64,000 nucleotides of DNA, from contig CAXIPT010000001.1 of assembly GCA_964030475.1 (NCBI GenBank), positions 5,007,152-5,071,151 on the forward strand. The letters are read 5' to 3'. The stretch comes from Tethya wilhelma (Eukaryota > Porifera > Demospongiae > Tethyida > Tethyidae). How positions within the stretch are numbered: the stretch's first letter is position 1; every line of letters starts with the position of its first letter. A program made the position numbers and the translations under genes. Of this stretch, positions 1 through 64,000 are shown piece after piece. The notes beneath the pieces are model-generated. The model saw only the letters and a program-made list of their open reading frames with translations. It was not told where the DNA came from and did no database searches.

Positions 1-267
1 CAAGAGCTTTCGTACAAGAGGTGGCGCCATGATTATTGTTCCAATGGTACTGAAGAGAGCAAGAGTTGCATTCCATACAGTGAGTGGCCTTCTGAGCTTC
101 AGTGGTTGTCTGTCTTGCATATACTTTCTTCCAACGTAGATCAACACCAAGTAGATGATGCTACAGACAATTGGGATGAAGAAATATTTAGAGAAAAGGT
201 CATTCCACACCTGTGTAGGATAGTTTGCCTCCAGTTCATCGTAGAGGGGTTGCAATAGTCTCTCCAT
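1..267 (-). CDS. ELOVL-type very-long-chain fatty acid elongase, N-terminal part (runs off the window)
   Basis: Reading the minus strand from the ATG at 267-265 gives an uninterrupted 89-codon frame to the window edge. It begins MERLLQPLYDELEANYP, continues with a hydrophobic stretch FIPIVCSIIYLVLIYVG (first membrane helix), then GRKYMQDRQPLKLRRPLTVW and a second hydrophobic segment. The G-R-K/H-x-M...L-R-P/K-L-x-x-W pattern after the first helix is typical of ELO/ELOVL proteins, closest by memory to the ELOVL6/ELOVL3 branch. These enzymes catalyse the malonyl-CoA condensation step of fatty-acid elongation in the ER membrane. The HxxHH catalytic box would lie outside the window, so activity cannot be judged. 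It is divergent from AMFR with 270 bp between start codons. Confidence 0.75.
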   Translation of the reverse strand, partial: MERLLQPLYDELEANYPTQVWNDLFSKYFFIPIVCSIIYLVLIYVGRKYMQDRQPLKLRRPLTVWNATLALFSTIGTIIMAPPLVRKLL

Positions 268-537
268 TTCAGATCTTCTAAGACTTGTTTGAAGTTGGCG
301 TGTGAGAGCTCCAAATAAACCAGAAAACGCGTGACATGTTACTAATAATAGTTATTATTCAATGTTTCTGCTCAATTATAACTAGTTATTACCGTATTCA
401 TCGAGTGTGCTCTAAATAGAATTTCTATAGATATTTGCTGATCCAGCAAATTACGTTTTGACCCTCGATAATTTACAGTTGACCTTCGATTTGACCTGCC
501 GTTGTTGTTGTTGATGCTAGTCAGTTGAGAACTTGAG
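268..537. promoter_or_regulatory. Short bidirectional intergenic region between ELOVL (-) and AMFR (+)
   Basis: There are 270 bp between the two divergent start codons with no coding signal, so the promoters of both genes must share this region or lie inside the genes. No TATA box is evident at a convincing distance from either start. Confidence 0.4.
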
Positions 538-1154
538 ATGCCTCTGGACCGGGTAGACCAGCTCCCCCTGCCAAACCTCTACTGGTATGCTGGTTCCAGT
601 GGCCTCGTGCTATTCTATGCAGTGGTGTATGCCCTCACCACCAAAGAAGGACTGGTCAGTACCCTGGGATCAGACATCTGGTGTACAGCTGTAAGTGAAT
701 ACCGGCTCCTTGTAATTTAATGCACTGATTTGGTTTCCCTGTAGGCTGTCTTAAACATGGCTTGTTGTCTGTTCTTCCTTCTGACCAAGTCCATCCATTC
801 GTTTGTGTTTGGCACCTTGCACAAAATTGAACAGCAGCACATGAGGGACAAGTTCTGGAATTTTGTCTTCTACAAGTTCATCTTTGTGTTTGGTGTGATG
901 AACGTCCAGGAAATGCAAGAGATGCTCTGTTGGTTTGCGTGGTTTGCCGTCCTGGGTACACTGTTTCTCACTGAACAATTGTGCAAAGATCGCTTTCAAT
1001 ATGTAAGGATTTATAAATGACAGAAGCCCACAATCATCACCATGCACTCTGATCTGCAAACAGTTGTGTGTGCACTGTGATTCAAGTTGCACATTCCTTA
1101 AAAATGTACAATATACGCCACTCACAAGTTATCACACACACACACACACACACA

Positions 1155-1204
<50 letters not shown>

Positions 1205-4200
1205 CTTTCCTTCTCACCCAACACGCCTGCCTCCAGTCATGCCAAGGTCATCACCCTACTCTCTACGGTCATCCTATGCTGTGCTGGCCTCATCATGGTG
1301 AGTGCCATTGTTGGCTGGCAGTATGGCTTCAACCACTTCACATTCCTCTACTCTGAAGTCTTTATCCTGTTTGCAAAGACTCTCCACACCATCATCAGGT
1401 GAGTTAGCATCATAATTGATGTTTACTAATTTTTCTGGTTGTTTTTTTTTAGTTTCCTGCTATTTGCACAGCTAGATTTTTTATTTTTCTCTATGAATCC
1501 CAGATATATCATTCACTTGTGGTACATGCATCATGATGGTGTTTGGGAGAATCAGAGTAGCTATGCCTATTATGTTGAGCTCGTTCTGGAGTTGCTGGCC
1601 TTGTGTGTGGATTTTGTGCACCACGTTCACATGCTGCTCTGGGCTAACATGTTCCTGAGTGTTGCTAGCCTCATCCTACTGATGAAGCTGAGATTCTTGT
1701 ACCAGGTATTTTAATAGTCCTATGAGTACTTGATTGCTTTGCTCATGTTTATTGTACAGCATTCTTCTATAATAGCTTCCCATTTTGAATGTAAAGGGTA
1801 TTATGTAATAGGTAATAAGACTGAAATGTATATTTTTGGGATTCTTAGTTCAGGGTCACTTTTATATTAGCATTTTAGTTCAGGGTCACCTTTATATTAG
1901 AATTGTAGTTGGCTTTTCCCTTTTGCTATGTGGCATTTTGAACTTGTGCTATTTCAAAAAGAACAACAGTAGACATGTGACAAGACCATGAAACTGTGTG
2001 CCTGGTTGCCTTTCTTCCTCAGGAGATACAGAGACGGTTGAAGAGGCACCGCAAGTACATCACAGTGAGCCACACGTTGGAGAAGAGGTATCCACTGCTC
2101 TCCAGACAAGACCTGATGATGCTCGACGAAACCTGTGCAATCTGCTGGGAGAAGATGAACTCCGCCCGTCAACTTCCCTGTGGCCACCTCTTCCACATGT
2201 AGGGGACATTTCGTATAGCTAGAGAGTAGATTTTTTTGCAGAAAAGAAATAGCCAAATATTTTGCTGTTTTAAGTGCAAATTCAAATCTCTAGGTATACT
2301 GTATAGCTGGAAATATTGACGGAGATTTTAATTTGACGGTTTGACGGGCAAAGTTCAAATTGTCAAATTAAGTCCATCAATATTTTGGCCACTGTATATG
2401 CATGTACTATGTGCACGCGCACATTGTCAATGGTCAATATTTATATTTTACGTTCTGCGGAGCAAACCGTCAAATTTTTTGACTGTAAATATTTCTGGCT
2501 ATACAGTATGGAGAGTCCAAATGGTAGCTTATTAATAATAATTACAAGTGAAGTGAATATGTTGGTGTAAGAAATAACAAATTTTGATTCTCAACATCTC
2601 TTGACAGATTCTTTCCTTTATTATTATTATTGCAGGGGTTGTCTCACATCGTGGTTGGAACAGGACACGGTGTGTCCCACATGTCGTCACTCACTCAGTG
2701 AGGACCTGCGTCCGTCCAATGACGGGGGTGAGGTGGACCATGAGGGCGTGGTCAGAGGAGAGCAGAGGCTCCACAGAAGAGGGAGGAATGATAGGAGAAA
2801 CTGGCTGCTTCATTTCAACGGTGCTTCCATAGCTAGTTGGCTGCCGACGTTCTCACTTCAACTCCATCAAGAGGATGAGAATTGGATCGGCAATGCTGAA
2901 CATCTCCACAGAGAGGTATACCTGCAATAATTGCGACCGTACTCATGAGATATTGCCCCTATTCTGATTGTTACTGTATATCCTGACTTGCTGCAATGAA
3001 TCTGTTTGCTTGTATTTATTATCCTAGGCCGAACCAATGTTTCCAGAGAGATCAGTCCAAGGGATCACCCTGGACCTAGCTGATGCTCACTCCATCTCTC
3101 TCACCGTTGATCAGCCGGCCAATGCCAACAGGTACCTCCCTGGAGAGGAGGCGGGCAGAGCGGAGCAGACACCCTCTCAAGGGACACCTACCACTCCACC
3201 TGGTGGTGGGCCCGGACAGAATGACGCTCCAGGTTCACAACAAAGTTCACGGGAATCATCGCCGCTAGTACTCACACCCCTCACACCTTCACAAGCCACA
3301 CCCTTCACACCTTCATCCCTCACGAGTGACGATATTACAAGATTGCAAGAATCGCTCCAATCTAGTGATCATCACCATGACAACACAATCTCCACTAATA
3401 CAAGCAGCAACGAACCGACCATCAGTCAGACTGAGAGCAGTGACAATGGTGATGGTGCTACTGCTCTTAGGAGAAGAAAAAGAAGAAATTCAAACTCTGA
3501 AACAAAGGCCTCTGGAAGTGAGCCAGACGAGAGTGAGGGCAGTCCCGAACATAGAGGGTCGATACCACTAGCCCCTTCCATTCAGGGTGGAGAGAGAGAA
3601 GGAGGGGTGGATGTGCGTGATAAGCCAATGATGGTGTCCGGAGGAATTCTGTCATTTGTATCTCTTCAGCAGAGGAAAGAGCAGCTATTAGTCAATGCAA
3701 GAAGGTAGGGTGTGTATGAGTTGTGTGTGTGTGTGTGTGTGTGTGTATTTGATTGAGGTTGGTAATCATGTGTGTCAAATTTAATTGGAAAGTTAAGGGT
3801 GTGTATCTAGCATTAAGAGCTAGGCCTTCCATGCTAGACTTATTGCTGTACATAGGAATACCGTATTGTGTAAATTTGAACAAGCTTATTATGTCCAGTG
3901 AGCAGCAGAAATCTAAAGTCCATTTGGTTTGAGAATTCCTTCCGGTAGGAAAATTGTTTAACTTTTTCAACCAATTTCAAAATTTCAAATACCATTGGAA
4001 TGCCCACTTTCTCCTGGTTCTTTTGGTTGCTTTTGACACCTTAATTATCAGTCGACTAGTCATGTATTTCTTATAAGAAAAATATTGACCATATCATTAT
4101 GATAGTATTGACTATAATATAGCATGTATCCTGAATCTCATGGTCAATCACGCGTTTCATTTACAGCGGAATTCTCAAACCAGATTGACTTTAGTTCGAT

Positions 4201-4300
4201 GGGCTAATAAGTAATAAAGTAATAACTGACCTCTAGTGTTTGAATGTTATACCTCTGCAGGCAATATCTCTTGAAGGAGCACAGCAGTCAGAATGAATGA
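538..4300 (+). CDS. AMFR: AMFR/gp78 RING-type ER ubiquitin ligase
   Basis: Eight exons by hand (538-690, 745-1002, 1205-1398, 1504-1705, 2023-2198, 2636-2915, 3028-3704, 4261-4300) give 659 aa; human gp78 is 643 aa. The N-terminal half has several membrane helices and gp78-like stretches such as DKFWNFVFYKFIFVFGV and LSFSPNTPASSHAK. The RING domain follows: CAICWEKMNSARQLPCGHLFH then CLTSWLEQDTVCPTC. Next comes a conserved HFNGASIASWLPTFS segment and a CUE-like MFPE...LDLADA motif that would bind ubiquitin. The C-terminus, QQRKEQLLVNARRQYLLKEH, matches the helix near gp78's E2-binding/C-terminal part, but the protein ends 13 codons into the last exon. gp78 works in ER-associated degradation. 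A (CA)n tract forms the acceptor of intron 2, and intron 5 carries a MITE-like element. Confidence 0.93.
1133..1204 (+). repeat. (CA)n microsatellite ending in the AMFR intron 2 acceptor
   Basis: About 70 bp of almost pure CA repeat whose final CAG is the 3' splice site (exon 3 starts at 1205 with CTTTCC). It replaces a normal polypyrimidine tract. Confidence 0.9.
2294..2511. mobile_element. MITE-like element in AMFR intron 5
   Basis: Two ~22 bp ends, at about 2294-2315 and 2490-2511, are inverted copies of each other with two or three mismatches (core ATACTGTATAGC / GCTATACAGTAT). The ~215 bp between them is AT-rich, has internal inverted pieces around TTGACGG/CCGTCAA, and has no coding potential. 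This fits a non-autonomous DNA transposon. I cannot assign a superfamily. Confidence 0.6.
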
Positions 4301-4616
4301 AATGAACACTTCCCACTACTGCACATGTTGAAGTCATGTAGACCTATTGATCTTGACATAGACCATGCACTAGTAAAATATCTCCCTTTCATTTCCACAC
4401 TCAGCAATACTTTGATTTAGCAAATGCGCACACATCTCAAATTTTAAATTTCCACCCCTTCAATTATTTCGATTTATGATGTACAATATTTCTTCAATTT
4501 TTTGTGAAAGATATTTTTTTTGATTTGTACTAGCTGTAAAAGTGTGTCATTTTGAACTATTAAAAGGAAAGTGTTTGATATGTCTTCAGTAGTTAGTGTG
4601 CATAAAGAGGTGCACA

Positions 4617-5034
4617 TCATTTCTTTGCACTGCCCTCTTCTCTTGTCTCCACCTGCTGGATGAGTTCATTGATATTCTTCTCCAAATCGTCTACTCTTTT
4701 ACCCATCTCATCTAGTCTGCCAATGATCTGCTCAGACATCTGCTGGAACTTTTGTTGCTGCATATGTGAACCATGCACGAGAGACAGACGTATATAGTAG
4801 ATAAATATTTACTGCTACAAACATAGGCTGTGTCTAGAGCTGTAGGCTTACCATATTCCCTAATAGTTCTTCAACCTGAAGTGAAAGGAAATTGAAACTT
4901 TTGATGTTTTTATTTGACATGAAATTCATTTGGCTGGGAGGGCTTACAAATTTTGTGAGTTGTTCTGAGCCTTCTTGTCCTTCAGCAGACTCTTGCTGGT
5001 CGTTCACAGCCGTATCCACAGGTTTATCTGCCAT
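4617..5034 (-). CDS. HSBP1: Heat shock factor-binding protein 1
   Basis: Three exons (5034-4948, 4875-4852, 4757-4617) encode 83 aa. The middle exon is only 24 nt (VEELLGNM). The protein starts [14 protein letters not shown]. Its core, [20 protein letters not shown] followed by [10 protein letters not shown], is the HSBP1 coiled-coil heptad region (human core FQTMSDQIIGRIDDMSSRID). HSBP1 forms a coiled-coil oligomer and binds trimeric HSF1 to damp the heat-shock response; a role in WASH complex assembly has also been described. It is divergent from PYROXD1 with 111 bp between start codons, so the two genes probably share a promoter region. Confidence 0.93.
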
Positions 5035-5145
5035 AGCTGAACAGTTTCACACTTCTCAGTCTCTGTTTAATCTCCCTAGCCACGCCCACAATGTTTTTAA
5101 TAATGCACACCTAGTCCTCTTGCACAATCACTTCAGAGAGTTGCA

Positions 5146-7989
5146 ATGGCTACTAGCTGTAAGCAGACGGACAGTGGTCGTTTGTATGTTGTAGTAGGAG
5201 GTGGAATTGCAGGAGTATCTTGTGCAGAAGAGGTGATTTGGCATGATTGGCTATGTGTATGTTTCTCCAGATCTATGGGCCGGTAGCCCTCTCTACCTAT
5301 GATTATACCCTAAAGCTCTTGTCAACAATTATTCCCTCCAAGTGTGTTATAAGCTATGATTTATGGGTAGCATTCTTCCTCTCCCATTAGCTCTCTACTC
5401 TTGACCCCAGGTCTTCAATCTACCTAGTCAGCAGCTCGCCTCTCATCAAGGCTGTCACAAACTTTACCAAGGCATGTGAAAATAATTTGATCTCATGCTC
5501 ATGGTGGTTCATAATGAGAATATTGTGTCCAGGTATCACGGGCTTTGGAGCAGTTTGACGTAGAGGAGCAGTCAGGTACCCACCTCACTCAGGCCTGTCC
5601 TAATGTCACTATCCTCCACACTTCACTGACCTCCATCTCTCCCACCAGCAAGATTGTTCAACTTGCTAATGATGCACATCTGAAGTATGACAAACTATGC
5701 ATATGCACAGGGGGCACTCCAAAGGTTAGCTGTGAATGTAGTACGATTGTGTGCTTCACATTGTTATTGAAAATCAAGTACACTCATAAAATTAATTTTC
5801 AATTAACTAATATCTATCAAATACACAGGTAATAGCCAAAGATCATCCTAGGGTGATTGGGATTAGGGACACAGAGAGTGTTCAGGTGTGTGTGCATGTG
5901 TGTGTACATGTATTGTCTACATCTATACCATCTGTATATATGTGTGATAATCCTTTTCATTGTGCATCTTATTACATTGCAGGAGTTTCAGAAGAGACTT
6001 GGAAATGCAAGGAGAATTATGGTGGTAGGCAATGGAGGAATAGCTACTGAACTAGTGTAGGTCAATGCAACACCTCCTAGGTTTCTACCCAAGGGTAAAT
6101 TAAGATTGTCTTCACATCATGCAGCTATGAAGTGAGTGGTTGTGAAGTGGTATGGGCCATCAAGGACCATTCCATTACTCACACATTTGTTGATGAGGGT
6201 GCGGCTACCTTCTTCCTACCCCATCTTGTTGGGACAAGTTCATCTGACTCTGAATCTCCACAAGGAAAGGACTCACTGCTGGAAATCAAACCACTCAAGA
6301 GAGCCAAGTACACTGTTGACTCTGGTGCACCACAGTCTAGGAGTGCTCCTTTTATGAGTCACTATGGTAGTAGTGGTGGTACAGCTGCTGGTAGTGCACT
6401 CGGACCAGACTGGCACTCAGATCTACAGATGAAAGGGAGAGCCTTTGATGGGGTATGTCACGTATGTGTTCTATATACATAAATCTGTAGAGAAATATAT
6501 TGAACAGCGTTAGTTGCTTTCATATGAAGTGTATATGTACATGTCCTGTGATTTGCAGCAATACAGACATGTACATGTGGAGTATCAGTGCGAAGTGCTC
6601 CAGCTACTCACACCAGTTGAATTCAAAGCAAGGCAAACCTCCCCTACAGAGTTCCCTAAGACCACTCCCTCCACCACCAACCTACCCACTGACAACAGTG
6701 AGACCAAAGAGCTAAGTACAACAGCCCAAAATTTGAGAGCTTGTGAAGCATCGTGTCCTAAAGACTGTGAAGGCAGCTGGCCTGTCTATGTTGAACTCTC
6801 CAATAAGAAAGTGTACGGCTGTGACCTAATGGTGTCAGCAACAGGTGTCACTCCAAGTGCATCTTGTTTGAACATTGCAAAGGAACAAGAAAGCACCAGT
6901 GGTGATGGTGGCAGTTGTGGATTGAAGTTGTCTGACATTGATGGTGGGATCGTTGTGGACTCAGAGATGAGGAGCAGCCTGCCCAGTGTGTATGCAGCTG
7001 GTGACGTGTGCACTATAGCATGGGACCAACAGTCAGACTTGTGGTTTCAGGTACGTATATATACCGTATAGCGGGTAAATTTGGCAGGCTTAAAATTTGG
7101 TTAATTCCCCTTTTTAGCATGATTGGCGATTTTAAATTTGGTGATTTAATTCTGCACGCTGCATTGTTTATATGCACGTGCATGCATATAAAACTGTTTG
7201 GCAATTTTTGAAATTTGGTGATTTGCAGAATAATTCCCCAATTCACCAAATTTAATTCTCGCCAAATTTACCCGCTAAATGTTATACAGAAAAATAAAAC
7301 AAATTACAAATCCTGTCACTCCTTGTGTATAGAGTCATACTGTATGTAGGCTATAATGTAGCATTGATATAAAATGACCCACCTCTGTCTACAATAGATG
7401 CGTCTGTGGACCCAGGCCCGCCAGATGGGTGCCTATGCTGCCAGGTGCATGGTGGCACACACCAGTAGGTTGCTGTACGATTGTAGACTGTACCATTATC
7501 TTGCTCTTCTTGTTGTTGTTGACAGATTGTGAGCCTATCACTCCTGATTTCTGTTTTGAACTCTTTGCACACGTGACTCAATTCTTTGGCTATAAGGTGG
7601 TCCTGTTGGGCAAGTACAACGCACAGGGACTTGGGAAGGACTATGAAATATTACTAAGATGTACAAAAGGTAAAACAACTGCTCTATTATTATACAAGAT
7701 TGTGTGACTCCTGCTGGACATATAAATTTTCAGGAGTTGAGTATGTAAAGGTGATTCTTCATCATGGAAAGATGGTGGGAGCAATCCTCATTGGAGAAAC
7801 AGACCTGGAAGTGAGTGACTGTATTACATTGAGTCTTTCTCTGTTAGCTTAGTTGGTAATGGTTGTCAATAATCTCAAAATTAACTGTAGGAAACATTTG
7901 AGAATTTGATCTTGAATGGAATGGACCTCAGTCGATTTGGAGAGTCCCTCCTGGATCCAGACATTGACATTGAGGACTATTTTGACTAG
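5146..7989 (+). CDS. PYROXD1: Pyridine nucleotide-disulphide oxidoreductase domain-containing protein 1
   Basis: Eleven exons (5146-5232, 5391-5471, 5533-5724, 5829-5885, 5983-6056, 6125-6452, 6559-7050, 7398-7464, 7526-7669, 7734-7810, 7891-7989) give 565 aa. The N-terminal [15 protein letters not shown] is the FAD-binding Rossmann GxGxxG motif. The second nucleotide-binding motif is [13 protein letters not shown]. The second FAD-contact motif is VYAAGDVCT. The C-terminus EDYFD and the stretch [13 protein letters not shown] match vertebrate PYROXD1 closely. There is no CxxC redox pair, as in the known family, which oxidises NAD(P)H; human PYROXD1 protects the tRNA-ligase complex. Intron 2 uses a GC donor (AAG|GCATGT at 5472), intron 4 starts inside a TG-rich tract, and intron 7 carries a MITE-like element. 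Confidence 0.95.
7062..7286. mobile_element. MITE-like element in PYROXD1 intron 7
   Basis: The 15-mer GCGGGTAAATTTGGC at 7071-7085 is perfectly inverted at 7261-7275, inside longer imperfect ends (TACCGTATA on the left, TAAATGTTATAC on the right). The interior is AT-rich with repeated AAATTTGG words and no ORF. The layout resembles the AMFR intron element but the TIR sequence differs, so it is probably a different family. Confidence 0.65.
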
Positions 7990-8288
7990 TGCTCAATATT
8001 TAATTTCTTTAATAAACTCATATATTTTGAACTCATTATCAAATCATATAAATACTCATGTAGTTATTTATTCTAAAATCATGTTAACAAGTAGAGTGAG
8101 TGCAATTTGATACAATGCACATGTACAGTGCATGTACACCAACAGAATTAATACAACCACAACAAATTATTGCATACAAAAATTATTGCTGGAATGCTGA
8201 ATAAATTGTTTACGCTAAACTGTGTGTGCGAGAAAGAGAAAGAGAGAGCTTGAAGTAAAATGGAATTACACTCTTATGGAATGTTCAA
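7990..8288. other. Convergent intergenic region PYROXD1 / EIF6
   Basis: About 300 bp between two converging stop codons. It contains an AATAAA-type signal (AATAAACTC at 8010) suited to PYROXD1 polyadenylation. No gene seen. Confidence 0.4.
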
Positions 8289-8475
8289 TTACCTGTCTAC
8301 AAGTGGTTCTTTGAGCTCAGATGCAACTGCTGAGGGTTGCTGATCAGTTAGTTTGAAAACACTCTCTATTACTGACAGTTCTGTGCTGGTTGTATTAAGA
8401 CCACAGAAGGCGGTCCAGTCATTCACTACCATTCCAGCACCTATTACCTCACTACCACGATTCACTGTACCAGCC

Positions 8476-8521
<46 letters not shown>

Positions 8522-9707
8522 AGAGTTGGGGGACAGCTGTGATTCTCTCAAACCAACACTCACCACTAGTGGTACTTGCAATAGAGATGAAAGTTCATCT
8601 TGATCCTCAATCTTTGTTTTAGGGTGAACCTAATACAAATAGACACACACATTGAAACTGTACAATTGACAACAGCATACTGCTCAACCTACCAGTCCTC
8701 CTCTGTTACTGAAACAACAGTAGGTGCCAACCAATACATTCCCAGCAACTGTCTGCTTAAACACTTCTACATTGAGAGTGTCTGCCAAAATCTCCTCAGT
8801 TTCCTGCAAGCAAACATACAGTAGCTGTTGTTAGAAACCTAAATGCTACACACATACACACATCCAGACATCTAGGCATAATCCCAGTGAAAATAAACCA
8901 TCCACTCCCTCACTGACCTTGTCCAGGTCAGGGTGCACTAGTGCTACGTAGTCGTTACAAGAGATGACATTCCCCAGAGCGGAGAGCTTTTCTTCCACCC
9001 TCTGGATCTTCACAGAGTCAGGGAGGGAGTTGCGTATGTGCTGGAGCTCTTGATCAGTGGTGGAGCTGGGCACCAAAAGACCATGCCTGTTGCCTGGGAA
9101 TCAATAAACATCACATTGAGAGAATTTTTAACAAAATTAATACCGTACAGACTTAAAGTAGAGATATTATAGTATGCTTAAAGTGCCACTAAAAAATAAT
9201 GACAACCTTTGGGAGGTGCATTATTGGGATGTCAAAAATTGCATCTGGAGTAAAATAGCATGTAAAATATATAGCATGTTTGAGACACCATGTGGCACAT
9301 AATTAATATTTGGAGGGGGCACTTTAAATAGAGTCTGTACGCATACAGTTCTGTCTGGCTAGTCAGACTTCCTCTCCATGTAAAGGAGTCAGGCCAGCCA
9401 CATACATGCACGCACATACACTCCACTTACCAACACACATTCTTCCAACTATTCTACAGTCTCCAACTGAGGCATAGACGACGGGAATGGTTTCCGATAA
9501 TTCTCCCTCGAACACACTGCAGTAAAGGAAGATCAATGTATATACATTATGGGTCTGACTAGTAAGCGGCATCAAAAAGAGAGATGACGGGTTTAGGTAC
9601 CTGTAGAAGTTGGCTGAACCACCAATGGCCACCAAACAGTAGGCATTGGTCAATTTGGAGAAGACCCCCACTTCATTGTTGCCTTCAAACTGCACACGGA
9701 CTGCCAT
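8289..9707 (-). CDS. EIF6: Eukaryotic translation initiation factor 6
   Basis: Six exons (9707-9601, 9516-9431, 9093-8918, 8803-8693, 8629-8564, 8474-8289) encode 243 aa; human eIF6 is 245 aa. It starts [20 protein letters not shown]. Conserved repeats of the pentein fold are visible: [59 protein letters not shown] and [17 protein letters not shown]. eIF6 binds the 60S subunit, blocks premature joining to 40S, and is needed for pre-60S maturation in the nucleolus. The last intron uses a (CT)n tract (GA repeat on + at 8475-8519) as its polypyrimidine tract. Confidence 0.97.
8475..8519. repeat. (GA)n microsatellite acting as the polypyrimidine tract of EIF6 intron 5
   Basis: The plus strand reads CTAGAGAGAG... 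for about 45 bp. On the coding strand it is (CT)n immediately followed by the TAG acceptor. Confidence 0.85.
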
Positions 9708-10179
9708 CTTTTAGAACGTCTGTCACTGGGTTAAATAAATCAGGCTCTAGACAAGAATGATACAGCTCAACTGGTGGTTGTTTGATGATATATATTTTTT
9801 CCAGAGATGCTCTTTTATTCGGAAATTGCACATGTGTATGACACTTGTCTGGCTTCAGACTTGCAATCTTTTGTGCAATAGCCTAAACGTGTGCTAAAAA
9901 TAGCAACAAGCCCCACCCACTTAACAAATCTTATACTTTTACATTATAACGACCCGTACTCAAAAATTGAAGGTTAAATGTCAAGTTCATGTTTACCCAT
10001 TCAACATGATAATAATACACAGAGACAAACAATATACACAGACACGAAAAAGAGAAATCGAATCAGAAAAAAAGTAAATTGAATAAAGATTTAATTTTTA
10101 GAGGTGTAAATATACAACAATAATAATGTACATGAGATATGATAGCTTACAAGATGATTTTGCAGCGGTGCCATTACTA
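9708..10179. other. Intergenic region between EIF6 start and ZCCHC2/14 stop
   Basis: About 470 bp, AT-rich, with no coding frame I can support. It holds the 3' UTR of the ZCCHC gene; CAATAAAGATT on the plus strand near 10081 is not in the sense orientation for it. The EIF6 promoter should be here. Confidence 0.35.
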
Positions 10180-11917
10180 CTAACTGTGCATTTTCTTGTT
10201 TGAAAATTTGCTCTTTGGTGTCACTTTGACATCTACCATCCTCTCCAGTTTCTTGTGGAAGGCTGCAAGTAGAGAGACAAAGAAGCATCAATGTGAGAGT
10301 ACACCATACAGGAAGAATTATCCTGTCTTAGAGAATTTGGTCCGGCAGTATTTTTGGTGCATGCCTAGTAATACTTCCATTTATTTCGAATGCCACAAAC
10401 ATAATTATATTCCATGGTTACTGGTATGCTATCTATATTGCATGCAATGCAAATTCTACTGACCAATGTATATAGTGTGTAATTGTCAAACTTACAATCA
10501 GGGTTGTTGCTCTCCAGAGTTTTACCAGGGCAGGTGGTCCCAACGTGACCTCTCTTTCCACAGTTAAAACAGGAAGCGGGGGGAGACCCCTGCCCATGAT
10601 TAGGCACAACCCCCTGATAAAGAACGGGGGTACCGACCACAAACGACTGAGCATGGGGCGGGCCAAGTCTCATCTGGGGAGGTGGAGTTCTCATCAGCCC
10701 GTTGACCACGGTGTTCTGATAGTTGAGAGCAGTGACGTGGGGTGAATACTGTACTGTGTGCTGCTGGTGGTGTTGACCACGGACGGGTGCAGGGAGGAGG
10801 ACGTGACGGACGGGGGACACCCAGTTGGCGGAGGTGCCAGCACTTGTGGTAGGGGGGGCTACATTGAAATTAGAGGTTCTGTTCTCACCGCCTTGGAGCA
10901 GGGGGGACGGTTGGGTGGTGGAAGAGGAAGAAGAGGTTGAGGTGCTGTTTATCACTTGAGTTGGAGTGGAGTTGGTTTCGTGAGAGTTTCTTTTGGCGAG
11001 AGGAACATGTTTAGAGGAGGAGCTGTGAGTAGAGGATGACTGACGATGACTCAGCTGTTGAAAGGGGCTAGCTTGACCAGGGTTGGTGTGAATAGGAATG
11101 ATCTGTTGGGAATCACCCGCCAGGGAGGGGACATTCGAGGACACACTGCTGTTGCTTGAGACGGTGTGCCTGTTGGGAGCTGTTGCGTTGGATGATACCT
11201 GTGTTTGATTGTGATGGTAGTGCTGATGGTGGTTGTGAGTGAGCTCACCGTTAGATGGCATCTGAGCCCACTCTGGTCGGTTCACGACATCCAAATCATC
11301 GCAGGGAACCTCTTGGTCCGCCCAACTAGAGGCTGGGCTCGTCACAGACTCTCCTGTAACACTTCCACTGGACACACTTCCATCTGCACTAGTCCTGTTC
11401 TCCTGGTGGTGGTGGTGGTGACTGTTGGAGTGTTGCTGCTGCTGTTGTGAGTTGACATTGCGATTCATCGCTGCTGAAACATAGCCACTCTTTTTCTGCG
11501 AGCTATGAGGTATGCCCAAGGAAGATGGTGAAACCGGACCTTTAGTAGGGCTCTCTTGGGAGTCCATTGACACACTAGTATCACCACCGGACACGGATGG
11601 AATGGCTCTCAAAATGGCAGCATCAAACGTGCCAGGTCTCTCCGTGATGGGAGTGCCACTCTCACTCTTGCTGTACCTCTTCTTCATCTGGTAGTCCACT
11701 GGTAGGCCGTGCTGGTTCAGAGGGGTCGTCCTTCCAGCTCCACTCTGACCTAACTTGTCCAAGCTACACGTGCTCCCGGCAAAACTGAATCCATCCATGC
11801 TTGACGATGGGGTGATCCCCTGCTCCATGAGAAGGGCCGCTGGTAGACTGCATGTTGATGGCTTACGACTCATTCCAGAAGAGAAGGGCATGTCTCTAAA
11901 GCCAGTAAAGTTGTTTC

Positions 11918-11970
<53 letters not shown>

Positions 11971-12430
11971 TGTGTGTGTGTGTGTGTGTGTNGTGTGTGT
12001 GTGTGTTTGTGAGTGAGTGTGTGTGAATGTATGTGTGTGTACATGTGTGAATGTGTGTTTGTGTGTGTGTGTGTTTTGTGTGTGTGTGCACGTGTGTGAA
12101 TGTGTACAGTTTTCAATTATGCTTTAATTCATGCATGCAGCCACACATGCACATGTATAGTGTAGTGTGTATCATCAGCTCATGCCCTAATGCATGGAGT
12201 GTGTGTTAGTTGCCATGTATTGCATAATTTTAAAAAGGCAATGGAATGTCAACTTTAATACTCCATTGTGGTCCTGACCTCCGACGAATAAGGTAAATCA
12301 TAAAGATGTAACAGGTAGATAGCTTCGAGCAGTTCAGAGGGTGCTTCCCCTCAATTCAAGGCAACATGTCCATTAAAGGTGAACATGTAATGGCACATAC
12401 CAATGGCCTCAGAGTACACAACAGCAGTTG

Positions 12431-12473
<43 letters not shown>

Positions 12474-15400
12474 CTTACTTCAATTCATCGAGCTTTCTGT
12501 GCAGTTTCTTGGCTGCTCCTTTGGTCATGCCTTTCTCCTCTAGCTGTTCAAGCGTCATACTGCATATCTGTATTAAAGTAAAAATTATTGATATGTAGGA
12601 AGTGACAGAAAAAATGTTAATTTTTATTAGATATAATGAGGGGAAAGTTCACTGGAGTGTGGTGTTGGAGTGTGGTGTTGGACAGAGCATGCAAAACATG
12701 AAGCCATGCAGTTAGCAAACACATTTGGAGTGGCTGGTAATTGACTAATAATGAACACACCATAGTAAACATTTGAGCATGATACATGCACACATACATA
12801 CATACATACATACATACATACATACAGCGTATGTACTCAAATACAATTGTTACTACACATATCTCCTCCCTTCATGGAACATCCGTGCACATGTACACAC
12901 ACCCACACACACACACACACGCACACACACCAAAGCAACCAACCTCCTCAAATGTGACATTCTCAAAGAGGGAGTAGTACTTGTGCAGTCTGAGGTTCTT
13001 GAGCCACCTCAACAAGCTCTCCTCCACCTTCACAGAGGTGTAGCTCCCATACGACTTGCTCATCTTCGGCCTGGGACTGGGGTTGGGGGAGGAATAAGGT
13101 GATCCATCAAACATGTACGGATACGCAGCAGTGGGCGGGTAGTTGTAGACGATTTGAGGGGAACAGGGGACACCGCTCCGAGGGGTCGAAGTTCCCGAGT
13201 GAGGTGGTGAGGGGGTGATGGCGGAGGAGAGGATTGGAGAGGTGACCACGGCTGTTGGACTCGTCTGCGTCGGGGGGTAGACAGACATGGTTGAGACGGG
13301 AGAATTGGTCACCAACGCCCCATTGTACATGACCCCATGTATTGTAGGGACTTGAATCATGTCATGTATTGAGCTGGGGTTGCTGCCATCCCCCCCGGGG
13401 GCACCAGCTAGGGTCCCCGGGGCACAGATGTACTGGATGACGGGAGGACGTGACCCACTGCCGTAGGAGTCACCACCACCGGGAGAGACAAAACCACTCA
13501 TTGTTGAGGCAATTATGCCAGACTGAAAGCCCGGGTGTGTCCTAGCCAAGGTGCTGTTTGTCTCACAAAGTGGAGCTAGCCCAGTTGTTGTGGGGGTGGA
13601 AGCCAAATAGGCTATGTTGGTGGTGGTGTTAGGCCCCAATACAAGAGAGGTCTTTTGGTGGGTGGCAGTTGAATTTGAACAAATGTGATTAGCGAGATGA
13701 CTAGATGTAGCATGTATATTCCCATTAGTGCTAGCACCAACAGTGGTTGCTGCAATTGAGTGGACGTGGGTGTTTACAAGGGAAGGTGCCTGCACAACAC
13801 CACCATCACCACCACTCGTCTCCCTCTGGCTCGAGCCTGAAGGGTCAAAGGTCGTGTAGGTCGGTGTCATTGAGGGGGAGGCCAGACTGGAAGAGGAGGA
13901 GGAGATGAACGAGGGGTTGGGAGGGGTGGAGGTGGGAAGGGAGACCCGTGAGGCTGTGAGGGTGACCGTCGAGGCTAGGTCGTCCTCACTGAGACTAGAC
14001 ATACCGATAGGAGTAAAGGCACTGTTGTCGCTCATCTTCACCTTGATATTGTTGTGTGAGAGAGGGTAGGTGGGTCTTCGTGGAATGACGGGGGTTGTTT
14101 CAACGTTGTTCTCCTGGGAGGTGGTTGACGCGGGAGGGAGGGTGTGGGAGTTCCGTGAGGGTGTGGCAGAGCTGGAAGAGGAAGAGGGGTCAGGGTTCGT
14201 TAAGAGCGTGATGCGATGTAAGGGTGAACTGCGTATGGGGATGGGAGAATGAGTCGGGGAGCCTTTCAACGGTTCGGAGAACACACGAGAACGAGCTTTA
14301 CCCGACTCAATTAAATCTGAAGAGAGACAAACAAAAATATAAACACACAGCAGTAAGCAAATAGAAATTAACGGTGTAGTAATCAGTTTGAACTTTGATA
14401 CTCAACGGTCATTTTCTTTAAAAATTAATTTAAACATCTAGGAAAGTCAAAGAAAGCTGATCTTGTATTGATTACATGGTATTATACAAGTGGCAGATTC
14501 CAGAGGGTGCGTGATTGACATCACTCCCCTGCCTAGCACTTTGTAGTATCGAGTTTAAAAAGATCGCTGAATGAAATTACACACTTGACAGAAAATACTC
14601 TGGAACGTTTCCAAAATAGTAAGCAAGTCATGCATAGCTGCAAAAAAAACAATTACAGCTCTCTCTAGGAACAAACTAGATTCCTCATAGCTGGAAAAAA
14701 CAATTACAGCTCTCTGTAAGAAACTAGGAACAAACTAGATTTCTCTGGCAGATATAAGAGGTTCTAATCGGCCATCACTGTTCACTGTTGACATGCTGCA
14801 TACCGTAAAGGTTTGTGATCTTGTGAAAAGGAGGGTACTCCTCATTCATGTCAGCCTGCTTCGGCTTGAAGAACTCCAGTACGTGGTGTGATCGTGATAT
14901 CCTCTCAGCCAGAGTCATCAACTCCCTGTGTGTGTGTGTGGGGGGGGGGGGGAAGAGGTTACTTACTACACTACTCTATATACAGTCATACAGTCATACA
15001 AGTGATGATCGATCACACACATGCAACCATTATAAAGTTTTAAAACGATAATTCTCATTTTCAATCACAGACCCAAAGTCTGGAGTAAAAACCTCAAAGA
15101 TGCATAAACAAGAAGGGGTTTAATCCCATGCCTACCAGCTTGCATAATCATTAATCAGTGAGTTCATGCACAGTGCATAAAGACAGACACACAATGTGTA
15201 CAAATAAGGTCAGAGTGAAGCCATGTTGAAGGTCTCTCCATACATGGCTCTGGGACATCAAAACATCAATTAAACCTATGAATATTTTTAATCGTATTCA
15301 CATGTCGCTAGAGGCCAATAAGACGGCACATTGATTCTGGAATGAGCACAGTAGGATTGGTTTATTGAATGCAAACAGTCACATAATTATGACAATATTG

Positions 15401-16780
15401 GAATCCAAGTGCTTGATTGGCCTAGAAGAATCTAGGTAAACTGTTTCACAAAATGGAAGTGTTATAATATAGTGCTTCAGTTCCATCATGCCAGGGAGAA
15501 TGAGTAGGCATTGATGTAGGTCGTAGTACAATATGGCGAGTGAGAAAGCCACACAATTGACAATTACAGCCGGCATTCGATTCAAACTAAAAGCCTGAGT
15601 AATTGCTAATGAAAGAGAGCTCAATAGCTCAAATTACTGGCAAAGAGGGTGCCATAGATGAAGGTATTCACCACCGGTCTGGTTGTAGGATGCCACCCCC
15701 AACACCCAGGCAGCCACCACCACTCTCCACTCATACTACAGCTAGTCAGGTACAGCTAGATCCAACAACCAACTAGCTAGCTAAGAGAGAGAGAGATAGA
15801 GAGTTAGCTAGGAGCTAGGTAGTTGTCAACTAAATGTCACCATTTTACCACCATCTGCCACTAACAGATTAGTGTGTTGATAGTTGGCACAAACATTGCC
15901 GGGCAACAGTTAATCTCATCCACTGGAACAGCAGAGCACATTGTAGTGGCATGTTCAGCTGCCATGGGGACAATAATAGCCGGCCATTAGTCATTGATCC
16001 AATTAGGCCTCCCTTGCAGCTGCTCACGCTCCTTATATGCCACGGGCTTTGATCAAAATCAAATGGAAACGGACTCGCCACAGCACTCACATAAACACCA
16101 GCTCCTGCCTCTGAAATCAATAGCTAATTTTATCGCTACCAAAAACAAAAGGTCGATATTCAATATTTTGCATGCCTCCACACAATAATGAGGATTGACT
16201 TGCTCCGAGCAAAACATGAAGATTATCCATTTACCAAACCACATTCCAGAACCAAAGAAACTCAATTGCCTCCTCAGACAAACTATGTAGCTAACATGAA
16301 AATCAACAATATCCTAGACAAAGGCCACACCCAGTGATTGCTAACGCTCTTGGTAAGAGAACATTCAAGAGATACTTGGAGCAGTTTCTAGACCTTATCT
16401 TCTATGGAATGATGACCTAAACAAACGTCACACACATGTGCACATCTAGGCTTAATAATTATTCGTCACACAACAACAGCAAAAAAAAACCAACAATACA
16501 AGAATCACTCAAACAGTAATATCACGCCTGGAGGTTTCCCACATTACCTTGAGTAGCGATGCAACTCAGGCAGTCTCTTTTCAGCCAGCTCTTTGTTCTT
16601 GAGGAACTTGGAGTAGGTCTTGCCAGGGAGGAAGGGAATGAGACGAGGATGCTTCTTGCCCTTCTGACCTCCTTCCTCTGGGAACAGATCTAGCAGCTGT
16701 GAGTGAATGTGTGTGTGTGTGTGAGTGTGTGAGTGTGTGAGTGTGTGAGTGTGTGAGTGTGTGAGTGTGTGAGTGTGTGA

Positions 16781-16824
<44 letters not shown>

Positions 16825-17950
16825 ATGTATGTAGCTCATGTATTAATGCATGTCTACTAATGTGTGCATTTACATCAATATTCAAACATTTCAGTGTGAA
16901 TGTTTGCAGCTGATCCGTGCCTTACAATCTGACACATATTGAACACAACACGGCCGCATTTCAAAAACCACTACAACACCTGAGGATTGCAACACAGTCA
17001 TCGACTGGTTCTCACCTAGTAACACACACAAACACACTCATTATTATCATCCCAACACTAAGAGAGAGACGCTCAAAGGCAAGGCAAAGTGATATCACAT
17101 CTTTACAACTTGGCGGCTGAAAGCATAGTTTGATCAATAATTCATAGTAAGTCTGTTTATGCACAGGATGGCATGCCAACAGCTGCCTCACTCTTGGCAG
17201 AAAACAGGCTTGATGTAACTACTCGTAAATGTAGTCAAAAAAGCGACATCTTTTCAAGGAGTTCTTTTAACCTCCCATTCACCCCATTCATCCTTGAAGC
17301 AAACTTCTAGCAAGAATGTTGCCACAAATGCAAATCATGTATCTGAATATTCAGCTCCCAGGCTATTTGCCTTCAGGGACACTAGTACAGTTGCATACAT
17401 AATGAGTGCTAGCACACAATCACAATACAGACTGCAGCTCCATTGAACACCATCATTGAAACCCCTCCAATCACCCCTCCATTAAACACCACCATTATTA
17501 TCACCATCCTGTAGCACCAGTGGTCTAGGTTACCTTGGTGTGGAAGGAGAAGAAGTCTCCGTATGTCCTTCTGACAGTGTACTGGGTCCCATCTGACCAC
17601 TCCACTAGGATCATGTAGACATAGCGCTTATCAACAGCTCTCTTGTAGACACTGTGCACCTCCAACAGAGTAATGTAAGCTGAGTATGAGAGGGCAGGAC
17701 AAAATTGTATAAAGTTTTGAATAATTATGTACCATGCATGAGTAGCCTTGTAACATGGGTATTCCTCACTTCTGAGTTGTGTTTGGAACACAAGCATACA
17801 AATAATAGAAACGAGGAACGCCTGCTCTACAAGACTAGTGTACAAGAGTTAGATGTTCAATATTGGTAACTTTATACAAGTACCAAGCACTTAATCTATG
17901 CCTGAGATTAATTAATATCGTGTGGGGTGACAAGTTTGCACACACACGCA

Positions 17951-17991
<41 letters not shown>

Positions 17992-18340
17992 ACGGAGAAG
18001 CAGGCAAACATACTCCTCGTGTTGTGATGTACAATGTATGTACATTGCTCTCAAGCAAGAGGTGTGTGTGTGTGTGCGTGTGAACTTGACACTAATGATA
18101 TCTTGTAGCCAAATGATTGGTGCCACTTTAACAATCAAGCCCAAACATCTGCCCTGGCTAGCTAGCTGGTTAAACAACAACTGCATCCAATAATAGAGGA
18201 CATTGCTGAACAAAATGAGAGAGAGGCAAAATAATTTGTCACATTACATATCTTACCATCAGCTGCAGGTTCTCTGAAGTGACCATCAGGTGGATACTTC
18301 TCCAACTCACTGTTGAGAGTTTTCTGTGAACAAGTTATGT

Positions 18341-18398
<58 letters not shown>

Positions 18399-19573
18399 CG
18401 AGTGCATAAATGAACACAGCAGTGGTGTTTGCGTATACATGTGTGCACATTCACTTCAGCTACAGACTACACATCCACAGGATTGATTGCATCACAACTG
18501 AGTAAGTCACAGTAAGGAGGGGTGACCAAGAAAGAACTCCCACTCTACACTCACTGGTGCATTCCTCAACGCTAAAATACAATTCCACTCTAAACAAGGA
18601 GCAAAGAAAACACGCTAGCTACCACCACCTTCAAGGAGAGAGGAAAAAACCCTCTGTAAGATTTATTGTTTATTTCCTTTATCCTTAACCATCCGATCAC
18701 ACACAAAGACCACTTGATGCAAACCACACTGTCAAACCACCTCTCCTTATGTAGCTAACACTTGCATACCTTCTAAATTGTTTATAAAGCCATCCATGGG
18801 AAAATACTACACTTCTGGCTAAAAACACATCACCACAAACAAACAAACACACAGCTAGAAAGAGAGACTCCCCTCCTCAAGATACCCCTTCCTCTCCTCC
18901 TCCATGGAAACCAAATGACCATAAAATAATTCCATGCAAGAACATCCTGTCTAGATGCCCGACATCAAGCAATACAGAGTAGTACACGTCAGAGTGTACA
19001 GTATACGCATTGATGTGATGACCCCATAAAGCGTAATTCACGAAACCACGACTGCACTTGGGAATCGGGGATTGTTTTGAGGAAAGAAGCCTAGTCCAGG
19101 ACCAGCCTCGAGCAGGATGAAATTGCTCACAATACAGTTACCAAGCAGTCACAATACACAGTGACTGTTTCTAATTACGTTGCAAATGGTATTCTATTGT
19201 TCCTGTGATACGGCTACAGAGGGCAACAAAAACAGACCAACACTCAAAATATTAATTCCATCACGCCACCTCCCACACACGCCTCATGATGGGAATTAAG
19301 GACTATGATAATATTATAGTACAAAACTTTTCATTGAAGTGATTCGTCCTTGCTCTGTTTATGGTAGCTACCCGTGGCACAACAACTGGTAGCAGTTAAT
19401 GTAATTTGCACTAACTAACGCTTGCCTTAAAATGCACTAATTTCAATAAATTTTGCAATAAAACAATTAAAATGGAACATGATTAGCAACTAGACAGTCT
19501 GCTGTGAAACAGCTTCACGAGCAACAAGAATGTTTCACACACACACGCACACGNATTTATTAACACACACAAG

Positions 19574-19640
<67 letters not shown>

Positions 19641-20192
19641 GGGGGTGGCTTGTGCTTGTCCACTTACCTCCATGGAGTTGGAAAAGCTTCCTGAGAAGGT
19701 GTACTTGCATTTGTCAAGGAAGTGAGAGTCCATGCGATGGAGGTAGGTGTACATCAGGTGCTGGCGCTGGTTGAAGGTGAACGCAGGATGGTTGACAGCC
19801 AGAACATACAGCAGTCGATAGTCTTGCATCACTCTGAGGTCATTGGCATCACTGAAGTAGTTGAAGACCCTCTTGTCGTTGAGCAGGCTGAAGACAGCCT
19901 CGGCCACTGGGTGGTTGTCAGCATGTACCACGGCTAGAGCACAGCACAGCTTCTCACAAACTTCGTGTGTCACTCCCTGCTCCTTGAAACCAGAGTAGTA
20001 GTTCACTCTGTTAGCGCTGACCTCGGCCTTACTGACGAACGACTTGTAGTGTTCCTTAGAGGAGTCCACGAGTACAGTGCCCAGGAAGTGCATCTCGTAG
20101 GGAACACAGTGACGAAGCATTCGACAAAACAGGTCTATCCGGTCGCAAGCAGGCATGCCATGAAACACTTGAAGAACTTCGGAGATTTTCAT
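10180..20192 (-). CDS. PX, SAM and CCHC zinc-finger RNA-binding protein of the ZCCHC2/ZCCHC14 family
   Basis: Nine exons (20192-19668, 18323-18257, 17679-17534, 16696-16548, 14925-14804, 14316-12944, 12567-12479, 11919-10496, 10262-10180) sum to 1325 codons plus stop. The N-terminal domain (DLFCRMLRHCVPYEMHFLG) matches the conserved start of ZCCHC2/14. The PX-type domain follows (RRTYGDFFSFHTKLLDLFP ... RLIPFLPGK ... LMTLAERISRSHHVLEFF). A long Ser/Thr/Pro-rich region precedes the SAM domain (VEESLLRWLKNLRLHKYYSL ... MTLEQLEEKGMTKGAAKKLH). After more low-complexity sequence comes a CCHC knuckle CFNCGKRGHVGTTC and a basic tail ending KMHS. Vertebrate ZCCHC14 recruits TENT4 poly(A) polymerases through a Smaug-like SAM domain that binds RNA hairpins. 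The start is the ATG at 20192; a TTG-initiated upstream extension is not supported. An n at 11992 lies in an intron. Confidence 0.88.
11920..12095. repeat. (TG)n microsatellite with assembly gap in ZCCHC intron 7
   Basis: Long TG/CA tract interrupted by n at 11992. On the coding strand it ends in CACACAG and is the acceptor of exon 8. Translations of this tract (His-Thr repeats) are not coding. Confidence 0.9.
12434..12472. repeat. (CA)n microsatellite abutting the ZCCHC exon 7 donor
   Basis: About 40 bp of CA on the plus strand. On the coding strand the donor GTAAGT is followed directly by TGTGTG. Confidence 0.85.
12785..12826. repeat. (CATA)n tetranucleotide microsatellite in a ZCCHC intron
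   Basis: About ten tandem CATA units on the plus strand. Not coding. Confidence 0.85.
14326..14803. other. ZCCHC intron 5 with a short internal direct repeat
   Basis: No gene. A piece of about 45 bp (AACAATTACAGCTCTCT then an AGGAACAAACTAGAT variant) occurs twice in tandem around 14648-14745. Confidence 0.5.
14926..16547. other. ZCCHC intron 4
   Basis: 1.6 kb on the coding strand between exons 4 and 5, with a (TG)n(G)n tract at its exon 5 edge. I see no coding or RNA gene. Confidence 0.6.
16697..16822. repeat. (TG)n / (GTGTGA)n microsatellite at the ZCCHC exon 4 acceptor
   Basis: TGAGTG repeats followed by pure TG. On the coding strand it ends CACTCACAG, the acceptor of exon 4. Confidence 0.85.
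17937..17990. repeat. (CA)n microsatellite in ZCCHC intron 2
   Basis: About 50 bp of CA repeats on the plus strand, deep in the intron. Confidence 0.85.
18342..18400. repeat. (TG)n microsatellite near the ZCCHC exon 2 acceptor
   Basis: About 55 bp of TG on the plus strand, about 18 bp from the exon 2 acceptor (coding strand (CA)n then ATAACTTGTTCACAG). Confidence 0.85.
18401..19667. other. ZCCHC intron 1 with gap
   Basis: 1.3 kb with no coding signal. It contains an n at 19554 and a pure (GA)n tract at 19577-19637 close to the exon 1 donor. Confidence 0.55.
19577..19637. repeat. (GA)n microsatellite in ZCCHC intron 1
   Basis: About 60 bp of AG repeat on the plus strand, ~25 bp inside the exon 1 donor site. 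Confidence 0.9.
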
Positions 20193-21099
20193 TTTTCCCC
20201 CTTTCCTATACGTGCTTGTTTGTTTGTTGAATTGTAGCGATAAACAACACTCCAAAGTACTGACTACAGTGTCCTCTCAATGCACCACAGGTGTTCGTGT
20301 GTGTGTGTCTCTGAGACAGCTGTTGTAATTTAGACTGTTGTTACAGATTTGCTGTTGTGATAGAGATACTTGACTGATCTCATTGATAAACAATTCTTAT
20401 TTTTTGTGGTCGAAAAAAAGATCACCAATTTCTTCGGCTGCTGCTCTGGTAAGTTGTGCAATACCTTCCTCTTTTGCTATCCTTTTAATACAGGCCTGAG
20501 AAAGACAAGGAGAAACTGTCAAACAGTGAATATGTCAGAGCAGCTTACTGTATAGCAACAACAATATTTAATATCAAAACTCTCTCACTCAAATTACCTA
20601 ATATCAATCTCTAACTATACAATTTGTATCTTTCTATATATCATAATATTCCTCCTATAATACACGTACTCTGTTTGCCTTTAGCGGCCTCCACACCTAG
20701 GTCTCTGCACAGCAAAAGCCTTCAAACATCTTCAACACTGAACACACAAAATCACTCAACTACTCGAGGAACTTCAGGGGTATAGACTAGACGTGTGCTT
20801 TTGTAAAGAGAAAGTCAAAACACACCAGGGGTCTTGCTCTCGATTAGGTGCTTCGTAGTTTACTCTGAGGATTCTACCTTTCCCAGCAGAAAGTGATTAA
20901 CCCAGTAGATTTCTTTATTTGGCAGGGCTCGATTTCTGCAAGCTATCCAATTCTCTCAAGGTCATGATTAACACATTTTTCTAGATTGTGGGTTTGCCTT
21001 CCAGTGGACTTCCTGGAAGGTCCAATAAGTATACCGTATCCTTGAGACTTGCTCTAAATATACGTGTAAACAAAAAAAATATTGCAATCTCTGTCATGG
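20193..21099. promoter_or_regulatory. Divergent intergenic region ZCCHC (-) / ZFAND1 (+)
   Basis: About 0.9 kb between start codons. No gene can be supported. A 32-codon open frame on the minus strand (about 20397-20495) has a plausible acceptor but no upstream exon or recognisable homology. Confidence 0.35.
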
Positions 21100-23763
21100 A
21101 TGATGGAAATAGGAACACATTGCAGCTTTAGTTCATGTAATAGACTTGGTAAGCCCCCTCTGTAGCAAATGGTGGATGATAGTAATACAATAATATTCTT
21201 ACAGATTTTCTTCCATTCACCTGTGATAACTGTCATCAAGTATTCTGGTAAGATGCCTCATTCTTTCATTTGATGTGTCACCTTTTCTAGTAAAATTGTA
21301 TTATGCACTTATGCAGTAAAGAACATAATTCTCCAGACAGCCATGGCTGTGAGTCTGTTCCTCCTCCTGGGTTGCTAAATGACGGCAAGGTATGTGCAAC
21401 GTTCAGCGCTCATGCTGCTTTGGTTTATAGAATCGATACCATATCACATGTATGTGTGTGCACATATTATACATTGATGCCTTGTACAATATAGCCCTAT
21501 GTCTATAATGATCTCCCTGAGTGGAGTATAGCCTCATGTGTTGTGCGTGGACACCAACCATGAAATGTCAAACATATTTTGTACATGCCCTAGAAGGTCA
21601 GTAAACCTGTCCTCACCCATACAACATACAAGAAAGGTATTTGACCACACAAAGAGGACATGAAAGCACCTATTGTTAACTGAGAGAGAAGCCCCAATAG
21701 ACTCATACACTATCTGCTTCAAATAAGGCCCTGTGTACCTAAAACCATTTGTGCTTGAATCATGTGTACTGCACACACTGCAAGAAGAAAAGGCCTGTAG
21801 CTATGTAGATGTAGCTAAAATGGACAGATTGTCATAGTAGTAACAGTGCATAGCATTGTGTACTAGTTAGTATGTACATGGTTGCTACTGGTTGTTGGTA
21901 TCCAAGGTGATATATACTTGATAAGAAAATAGATTTTTAAAGTTCCACTTTCATTTTTAGCAAAACTGAATGATTAGATATGGTCATTCTGTAGAATATT
22001 GATATTTGAATGTACGTTCCACTGCATGCCCTGAGAGCTGGAGTGAGTGGGAAGAGCATTCCACCTTTGAAGTAGAACATGCCAATACGTGCAAGCCTCT
22101 ACCAAACATATCTCCAGATACACCCACCCAAAGTGCCAGCCAGCTAGAGTACCGTGCCATTTTGTTCAAGAGAGAGTACACGGCCTGTGTTTTAGTCTGT
22201 AGATGGGCAATGAAGCATTCTTGAGGGATTTTTCTTTTGGCATGAAATTGTGGACATCTTTGGTCGTAGGGTGTAGCTCCATGATGGACGCACTTAGTAA
22301 GTTAGCGCCAACTATTTGAAGTACCTGAGGTAGTTTTTACATATCTGTGGTTGTGGTGTGGAGATCCCAACTAAATACTAAAGTCTCCAAGATTTTATCG
22401 TACACATTCTTTACCAGGGAACATAGAACCTTGTGTTAGGTGCATCTATTCGAGCTCACACCCACACCTAGAGCAGCTGCACAAACATTATTAAATTATC
22501 TTGCATTAGAATAATACCCTTCACTATCTTGTGTCTGCTGTCCACAGACACATGGCTCTCCCACCACCAACTCCCAGCCCTCCTTCTTCACTTGCTCTCT
22601 GTCTGGCTGCAAGAGAAGAGAACTGGTTGAGGTGAGGTGTCCTCACTGCGATGAGAGGTTCTGTCTCCAGCACAGACACCAGGAGGACCACAGCTGTAGA
22701 GCACTCACCAAGGAGCAGCTGACCAAGGAGCAGGAGGAGAAGGACAAAGAGAGAGTGATGATGAAATTAAACAGCGTAAAAAAATTGCAGCAGACTGCTT
22801 CAAAATCTTCTGCCCAAAACCGTAAGATTTTTTTTTTTTCAATACCATACAAAATGATGTTTGTTTTCATTATAATTGCTTCTCTTCATAAAGCTAGAAG
22901 GGGTGCCAGGTCCGAATCCACTCGAGCTAAAGTGGCTATAATGAAACTGAAGATGAAGGCAGAGGGACTGGAATCAATACCACAGGTTGGGTTGCATGTT
23001 TGACTCTTACTCTGAATCACACACAGAGTGTATCAGACATCTGAGACCGATATAATTTTATTGCCCATCTCTTCCAGAGTGAGAGAGTATACTACAGTGT
23101 ACAATTTCCTCGCAAGTATGGACTTCCAAACAAACCAATGTTTTTCTCAAAGGTACACTGCACAGGTCACCACCCATTTCAGTTTATCCTGTACTAAAAT
23201 CAGCTGATGTGTCAATCTACATCGTTGTAGGAGTGGTCTGTTGGTAGGGTGGTGGATTTCATTGCTGAGAGACTCAAGCTGTGCAATGAGAACAACAAAC
23301 AAGGTGCACAGGTATGTATGTATGTATGTATGACAGTATGTTCTCATGTTCTTAAATTTTGAGGTTCTGAACTAACAAACGTAGAAAAGTATATTATATT
23401 GCTTGCCAGTTTTTTGATCCTCAATTAATTGTTGTTTTCGGTTGCCTCATGTCCCTAGCTCAATAATTAGCAGAATGTGTTTTCTTTCGGTAAATGTGTT
23501 TAGCTTTTGATCTCTAGTGGTCACTAGCTGTGAGTTTACATTACATTTACATTCAGTGATCTTCCCTAGGTGGGGTGTCTTAATGTAAACCACTGTTCCC
23601 CATCACATGTCATACATACCTAAATATTACACATATACAGAGGTTGTTGCTCCATTCATCCAGTGGTGAGCCATTGGTGATGTCAGTAGCCCTGCACTCT
23701 CTCCTAGAGAACGAGGCCCCCAGTGGTGGGGAGCTCATATTGGAATATGAAGACCAACAATGA
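21100..23763 (+). CDS. ZFAND1: AN1-type zinc finger protein 1
   Basis: Eight exons (21100-21148, 21205-21247, 21317-21389, 22548-22821, 22894-22985, 23078-23152, 23231-23311, 23641-23763) give 269 aa; human ZFAND1 is 268 aa. The first three exons are very short. The first AN1 finger is MEIGTHCSFSSCNR, then DFLPFTCDNCHQVFCKEH and SHGC. The second is FTCSLSGCKRRELVEVRC, CDERFCLQHRHQEDHSC. A KVAIMKLKMKAEG helix and a ubiquitin-like region ending GGELILEYEDQQ follow. In other animals ZFAND1 recruits p97 and the proteasome to arsenite-induced stress granules. The first in-frame ATG (21100) is directly followed by another ATG, and an out-of-frame ATG lies at 21096. A 1.16 kb intron separates exons 3 and 4. 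Confidence 0.93.
21390..22547. other. ZFAND1 intron 3
   Basis: 1.16 kb between exons 3 and 4, AT-rich, no coding signal. Confidence 0.6.
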
Positions 23764-23977
23764 ATCTTCTCGTCTATATATAATACCCTCTCTTTGAAAA
23801 TCATCCTTTTGTATTCACTGTTCTCATGCAATGACATGCATGCAGCATAATTATAACAAGTTATACGTATAATAAACAGATGATGTTGTGAATATCACAT
23901 AAACATAATGTACATGGGTTTGTATTCACCGCAGCAATAAATAATGGAAGCAAAATAATATTATCATAGTATAACTG

Positions 23978-25290
23978 TCACCACCATTTCTCATAATGCA
24001 CACACTGTGGTTCAACACTACACTGAGTTAAGAGTATCTTGAGCATGTCTTCAGTCATTGGAGGGGGGCCACACACATAGCACTCTAGTCTTGAGTGGTC
24101 CAACTGTGCCAGAGCATTGGCAACATCTTCAGGGCCTATTCTGTGATCCCTGCAGTCTGAAATATTAGTGCCAACTGATGATTTTTCAGTCAAAGGCTCA
24201 TGATAGGAATGGAACAATGCCCAAGGTCTCACTTGAAGTGGTCTGATTGTCTTTGTGTCTGGTGAGAAAGTAGTGTACACTGATATCACTGTGGCTGCTG
24301 CATATCCTGTCAATGTTGTCCTATAATACACAATATTATTGTCAGAAGTGTTAGATGAGAGTAGTGTGTACCAGTACGATATCATACCTTGAATATGAGT
24401 TCTTCTAGTGTCTTTGCTGAGAAGAGAAGCTGCACTCTACCATCGCTGTGTTGCCTGATAGTAGAGTCACCAGGCTGACTGTGGTGAAGGTGAAGGAGGT
24501 TGGCATGGTGTTGCAACATTGAGAAGAGGGGATTTATTCCCACGCCCCCAGCAATTAGCAAGAGGTTCCTAGGAGTGGATGGAGCATACATGAAATCTCC
24601 TCCTACTTCCATGCTCAAGACATCACCCACTTGGCACTGTAATACCATAGAATTTAATATCAGTACATCAAAATCAGACTAGAGTTATAAGTTTACCTTG
24701 GTGGTCATCCACAGTGCAGGAGGGTGGTCGCTGCGTTGAATGGCTAGGTCAATAGTGCCACTGTCCTGGAGTTGCTGAGGAGGTGATGTAATGGAGTAGC
24801 CACCTACAGTCTCTACACCAGGTATGTATAAATCTATCCTACATAAAAACGCAAATGGAGAAATAAAACACAACAGTGAACAGAGCTGTGTATAATAACA
24901 CGTAATATACCCATAGATATTACATAGTATATTATATCTATGATATACCATTGTCCAGAATGGAATTTTACACTGGAATTAGCCACTTGCAGTCTGTAGC
25001 CCTTCACTCTTGGAGAGAGCTCTTCGATCTTTGTTACTGTCACTTGTGAAGTAATCTACAGCACAATCAATGTGAATATGATACAAGAAACAATTATATA
25101 AGCTTGCCTTATTTCTTGAGCTTCCTTCTGTACGCTCCATGTGTGTCTTACCACTGCTACTGCTCATTCTACAGTACAATAATCCAGGTATTCTGCCCAG
25201 ACTGAAAGTGAGTGGCAATCTCATGCTTGAATGGGTAATGGTCGTCGTGCAAGATGCCACCCACGTGTGACGATCTTTACCTTCCAGCAT
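23978..25290 (-). CDS. OXNAD1: Oxidoreductase NAD-binding domain-containing protein 1
   Basis: A multi-exon gene on the minus strand. The first exon (25290-25108) encodes a Ser/Thr/Arg-rich start. The second Met (25224, [19 protein letters not shown]) resembles a mitochondrial presequence and may be the real start. The FAD-binding barrel follows ([27 protein letters not shown]), then the NAD-binding region [19 protein letters not shown]. The C-terminal NAD-binding part is [17 protein letters not shown] and the protein ends VHYEKWW. This is the ferredoxin-reductase-like fold with RxYS- and CGPP-type motifs. Human OXNAD1 is mitochondrial and its substrate is not well defined. The exon 1 donor appears to be GC (AAG|GCAAGC). 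Exon boundaries between 24300 and 24390 are approximate. Confidence 0.87.
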
Positions 25291-28200
25291 GGCATCTTCT
25301 CAAATGGAGGGCTCTGCTAATTGCCCAATCTGTGGCAAAGCAGTTCCACTAGAGAGCATCAACAATCACATAGATATCTGTCTCCTTCCAGGAGGGAAGG
25401 AACTGCATGCTGAAATGAAGCTAGATGAATCTGGTGCCACTCCTACTAGGCTCACTGCCACAAGTAGGTCTAGTGGGACTGTTGGGAGTGCGAGTGGGAG
25501 CATAAGACAAACACCAGCATTATCTAGGAAAAGACAGTCACCTAGAGAAACTGGAAAGCAGTCATTACTTGTTCCTTTTGACAAGAGTGAGACTCCACAC
25601 CGTAACCTTGAAAGCCAACCACCTGCAAAGAGTAGAAAGCTGACCTTGAGCTCAACTCCTACCAGCTCAAAACAACAGTCTATTCCCACACTAGACACTG
25701 CAGCTGCTAGTAGCAGTGAAGACAGCAGCAGAAAAAATGTGGGTGCAAGTGTTACTACAGACTTAAAGGCTCCACTAGCTGAGGTTGTGAGACCTACAGT
25801 CATTGCTGATTATGTTGGACAGGAAAGCATCATTGGAAAGAATGCTATTCTCCGGACCGTGCTAGAGTCAGGTCAAGTACCATCGATGGTATTCTGGGGA
25901 CCACCTGGATGCGGAAAGGTATAGTGTATTGACCCATTCCATGATTAGTTCACAAATATACTGGTATCGTCTTCATTTCAGCCTGCCATAATTTTGTTTG
26001 TATAGACAACTCTAGCCAGAATTATTTCCAAGGTGGCACATGAGAAGTTGGGTACAAGGTTTGTTCAACTATCAGCCACAACAGCTGGAGTGAAAGATGT
26101 CAAAGATGTTGTTCAAAAGGCCAAGAATGAGTGGGCTCTACTCAAGAGAAGAACCATCCTCTTCATTGACGAGATTCACAGATTCAACAAACTACAGCAG
26201 GTATATCAGTGTATTAAATGCAGAATAAATTAAAAAACAACAATAAAATGTTTGTGTGCTTTATATAGCAGGTAGCTGAATCATTTTGGTACCAATTTTT
26301 AGAATCTACTGTAGGATAGCACAATGCATTTGTGTGTGGTTTGTGTTTCCATGCTAACGTCACTAGTGTAGCTGTAAGTTACATTATTGTTGAGCTCCTG
26401 GATCTATTGCGAGTAGTCGTTTGATTAGAACTCCTTGTGGAGATGTTGGAGGACAGAGTTTGGTTATTCTACCCTTTAGATTCTCAATTTCAAACCGTGT
26501 GGCAAGAGCAATTCTGTAAGTGTGTTTAAGACCCAACTGAATCACCTTGTCTTGTCGGATGAATTTAGACAGCTTACTTATGAATTCACATGGATCAATT
26601 TCTATGGTTTGTTCATTATCATTCCCCAGCGCTATGAGGAGGATTAGAATAGAAATCCAAGGAACAAGAACCAGATCCAGATCTGAATTAGAAGGTGTTG
26701 CTTCAATATCAACATCAGCTAGAACTGTTTGAAGTACTTTGTGATCAATTATTGTCGCAATTGAGTGATAAAATTCGCCAATTAATTTCTTATGTTTCAT
26801 AAGTAGTGCCTTTAGGTAGCTCTGATGTGGTTTGAGATCAATTTGAGAAGTAGCTGCTAGGAATACACAGCTAAGAAGCCAAGTAAGCATAGCATAAGAA
26901 GTATTAGCACCACAATAAGACAGAGCAGAAATCCTTTCCCTAGCTTGTTTCATCTCACCCATCATTCTCTCAGAGTCCACTAGTCCCATACAAATGTTTT
27001 CAATGCATTCACAAGCTCTGTCTGATTGAAACTCTTGTCTAAAGAATGGCTCATATTTACTAGATGAACTACTAGTAGGATCTGCGCTCATTATTGCATC
27101 TTTGAATAATATTTGATGTGCCATCAGCTTCACAATGTATGTCTGAAGAACAGAAGGCTCAGGCCAATCAGTGTTTGAAATGTAGATAAGATAGTTTGTT
27201 GTATACTCCTCTGTGAATGTAAGAGCATTAAACATGGCTTCAAAAAAGTATTGAGTGAAATGAGTAACATTTGTAGTTTCTTTGAGTTGAGAAGTGTGTA
27301 CTGTGAAAGAATTTGTGTACGATGTTGAAGCTATGTTCATACACGCTTCCCATTCTTGGCTGTTGTTGACTAACTTAGACAGGGCATCTCTGAAACCAAT
27401 CATCTTCCTCTCTTTTGTAAGAAATATTGTTTCAAGAGTGTTCCAAGGAGCTTGAAAACTTGTTGGAACAAATGAAATAGCACTTCCTTGAAATGGTAAC
27501 ATGTTGTCAAGATCGATTCGACCAATTTGTTTCAGTTGTTCTGAGAGGTAGCTGTAGTTCCCTGGCCCAAGTAGGCCCATTCTCTCAAGCTTCACAAACA
27601 GCTGATAACCTTTTGTAATCCCCTCTGAGAACTCAACTGATGGGCAAACAAAGAGTAGCCTTTGAACATCATCTGTTGACATTCTATCTGACAGAGCCAG
27701 CAACAAGACACGATGACTCTCCATTTTTTTTGTTCGAACACTTGTAGGCCTGGCAGCCTAACTGTAGACAGTCACAACACTTCTCTGAAAATAAGCATAA
27801 AATTAATAAAAATGATGTGTACTGAATACCCTCAAGGTGCATTGGCATTTCCTGTGTGATGACTTGAAGTTGTATATTATGCAGGAAATTGATCATTCCA
27901 TATAAAGCACTGCTGTTCTGATCAGTTAGGTGGGCGGAGGGAGTGGAGGGATGTGGTGAGGATTTTCCTTCTTGCCTACCACATTAAGCAACAGATGACC
28001 TATACATTTAACAATAACCATTATATTCTTTTCACAAAAGGCTGATTATGACTCAAATCTGTCTATCAGCATAATTATAATATTATAGTGACTCAGTCGC
28101 ATACTCTGACTGCAATCTCATGCATTATGGCTATGTTTAGCCTCATAAACCAGGCTTTCCCTATGTGCTGTATATAGCAATAAGCATAGCGGGAAGGCCT

Positions 28201-31200
28201 GGTTTACCAGGCTAAGCTATATTAGGGTACTTAAACCTTTTTAAAGTCCTTATTGCATGCATGCATGGGATGATGAAATCCTATATGACTTATATGGGAC
28301 GGGAGTATACGAGGCTAGGCTATAATATTATTAAGGAACTGAAACAGTTTTAGAGTCCTTATGTTATGGTGGGTTCACTGGCATACACTGCATAATTGTT
28401 TTGCATAATAATTGGTTGTTAAATGTTCTAAGAATTGAATGTGTTTGATATATTGCATTCCTGCGTTTTTGCATGCAAATAGTTTTTACAAAGGAAGTTA
28501 TGTGAACTAGCCTTTATATGTATAGAACAACATACTGATTCTGTATATTTACTATCACATGCATAATATTATGAGTAAAGCTCTATATAGTTTTGAAACT
28601 CCTACTATTTGAGCTCCTCAGGAATCCATTGCGAGTAGCCTCTTGATTAGAACTCCTTGTGGAGATGATGGAGGACAGAGTTTGGTCATTCGCACCTTCA
28701 GATTCTCAATTTCAAACCGTGTTGCAAGAGCTATTTTGTAAGCATGTTTGAGACCCAGCTGAATCATCTTGTCTTGTTGAATGAATTTGGACAGGTGTGT
28801 TATGAATTCATATGGATCAATTACTATCCTTTGTTCATTTTCATTCCCCAATGCTATGAGGAGGATAAGAATAGAAATCCAAGGAACAAGAACCACATCT
28901 AGATCTGAATTAGAGGGTGTTGCTTCAATGTCTACATCAGCTAGAACTGTTTGAAGTATCCTGTGATCAATTATTGTAGCAAATGAGTGATAATATTCAC
29001 CGATTAATTTCTTATGTTTCATAAGTAGTGCCTTCAGGCAGCTGCGATGTGGCTTGAGATCAATCTGATTAGTGGCTGCAAGAAATATACAACTAAGAAG
29101 CCAAGTAAGCATAGCATATGAAGTATCAGCACCACAATAAGATAGAACAGAAATCCTTTCCCTAGCTGGTTTCATTTCTCCCATCATTCTCTCAGAGTCC
29201 ACTAGTCCCATACAAATGTTTTCAATACATTCACAAGCTCTGTCTGATTGAATCTCCGGTCGAAAGAATGGTGTGTAGTTATTGGATGAACTACTAGTAG
29301 GATCTGCACCCATTATTGCATCTTTGAATGATTTCTGATGTGCCATCAGCTTCACAACATATGTCTGAAGAACAGAAGGCTCAGGCCAATCAGTGTTAGC
29401 AATGTAGACAAGATAGTTTGTTGTATACTCCTCTGTGAATCTAAGAGCATTAAACATGGCATCTAAGAAGTGTTGACTGAAATGAGTAGCATTTGTGGTT
29501 TCTTCGAGTTGAGAAATTTGTACTGTGAAAGAATTTCTGTATGCTGTTGAAGTAGCATTCATACATGCTTCCCATTCTTGGCTATTGTTGACTAACTTAG
29601 ACAGGGCATCTCTGAAACTGATCATTTTCTTCTCTTTTGTAATAAATATCATTTCAAGAGTGTTCCAAGGAGCTTGTAGACTTGTTGGAACAAATGAAAT
29701 AGCACTTCCTTGAAATGGCAACATGTTGTCAAGATCGATTCGACCAATTTGTTTCAGTTGTTCTGAGAGGTAGCTGTAGTTCCCTGGCCCAAGTAGGCCC
29801 ATTCTCTCAAGCTTCACAAAGAGCTGATAACCTTTTGTAATCCCCTCTGAGAACTCAACTGATGGGCAAACGAAGAGTAGCCTTTGAACATCATCTGTTG
29901 ACATTCTATCTGACAGAGCCAGCAACAAGACACGATGACTCTCCATTTTTTCTTTTTTACGCTTGAAGAAATCTGGCTCTATACTATAGTCTATAGTATG
30001 AATATGAATATGAATATGAGTACCTTAATGACGTACAGAACACCCTAAATACACATACAGAATACCCACAACAATACACTGTGGTATTTCCCATATTAGA
30101 AAGCTGCATGCATGCATAGGATGATGAAATCCTACATGACCTATACTGGTGTGTATAGATCTTAGAGATAAGTTATGGGCTTGAGGGGGGGGAAGGGGGG
30201 TGGAGGCAATGTGAAAGTATTTTCCCCTTCCCCTATCTTGATAAAGTTTGCAAAACTAGCATTTAGAAACAACAATCATTCTTTTCGTTTAGGAAATCTA
30301 TATGCATAATACAATTTCACTTTGTACATTATAGTTAGCACCATGCATGTTAGCTTTTCACATAGATGATGCTCTGTCAAGTAGCTATTTTGATAGTGTC
30401 ACTATAGTTATGAAGATCCTTTCATTAATCCAATGCTAGTAGTCTTTTGATTAGAATTCCTTGTGGAGATGTTGGAGGACAGAGTTTAATGATTCGGCCC
30501 TTCAGATTCTCGATCTCAAATCGTGTTGCAAGAGACGTTTTGTGAGCAAACTGTAGGCCCAACTGAATCATCTTGTCTTGTTGAATGAATTTTGACATCT
30601 GAGCTAAAATTTTGCAGCAATCATTTTTTTCTATCTCTTTGTTCTCATTTCCCAATGCTACTAAAAGGATTAGAATGGAAAGCCAAGGAACAAGTATTAA
30701 TTGATAATGATGAGGATCACTTGAATTGGACAAGTGTGTTGTATCAATGTCCACATCAGCCAATGCCAACTGAAGTATTCTGTGATCAAGTATTGTAGCT
30801 ATTGAGTGATAAAATTCTTCGATTAGTTCCTTGTGTTTCATGACTAGTGCCTTTAGGCAGCTGCGATATGGCTTGAGATCGATCTGAGATGTGGCTGCAA
30901 GGAATACACAGCTAAGGAGCCAAGAAAGCATAGGGAATACAGTACTAGTACCTACACAGCAGTAAGACAAAGCAGATATCCTTTCCCTTGCTTGATTCAT
31001 CTCTGTTTTTGTTTTTTTTAAGTCAACTAATCCCATACAAATTGTTTCCATACATTCACACGCTCTGTCTGATAGAATGTTTGGTTTGACTGTAGGTTGT
31101 TTATAGTCATGTTCGGATGGTGGTGAAATTTGCTTGAATCTTGGGTCCATTGGTTCAGCATCTCTAAATGATTCCCAGGATGCCATCATCTTCATAACAT

Positions 31201-34200
31201 ATGTCTGAAGAACAGAAGGCTCAGGCCAATCAATGCTAGCAATGTAGACAAGGTAGTTTGTTGTATACTCCTCTGTGAATGCTAGAGCATTCCACATAGC
31301 ACCTGGAAAGTGTTGTAAGCGAGTAGCAGTCATAGTTTCACATTGATTTTGTACAGTGAAATAACCAGTGTAAACTTTTGAAGCAACATTCATACATGCT
31401 TCCCATTCTTGGCTGTTATTCACTAGCCTAGACAAGGCATCTCTGAAACCAATCATCTTCCTCTCTTTTGTAAGAAATATTGTTTCAAGAGTGTTCCAAG
31501 GAGCTTGTAGACTTGTTGGAACAAATGAAATAGCACTTCCTTGAAATGGTAACATGTTGTCAAGATCGATTCGACCAATTTGTTTCAGTTGTTCTGAGAG
31601 GTAGCTGTAGTTCCCTGGCCCAAGTAGGCCCATTCTCTCAAGCTTCACAAAGAGCTGATAACCTTTTGTAATCCCCTCTGAGAACTCAACTGATGGGCAA
31701 ACAAAGAGAAGCCTTTGAACATCATCTGTTGACATTCTATCTGACAGAGCCAGCATTAAGACACGATGATTCTCCATATTGATTTCAGTAAATTTAATCT
31801 GTATGTTATAGCAAAATATTATTACCGCATGCAGCTTATATATAATTCTTCTGGCTGTGCTCGCATGCTTGAACCTGAGTGCACACAAGATGTTTTATCC
31901 TGTGTGGCGAACTCTCGATCTGTAGCTTTTCCTGTGTGGTATTGTGTATATAATAGGTTTCTAACTTTGACGCATATAAATTGGTGTGCATGACCAATGA
32001 CTGCATACATAAATTTATAAGCAAACCACATGTAACACCTCAACTTCCTAAATGCCTTCCTCATGTAGCTGATTGTCTAGCTGAAGACACTTAATAGTAT
32101 CCTGAAAATGACCAAATTAGGTTGTGCATGTCCATAGTACAGTCTAGATCAATTCTATTTATAGTTGTTAAACTTTCTTATGTTATGTATGTCTGCTGTA
32201 TAAACTTGTCATTGGTGACAGTTTGATAGCTACAAGGCTTCATTTATTAGCTACGATTGAATGAACATTTTCTGTTAATAGCCTCTAGGTAAGCACATGC
32301 TTTACAAGTTTGACTAGTTTATTGGGTAAAATTGCCCCTATTCAACAAAACTTTGATAAAGATGTAGTACCTTAAATAAGTGGTGGATTTTAGTACTATA
32401 GCATTCAATTTGGTAGTAATTGAAATTTCCACACAAGATGATTGAATAGACATCTCTGAGTCATGTCAAGATATCTAGCACTGCCATGCTGGCAAACTGC
32501 GATATTCGCAAAAATTTTCCCCCACGAAAGTTTTCCACTATACGGTACAATGACACCTTTTCTCATAAGTTTTACATAATAACAACACAAATATCTTGTC
32601 ACATAGACACCAGTATAGCTATTTGAAAGTGTCATTATTTGAAATCCTTTCATGAATCCAATGCGAGAAGTCTTTTGACTAGAATTCCTTGTGGAGATGT
32701 TGGAGGACAGAGTTTAATGATTCGTCCCTTCAGATTCTCAATCTCAAACCGCGTTGCGAGAGACGTTTTGTAAGCAAGCGCAAGACCCAACTGAATCACT
32801 TTGTCTCGTTGAATGAATTTTGAAACCTGGACTAAGATTTTACAGCAATCAATTTTTTTTCCTGTCTCTCTGTTCTCATTTCCCAATGCTACTAAAAGGA
32901 TTAGAATGGAGAGCCAAGGAACAAGTATTACTTGATAACGATGAGGATCACTTGAATCAGACAAGTGTGTTGTATCAATGTCCACATCAGCCAATGCCAA
33001 CTGAAGTATTCTATGATCAAGTATTGTAGCTATTGAGTGATAAAATTCTTTGATTAGTTCCTTGTATTTCATGACTAGTGCCTTTAGGCAGCTGCGATAT
33101 GGCTTGAGATCGATCTGAGATGTGGCTGCAAGGAATACACAGCTAAGGAGCCAAGAAAGCATAGCATATGAAGTGTCGGCGCCTACACAGCAGTAAGACA
33201 AAGCAGAAATTCTCTCCTTTGCTTGGTTCATCTCTGTCATCATTCGTTTGAAGTCAACTAATCCCATGCAAATGTTTTCCATACATTCACATACTCTGTC
33301 TGATAGAATATGTGGTTTGACTATAGGTTGCTCATAGTCATTTTCGGATGGTGGTGAAATTTCCTTGAATATTTGGTCCAATGGATCAGCATCTCTAAAT
33401 GATTCCCAGGATGCCATCATCTTCATAACATATGTCTGAAGAACAGAAGGCTCAGGCCATTCATTGTTAGCAATGTAGACAATATAGTTTGTTGTATATT
33501 CCTCCGTGAAATTAAGTGCATGCCACATAGCATCTGGAAAGTGTTGTAAGTGAGTAGCAGTCATAGTTTCATATTGATTTTGTGTAGTAAAATAACTAGT
33601 GTAAACTTTTGAAGCAATATTCATGCTGGCCTGCCCGTCTTGAGTGTTGTTGACCAACTTAGAGAAGGCATCTCTAAATCCAATCATTTTCTTCTCTTTT
33701 GTAAGAAATATCATTTCAAGAGTGTTCCAAGGAGCTTGTAGACGTTTTGGGACAAATGAAATGGTACTTCCTTGAAATGGCAACATGTTGTCAAGATCGA
33801 TTCGACCAATTTGTTTCAGTTGTTCTGAGAGGTAGCTGTAGTTCCCTGGCCCAAGTAGGCCCATTCTCTCAAGCTTCACAAAGAGCTGATAACCTTTTGT
33901 AATCCCCTCTGAGAATTCAACTGATGGGCAAACAAAGAGTAGCCTTTGAACATCATCTGTTGACATTCTATCCGACAGAGCCAACATTAACACACGATGA
34001 CTCTCCATAATGATTTATCAATGTGATTTTCTGATTCTATAGTAAATTATAGCAGCAATATCGGCTCTTATACGGAATGCTGTAGTAAGCACAACGGCTC
34101 GAGATCTTGTGTACAGTATATATATGATACATATTATACATAAGTCTGAGGCAAGGTGTAAACCACTAATTATTTTGAGTTTCCTGTGTTGTGACTCTGT

Positions 34201-37200
34201 TCTACCTGTATTAAAGTATTGAATGGGTTTCTATAAGGGACACAACAATATGACTGTGTGACCTTTAGCCTGTACATATGTTGCATGATGTGCAAGCATA
34301 GTTTGGCTATTATGGCCTGGCATGCCTGTTGCTAGTCTAGTAGGGCAGACACTGTTAGCACCCACAGAAATGACCAAATTAGGCTGTTATATCTACGTCT
34401 ATAGAGTTTGTCAACTGTCCATGATAATGCATATGTCATCATTAAGTTTGGTTTTTGGTATATTATCTATTTCTGTGTAATTACTCATTTCTTGTGAATT
34501 ATTATTGCACCATATCATACTTTCTGATTAGCCTCTATAGGTAAGCACATGCTAAGATTTTGACTAATTCATTGGGTGAAATTGCTTCTACATGCATTCA
34601 GAAAANAATCTATTGTGAGAAGTCTTTTGATTAGAATTCCTTGTGGAGATGTTGGAGGACAGAGTTTAATGATTCGGCCCTTCAGATTCTCGATCTCAAA
34701 TCGTGTTGCAAGAGACATTTTGTGAACAACCCGTAGGCCCAACTGAATCACCTTGTCTTTTTGAATGAATTTTGACATCTGGGCTAAGATTTTACAGCAA
34801 TCATTTTTTCCTATCTCTTTGTTCTCATTTCCCAATGCTACTAAAAGGATTATAATGGAAAGCCAAGGAACAAGTATTACTTGATAATGATGAGGATCAC
34901 TTGAATCGGACAAGTGTGTTGTATCAATGTCCACATCAGCCAATGCCAACTGAAGTATTCTGTGATCGAGTATTGTAGCAATTGAGTGATAAAATTCTTC
35001 GATTAGTTCCTTGTGTTTCATGACTAGTGCCTTTAGGCAGCTGCGATATGGCTTGAGATCAATCTGAGATGTGGCTGCAAGGAATACACAGCTAAGGAGC
35101 CAAGAAAGCATAGGGAATAGAATACAAGTAGCTACACACCAGTAAGACAAAGCAGATATCCTTTCCCTCGCTTGATTCATCTCTGTTTTTGTTCGTTTTA
35201 AGTCAACTAATCCCATACAAATTGTTTCCATACATTCACATGCTCTATCTGATAGAACATTTGGGTTGACTGTAGGTTGCTCAGAGGCATTCTCGGATGC
35301 AGTACATGGTGATCTTGGGTCCATTGGTTCAGCATCTCTAAATGATTCCCAGGATGCCATCATCTTCACAACATATGTCTGAAGAACAGAAGGCTCAGGC
35401 CAATCAGTGCTAGCAATGTAGACAAGGTAGTTTGTTATAAACTCCTCTGTGAATGTAAGAGCATTCCACATAGCACCTGAAAAGTGTTGTAAGCGAGTAG
35501 CAGTCATAGTTTCGTATTGATTTTGTACAGTGAAATAACCAGTGTAAACTTTTGAAGTAACATTCATTAATGCTTCCCATTCTTGGCTGTTATTCACTAG
35601 CCTAGACAAGGCGTCTTTGAAACCAATCATCTTCCTCTCTTTTGTAATAAATATCATTTCAAGAGTGTTCCAAGGAGCTTGTAGACTTGTTGGAACAAAT
35701 GAAATAACACTTCCTTGAAATGGTAACATGTTGTCAAGATCAATTCGACCAATTTGTTTCAGTTGTTCTGAGAGGTAGCTGTAGTTCCCTGGCCCAAGTA
35801 GGCCCATTCTCTCAAGCTTCACAAAGAGCTGATAACCTTTTGTAATCCCCTCTGAGAACTCAACTGATGGGCAAACAAAGAGTAGCCTTTGAACATCATC
35901 TGTTGACATTCTATCTGACAAAGTCAGCATTAAGACACGATGACTCTCCATGGTGATTTTAATCGGTATAATTATGCTCTTGAGTATACTGAAGCAGCTT
36001 ATTTATAGTTCTTCTGGCTGCTGCATGCATGCTTGAACTAGAGTGCACACAGGATGTTTTATCCATGTATAGCTCTTCCTGTAGGGTATTGTGTATAACA
36101 AGTCTGGTTTTGATGCACATAACATCAATGTGCATGACCATTGACCAAATTGATGTAGTACATAAATTTATTAACAAACCACATGCAACACCCTAACGTC
36201 CTTATATAGGCAATTCAGTGCCTAACTGAAAACATTAATTTAGTAGTAGTAGCATCCAGAAAATTACCAAATTAGGTTGTGCATGGTGATCATAATATAA
36301 TATTGCTATACATCTATTAATAGTTTGTCAAAGATTTGTGATGATTTTGTTTGTAGTAGCTATAAGGCTGTCACTTATCAATCTATCCTGTGATGACTCA
36401 TTTCTTGTGAATTGCTATTGCATCATATTTTGAATGCTTTCTGTTCAGCCTTCAAGTGAACACATGCTGAATGAGTTTAACTAGCTCATTGGGTAAAATT
36501 GCCACTCTTCAATAGAACTTTGATAAAGATGAAGCACTTCAGTTGGTGGATTTTAGTACTGGCATCAGTAGTAGCGGAAAGTTCTATAGAAGATCAAGCA
36601 GTGACATCTCAAAGTGGGAGTACCCAGCACTGCCATCCATGGACAATTGTTACCAACAATGGCTCTTGCACTTGTCCAGTGGAATCTAATCGAAATGTAG
36701 TGGTCAAATGCTATAACAATGGTGATTTTGTAACTCTTCCCTACTGTTATTGCATGTCGTACAATGAGCAGTTCAACTTAACTGTTGTTGGCTACTGTGT
36801 GTTCAGGTGCCACCTCTACATACACGATCCTCTTCGCAAACGTACTGTGATGAATCATGAACCATATCGCTATGAGGTCATTGGCAATACTTCCAACCTG
36901 TCAGAATTGAATCACTACTTATGCAGTGACCTTCAGTTGAACAGGACAGGTCAGATGTGTGGCAGCTGCATCAGTGGTCATGCTCCTCCTGTCTACTCCT
37001 ACAGCCTGGCTTGTGTGAACTGCACTGCGAACTATGAATACAATTGGCTAAAGTACATCGCTGTTGCATACTTGCCACTCACAGCATTTTACTTGGTTGT
37101 CATTCTTTTTAGGATGTCCGCAATGTCTGGGAGAGTAGGTGGTTATGTTTTAACCATTCAGATTACTTCTGCACCTGCTGTTATTAGACTGCTATCGGTA

Positions 37201-39888
37201 GTTTCTGTTTCAAAATATGCTAATAAAAACCATGTCGGCTCACTTGCACAAAAGTTACTGATTGCAATCTGGAGTATATTGAATCTTGATTTTTTTCGAG
37301 GCCTGTACTCTCCCTTTTGCATCCATCCCAATTTTTCTACTCTTGAAGTCCAAGTACTGGACTATGTCATTGCCCTGTATCCTCTGTTATTGATACTTAT
37401 CACATATGTGTGTGTCAAGTGTCATGATCATTTTAGTGTTTGTGTTAGGCTGTGGAAACCATTTTACAAGTGTTTCATCAAGCTTCGTAGAGAGTGGGAA
37501 ATACATACATCTCTTGTAGAAGTATTTGTTACCTTCATCTTGCTTTCTTACGTAAAGATATTGAACACGTCATTGAATCTGCTTACACCCCTTGTCCTTT
37601 TCAGCAACAAGCAGAAAATAATGCCTCAGTATTATCTTAAAATAGATGGATCCATAGAATACTTTGGACAGGATCACTTACCTTACGCCTTGCTTGCTAT
37701 TGTGATGATATTTGTGTTTAACATTGTACCAATGATGTTGTTGTTTTTGTATCCTTGCAAAACATTTCACAAATGTCTGAATTTTCTCAAAATACACAGA
37801 CAAAGGCTTCACATGTTTGTTGAAGTTGCTCAAGGCTGTTTTAAAACTCACCCACGAGACTATCGATGCTTTTCAGCTGTTTACTTACTAATTCGAATCA
37901 TCAACCTTGTTCTCCTAACAATGCTAAATGGTTTTATGTACTTGCCATTTGGTGGGATGCTAATGTTTTGTTCAGCACTTATTGTCGGGATTGTGAAGCC
38001 ACACAAATCAGATCTCCATAGTGTTGTTGACTCAGTGTTGTTTGCCAGTATTGGCTTTGCATACATCACTGGTTATTTATTGAGATATTCTCAAGTTCTG
38101 TTTAAAATCTACTATCAAAGAATCATCTTTCTTGTCATCATCAATTTAGGAGTTGCCATCATTGTTCTGTATGGATTTGGCCTTGTTATTTGTGCAATAA
38201 CACCACTACGATTGGTATACTATGTACGAATGAAAATGTACAATTGTTTCAAAGGGAGAAACCAAATGGAAAATGAGAATCCACAACCATTCCAGTTTAA
38301 AATCAGCAGTGAGTACAAGCCACTTCCTTTATCAGTAGATATGTGAACCCTCTAACTCAGAATTGAACAAGACATTGTGTGCATAGACTCAGAAAACTTT
38401 TTATAGTTTTTGTATATAGCATGCTTTTTGGCTGTTAGTTGTTTTTCTGTATTGGAACTTGATATTATATTATTGGTATACATGCAGTTCTGAATTTAAA
38501 GGGTGTTTGACTATGACAAAATAACTATTATTGTATGATTTTTTTGGTTTTTTCTTGCATGTATATTATAGGATACATTCTTGCCTCATGTTGAAGATGG
38601 GACAATCACACTACTGGGAGCCACAACTGAAAACCCTTCCTTTCAACTCAATTCTGCACTCCTCAGTCGATGCAAGGTTATCATTTTGGAGAAGCTTGAG
38701 GCAGTGGAGATTGCAGGGTTGCTAAGGAGAGCTTTGAAAAAATTAGGAGCTGCTGAGATTGCTGAAAACTCAACAAGGAAACCTAATAAGCTTGAGAGGT
38801 ATACAAAAGGAATACACTCTAACTTAGTACTGTAACACGTTACAGTTTGATAGTGAATTGCCAATGCAGGTCTTCTGACATTGTGTGGGTTGAACCTGAT
38901 GCTATATGGGCACTGTCTCAGTTTTGTGATGGGGATGCAAGAAGTGCATTGAATTCACTGCAGCTTGCTGTTCAAGCCAGGAGAACACAACACCAGAGTA
39001 GTAATGAGCAGAAGACTTCACTTGATGCTGCTTCGTTTGCTACAGGCATGTACATATACACTATAATGCATGCATGTGATTGATCATTAGAGTTTACACT
39101 ATAAGATTTAGATAGCATAAGGGAAAACTATAAGCTTGCAGTTTATGATTGATATTTAACTGTTTACTGTTTACTGTTTACCCAGTGACAGTTCAAGATG
39201 CTAAGGACAGCTTACAGAGAAGTCATCTTATCTATGATCGAGCTGGAGACGAGCACTACAATTGCATATCAGCATTGCACAAGTCTATGAGAGGCAGTGA
39301 TCCTAATGCTTCTCTTTACTGGCTTGCAAGAATGCTCAGTGCTGGTGAGGATCCACTCTACGTGGCCAGAAGAGTGGTCCGATTTGCCAGTGAAGATATC
39401 GGTAAGTTTGACGGACAATTTTAGAACCATTGAGCATGTACAAATTCTTTTCTTTATAGGATTATCTGATCCAAATGCTCTCCCTCAGGCCATTGCTGCC
39501 TTCCAGGGATGCCAGTTTATTGGAATGCCAGAATGTGAAGTAAGCATTATGTACAATGTCATATAGATCTGTATTATCATTGTGATGAAAGGTTGTGGTA
39601 TATGTGATGAATATGCCACTACAGGTTATTCTTGCACAAGCAGTAGTGTACATGGCACGTGCACCAAAATCGATTGAAGTATACACAGCATATGACTCAG
39701 CTAAACGGTGTATTAAGGAACATAAGGGCCCACTACCATCAGTTCCACTTCATCTTCGGAATGCTCCGACTAAACTGATGAAGCAACTTGGCTATGGAAA
39801 AGACTACAAGTACAACCCTGCCTTTGCAGAGCCGGTAGATCAGCAGTACATGCCTGAAGGGCTAGAAAAAGTAGATTTTTTCTCGTAA
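25289..39888 (+). CDS. WRNIP1: WRN helicase-interacting AAA+ ATPase, split by a 12.4 kb intron that hosts other genes
   Basis: Seven exons (25289-25918, 26006-26200, 38572-38798, 38870-39045, 39186-39401, 39460-39539, 39625-39888) join in frame to 595 aa. The N-terminus has a UBZ4 finger ([20 protein letters not shown]). A Ser-rich linker leads to the AAA+ core: Walker [13 protein letters not shown] spans the exon 1/2 junction, Walker B is [12 protein letters not shown], sensor 1 GATTENPSF, and the arginine-finger region LLSRC. The C-terminal tetramerisation part has [39 protein letters not shown] and ends KVDFFS. It matches human WRNIP1 (yeast Mgs1, bacterial RarA), which acts at stalled replication forks. 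Intron 2 (26201-38571) is far larger than any other here and holds six genes. Intron 4 has a GC donor (39046). The start ATG overlaps the OXNAD1 ATG on the other strand. Confidence 0.95.
26384..27724 (-). CDS. DED-domain protein, tandem copy 1 (nested in WRNIP1 intron)
   Basis: Intronless 446 aa frame starting at ATG 27724. Residues ~2-76 look like a death effector domain: six-helix spacing, hydrophobic [10 protein letters not shown] and LLFVC helices, [11 protein letters not shown], and the diagnostic RxDL motif as GRIDLDNML. Residues ~77-446 are mostly helical, with hydrophobic segments [17 protein letters not shown] and [13 protein letters not shown] and a conserved tail [13 protein letters not shown]...[17 protein letters not shown] do not recognise that region. 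DEDs mediate homotypic assembly in caspase-8/FADD-type apoptosis and immune signalling. It is closest to copy 2 (sub-type A). Confidence 0.8.
   Translation of the reverse strand: MESHRVLLLALSDRMSTDDVQRLLFVCPSVEFSEGITKGYQLFVKLERMGLLGPGNYSYLSEQLKQIGRIDLDNMLPFQGSAISFVPTSFQAPWNTLETIFLTKERKMIGFRDALSKLVNNSQEWEACMNIASTSYTNSFTVHTSQLKETTNVTHFTQYFFEAMFNALTFTEEYTTNYLIYISNTDWPEPSVLQTYIVKLMAHQILFKDAIMSADPTSSSSSKYEPFFRQEFQSDRACECIENICMGLVDSERMMGEMKQARERISALSYCGANTSYAMLTWLLSCVFLAATSQIDLKPHQSYLKALLMKHKKLIGEFYHSIATIIDHKVLQTVLADVDIEATPSNSDLDLVLVPWISILILLIALGNDNEQTIEIDPCEFISKLSKFIRQDKVIQLGLKHTYRIALATRFEIENLKGRITKLCPPTSPQGVLIKRLLAIDPGAQQ
27725..28617. other. Intergenic spacer between DED copies 1 and 2
   Basis: About 0.9 kb, AT-rich, with the copy 1 upstream region and copy 2 3' flank. 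No gene seen. GGCCTGGTTTACCAGGC near 28196 is a short palindrome. No remnant of the membrane-protein gene is visible here. Confidence 0.4.
28618..29946 (-). CDS. DED-domain protein, tandem copy 2
   Basis: Intronless, 442 aa, start ATG at 29946, [16 protein letters not shown]. Same layout as copy 1: N-terminal DED with GRIDLDNML, then the unknown helical region, ending [20 protein letters not shown]. It pairs with copy 1 (sub-type A): both have ADPTSSSS in the middle linker and ERMMGEMK in the [10 protein letters not shown] segment. The first ~125 codons are almost identical in DNA to all other copies, while the middle third has many substitutions. No frameshifts or stops, so it is probably functional. 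Confidence 0.8.
   Translation of the reverse strand: MESHRVLLLALSDRMSTDDVQRLLFVCPSVEFSEGITKGYQLFVKLERMGLLGPGNYSYLSEQLKQIGRIDLDNMLPFQGSAISFVPTSLQAPWNTLEMIFITKEKKMISFRDALSKLVNNSQEWEACMNATSTAYRNSFTVQISQLEETTNATHFSQHFLDAMFNALRFTEEYTTNYLVYIANTDWPEPSVLQTYVVKLMAHQKSFKDAIMGADPTSSSSNNYTPFFRPEIQSDRACECIENICMGLVDSERMMGEMKPARERISVLSYCGADTSYAMLTWLLSCIFLAATNQIDLKPHRSCLKALLMKHKKLIGEYYHSFATIIDHRILQTVLADVDIEATPSNSDLDVVLVPWISILILLIALGNENEQRIVIDPYEFITHLSKFIQQDKMIQLGLKHAYKIALATRFEIENLKVRMTKLCPPSSPQGVLIKRLLAMDS
29947..30424. other. Spacer between DED copies 2 and 3
   Basis: About 480 bp. It contains short ATGAAT repeats near 29997-30020 and a G-rich stretch at 30184-30203. No gene seen. Confidence 0.4.
30425..31777 (-). 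CDS. DED-domain protein, tandem copy 3
   Basis: Intronless. I choose the ATG at 31777 ([16 protein letters not shown]) because it aligns with the other copies; the frame is open further upstream but lacks an ATG. It is 450 aa, with the DED ending GRIDLDNML and tail [19 protein letters not shown]. It belongs to sub-type B with copies 4 and 5: shared NQ(C/Y)[22 protein letters not shown] and an insertion carrying SSDPHHYQ before the hydrophobic [14 protein letters not shown] segment. Its upstream region is homologous to those of copies 4 and 5 and is followed by a decayed 5' end of the membrane-protein gene. Confidence 0.8.
   Translation of the reverse strand: MENHRVLMLALSDRMSTDDVQRLLFVCPSVEFSEGITKGYQLFVKLERMGLLGPGNYSYLSEQLKQIGRIDLDNMLPFQGSAISFVPTSLQAPWNTLETIFLTKERKMIGFRDALSRLVNNSQEWEACMNVASKVYTGYFTVQNQCETMTATRLQHFPGAMWNALAFTEEYTTNYLVYIASIDWPEPSVLQTYVMKMMASWESFRDAEPMDPRFKQISPPSEHDYKQPTVKPNILSDRACECMETICMGLVDLKKTKTEMNQARERISALSYCCVGTSTVFPMLSWLLSCVFLAATSQIDLKPYRSCLKALVMKHKELIEEFYHSIATILDHRILQLALADVDIDTTHLSNSSDPHHYQLILVPWLSILILLVALGNENKEIEKNDCCKILAQMSKFIQQDKMIQLGLQFAHKTSLATRFEIENLKGRIIKLCPPTSPQGILIKRLLALD
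31778..32279. promoter_or_regulatory. Duplicated bidirectional intergenic region upstream of DED copy 3
   Basis: About 500 bp aligning by eye with 35952-36450 (upstream of copy 5) and in part with 34009-34530 (upstream of copy 4). Shared words include GAGTGCACACA, GATGTTTTATCC, TGACCAAATTAGGTTGTGCA and GTAAGCACATGC. In copy 5 this region sits between the DED gene and the intact membrane-protein gene, so it is probably a shared divergent promoter. Confidence 0.6.
32280..32495 (+). pseudogene. Relic of the 5' end of the membrane-protein gene (upstream of DED copy 3)
   Basis: Aligns with 36450-36650, the leader and first codons of the intact gene: shared ATTGGGTAAAATTGCC, AACTTTGATAAAGATG and GGTGGATTTTAGTACT, then later ACATCTC and CACTGCCAT (the codons around QHCHPW). 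The ATG is followed at once by a TAG stop and there are small indels, so it cannot make the signal peptide. Everything past this point is lost. It marks a former full copy of the divergent partner gene. Confidence 0.65.
32650..34008 (-). CDS. DED-domain protein, tandem copy 4
   Basis: Intronless, 452 aa, ATG at 34008. DED with GRIDLDNML, then the unknown helical region with [19 protein letters not shown] and [14 protein letters not shown], ending [12 protein letters not shown]. Sub-type B. It has more substitutions than the other copies after the DED ([23 protein letters not shown]). No stops or frameshifts. The upstream region 34009-34530 is homologous to that of copy 5, followed by a truncated relic of the membrane-protein leader. 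Confidence 0.8.
   Translation of the reverse strand: MESHRVLMLALSDRMSTDDVQRLLFVCPSVEFSEGITKGYQLFVKLERMGLLGPGNYSYLSEQLKQIGRIDLDNMLPFQGSTISFVPKRLQAPWNTLEMIFLTKEKKMIGFRDAFSKLVNNTQDGQASMNIASKVYTSYFTTQNQYETMTATHLQHFPDAMWHALNFTEEYTTNYIVYIANNEWPEPSVLQTYVMKMMASWESFRDADPLDQIFKEISPPSENDYEQPIVKPHILSDRVCECMENICMGLVDFKRMMTEMNQAKERISALSYCCVGADTSYAMLSWLLSCVFLAATSQIDLKPYRSCLKALVMKYKELIKEFYHSIATILDHRILQLALADVDIDTTHLSDSSDPHRYQVILVPWLSILILLVALGNENRETGKKIDCCKILVQVSKFIQRDKVIQLGLALAYKTSLATRFEIENLKGRIIKLCPPTSPQGILVKRLLALDS
34530..34605 (+). pseudogene. Truncated relic of the membrane-protein leader (upstream of DED copy 4)
   Basis: GCCTCTATAGGTAAGCACAT and TTCATTGGGTGAAATTGC align with 36450-36505 and with 32280-32340. 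The similarity ends at the n at 34606, beside the 3' end of DED copy 5, so the partner gene is deleted or hidden in the gap. Confidence 0.5.
34607..35951 (-). CDS. DED-domain protein, tandem copy 5 (3' end at a gap)
   Basis: Intronless, ATG at 35951 ([16 protein letters not shown]), ~448 aa to the gap. DED with GRIDLDNML, sub-type B middle, and tail ending KRLLTID right at the n (34606). The other copies stop one or two codons later, so essentially the whole protein is present but the stop codon is not resolved. The linker after [13 protein letters not shown] is shorter than in copies 3 and 4. It is head-to-head with the intact membrane-protein gene, about 577 bp between start codons. Confidence 0.78.
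35952..36528. promoter_or_regulatory. Bidirectional intergenic region between DED copy 5 and the membrane-protein gene
   Basis: 577 bp between divergent ATGs. Segments conserved with the regions upstream of copies 3 and 4 include GTGCACACAGGATGTTTTAT and CTCATTTCTTGTGAATTG. It is the only place in the cluster where both partners are intact. Confidence 0.6.
36529..38346 (+). CDS. Cys-rich multi-pass membrane protein of unknown function
   Basis: Intronless, 605 aa from the ATG at 36529. The first residues, [18 protein letters not shown], form a signal peptide. The ectodomain (~residues 20-165) is Cys-rich, with CHPW, CTC, CYCMSY and C-G-S-C-I-S-G-H...C-V-N-C clusters and several N-glycosylation sites (NGS, NLT, NTS, NLS, NRT). 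About nine or ten hydrophobic segments follow (for example [58 protein letters not shown]), then a ~40 aa cytoplasmic tail. I do not recognise the family; the layout resembles a receptor, channel or transporter with a ligand-binding ectodomain. It is nested in WRNIP1 intron 2 on the same strand as WRNIP1 and divergent from DED copy 5. Confidence 0.75.
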   Translation: MKHFSWWILVLASVVAESSIEDQAVTSQSGSTQHCHPWTIVTNNGSCTCPVESNRNVVVKCYNNGDFVTLPYCYCMSYNEQFNLTVVGYCVFRCHLYIHDPLRKRTVMNHEPYRYEVIGNTSNLSELNHYLCSDLQLNRTGQMCGSCISGHAPPVYSYSLACVNCTANYEYNWLKYIAVAYLPLTAFYLVVILFRMSAMSGRVGGYVLTIQITSAPAVIRLLSVVSVSKYANKNHVGSLAQKLLIAIWSILNLDFFRGLYSPFCIHPNFSTLEVQVLDYVIALYPLLLILITYVCVKCHDHFSVCVRLWKPFYKCFIKLRREWEIHTSLVEVFVTFILLSYVKILNTSLNLLTPLVLFSNKQKIMPQYYLKIDGSIEYFGQDHLPYALLAIVMIFVFNIVPMMLLFLYPCKTFHKCLNFLKIHRQRLHMFVEVAQGCFKTHPRDYRCFSAVYLLIRIINLVLLTMLNGFMYLPFGGMLMFCSALIVGIVKPHKSDLHSVVDSVLFASIGFAYITGYLLRYSQVLFKIYYQRIIFLVIINLGVAIIVLYGFGLVICAITPLRLVYYVRMKMYNCFKGRNQMENENPQPFQFKISSEYKPLPLSVDM

Positions 39889-40091
39889 CAAAGTCACTCA
39901 AATAAGGATGATTTTTCTATTTTATTCCAGCTGTTCTCATTCTGCTCTATTTCTAACTATACTGAGCATAAACACAATGTCATACTATTCATAGCCAGCA
40001 AAATTAATATGAATCTATTTCAACATAGTCTATCAGCAGTTGTTTAATCACATGACATACTTTATGCGCAAAACATCTAACGTGTCATACT

Positions 40092-41627
40092 ATGGCAGAC
40101 ATTAGCTTTTTTCTTCTGAGTATTCTACTTCTAGTCAGTGGTGCAATAACTTCACCTAGTGCTGTTGCCCCAGACAAGCCTCACATTTTGTTTTTGCTAG
40201 TGGATGACTGGGGATGGGCCAATGTTGGCTACCATCGTGACCCACCAACTAAAGAAGTACAAACACCAAATTTTGACAGTCTTGTGAAAGTTGGCCTTGA
40301 ATTGGACCAGAACTATGTGTACCATTACTGTTCTCCATCACGCTCTGCCTTCCTGACTGGTCGTCTCCCTATTCATGTCAACGATAGGAACAATGTTGCT
40401 ACCTACAATAAGAATGATCCTATTGGAGGATATGCAGGTATCCCTCCTAAGATGACAAGCATTGCTGAGAAGCTGAAAGGGGCTGGTTATGAGGCACACA
40501 TGGTGGGGAAATGGCATGTGGGTGATGTGACACCAGACCAAATACCAATTGGACGGGGATTCTCAACGTCTTTTGGCTACCTTCGTGGAGCTAATGATTA
40601 CTATACTGAATGGGATGGTTTGTGCAACCAAACACACGTGGTTGATCTGTGGGACACTGACAAGCCTGCATGGGGGGTGAACGGCACGGGAGAAGACAAC
40701 TACGAAGAAGCTTTGTTTAAAGAGCGAGTACTTAAAGTTGTAAAGAATCACGATAAATCCAAACCTCTTTTTCTCTACTATGCTCCTCACATTGTCCATG
40801 CTCCTCTTGAAGTACCTCAACGCTATCTGGATGAGTTAAAGTTCATTGATGACGAGGATCGACAGTATTACCATGCCATGACAAAATACCTCGATGACTT
40901 TGTTGGAGAGCTTGTTAGCACACTCAAAGACGGTGGACTGTGGGACAATCTCTTGATGGTTGTCAGCAGTGATAATGGTGGTCCACTTCCTCACGGTGCA
41001 AACAACTACCCACTAAGAGGAGGTAAAGTCACGGACTGGCAGGGAGGTATCCGGGTGATTGGTTTCGTTACGGGAGGATATCTCCCTGAAAAGATGCGAG
41101 GGCAAAAGACCGAAGGCTACATTCACATTGCAGACTGGTACGCTACATTCTGTCACCTGGCTGGAGTTGATCCGACCGATGAAAAAGCAGCTAAAGCCAA
41201 ACTTCCTCCAATCAACAGTTTGAACATGTGGCCAATGATATCAGGTGAGAACTCCACATCGCCACGTGTGGACATACCTGCTACCTTCTCAACTTTGATC
41301 AGTGGTGATTACAAGATTCTGCAGGGAGATGTTGCTCAAGCAGGATGGACAGGACCACAGTACCCTAATTTGACCAATCCACATGGAGGTATCAAAGCTG
41401 TCGCTCACTGTGGGGATGGTGGCTGTTTGTTCAATATCAAGAAAGACCCTGAAGAGCGTGTGAATCTAGCCTCAACTATGCCTGACATTCTAAAGCAAAT
41501 GCAACACAAGTTGGCCAAATATCAAGCAACTTATTTCAATCCTGATCGTGGTACAGAGCCGCCGATAGCTTGCCAGATGGTGAAAGAGAAATACAAAGGA
41601 TTTTGGGGACCATTTATTGGGGTGTAG
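40092..41627 (+). CDS. Arylsulfatase (sulfatase family S1), intronless
   Basis: A single 511 aa frame. It starts with a signal peptide (SFFLLSILLLVSGAI). LFLLVDDWGWANVGYH supplies the metal-binding Asp pair. YCSPSRSAFLTGRLPIH holds the C-x-P-S-R site whose Cys becomes formylglycine, followed by the conserved TGR. VGKWHVG and VSSDNGG carry further active-site Lys/His and Asp/Asn residues. It is closest by pattern to the arylsulfatase B/I/J branch, which hydrolyses sulfate esters of glycosaminoglycans in lysosomes or outside the cell. The lack of introns, when most neighbours have many, suggests retroposition or transfer from bacteria followed by signal-peptide retention. It lies 200 bp after WRNIP1 in the same direction. 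Confidence 0.92.
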   Translation: MADISFFLLSILLLVSGAITSPSAVAPDKPHILFLLVDDWGWANVGYHRDPPTKEVQTPNFDSLVKVGLELDQNYVYHYCSPSRSAFLTGRLPIHVNDRNNVATYNKNDPIGGYAGIPPKMTSIAEKLKGAGYEAHMVGKWHVGDVTPDQIPIGRGFSTSFGYLRGANDYYTEWDGLCNQTHVVDLWDTDKPAWGVNGTGEDNYEEALFKERVLKVVKNHDKSKPLFLYYAPHIVHAPLEVPQRYLDELKFIDDEDRQYYHAMTKYLDDFVGELVSTLKDGGLWDNLLMVVSSDNGGPLPHGANNYPLRGGKVTDWQGGIRVIGFVTGGYLPEKMRGQKTEGYIHIADWYATFCHLAGVDPTDEKAAKAKLPPINSLNMWPMISGENSTSPRVDIPATFSTLISGDYKILQGDVAQAGWTGPQYPNLTNPHGGIKAVAHCGDGGCLFNIKKDPEERVNLASTMPDILKQMQHKLAKYQATYFNPDRGTEPPIACQMVKEKYKGFWGPFIGV

Positions 41628-42410
41628 TCTGGGCCTCTGACATGAAGCAAATAAACTAGTGTTGTGTTCTATTGAGTTTACATGAACCCACGATCATTGT
41701 ATTGGCTGTACGTTACATAATTAGTGGAGGACCTGACTTTGTTTCATGTATATTACACAATTTAATATACTTAAGCTTTCAGCTTTGGCTATAATAGTCA
41801 TCACACCAACCTCTTTTCTCTTAGTAATCTCTAATTACCTTTATACCTCTCTCGTCTTGAGTTTGCATGCATTTCACCAATAATTGATTCACTATAGTGT
41901 TTGATAAACTTGGCAAAAAAAAGTTGACACACACACATACCAAAGTGAGGAAAACAAAAACAAAAATTAAAGAGATCTAACATAATACTGTCATAATAAT
42001 TACTGTGTTCAACACATAATATCTTCCACCATGAATTCCATGATGTTTGAAGAAGAGTGTGGATGCTCATGTGTAGACGTGGTGTGTGTGCATGAGAAAG
42101 AGAGAGCAGTTATAAATTTGAAGAACATTGCAACCATTAAAAGGGCAGTTCAGATTGTTTTCTTTTTTTCTGTTCTTTTTTTTCTTTTTCTTTTCTTTCT
42201 TTTTTTGTGATTTTCTCTTTTTTTTCTTTCTTTTTCTCTCTCTCTCATTTTTTTTGATGGAATTGGGCCACCAACAATAGTACATAAACAAGAGATTCTA
42301 ACAGATAGTGTACATAGCAAAGTGCAGTTAAGAAATTGAAATCTAGCATGCAATCAAATTAACTCCTAACAATACACAACAGAATGCTGGCCTGCATTGG
42401 CTCTCTGTCA
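41628..42410. other. Intergenic region between arylsulfatase and PABPN1
   Basis: About 780 bp. It contains a poly-T/TTTC-rich tract (42156-42253) whose reverse translation gives Lys-rich nonsense. AATAAA follows the sulfatase stop at about 41649. No gene. Confidence 0.45.
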
Positions 42411-43647
42411 TCAGTAGGGGCTATACCAAGTCTTTGCTCTCCCCCTATAAACACAAAACCAAGTTCACATAATTATCAGTCATAAGATTGCACATTGACA
42501 CACACACACACAGACACACCTGAAAGCCCTTCCTCTTCCTCCTCTATAGTAGCCTCTCATTGGCGGCACGGGCATCATCATGTACCCTCCTCCGTAGTAA
42601 GGATTATAGCCTCCTCTGAAACCTCTCCCTCTGCCTCGACCACGACCACGGTTTGTTGAGCTGATTCCAGGAGTGTTGGTTCGCTTGGCAGTCACCTACA
42701 TCACAAACACAACCAGCACAATATTGAAAGTATCGCTAAGTCACATCTGCTGCATCACATTGATGCTATGTGCAGAACTTACCTTAATCTGTCTTCCCTT
42801 GAATAGTGACTCATCGAGCTCCATAGCTTTAGGGAGAGAGGACTTATCGGCAAATTCCACATAGGCAAATCTGACAACACAATCAAATCTATTTCAACTT
42901 GTGTATAATTTCTTTCTATAATACACATACCCCTTAGGATGACCAGTGTATTTGTCACACAATATTGTGACACGATTAATCGCACCACAATTTTCGAAAT
43001 GTTTCCCTAGTTCTTCGGCAGTGGATTGATAGTCAACCTGTAAGAGTAAAACAAGGGCCATTGTCATTATTGCATACCAATTCACTGGAACACACTACGT
43101 ACATTACCAACGTGTACTGATCTCAAGTCCATTTCTTGTTTCTCTTCAGGAGTTGGATAATTTGCTAAACAATAACAAAATTTATGATTTGAGTTCATTT
43201 CCGTTAGAGTAAAACCTTACGTGTTTTAGCTGATATCATTTGCTTCTCAGCTTCCCCTTGAAGTTCTTTCAATTTTTCAGCTTCTTCTTCCATTTCCTTG
43301 ACTTTAGCTTTGATTGCTTCGATTTCCTGGAGGTTGAAGAAAAATGGTGTGCATTAATTAGAATGACCTTTATGAAAACTTGGTTGAAATTTCAGGCTCA
43401 ATTCAATTCAGAAACGCACGGGATCTTCTTCCACGTTAACACCATCTGTTGTGTCGTCCAATAAGTTGTCTGCCTGCTCATCGGTAGGAGTGCTTGGGAC
43501 CTCATAATTGTCTCCGGTTGTCACATCTCCAAGTGCTGCATCTAAGAGTGAGCTGTCCTCCTCTGCGTCTTGGTCGATAATGTCCGACGTAAGGTTATCG
43601 TCGAGAGAGTATGTTCCTTCTTCAGGAGTATCTAGAGGATCTGCCAT
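42411..43647 (-). CDS. PABPN1: Nuclear poly(A)-binding protein 1
   Basis: Multi-exon, from ATG 43647 to TGA at 42413-42411. The acidic N-terminus ([19 protein letters not shown]) lacks the polyalanine tract of mammalian PABPN1. A coiled-coil follows ([20 protein letters not shown]), then DLRSVHVGN (RNP2) and [40 protein letters not shown] (RNP1 region), [19 protein letters not shown]. The tail is Arg/Gly-rich and ends RAKTWYSPY, the conserved C-terminus. It stimulates poly(A) polymerase and sets poly(A) tail length in the nucleus. The last intron starts GTGTGTCTGTGTGTG, inside a TG tract. It is divergent from Aurora kinase with 219 bp between start codons. Confidence 0.95.
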
Positions 43648-43866
43648 GACTGAAAACGTACTCAAACACGTGAAATGTTTTCTGGTGCCCGACCGGATGC
43701 ATGTGTTCATTCAAATGCAGTTAATGCGTGGCAACGACCGGATGTTAGGTTTACGCATGCTCAGTGTGTTCAAAGCAAAATTCAAAAACAAATTTTGAAA
43801 AGTTTTATCTGGGGAGCTGAAGATAGCCTATAAATCATAAGTTTTAGCCTTGTCAAACCGATAAGA

Positions 43867-44369
43867 ATGGACGTGATAACTACTCAGGTAAGGAACCGAG
43901 TTAGGTAAGGCTGCATGACATCTTGTTTTAGTTGTTTACTTCTCTATACAGGTCAAAGACATGCATTTAGGCATGTTGAATAAGGAGAATGAACCTAAAA
44001 CAACTCACCATACGCATAAAGCTCCATCTGTATCTTTAGCAAAGCTATATCCCACTAAAGTACCTGTGGTGAGTGTAGAGACTGGGTAGTCAGTGTATGA
44101 ATCACATGGGTACCTTATGTATGACCATGAATTTTTGAAATATCGACCTATCTCTTCCAGGCTCAGCCATTGTCCTCTGTCACAGCCAATTCAAAACCAA
44201 GCCATCCTCCTCCAGATAGAACAGTAGTCAAACCAGCCTGTGAGCAGGTGGCAGTGTTATCCAGTACTGCAGCTACTAAAATGACCACTGAGAACCCTAC
44301 AGCCACATCAACAGCTATGAAAAAGAAATGGTCTCTTTCAGACTTTGACATTGGAAGACCACTAGGAAG

Positions 44370-44449
<80 letters not shown>

Positions 44450-44536
44450 NAGTGCTTACCATCTGCTGCTGCTGCTGTGAGGAGTCTAAGCTACCAGCAG
44501 CCTGGCATTTTTGTCCAAACTGCCATAGTCCACACA

Positions 44537-44572
<36 letters not shown>

Positions 44573-45918
44573 ATGTGTGTGTCTTTAGTAACTCAATTAC
44601 CTACTACTGGTAACTGTTTTTCATCATTCACTCCTGTAGGGAAGTTTGGGAGTGTGTACCTAGCAAGAGAGAAGAAGAGTAGATTTGTAGTTGCACTTAA
44701 GGTATGTAGATCATTTTCCTTCAGTGTACGTGGTGGTTGTGGCTGTTTAAGGTGTTAACCCTGCCTTTCATGTACAGGTATTGTTCAAATCTCAGCTCCA
44801 AAAGGCTTCAGTGGAGCATCAGCTTCGAAGAGAAATAGAGATACAGTCTCATCTAAGGTAGAGGTTTACAAAGTTACTATAGCAGCTACAATGGTGATTT
44901 ACTGTCTATCTTATTTCAGGCATCCTCACATTCTTCGTATGTATGGCTACTTCTATGATAGTACTCGAGTGTATCTTATCTTGGAGTATGCCCCTCGTGG
45001 TGAGCTCTATAAGGAACTAACAAAGCTCAAAAAATTTGACGAAAAACTCACAGCAACGGTAAAGGCATTTGGCCAAATGACTGTGTGCATTATGTATCTC
45101 ATTTTCCATTTTCTTGCTCTTGACACAGTACATAGCACAGCTGGCTGATGCACTGGCCTACTGCCACTCTAAGAAGGTGATCCATCGAGACATAAAACCA
45201 GAGAACCTGTTGGTCAATCTTAAGGTATGTACAACTATTAGGGTAGCAAAAATGTATGGATATATGTGCCCACATGCAGTCATCACCAGATGTCATCTTG
45301 TCATTGTATATAGGGTGATTTGAAAATAGCTGACTTTGGTTGGTCAGTTCATGCTCCCTCATCTCGACGGACCACCCTCTGTGGCACTCTTGACTACCTC
45401 CCTCCAGAGATGGTGGAGAAGAAACAACACGATGAAAAGGTATGGTCACTGTACAGTGACATGAGAGTGCCGTGTGTGTTACACACTTGTTTCTAATGAC
45501 AAAATTAATGGTGCTACTGTGTGTTGTGTTGCTGCACAGGTTGATCTGTGGGGTCTTGGTGTGTTGTGTTATGAATTTCTTGTTGGCCAGCCTCCTTTTG
45601 AAGCAAAGACAGCCCAGTTGACATATGAGAGAATATCCAGGGTGGACCTCTCCTTCCCTAGCCATGTTTCAATGGGAGCCAGGGACTTGGTGTCTAAGGT
45701 ATGTCCTTACACATACCATACTGATTGAATGCTAGACTACAAGAACTATTATACTGTATGACATTGCACCACAGCTCTTACAGCATGATCCTCACCGAAG
45801 GCTCCCACTAACAGAGGTGTTGAAGCACCCTTGGATTCTTGAGAATGCAGACCATTCCCGCCTACCAAAGCCAGTGGAATCTTCTTCCTCTGCTCATAAA
45901 TCTGGAGGTAGAGCCTGA
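43867..45918 (+). CDS. Aurora-family serine/threonine kinase (complete copy)
   Basis: Exons begin 43867-43887, 43952-44068, 44161-44371, then 44640 onward to TGA at 45916-45918. The N-terminal extension contains a KEN box (LNKENEP), a likely APC/C-Cdh1 degron. The kinase domain has [18 protein letters not shown] (Gly loop, formed across a splice junction), FVVALKVLFKSQ (catalytic Lys), [30 protein letters not shown] (DFG and the Aurora activation loop with its phospho-Thr), and DYLPPEM. It is nearly identical to animal Auroras and cannot be assigned to A or B by eye. Intron 3 starts directly in a (GT)n tract containing the n at 44450. A second copy lacking exons 1-3 lies at 49825-51094. Confidence 0.95.
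44372..44580. repeat. Two (GT)n microsatellites in Aurora intron 3, one forming the donor
   Basis: The first tract (44372-44449) begins exactly at the splice donor (AGAG|GTGTGT) and ends in a gap. The second lies at 44539-44580. Confidence 0.9.
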
Positions 45919-46223
45919 TCTGGAATCGAAAACTCTTTTTATCAGCTATGCACTCGTGATGTTCATACAGTCCTGCTCAATAAACACGCAAGGTAGTTGT
46001 ACATGCCTAGCTCGAGCTGTGTGAGTTTTTTTTTTGTCAACGTATGTTGTGTGATTTGTGTACTTACCAACATTGTATGATAGAATACAAGTGTCTATTG
46101 TTGCTCCATTAGTTAATACCTGGTCATAAATTAATACAAAAATATTCAGTGTACATAAGAGTGCTCTTATCTAAAAACAATACTATTGACATGTAACATG
46201 TTGGGTGTGAGGTATACTACAGT

Positions 46224-47734
46224 TTACATTAAGCTATAGGTGTGGGGATCATTGTACAGTACATTGAGAATCTTGGCCATAGTTGGTCGATCAGAGGGTG
46301 TTGGTTTAGTACATGAGCAGATTAAATTGTACATGATAGGCCATGCTTGTTTTACTTGATGAAGTAGCCCTCCACGGTTCTCAGTTGTGGGCATAGTCTT
46401 GGTGATAACTTCAGCTAGAAGGATGCCATAACTGAATACATCAACCTTAGGGGTTTGAGGTGGCACAGGTGCCTCAAGATCAACTGGGGGGAAAGTTTCA
46501 GGAGCAGAGTAGCAGATTGCTCCAGGTCCAGCTGTTCTGGCATCCTTTGCTTTATTTGCTGAGCCAAAATCTGACAGTTTAGCTCTGAATGTGCCACCTT
46601 GAAGACATTCAAGGAGGACATTAGGTGCACTCACATCTTGATGGATGATGGGCTCTTGGTGCTCATGGAGATAATGGAGGGCATAGGCTACATCTCGGAA
46701 GATGGGGATTCTGTTTGTTCCAAGGTCAGTGGTCTTGTAAGCATGACGAAGATCCATGTCCAGCAACTCCACCACCAGGAGTGGTGTCTCCTCCCCTCTG
46801 TCCACTTTGTCATCGATCACAGCTGCAATGAAATGAACAAGGTTGGGATGTTGAACACTAGCCATGATTTGAATCTCCCTCTTCATCAGTCGGATGGTGT
46901 AAGGCTGACCAAGAATTTCCTTGAAAGCTTTTTTTCACAGCAACTGTTTGACCTCTGAACCTTCCTTTGAAGACAGCCCCCCATCCACCTCGTCCAATCT
47001 CCCCAGTGATCTCCACCTCATCTCGAGGGACATTCCAGGAGTCCTGCTCCTGAGGGGGAATTTGTAGTTGTGTGGAGCCTTCATTGCCACCAGCTCTTGC
47101 ATTGTCAAGTTGTTGCTGTAGTTGATTTATTAGGGAACGAAGCTGCTGTTCTGTTTGAGAATGAGAGTTAATTAACTGTTGTTTCTCATCAGCTGCTGCT
47201 ATTCTCTCTTGTAATAATTGTTGCTCAGACTCTGTTCTTTGTCTTGTCAGTTGCTCTTGGACTTCTCTGGCATGATGAAGTTCAGTTGTTGTACAATCAA
47301 GCTCTTCTTGTAGCTCTTGCATATGTGAATCCTTCTGTGTGAGCTGGGAATGAAGCTGTTGTTCTATTTGAGAGTGAGAGTTGATTAACTGTTGTTTCTC
47401 TTCAGCAGCTACTGCTCTCTCTTNTGGTTTTTGGAATACGCACATACGACACTAAATAGGTCCCAATGAAAATCCGAGGGCCATGGGTACAGACAGGCCT
47501 TTCATTAAAAAAATACAAGAAATTTCAACAAATTGTCTATGCAGCTATCATTTCAAATCATAGGCAGCTAGAAGTACAAATATACTTACTTTGAGAGTCT
47601 TGAGATCCAGGAATCTGGATATATTTAAAGAACAGAAAGCGTATAATACTATTATAGCGAGCCAGAATCTGAATGCAAGACTCTCCTCCTCCATTCGCCA
47701 CTCGGGGCGTAAAAGTGATAAGTTCAAAGTCCAT
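46224..47734 (-). pseudogene. TKL-type protein kinase with coiled coil, frameshifted and gapped
   Basis: Probable first exon 47734-47590 (MDFELITFTPRVANGGG..., donor GTAAGT), then a gap (n at 47424). Next is a coiled-coil region with repeated KQQLINSHSQ units, and a kinase domain to a stop at 46224. Kinase motifs: IGRGGWGAVFKG, VAVKK, IIHQDVSAPNVLL (HQD instead of HRD), LSDFGSANKA, APETFPP, DVFSYGILLAEV. Just after VAVKK a run of seven A (plus strand 46928-46935 area) shifts the frame; six A would restore continuity into MKREIQIM. This is either a sequencing or assembly error in a homopolymer or a true inactivating mutation. It is absent from the equivalent place after the second Aurora copy. 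Confidence 0.65.
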
Positions 47735-47926
47735 GGCGGTTGCAACTGGAAAATGGGTGGGGCTAGGAATGTACTGTCTCTTCACTCTCCCAGATTCCAC
47801 ACATCCTCACCACCTAGCATTAACATCATGCAGAGCTAATGATCTGGTTAAAGTTATCGCAATCATGAAAAGGAACTAGCCAGTGATTCAATGTTACTCT
47901 GTGCTGCATGCAATCAATGCAGCCAG

Positions 47927-48780
47927 TCATGTAAACAAATGTGGTAGGTCATCATCAAAATCCTCTGAATCTACAAAATTAATACCATGGAGTTCACAAC
48001 CTCCATCACATGGTGTTTTTTGAGCACCACTGTTCTGGTCCTTTGGTGATTGTTTTGTGCTAATTCTTTTGTTAATTACATGTGATGGATGTTGAACACT
48101 GTCACCATGTTCCTTCAATTTTGAAAAGAATCTGAAAAAAATTGAAATATAACAATACAATGGTTCTGCTTGTGACTTGTGGCAAGGACACTATGTATTT
48201 ACCTTTCAACTCTTTGAACATTCTCTTGCAATTTTGAATTGGCTAGATCAACTAAATGTTGGAGATACTGTAAGAAAAAATGATCATAATAATTATATAA
48301 ACAAGCACTATAATAATGGCATATTGCAAAACTTGAAAGTTTCACCTCTTTACTGACTAAGAGAGACCCATTGAGTGAAACTGGTACTTCCAGTGAATGA
48401 GTGCTCCTGATAGCCTGTATTGTAGGCTAGGAGATGAGTCAAAGTCTTATGTACATGAATTCTGATTCAAACTAACCAACATAATCTTTCCCTTCTTGCC
48501 AAACGAAATACCAGAATTACGAAAACCAGCACCCACTGCAATTTGTAACTGTTAGTAACAATAGTGTCATGACTTCTGAAGTTTATAGTGTGCACATGTA
48601 CAATAGCAAGATACTATACTCACAGTTTGTTGTGCATATTCCATAGTCTGGCACATCAAATGGAGAATGAATGGCTCAAACTTAAAGAAAGTGTATCCAC
48701 TAGAAGATACATCTTCACTCAGAGCAGACACCTGGTATATGAAATAGAGCCTAGCAATAATCTAACAATCAGCATGGTAT
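47927..48780 (-). CDS. TYW3: TYW3, 3' exons only (copy A)
   Basis: Exons matching the last four of copy B, with stop at 47927. They encode the region equivalent to VSALSEDVSSSGYTFFKFEP, AGFRNSGISFGKKGKIM and the acidic end DDDLPHLFT. Introns are also close to those of copy B, with scattered substitutions. Upstream of 48800 the similarity stops at a repeat insertion, and exons 1-2 are not adjacent. I interpret it as the 3' half of one allele whose 5' half is at 55345-55691. Confidence 0.7.
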
Positions 48781-48800
48781 AAAGCTGTAACATGTCACAT

Positions 48801-49791
48801 CATATTATAAGCAAAGTTTTGTCCGTCCGTGTGTCCGTCCGTCCGTCCGTCCGTGTGTTACGGAGGGTCACCGGAAGTGATGTGACCTCGAACTAAAAGC
48901 TGCTTTTTTTTCTGGACTGTGGAGAATACAAGCTAGGAAAAGAGTGTCTAGAAAGCTGGCTTAGACAGTGCTAGCCTAGGATAAAACAACAAGCAATATA
49001 AGTATGGCTAGCTGTTTTTGAGATCGCTGACAAGGCTTACCAGTGGTATCTGTATCCAAAAAAGAAGCGGGCTACGGGAGCCAATCTTCACAAATGAAGC
49101 GTAACGAGGTGAGAACACTCACTCCTAGAAGTCTGCTTCTCTGTCGTTGTACACGAAACACAGCTACCCAGATAACGTAGTCTGGTGCCCAGACCCTTTC
49201 TGCTAATTAGTAGGCGGGACAGGAAGGGGGAGGAGGAAGAAAGGAAAGAAAGGGTCTGGCAACAACGTAGCTCTGCCGCGGATCGACGTCTAAATTTTAG
49301 ACGTCGGCAAGATCAAAGAGGTAGAAATAGTGTCAACCGCGATTGACTATGATGTGGTTTGTTGTAAAATTTGAACAAAGCAAGCTCCAACTGTATATGA
49401 AGCAATAGCAAGAACTTTTTTGGTCTTGACGCTCAGAAGAACGAACAAAGAAGACTCCTAGTGAAAATTTTGGTGGTGTAAAAGACTTTTTTTACTTCCT
49501 ACTGGTTTTGCGAGGTAATTTTGTATCAAAAGTACCTAGAAAGTTAGCTTATTTAGTGCTAGGACTGCTAGGATAAGAAATTAAAGGCTCCCGAGTATGG
49601 CTGACTGACTGTTCAAGCTTTGAAATCGCTGACAAGACCTGCAGGCATCAGCGTAACTAAACAAAGAAGCATGCACGATAGGCGAGCAAATCTTTCACAA
49701 AAAGCGTAGCAAGGAGAGAACATTTGCTTCCATATGTCTGCTTCTCTATCGCTGTATAATAAGTTCAACAGCAAGCCAAACTTCGAGGAGC
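48801..49791. mobile_element. Left part of an insertion in TYW3 (repeat element, ends at gap)
   Basis: Starts after ATATTATAA (48801-48809) with GCAAAGTTTTGTCC and a (GTCC)n tract at about 48822-48856. Inside there are two diverged tandem units (about 48890-49160 and 49480-49770, sharing TCGCTGACAAG and GTCTGCTTCTCT). A segment at 49171-49245 is inverted at 53921-53999. No ORF or transposase is visible. The right part probably lies at 53921-55346. Confidence 0.55.
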
Positions 49792-49824
49792 NTGGTGACT
49801 GTTATTCATCATTCATTCCTGTAG

Positions 49825-51094
49825 GGAAGTTTGGAAGTGTGTACCTAGCAAGAGAGAAGAAGAGTAGATTTGTAGTTGCACTTAAGGTATGCGATCATTT
49901 TCCTTCAGTGTACGTGGTGGTTGTGGCTGTTTAAGGTGTTAACCCTGCCTTTCATGTACAGGTATTGTTCAAATCTCAGCTCCAAAAGGCTTCAGTGGAG
50001 CATCAGCTTCGAAGAGAAATAGAGATACAGTCTCATCTCAGGTAGAGGTTTACAAAGTTACTATAGCAGCTACAATGGTGATTTACCTTCCATCTTACTT
50101 CAGGCATCCTCACATTCTTCGTATGTATGGCTACTTCTATGATAGTACTCGAGTGTATCTTATCTTGGAGTATGCCCCTCGTGGTGAGCTCTATAAGGAA
50201 CTAACAAAGCTCAAAAAATTTGACGAAAAACTCACAGCAACGGTAAAGGCATTTGGCCAAATGACTGTGTGCATTATGTATCTCATTTTCCATTTTCTTG
50301 CTCTTGACACAGTACATAGCACAGCTGGCTGATGCACTGGCCTACTGCCACTCTAAGAAGGTGATCCATCGAGACATAAAACCAGAGAACCTGTTGGTCA
50401 ATCTTAAGGTATGTACAACTATTAGGGTAGCAAAAGTGTATGGATATATGTGCCCACATGCATGCAGTCATCACCAGATGTCATCTTGTCATTGTATATA
50501 GGGTGATTTGAAAATAGCTGACTTTGGTTGGTCAGTTCATGCTCCCTCATCTCGACGGACCACCCTCTGTGGCACTCTTGACTACCTCCCTCCAGAGATG
50601 GTGGAGAAGAAACAACACGATGAAAAGGTATGGTCACTGTACAGTGACATGAGAGTGCCTTGTGTGTTATGTACATGTTTCCAATAACAAAATTAATGCT
50701 GCTACTGTGTGTTGTGTTGCTGCACAGGTTGACCTGTGGGGTCTTGGTGTGCTGTGTTATGAATTTCTTGTTGGCCAGCCTCCTTTTGAAGCAAAGACAG
50801 CCCAGTTGACATATGAGAGAATATCCAGGGTGGACCTCTCCTTCCCTAGCCATGTTTCAATGGGAGCCAGGGACTTGGTGTCTAAGGTATACTCCTACAC
50901 ATACCATACTGATTGAATACTAGACTATTATACTGTATGACATTGCACCACAGCTCTTACAGCATGATCCTCACCGAAGGCTCCCACTAACAGAGGTGTT
51001 GAAGCACCCTTGGATTCTTGAGAATGCAGACCATTCCCGCCTACCAAAGCCAGCAGAATCTTCTTCTGCTCAGAAATCTGGAGGCAGAGCCTGA
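49825..51094 (+). CDS. Aurora kinase, second copy lacking exons 1-3
   Basis: Exons 4 onward of Aurora repeated almost base for base, introns included, starting in intron 3 just after the n at 49792 (intron text GTTATTCATCATTCATTCCT, then GGAAGTTTGGAAGTG). It encodes [12 protein letters not shown] to the end, with small differences such as [13 protein letters not shown]. There are no promoter or N-terminal exons. It is best explained as the other haplotype placed in tandem by the assembler; a true partial duplication is possible. Confidence 0.75.
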
Positions 51095-51289
51095 TCTGGA
51101 ATTGAAAACTCTTTTTATCAGCTATGCACTCGTGATGTTCACACAGTACTGCTCAATAAACATGTGAGGTAGTTGTACATGCCTAGCTCGAGCTGTGTGA
51201 GTTTTTTTTTTGTCAACGTATGTTGTGTGATTTGTGTACCTACATGTATAATAGGATACAAGTGTCTATTGTTGCTCATTAGTATAATA

Positions 51290-52336
51290 CTCATCACTAT
51301 TGTATCTAGCCAAAAAGAGACATTTATTGTACATAAAACAAACAGATTGAAAAACCATAATTACACCATCAGTAAAATCATGCCACTATTGGATGGCATG
51401 CCACCAGAGTATGAATTGTTGATGGCAAGAACTCTTGTTGATGGTGACCTCATGCTCATCAGCTCAATGCATTACATTACCTCATCTGCATCTGCTGCAT
51501 GCACGCTATAGAGCGTTTTCATATGACGTCAGTAGTGTACAGATCAATATGTCATCTTTGGTTCATGACAGTGTTGTTTTAGTTAACCCTCAAAACCCTT
51601 AGTTAGTTATTGATTAGTTTTTAAACTCCACGAAAAAATTTAGTTTAGTTAACTAAGTGTAAAAAAGGCCTAACTATGAGGGTTTTAGTTTAGTTAACTA
51701 ACTAAAATTAGGTGTTTTGGGCATTTTTAGACTTAGTTTAGTTACTATTTTGACTAACTCTTTATGATTTAGTTTTAGTTAGTTCAAAAAAGGCCATTTT
51801 TGCTAAAACTATATAAAGGGTTTTTAGTCGGCACCGGAAATATCCTATAGTGGATTTTGAAGTGGTTGACATTTTGATTCATAATGGATTAAGTGGTTTG
51901 CCTTCAAAGAAGCTTTTTAAGTTAGCTTTTATAGACTTTCGCACTACTGTAAAATTCTTATAAACAAACACTCCTATGTTGCCTGCAACATTAGCATTTT
52001 CATTTCTGGGTGAATTCTGGGCGATAGAGCTTGAGAGGTACCTGCTGGCATACCATGAAGGGGTGTGGTTGAGTTATGATGTAGACAAGTGACTGAAAAT
52101 GTGGTTAATACTTAGTATAATTATATGTATCACTTCTGCTTGATGAAATCAGCAAACCAACATTTTGGTTCTGATTGCACTCAAAATTTGTAAGATTATG
52201 AGCTCTTGACCCTTTTGTGACGCTTTCCATTTAATCTAATTGTTACAAATTAACCGTATGCATGACGCATGTCTATGAAAGTAGCAATTACTAGAGTAGC
52301 AAGCTGAGAATGTGCAACAATGCAGGCCTCTTAATG
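51290..52336. other. Spacer between Aurora copy 2 and TYW3 copy B, with TTAGTTAACTAA-rich repeat
   Basis: About 1 kb with no gene I can support. 51590-51800 is built of repeated TTAGTT/AACTAA words in both orientations and is low in complexity. This spacer differs from 46100-47900, where the TKL kinase lies. Confidence 0.45.
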
Positions 52337-53635
52337 TCATGTAAAAAGATGCGATAGGTCATCATCAGAATAATCTGTATCAATCGCTACAATGTCATGG
52401 AAATCACAATCTCTAGTTTGCAGTAGTGTTTTTTGAGTACCACTGTTCAGATCATTTGGTGATTGTTTTGTGCTAATTCTTTTCCGCTTGTCATGTACAT
52501 GTGTTGGATGTTGAACACTGTCATTATGTTCCTTCAATTTTGAAAAGAATCTGAAGAAATTGAAATAAGACAATACTATGGTTCTTTTGCTTGTAACTTG
52601 TGGCAAGAACACAGTTACACTATAGCCCCGTTTACACGCACCACTCTAAAATGACAATTGGTAGTGTTTCCATGACACTTCTAAATGGGGCTTATGTATT
52701 TACCTTTCAACTCTCTGAATATTCTCTTGCAATTTTGAATTGGCAAGATCAACTAAATGTTGGAGATACTGTAAGGAAAAATTGATTATATAAACAAGCA
52801 CCATAATAATAGTATTGCAAAACTTGACCTCTTTGCTAACTAAGAGAGACCCATTGAATGAGACTGGTACTTCCAGCGAATGAGTGCTCCTGATGGCCTG
52901 TATTGTAGGCTAGGAGATGAGTCAAAGTCTTATGTACATGCATTATGATTCAAACTAACCAACATAATCTTTCCCTTCTTGCCAAACGAAATACCAGAAT
53001 TACGAAAACCAGCACCCACTGCAATTTGTAACTGTTAGCAACAATAGTCTCGTGACTTCTGAAGTTTATAGTGTGCACATGTACAAAAGCAAGATACTAT
53101 ACTCACAGTTTGTTGTGCATATTCCATAGTCTGGCACATCAAATGGAGAATGAACGGCTCAAACTTAAAGAAAGTGTATCCACTAGAAGATACATCTTCA
53201 CTCAGAGCAGACACCTGGTATACCAAATAGAGCCTAGCAATAATCTAACAATCAGCATGGTATAAAGCTGTAACATGTCTCTTAATAATATTAAATCTTA
53301 CAAGTTGACTGCATGAAATGGAGTCATGAGATACAAGCAACCATTTACATTCTTTTTTTCTTATTTTGTCATCCTGCAAAACAAAAAAAAAGAGTAGATT
53401 TTAATTATTGTGTACAACAATAGATAATATATAGACAATGCACTGTCGATCACACCTCACAAAACACTGATATCCTTCCCGAACAAGAACTGGTGGTATA
53501 GAAGGCATCAAGAGAGTTGAGGTAGTGTACAAGTGGTGCTATTGCTGCATCAACACTTCCTTTTCTACTTAGGTCCGCCTTTGATAGCACCCTGGTCTTT
53601 TCTGAAGAGAAAATATCACCTGCAACATGTGCCAT
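52337..53635 (-). CDS. TYW3: tRNA wybutosine-synthesizing protein 3 (full copy B)
   Basis: Complete multi-exon gene from ATG 53635 to stop 52337. It opens MAHVAGDIFSSEKTRVLSKA. ADLSRKGSVDAAIAPLVHYL and FYTTSSCSGRISVF match the TYW3 signature, which includes the S-x-x-S-C-S/A-G-R active-site region. CKWLLVSHE, FKFEPFILHLMC and FRNSGISFGKKGK follow, and the C-terminus is acidic (DDDLSHLFT). TYW3 is the SAM-dependent N4-methyltransferase of wybutosine synthesis on tRNA-Phe. It lies head-to-head with a metaxin start 66 bp away. Confidence 0.9.
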
Positions 53636-53701
53636 TTCAGAAATTAGGGTCTCTCTATTTATGCGAACAAGGTATGTAGTATGTAATATCCAACTACAAG
53701 C

Positions 53702-53919
53702 ATGGCATACTCAAAGGTTCTGATAGAAATTCATCCTGGAGATGAATACGTTGCTTCAGTGGATCCAGAATGCTTGCAAGTACTGGTAAGTATTTCCAAC
53801 CAACTCTTATGTTCGCTCTATCTATAGTTTTATCTGCTCTGTGCAGACATATGTGAAGCTGACCAATGTGACTGTGTCCTGCCGTGTGACCACTTCTTAC
53901 AACACTTGGAGGTTACCAA
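53702..53919 (+). CDS. Metaxin, first two exons only (copy B, cut by gap)
   Basis: ATG at 53702 (MAYSKVLIEIHPGDEYVAS), exon 1 to 53785, exon 2 from 53847, cut in TYNTWRLP-equivalent codons by the n at 53920. Near-identical to the start of the full gene at 55758. Probably the end of the alternative-haplotype contig. Confidence 0.75.
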
Positions 53920-53920
53920 N

Positions 53921-55346
53921 TTCCTTTCTTCCTCCTCCCCTTTCCTGTCCCGCCTACTAATTAGCAGAAAGGGTCTGGGCACCAGACTACAGATAACGAG
54001 TTTCTCTGCCAGCTGATTGCAAAAATGGCGGAAGTCGGAAAAGGGTCGTCTCAGTCTGCACTAAGACCTCACTTTTACCTAATCTGGAATTTGGCAGCTG
54101 CCACCACAAACCACAGAACATATGACGCAAGCAGGGTTTACACATGCACAGTGTTACGCGGTTTGCAATGAATATGATTATGTGTTTCTATCGTGTAGTA
54201 CATGTAGCTTTTGTAGTGCAAATTGAATGCCCACATATGACGTCACAGCTGGTACTCCTAGTGTATTTCTAAGAGTTTACAGGTGCATTTCTCTCCACTG
54301 GCAAGGTCTTATCCACACTGTGTACAGTTACTGCAATACTGGGATGTAAAAGATCACATGAACAGGAAATGAGATTTGTCAGCTTGTCCAGTCTTCTGAA
54401 GTTGACCAAGATGGCTACCTCGCTTGTACCTCGTGTGTTTGGAGAGTTTTGGTGACTGAACCAGAGAGCGTAGAAAAGCCTAGTTTGTTTCTACACTCGC
54501 TACAATGATAGAAGTAGCTGTTTTCAACAAAAAGTAAAGGAGTCCAATGGTGAATTTTTTTCTTATTGGTATCATAAAAGTGGTAATATTTATCGATTTT
54601 TGATACAGTATGTTTTCGATCATAGTAAGTCTATTGCTTTCTGTTTTCACTCGAGTGTACTCTTGGAAATAACTAACCTTCTGACAGAAGATGAGGCTTC
54701 TGCTGTATTTTGCATCACCTTGTCCAGTGAACTGAACATGGCTGTACTGCTCAGCACCCCCCAGGCGCCTACTCCTTTATTAGCAGGGGATTTGAAGTCT
54801 AGCCCAGTTTGATGGCATATATAGGTTTACAAAGTTTTAAAGAACACGATTTAACAAAAAGGAGCTTCAGAATGACTATCACAAGAAAAATATGAACATT
54901 CAAAAAACCTATAAAAACGCAGACATTTTTCTCCCTATGGTCTAATACAAACCAGACCGGATGCGCGAATCAGGTAAAATTGAGGTCTTAGTGCAGACTG
55001 GTCTGTGACGTCACGTAGTGAGTTAAATTGCTGACATGAACTGGCCAAAGCAAACAGTACTACAAAAGCAGTGCATATACACATGCAGCATTGCTTCCCT
55101 TTCCACTGGCTTATGCTTGCCAGTATTTGTGTTCATATTAAAAACTTTGTACATTGTTTCTACATAAACTAGTGATTGTTGTGTGTTGCTTCAACTGCAA
55201 AGGTTGTCCTAAGCCAACTGATTGCAGGATATTATAGCATAACAATTAAATGCTCATCAATTTTATCTATATAACTGTTAATTCTGTAAACATACATAAA
55301 CAAGGAGTGGGCGAGCGAAGCGAGCCCCACTCCTTGTATATTATAA
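53921..55346. mobile_element. Right part of the TYW3 insertion, with a nested 29 bp TIR element
   Basis: Starts at a gap and ends with a perfect hairpin around GAGCGAAGCGAG (about 55302-55336), then ATATTATAA at 55338-55346, the same 9 bp found at 48801-48809. Inside, 54052-54080 is inverted at 54972-55000 with one mismatch, bounding a ~950 bp unit. No convincing transposase ORF; the open frame at 54600-54812 has no recognisable similarity. Confidence 0.55.
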
Positions 55347-55691
55347 TTAAGACTTACAAGTTGACCGCATGAAATGGACTCATGAGATACAAGCAACCAT
55401 TTACATTCTTTTTTTCTTATTTTGTCATCCTGCAAAACAAAAAAAGAGTAGATCTTATCATTGTGTACAACAATAGATATATATAGACAATGTACTGTCG
55501 ATTGATCACACCTCACAAAACACTGATATCCTTCCCGAACAAGAACTGGTGGTATAGAAGGCATCAAGAGAGTTGAAGTAGTGTACAAGTGGTGCTATTG
55601 CTGCATCAACACTTCCTTTTCTACTTAGGTCCGCCTTTGATAGCACCCTGGTCTTTTCTGAAGAGAAAATATCACCTGCAACATGTGCCAT
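55347..55691 (-). CDS. TYW3: TYW3, 5' exons only (copy C)
   Basis: Exons 1-2 of TYW3 (ATG at 55691), near-identical to copy B including the intron, ending ECKWLLVSHESISCGQL with a GTAAGT donor at the insertion side. Head-to-head with the full metaxin gene. With copy A it would make one complete allele interrupted by the insertion in intron 2. Confidence 0.7.
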
Positions 55692-55757
55692 TTCAGCAAT
55701 TAGGGTCTCTCTATTTATGCGAACAAGGTATGTAGTGTGTAATATCCAACTACAAGC

Positions 55758-57408
55758 ATGGCATACTCAAAGGTTCTGATAGAAATTCATCCTGGAGATG
55801 AATACGTTGCTTCAGTGGATCCAGAATGCTTGCAAGTACTGGTAAGTATTTCCAACCAACTCTTATGTTCGCTCTATCTATAGTTTTATCTGCTCTGTGC
55901 AGACGTATGTGAAGCTGACCAATGTGACTGTGTCCTGCCGTGTGACCACTTCTTACAACACTTGGAGGTTACCAACAGGTGGGAAATGAAGGTGTATTTT
56001 CTGTACAATTTGTTTGATTTGTCTCTCTCTTCCTCTGTAGGAGTGTGCCCTTTACTGAAGCATGGATCTGAAGTAACCATATCGGGTTCAGAAAAAGTGA
56101 TCCACTACCTCAAAACAGAGGTAATGTATGCTATACAGTATAATCAGTCTATAAAGTGGGTGTAATTACGTGAAATGAGTCACTTCTGTATGGCGAGAAC
56201 GTACAGAGCAATACGGAGAAACAGGCAGCTGTCATTTACTTTTGTAAGGCAAAAATAACTAACTCTTGTATCACTTCAAAATACTTCCAATTTTGATGAC
56301 GTTGATTGCACCTACTCTATACATTCATCCAACTAGATAACTTAGTTTGGTGTTATAATGTGTTCTTCGCTCTATACTGTATGTGATGCTGTTTTCATCC
56401 AGCTGGGGTGTAATCTTGATCATCATTTAAAGGACTACCAACTAGCTGAGACTGTGGCCTACGGTTCTCTGTTACGTGACAGATTATTACCAGCTATTGT
56501 AAGTGAACTGACTGTGCTGGCAATCGATCACATACAGCTGCCTGTCTTGTTCCCTACAGTTGCATGCACAGTGGATGGACAGTCAGAACTATGTGAACAT
56601 GACCCGTTCTCTGCACACTAAGCTACTTCAGTTCCCGCTTTCTCTCTTTTACCTCTCGTGGCAACACAAAGTAATCAGACAGTTTCTAATGAGAGGGACT
56701 CCTCCCGAAATGACTCAGGAACAGCGAGGAATGGAGGTATGTACATCACTCCTCATCCTGGTACCTTACGAATCCATCCTCTATTGCAAACAGTTGTTAT
56801 CCAAAGCAGAAAAATGTATTGAGCTGCTGTCAGCTCGTCTTGGAGATAAGGAATACTTCCTGGGTGACAGGTTTGTACAGTGATGCATACAGTGCAGTTT
56901 TGTGTATGGAATGATATAGTGATTGTTATGTTTCAGTCCTTCTTCAGTTGATGCCTGTGTGTTTGGCTACCTGGAGGTCATCCTACAGTGCCCTCTTCCT
57001 AGTAGTAATGTCCTGTACAATAAACTACACACCTGTGTCAATTTGACAAGATTTTGTGAAAGAATTAAGAGAGACTGCTTCCCTGACAAGAAGAACAGTA
57101 AGGCATTCGTGATGCATGCATAAGGCCAAGGCTAGTAAGTCACTCCCAAATTATTACATTATAATTTGTCTTTAATTGCAGGGGCATCCCCCAAGCCTAA
57201 AACTACTATTTCAACACTACCCACTACTCTTTGGAAGGACCCCACTCTCTGGGTGTCGGTGTGTGTGGTTTCCTTGGCACTGGGATTCCAGGCAATGAGA
57301 GTGGGCTTGTTCACACGAATCAACAACTGGTTGAACTCTGATCCACAGAAGAGCATGCAACAAGATACGTTATACATACCACCCAATATCACAAATGCTT
57401 ATTATTGA
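55758..57408 (+). CDS. Metaxin (MTX1/MTX3-like outer mitochondrial membrane import component)
   Basis: Multi-exon, from ATG 55758 to TGA at 57406-57408. It opens MAYSKVLIEIHPGDEYVAS. The thioredoxin-like N-terminal part carries VDPECLQVLTYVKLTNVTV and GVCPLLKHGSEVTISGSEKV. The GST-C-like part has LHAQWMDSQNYVNMTRS, FPLSLFYLSWQHKV, LLSARLGDKEYFLGD and SSVDACVFGYLEVIL. Near the C-terminus WVSVCVVSLALGFQAMRVGL is a membrane anchor, as in metaxin 1/3. Metaxins form part of the SAM complex that inserts beta-barrel proteins. It converges with PREY, 72 bp between stop codons. Confidence 0.92.
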
Positions 57409-57480
57409 TGAACAGCCATGCACCTCAGTTGTAGAGAATAGACATTGTGAAATTATGCAAAATTTAATAAAAACAAACAA

Positions 57481-57803
57481 CTATCTGTCTGTTTCAAGCA
57501 TTCGTCCATCTTGAGGAACAAGGTTTGGTATACCATTCTCCATTATTGGGTAAGCCACACCTAGCTTGTCACAAATGAGTTCATTATTTTCAGCATCAAA
57601 CCTGCATGTAGAAAGTGGTGATCTAGCATGCATGCATGCATACAGTCCACTGGCACATGCAATCACCTCAGTGGCTCTTTAGACAGTGGACATACAAGTA
57701 CTTTGAGTAAATCTGGATGTACAGGATATGATGGTGCATTTCCAGCACTGCGCACTAGTCTTACAGAACTGCCAAAGGCAAAAACTTGTCTGACCAGAGC
57801 CAT
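57481..57803 (-). CDS. PYURF: PREY / PYURF, Trm112-like mitochondrial chaperone
   Basis: Two exons (57803-57667, 57601-57481). It starts MALVRQVFAFGSSVRLVRSA, a mitochondrial-type presequence. The Trm112 fold follows: LLKVLVCPLSKEPLRFDA, then NELICDKLGVAYPI and ENGIPNLVPQDGRML. The single Cys-Pro-Leu and the AYPI..GIPN motif match PREY, which stabilises SAM-dependent methyltransferases of coenzyme Q and complex I assembly. No PIGY frame was noticed downstream. It is divergent from USP10 with about 306 bp between start codons. Confidence 0.9.
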
Positions 57804-58109
57804 CTCAGAGGGCTAGAAGGTCAAAGGTTAATTCTAGGCTCCTGGAGCACGTGAGCTTCTACAACGTGTCTTCAAAATGGCTGTGTGGTAAAGATGGTTC
57901 TTTGTGCAAATTTTAAGCTGGAACTCTTCAGCAAAGCACCTAGCTGGTGACTGTGAAGGCTAACTATAGGTAAGATAATATAGTAATCACTTTTGCAAGT
58001 CAAGACTCAGTAATTCAAACTTTTTATACCCCCTTACCCTTTCTTTCTATGTGTAGGGTTCATCCTGTGTCACCTTTCGAATGTCAAGAGACTTCAGAAA
58101 GGCCTCACT

Positions 58110-60131
58110 ATGGCACTGAGTCATGTAAGCTATAGTTATCATTCAAGCATAGGCTTGTTGCACATTTCTTGGCACAAACATATTCATTCAATCATACCTA
58201 GGCTCAACTGTCCATTATGTACAGATGCTGCAGTATTCAATGTGGTTTTGTGTGAATATTGTTTCGTTTCCTTTGCTTGCAGAAAGTTATGTTTGGCAAC
58301 TTTTCTGAGGATGAAGTTATAAACCTGTACACAAGTGAGACAAAAGATTTGGTGGTAAGCTTTGTAGAGCTGTATGGCAGTGTGTGATGTGTGTCTGTCA
58401 TGTGTTTACTCATATACTCTGTTGGTTTCAGTTTACCTGGCAGGAGCAACTTCATGTCACAGCACCCACAGGTAATTGAAACTGTTTCATTGAAAACCAT
58501 TATTGTGTATATCTCTCATCCACATCTGTTTTCAGGTCAAGTTGTTGGGAAGGCTTCATCTGCAGTAGGCAATGCCCTAGGTGTCCCACCAGGTAACTCT
58601 CCAGGCATCCTGTCTCCCAACATCCCACCCAACCCTCCTTCCACTCCAGTGGAGGAGCTCGGTAGTGAGGGGGACAGAGGTCCCTCCACGAAGTGGAATG
58701 TGAATGCGACTCCCTTCATCCCAACCAATGTCTCTGTCGTACCCTCCTCTAAAGGTAGTGGAAGTCAGAAGCAGCTTGATTATCACTACGTGAGCAGCAA
58801 GCTCGATGGGCTGGCCAATAACAGAACAGAACAAAGAATCAACCACAAGCACTTGAACTCTCAAGTGCAGCACCACCCTGCTAGAGGCCAACCCACGGAT
58901 AGGGTACAGACTGTTGGGCTCTCCACCACTGGCTCCTCCACTGCTAGTGAATTGGGTGTGGCCACGTCACAGGGGCGATCAGATGCTCAAGGTGCTAGAA
59001 CTGACAGTGGTGACTCTTCTGTGACAGAGTCCTGTTCTAGTGTTGTCATTCCAGGTCCAAATAACATGCCTTTGGATGGTTTGAGAACTCATTCCACCGA
59101 GGATGCTCCTTCAATTAAAGTTCAATCTTCTCCTCTCCCATCATCTATTAGCGATCTTCCCACTCATAGTGAACAATCTTCCACAGTGTCATCTGAAGGT
59201 GGAACACCAACTGTCAACCAAACTCAATCAGAACAGTCTAGCAAACAAACTGATGTGTCAAATCAATCACAGGAAACCAAAGAATGCACAAGTCCTCATC
59301 CTTCTTTGCACTCGTCTACACCCTCACACACCATCACACCTTCACCCCCACACACCATCACACCTTCACCCCCACACACCATCACAAGTCAATCCAGTAC
59401 AGATCTCTCCAGCAGTAGAACTATGTCGTGTTCGACACCTAGTGAGGCGTTGAGTCCACAGTCGGTTACCAGCACAGGACAAATACCAACTCCTACCACC
59501 ACCCCCACTACAAACGTCACTCCAGCTGCTCCTAAACCAAAGTCCTGGGCATCTATTGTTGGCCGTAGCTCAAACCCAGCTGCTTCACCGACTGGAGTGT
59601 CAGTCAATCCTAGCACAATAGGTGGACCAGCTAGTCAATCTGGTGGTCCCTCCTCCGCCATTGCTACAAGAGGAGGGGAGGAACAGGGCTCTCAAGAGCT
59701 GCAGGGTCAGGAGACCAACCCTGATGTCTCTAATGCAATACTGAAGAGATTAGGAGGTATGGAATCAACCTGTGATGTACCTTGTGCTGTTAATACTTCA
59801 TTTTTTTCTTTCTGTCTGTGTTTTCCTCTCAGAGAAGCTGAACCAATGGAGCCTGTCTCATGTTCCCCTGCAAATTCAGCCCAGGGGGCTCATCAACCAG
59901 GGAAACTGGTGTTACATGCATGCTGTATCCTTCCATAGTGTGCATGACTTTATAATATTATGTTGGTGTTATATTGTGTTGTTGGTGGAGGTGTGCTGTC
60001 ACAGGCAAGCGTACAAATACACTTTCTTTTCATGTCTTTGTATGCAGTTCACTGACAGCTATAGCAGAACTGTTTGGGCTCTGTCTTTGCTGTGTAATGC
60101 ACTACCTGTTACATTACATCTCAGAGAGCAA

Positions 60132-60165
<34 letters not shown>

Positions 60166-61135
60166 TGTGTACTCAATAAATATATGTATGTGTTGCTACC
60201 TGTTGTATGAAGCACATCATGATCATACTATTCTTGTATGGTGAGTGTTACATTGTTCAAGATCTTTTCTTTGACTTGTTTTCCAATCAACAGCCCCTTC
60301 AAGCTCTTCTCTGCTGTCCCGGGATGTATCACCTCTGCAAGTCTCTAGACCCCTACCCTCCTCTCAGTAAAGACCCATCTCCCACACCAATCACTGACAC
60401 AATGTAACCAGGACACTCACTTAACACAACACTTCTAGTTTACATATTCTCCCTCTCCCTCTCCCTCTCCCTCTCCCCCTCCCTCTCCCTCTCCCTCTCC
60501 CTCTCCCTCTCCCTCCTACTCTCTTTCCCATCCTAGGGCCCAGTTCTTCCATGAGTTCAAGCCTTACCCCAAGACTGGTCAGCCTGCTCCCCCTCTAGGC
60601 CAGGGTGCCAAGAAGAAGCGACCTTCTCAGCGCCCTGAACTTCTCTGCGGTGACCCCTTCANCTCCCTCTCCCTCTCCCTCCTACTCTCTTTCCCATCCT
60701 AGGGCCCAGTTCTTCCATGAGTTCAAGCCTTACCCCAAGACTGGTCAGCCTGCTCCCCCTCTAGGCCAGGGTGCCAAGAAGAAGCGACCTTCTCAGCGCC
60801 CTGAACTTCTCTGCGGTGACCCCTTCAGACCGGTCTATGTCTACGACATGCTGCAAAAGATTAAATCAAATTTATCCTTCAAGGTATGATGTATGTGTGT
60901 TTAGGACTTGCACATTGATGCAATGTAGTGTGATTGTGACATTATTGTGTTGGTGATTGTACATCAGGGTCGGCAAGAAGATGCTGAGGAGTTCCTTGGT
61001 TGTGTGCTGGACAGACTACACATGGAGATGGTCTCAGCCAGGAAGTCTCTGAGAGATGACACAACAGATGAAAGTATGTATAAGAAAATAATTTTGTTAC
61101 TAACATACCACATTTTTTATCTTTTGTTTATGTCA

Positions 61136-61180
<45 letters not shown>

Positions 61181-61859
61181 ACACACACACTCGTGTCAGT
61201 CTCCCCTCCAGCTGAGTCTCCTGGTGATGATGTCCCAGAGGAGGCCAGTGGAGAAGACAAAGATGAAGAGTGGGAACAAGTCGGTCCAAAGAACAAGTCC
61301 ACCATTACCAGACAGGTATTACTAATGTAGATCTATTACTTTACTTGTGGCCTGGGAAGAAAGCTATCAGTTGTGTGTGCTGTCTTGAAAATACATGCTC
61401 TGGTTGTTTCTCTCGTGTTGAGTGTGTAAATCCGACAGCTAGAGCATCCCCTCACAAACCTGGGAGCTGGTTGTTAGTGTCTGCTTGTAATCTGCTCCTT
61501 GCGGAATGTTTGGGTACATTCAAAAGATTCTCACTTGAAAAATCATAACACTAAAGACTTTTGGTTGTATGGTGTCTCCTCCATTGCATACTTCAAACAA
61601 ACAGACATCATTCTCTGAGTCCCCCATCACTGAGATCTTTGGAGGGGAGCTACGCTCTGCTGTCCATCGTCAGGGAGCCAAGGAGTCTGCCACCGTGGAG
61701 CCTTTCTTCTCCCTCCAGCTGGACATACAGGTTAGCAGAGCTCTTCCTTGTGTGTGTCTCACTCACGCCTGGTGCCTATCCTTACAGTCGGAGGAGATAT
61801 GGACAGTCAAAGATGCTCTTGATGCATTAGCAGTCAGGGAAACTGTTCACATGTCAGAG
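58110..61859 (+). CDS. USP10: Ubiquitin carboxyl-terminal hydrolase 10, incomplete at 3' side
   Basis: Eleven exons found (58110-58124, 58283-58354, 58432-58471, 58536-59756, 59833-59924, 60294-60403, 60703-60883, 60968-61073, 61200-61315, 61605-61730, 61788-61859), 717 codons in frame. The N-terminus is MALSHKVMFGNFSEDEVINL, equivalent to human USP10's FGDF motif that docks on G3BP. A long Ser/Thr/Pro-rich region includes the tandem peptide TPSPPHTI and PKSWASIV. The catalytic Cys box is PRGLINQGNWCYMHAPLQAL. GRQEDAEEFLG and DEEWEQVGPKNKS..TRQ follow. The His-box exons are not found before 64000, so the gene must continue. One exon is duplicated beside the n at 60662 (60537-60661 and 60703-60824). 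Confidence 0.92.
60434..60530. repeat. (CTCCCT)n hexanucleotide repeat in a USP10 intron
   Basis: About 95 bp of CTCCCT units lying just upstream of the acceptor CATCCTAG. A short remainder of the same repeat follows the n at 60662. Confidence 0.85.
61138..61190. repeat. (CA)n microsatellite upstream of the USP10 exon 9 acceptor
   Basis: About 50 bp of CA followed by CTCGTGTCAG, the acceptor at 61199. Confidence 0.85.
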
Positions 61860-64000
61860 GTAAGATGATCATTTGAAGTGTGTGCTTTTGACTGCCTTTA
61901 CCGACCAATGTATGATCATAATGCATGACCATTACCTATTCATGAAGTGCAAATGTCTGTAGTTGATTTTTTGTGTGTGTGTGTTTTGTCTATAACAGAA
62001 TTGTGCTCTTTCAGTGTATCTGCTCCTGTTGTGCAGAATGTTTGTTTTTCTAAGCTTGATGTTAACGTGTAATTATTGTAGCAAAGATATTTATTCCAAG
62101 TAGCCTCATTCCCATGCTCCTTTGTGAATTTTTCCTTTGAAATAAGCTTGTGAAACTTCCACATGATCCACTTGTATATTTTTTTCACTGGTAGCATTTT
62201 TGTTCTTGATGGACATGAAGATCGCAAAGGATGAGCCGGGAATGAGGCTTATTTGAGTTCTTTGATCACTTGTTCCAGCAAACTGTAGTGTGCATCTGTC
62301 TCTACAATTATGGAATTTCAAAAAATGGCCATGAGCATGGGTGTAGCCCAGCACTGCTACAGCTTATAGTCAGTCAGCTGTTGTTAATGCATTTGAGGTC
62401 ACTCTTTACAGTTTGTTTACTAACCCTTCTCCTCCTAACAGCCTAAATAGCCTCAGGCCCCTATAATTGTATCATCATTATCCTTATAGCCACATCAACT
62501 ATATAGTCAGCACTCAATGGCTACACAGGAACTCTGATGTGACAGGATATGTTCACACAGAGAGACTACAGGTTGTTTCCAAACTTGGCTCTCCAAAGGA
62601 AATCTAGAGCAGCTGTCTCAACCAGTGTGGTCAACATCACTTTCCTTTTTCCACTTCTGGCCACCCATCAATCATAATAACTCACCACCACCCGAAACCC
62701 CTGCAATAGCACATTCCATTCCAAATTAGCGACCCTAATCGGCGATTGTTGCTCACGCTTGCTTTCCAAAAATGAGCCTCTCTTTGAGTGGGTCTGATGG
62801 GCAACTGGTATGCTCCACAGTGAAAACATCACGCAATGGGCCATTGTTAATTCCCTCTCCAGCAAAAACATTCCTGAAACCCTATGCCTCTCGTGTTGTC
62901 TGTGACTCACTCCTGATGAGGCACTACAATGCCACAGCAAGCCAATCAATTTTTTAAAAAAAATATTATATTAATCTTCATTACCATTTTAATGAACACA
63001 GTTATGTAGAAATGCCTGTAGGAGTGTTCCGAATGCCAACCAGTAGAACATGTGTTTCACGATGTCAGGTTTCATCTGCTAAAGGTACGTCGATTTCTTG
63101 ACGTACTCGTATCGGTTCGATTGGAAATAACTGTATCCACAATTAAATTGTGTTCTTTGTTCTCTCTGAGCCATGCACTGTAAAGGGCCTGATGATGTTA
63201 GGAGAGTGCAATGGCGCCATTTTCTGCTCATTAGGACGTTGTTTTGGGTTGTGGGTCTCTAGTGAAGATATGTATGGCAGTTGTTCCCATACATCGCCTC
63301 GTGCAGTGTCTCACAAGGAAAGATCTTGAGATAGGAGAGTGCTGTAGTATTGTAAGGTTTTACACACTGGGGAATTGCTTTGTGCTCCATGTGTGTGGTG
63401 CTTCATAACCCGTCAATGTTTCCATTATTATTCTCACCTATTGGCTTTCGTTCTCATCCTGTACATACGCTCAAAGAGGTGTATATATCCTGAAGCTACA
63501 TGTTTGCTCCACTCCATTCTAAGAGGGTTTTGTTTCTAGTTCCTGTCTGCATTTGTCATGTTGTTGGGTTTGATGAGGTAGCTCCTTTCATCAGCTACTT
63601 AAGTTAACAAGTAGCTGACATAGGCCATTGAATGTAGTAAACATTACAATGAAAGTGGTGGGGACACATCAAAGACAGCTGCTCCTCTGGCTGATGTAAG
63701 GCAAGACTGCCCACCATCAAATGAGGTGTAGGGCAAACAAATTAAGTGCTCTCCTTTGATGAACAGTTCCCAGGGGGCTCAAGTAAAGAGACCCTTGGTT
63801 ACATCTACTCCTCTAGCTAGCTAATGAAAGCTTCCCAACACATGCCTACAAATAATGGACATGACCTCAGGGTTGTTTGAAGGGACATTCCTCAGAACCA
63901 GTGGAGCGTGCATTAGTGGTCGTGGGAAACTGTGACTGCTCCGTTGTTATGGAAGTGTGCTGTTGCCTGTACACGGTGGTACGGTTGCTAGGGTGCATTG
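61860..64000. other. Presumed USP10 intron or downstream region; nothing recognised
   Basis: 2.1 kb with no exon I can match to the remaining USP10 sequence (LKRF, GHYT, YLLYYR-type motifs) on either strand. No RNA gene or repeat structure was noticed. Confidence 0.4.

Follow-up and report, generated by a model that had tools for sequence, protein, structure and literature searches.

In the genome of the sponge Tethya wilhelma, the gene of a death effector domain (DED) protein and that of a Cys-rich membrane protein (MP) lie head-to-head beside further copies of the DED gene. This layout raises the question of whether the two products form a two-part sensing system that is kept together, as the preliminary description of the locus proposed, or whether their neighbourhood is largely a relic of gene duplication. 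The answer given below is drawn from a window (bases 5007152-5071151 of contig C1, the whole stretch of 64,000 nucleotides that was analysed, to which positions refer unless a contig is named) and from searches of the genome (124.6 Mb, 204 contigs).

Results and Discussion

Organization of the locus

The window harbours five open, intronless ORFs on the minus strand (D1-D5), each encoding an N-terminal DED followed by a long tail, and one ORF encoding MP (Table 1). All six were found where the preliminary description had placed them, with D5 and MP head-to-head and 577 bp between their ATG codons. Together they span positions 26384-38346 within a single intron of a host gene, the frame of which, under splicing predicted from the sequence, stays open from the end of exon 2 (26200) into the start of exon 3 (38572). 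The make-up of the host gene (AAA, AAA_assoc_2 and MgsA_C) is presumably that of a WRNIP1/RarA-like gene of DNA-repair type, while Pfam yielded no family above cut-off for exon 1 (25289-25918) and no match for the stretch 38572-38800. The host gene occupies window positions 25289-39888, and the intron preceding its 12.4-kb intron measures 87 bp. Directly downstream of it lies an intronless sulfatase gene (40092-41624; PF00884, 159 bits).

Table 1. Window positions of the nested genes, their intergenic regions and the host gene.
Feature	Position	Strand	Evidence and remarks
Host-gene exons 1 and 2	25289-25918, 26006-26200	+	Exon 2: Pfam AAA, 25.9 bits (cut-off 21.2)
Host-gene intron, 12,371 bp	26201..38571	+	GT...AG; encloses D1-D5 and MP
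D1, DED gene	26384..27724	-	ORF; DED above cut-off, 49.2 bits in genome scan
D2, DED gene	28618..29946	-	ORF; Pfam DED 45.9 bits
D3, DED gene	30425..31777 (from ATG)	-	Pfam DED 44.8 bits; listed ORF starts at upstream TTG 31888
Copy of intergenic region upstream of D3	31778..32361	.	Alignments; TATATA 67 bp before D3 ATG
Decayed MP start, D3 side	32362..32515	+	ATG at 32362, TAG directly after
D4, DED gene	32650..34008	-	ORF; Pfam DED 45.2 bits
Partial copy of intergenic region with MP leader, D4 side	34207..34592	.	Alignments; zero MP codons aligned
D5, DED gene	34569..35951	-	ORF; Pfam DED 45.4 bits
Divergent intergenic region D5/MP, 577 bp	35952..36528	.	D5 ATG 35951, MP ATG 36529; TATAAA 56 bp before D5 ATG
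MP, multi-pass membrane protein, 605 aa	36529..38346	+	ORF; hydropathy; predicted structure
Later host-gene exons	38572..39888	+	AAA_assoc_2 and MgsA_C in 39185-39403; MgsA_C in 39625-39888

Single-exon genes within introns are numerous in some sponge annotations, with 2432 in Aphrocallistes and 3358 in Amphimedon; the same table gives 83 and 0 for other annotations, which its authors blame in part on the annotation method (PMC10282587). Since such genes are abundant in some sponges, nesting alone is unremarkable here, and what sets the locus apart from these cases is the presence of six genes in one intron.

All five DED proteins passed the curated cut-off of PF01335 (35.9 bits) in the genome scan, through which D1 was assigned; the Pfam scan took D2-D5 and scored them at 44.8-45.9 bits. 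The nearest solved structures by sequence are those of c-FLIP residues 95-169 (E 0.0011), which we take to be its second DED, and residues R-I-D-L in the DED of the array fit RxDL, a motif of DEDs. A predicted structure of the DED protein, built from a six-sequence alignment, was set aside (mean pLDDT 33.9). The proteins resemble FADD-type adaptors in their single N-terminal DED, but Pfam revealed no Death domain in D2-D5 up to E 1, which argues against their assignment to FADD, and the DED is followed by a tail of about 370 aa to which no Pfam family was matched. Likewise, the DED is shared with c-FLIP and caspase-8, whereas the array proteins have a single DED and no caspase-like part over the Pfam threshold; neither peptidase C14 nor a second DED was matched by Pfam in D2-D5, which speaks against a caspase-8 or c-FLIP assignment. 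NCBIfam matched nothing for D4, MP or one of the tandem-DED proteins of contig C2 described below. Among the best 7,999 candidates of the protein search one relative of the DED protein was found, P0121 (66% over the whole length of P0121), which is taken to come from another organism, as the full-length matches in this genome, five in number, do not include it. No relative was confirmed in viral_contigs or genome_contigs.

The N-terminal part of MP is rich in cysteine (13 Cys, residues 35-165) and is followed by a predicted multi-pass helical bundle (mean pLDDT of the model 85.8). MP was matched by no Pfam family, and comparing its model with the available lists of folds gave no informative match; that a given fold, the TRP/polycystin type included, is missing there carries no weight as evidence. 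The name DUF7630 was rejected: this family matched 15 of 60 members of the MP family with E values no higher than 0.1 (best 0.0066), but not MP itself. PDB sequences yielded one chance-level row for the family (E 0.26) and viral_contigs no relative. The one relative in genome_contigs (L049, 35% identity, positions 1498-3078) lies on a contig assigned to the bin of a Pseudomonadales bacterium, from what is presumably a sponge metagenome. The eight ORFs of at least 90 aa on this contig were looked over by eye, and the MP-family gene there is likely to be animal DNA that was placed in a bacterial bin. In the protein database, at least 590 relatives of MP were found among the best ~8,000 candidates. 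MP belongs to a very large family of membrane proteins, and a role as a dedicated receptor is improbable.

The divergent intergenic region and its copies

The preliminary description held that the D5/MP intergenic region recurs upstream of D3 and D4, each time followed by a decayed start of the MP gene, and that the pair was hence the duplicated unit. The regions upstream of D1-D5 (u1-u5) were compared by local alignment against 200 dinucleotide-preserving shuffles, and the homology expected among u3, u4 and u5 was borne out above all shuffles: u3 versus u5/MP scored 276 (shuffle maximum 35), u4 versus u5/MP 99 (33) and u3 versus u4 70 (35). In the six pairings of u1 or u2 with u3, u4 or u5, the scores were at chance level, being reached by 26 to 94 of the 200 shuffles, while a short element is common to u1 and u2 alone (score 68, shuffle maximum 35).

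Upstream of D3 the region recurs over 531 bp at 67% identity (in blastn, u3 versus u5/MP: 68% over 607 columns, E 4e-51). A decayed MP start is present on this side as well; beyond its ATG-TAG, 115 aligned positions with 77% identity reach 32515 under lenient gap costs, a piece that was aligned without a shuffle control of its own. Upstream of D4 the recurrence holds in part only. The blastn match of u4 with u5 covers 97 columns (E 1e-11; 34476-34566 on the D4 side) and extends to 34207-34592 under lenient gap costs; because it stops before the position of the MP ATG, this remnant corresponds to the MP leader and not, as had been proposed, to a decayed coding start.

Given the homology of u3, u4 and u5 and the MP codons on the D3 side, the intergenic region and the MP start were duplicated together with the DED gene for three of the five copies. 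The unit behind D3, D4 and D5 would have comprised the divergent intergenic region and the MP leader, with MP codons in addition for D3, a reading supported by the alignments. D1 and D2 bear no trace of the module. When the whole genome was searched with the 577-bp region, three places came up, each of them within the array; in such a search the lack of a match is no proof of rarity.

The window contains eight lone N bases (11992, 19554, 34606, 44450, 47424, 49792, 53920 and 60662). The one at 34606 sits exactly where D5 meets the remnant on the D4 side, and the frame of D5 crosses it into the remnant, ending at the stop at 34569. An N at such a junction could be taken as a sign of haplotypes or misjoined reads mistaken for separate copies. 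However, the whole-gene dS between copies ranges from 0.07 to 0.61, their flanks differ and the array is embedded in a contig of 27.4 Mb, so that an assembly artefact of this kind is hardly credible.

Association of DED genes with the membrane-protein gene

In a two-part sensor, MP would sense an outside signal, D5 (and formerly each DED protein) would serve as its dedicated cytosolic adaptor, and a shared promoter would balance the expression of both. The head-to-head layout with its 577 bp, the duplication of this region along with the MP start and the TATA-like boxes found ahead of D3 and D5, on the DED side, agree with this proposal. So does the 17-base motif TGACCAAATTAGGYTGT, which with one mismatch at most occurs at six places in the genome, three of them in these intergenic regions (reversed-pattern control: two), but which may reflect shared descent alone.

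The distribution of MP, however, tells against the proposal. The intact gene stands beside one of the five DED genes, remnants beside two, and nothing beside the other two; the extra MP copies have decayed while all five DED genes stayed open. The genome holds at least 49 DED matches. A search with tblastn, using MP and 120 of its relatives against 48 loci and the window (about 30 kb on both sides of the window included), found MP at its own place only. This coverage took in 36 of the 49 matches: the five of the array, 16 with about 1.5 kb of outer flank and 15 in stretches of 8.5-9.9 kb, the other 13 lying outside it. No pair was seen around the 31 further matches inspected, and the 577-bp module was found in the array alone. 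As far as the DED surroundings covered go, the outcome that the preliminary description had named as refuting its proposal, a lack of such pairs elsewhere in the genome, is thus partly borne out.

Because one MP was kept against five DED genes and no other MP was found within the stretches covered at the 31 DED matches, a two-part system beyond the single surviving D5/MP pair is not supported. The reading is weakened further by the numbers of relatives, at least 590 for MP as opposed to one for the DED protein (among the best ~8,000 candidates each), and we regard it as unlikely. Judged from the sequence, D5 and MP may nevertheless be co-transcribed, and the intact MP beside D5 may be meaningful. 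In tight head-to-head linkage the pair is comparable to paired plant NLR genes, the products of which cooperate (PMC11298796, for example), although the protein families are different and here the partner decays in the copies. Neither the DED-tail family nor the DED/MP pair was found described in the limited library of literature searched with the terms used.

Probable concerted evolution of the DED-coding third

In all ten pairs of DED genes silent change exceeds amino-acid change (whole-gene dN/dS 0.28-0.57). The part of the gene encoding the DED is homogenised. Between D1 and D3, silent differences amount to 4 at 71 sites in codons 1-100 as against about 88 at 163 sites from codon 201 onward (p 1e-13), and they are likewise fewer in the DED third for D1-D5 (p 3.5e-11), D1-D4 (p 4.8e-9) and D1-D2 (p 9e-5). 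The test was made for six of the ten pairs; in the remaining two of these, D3-D5 and D3-D4, the DED third did not stand apart from the tail at silent sites (p 0.60 and 0.33).

The protein sequences point in the same direction, with one protein, P0121, serving for the comparison outside this organism. Over residues 1-80 (the DED) the copies are on average 98% identical to each other but only 85-86% identical to P0121. Over residues 131-230, by comparison, identity among the copies has a minimum of 52% and a mean of 66%, and identity to P0121 is 52-67%. Since the tails are about as old as the split from the lineage of P0121 and the DEDs are younger, gene conversion suggests itself. In addition, the coding dS of D3 and D5 (0.074) is lower than their intergenic distance (0.20, from ungapped columns of a lenient alignment), which fits conversion across the coding part. 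A test based on run lengths gave p < 0.05 in three of the ten pairs (0.048, 0.021 and 0.025) and in none once the number of tests, ten, was corrected for; of the three runs, two fall in the tail.

A possible alternative to conversion is constraint, whether on silent sites or, in this lineage, on the DED. In its pure form, strong selection on the DED, its codon use or its RNA would alone keep this third alike, and two observations agree with that: in most pairs dN/dS reaches its minimum in codons 1-100, and in comparison with P0121, too, no part is better conserved than the DED. Yet constraint of this kind would have to accommodate DEDs far more alike among the copies than to P0121, and low silent change spanning copies the tails of which are near saturation. 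Moreover, no plus-strand ORF is shared: over the last 360 bases of each copy the frames stay open for at most 45 of 120 codons, or 65 in one frame of D4. Pure constraint therefore retains a limited likelihood, and concerted evolution confined to the signalling domain, with gene conversion as its putative cause, is the most likely explanation of the pattern.

Tails and relation to other DED proteins

Besides the DED matches, at least 54 peptidase C14 matches were found in the genome. On contig C3, DED and peptidase C14 matches adjoin in two neighbour pairs, at distances of 1.5 and 0.6 kb, which makes it likely that the genome contains DED-caspase genes. Contig C2 (19731052-19739526, loci L006-L011) carries three tandem intronless ORFs of 608-673 aa. 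Their products resemble those of the array in that a long tail follows the DED part, but differ in having two DEDs each instead of one. The profile scans accordingly place candidate DED partners for the array proteins in this genome. Two further observations concern the distribution of DED matches: eight single matches lie within about 35 kb on contig C7 (5414612-5449027), a possible second DED cluster, and the stretches 4568906-4572886 and 4617396-4621376 of C3, 48.5 kb apart, have identical DED scores, representing either a recent duplication or an assembly repeat.

The C2 tails, of about 390 aa, matched no Pfam family above cut-off (two of the three were scanned) and no PDB sequence. When array tails were aligned with C2 tails, 11 of the 18 pairs beat all 200 shuffles (best z 9.7 and 8.3), while the D4 tail was near chance, its scores being reached by 3 to 11 of the 200 shuffles. 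Profile comparisons gave little sign of any such kinship: the global comparison of the tails gave E 0.083 and a probability of 0.4%, that of the whole proteins found the DED alone, and the array-tail profile placed no C2 ORF above the HMMER inclusion threshold (best E 0.043). Shared descent of the two sets of tails is likely, if not established.

In Amphimedon, FADD and its partners have been used to test the storage and release of assembly energy by DED adaptors of sponges (PMC13012725). The array proteins may be DED adaptors or modulators, the specificity of which would be borne by the tail.

Origin of the array

The history that we consider moderately probable is that of a nested tandem array in which DED and MP genes were duplicated together, MP copies were lost and the DED third was converted, with MP being a neighbour only. 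Within the intron, a DED gene and the adjoining MP gene, joined by the short divergent region, would have been duplicated as one; the surplus copies of MP would then have decayed or been cut short, and the DED copies retained. Gene conversion would subsequently have held the DED-coding third of the five copies near identical as the tails diverged. The products would act as cytosolic DED adaptors or modulators, the common DED allowing them to join assemblies with the tandem-DED and DED-caspase proteins of the genome and the tails, in a role of their own, distinguishing one protein from another. The array would have no functional tie to MP.

A related scheme also assumes a common DED, a "plug" maintained by conversion, with diversifying tails in a family of adaptors or sensors, and takes D5 with MP to be the surviving original of a divergently transcribed receptor-adaptor module; this combination we consider quite doubtful. 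Under the history of co-duplication and MP loss, the locus illustrates how a head-to-head pair that looks suggestive can be for the most part a relic of duplication, the extra partner genes having rotted and the adaptors having been kept.

The array provides a small example, readable in full, of concerted evolution restricted to a signalling domain, with an outside protein available for comparison, in a death-fold family of a probably early-branching animal. Should the tails turn out to be domains that confer specificity, the family would form a counterpart, based on the DED, to the expanded immune receptor families known from sponges.
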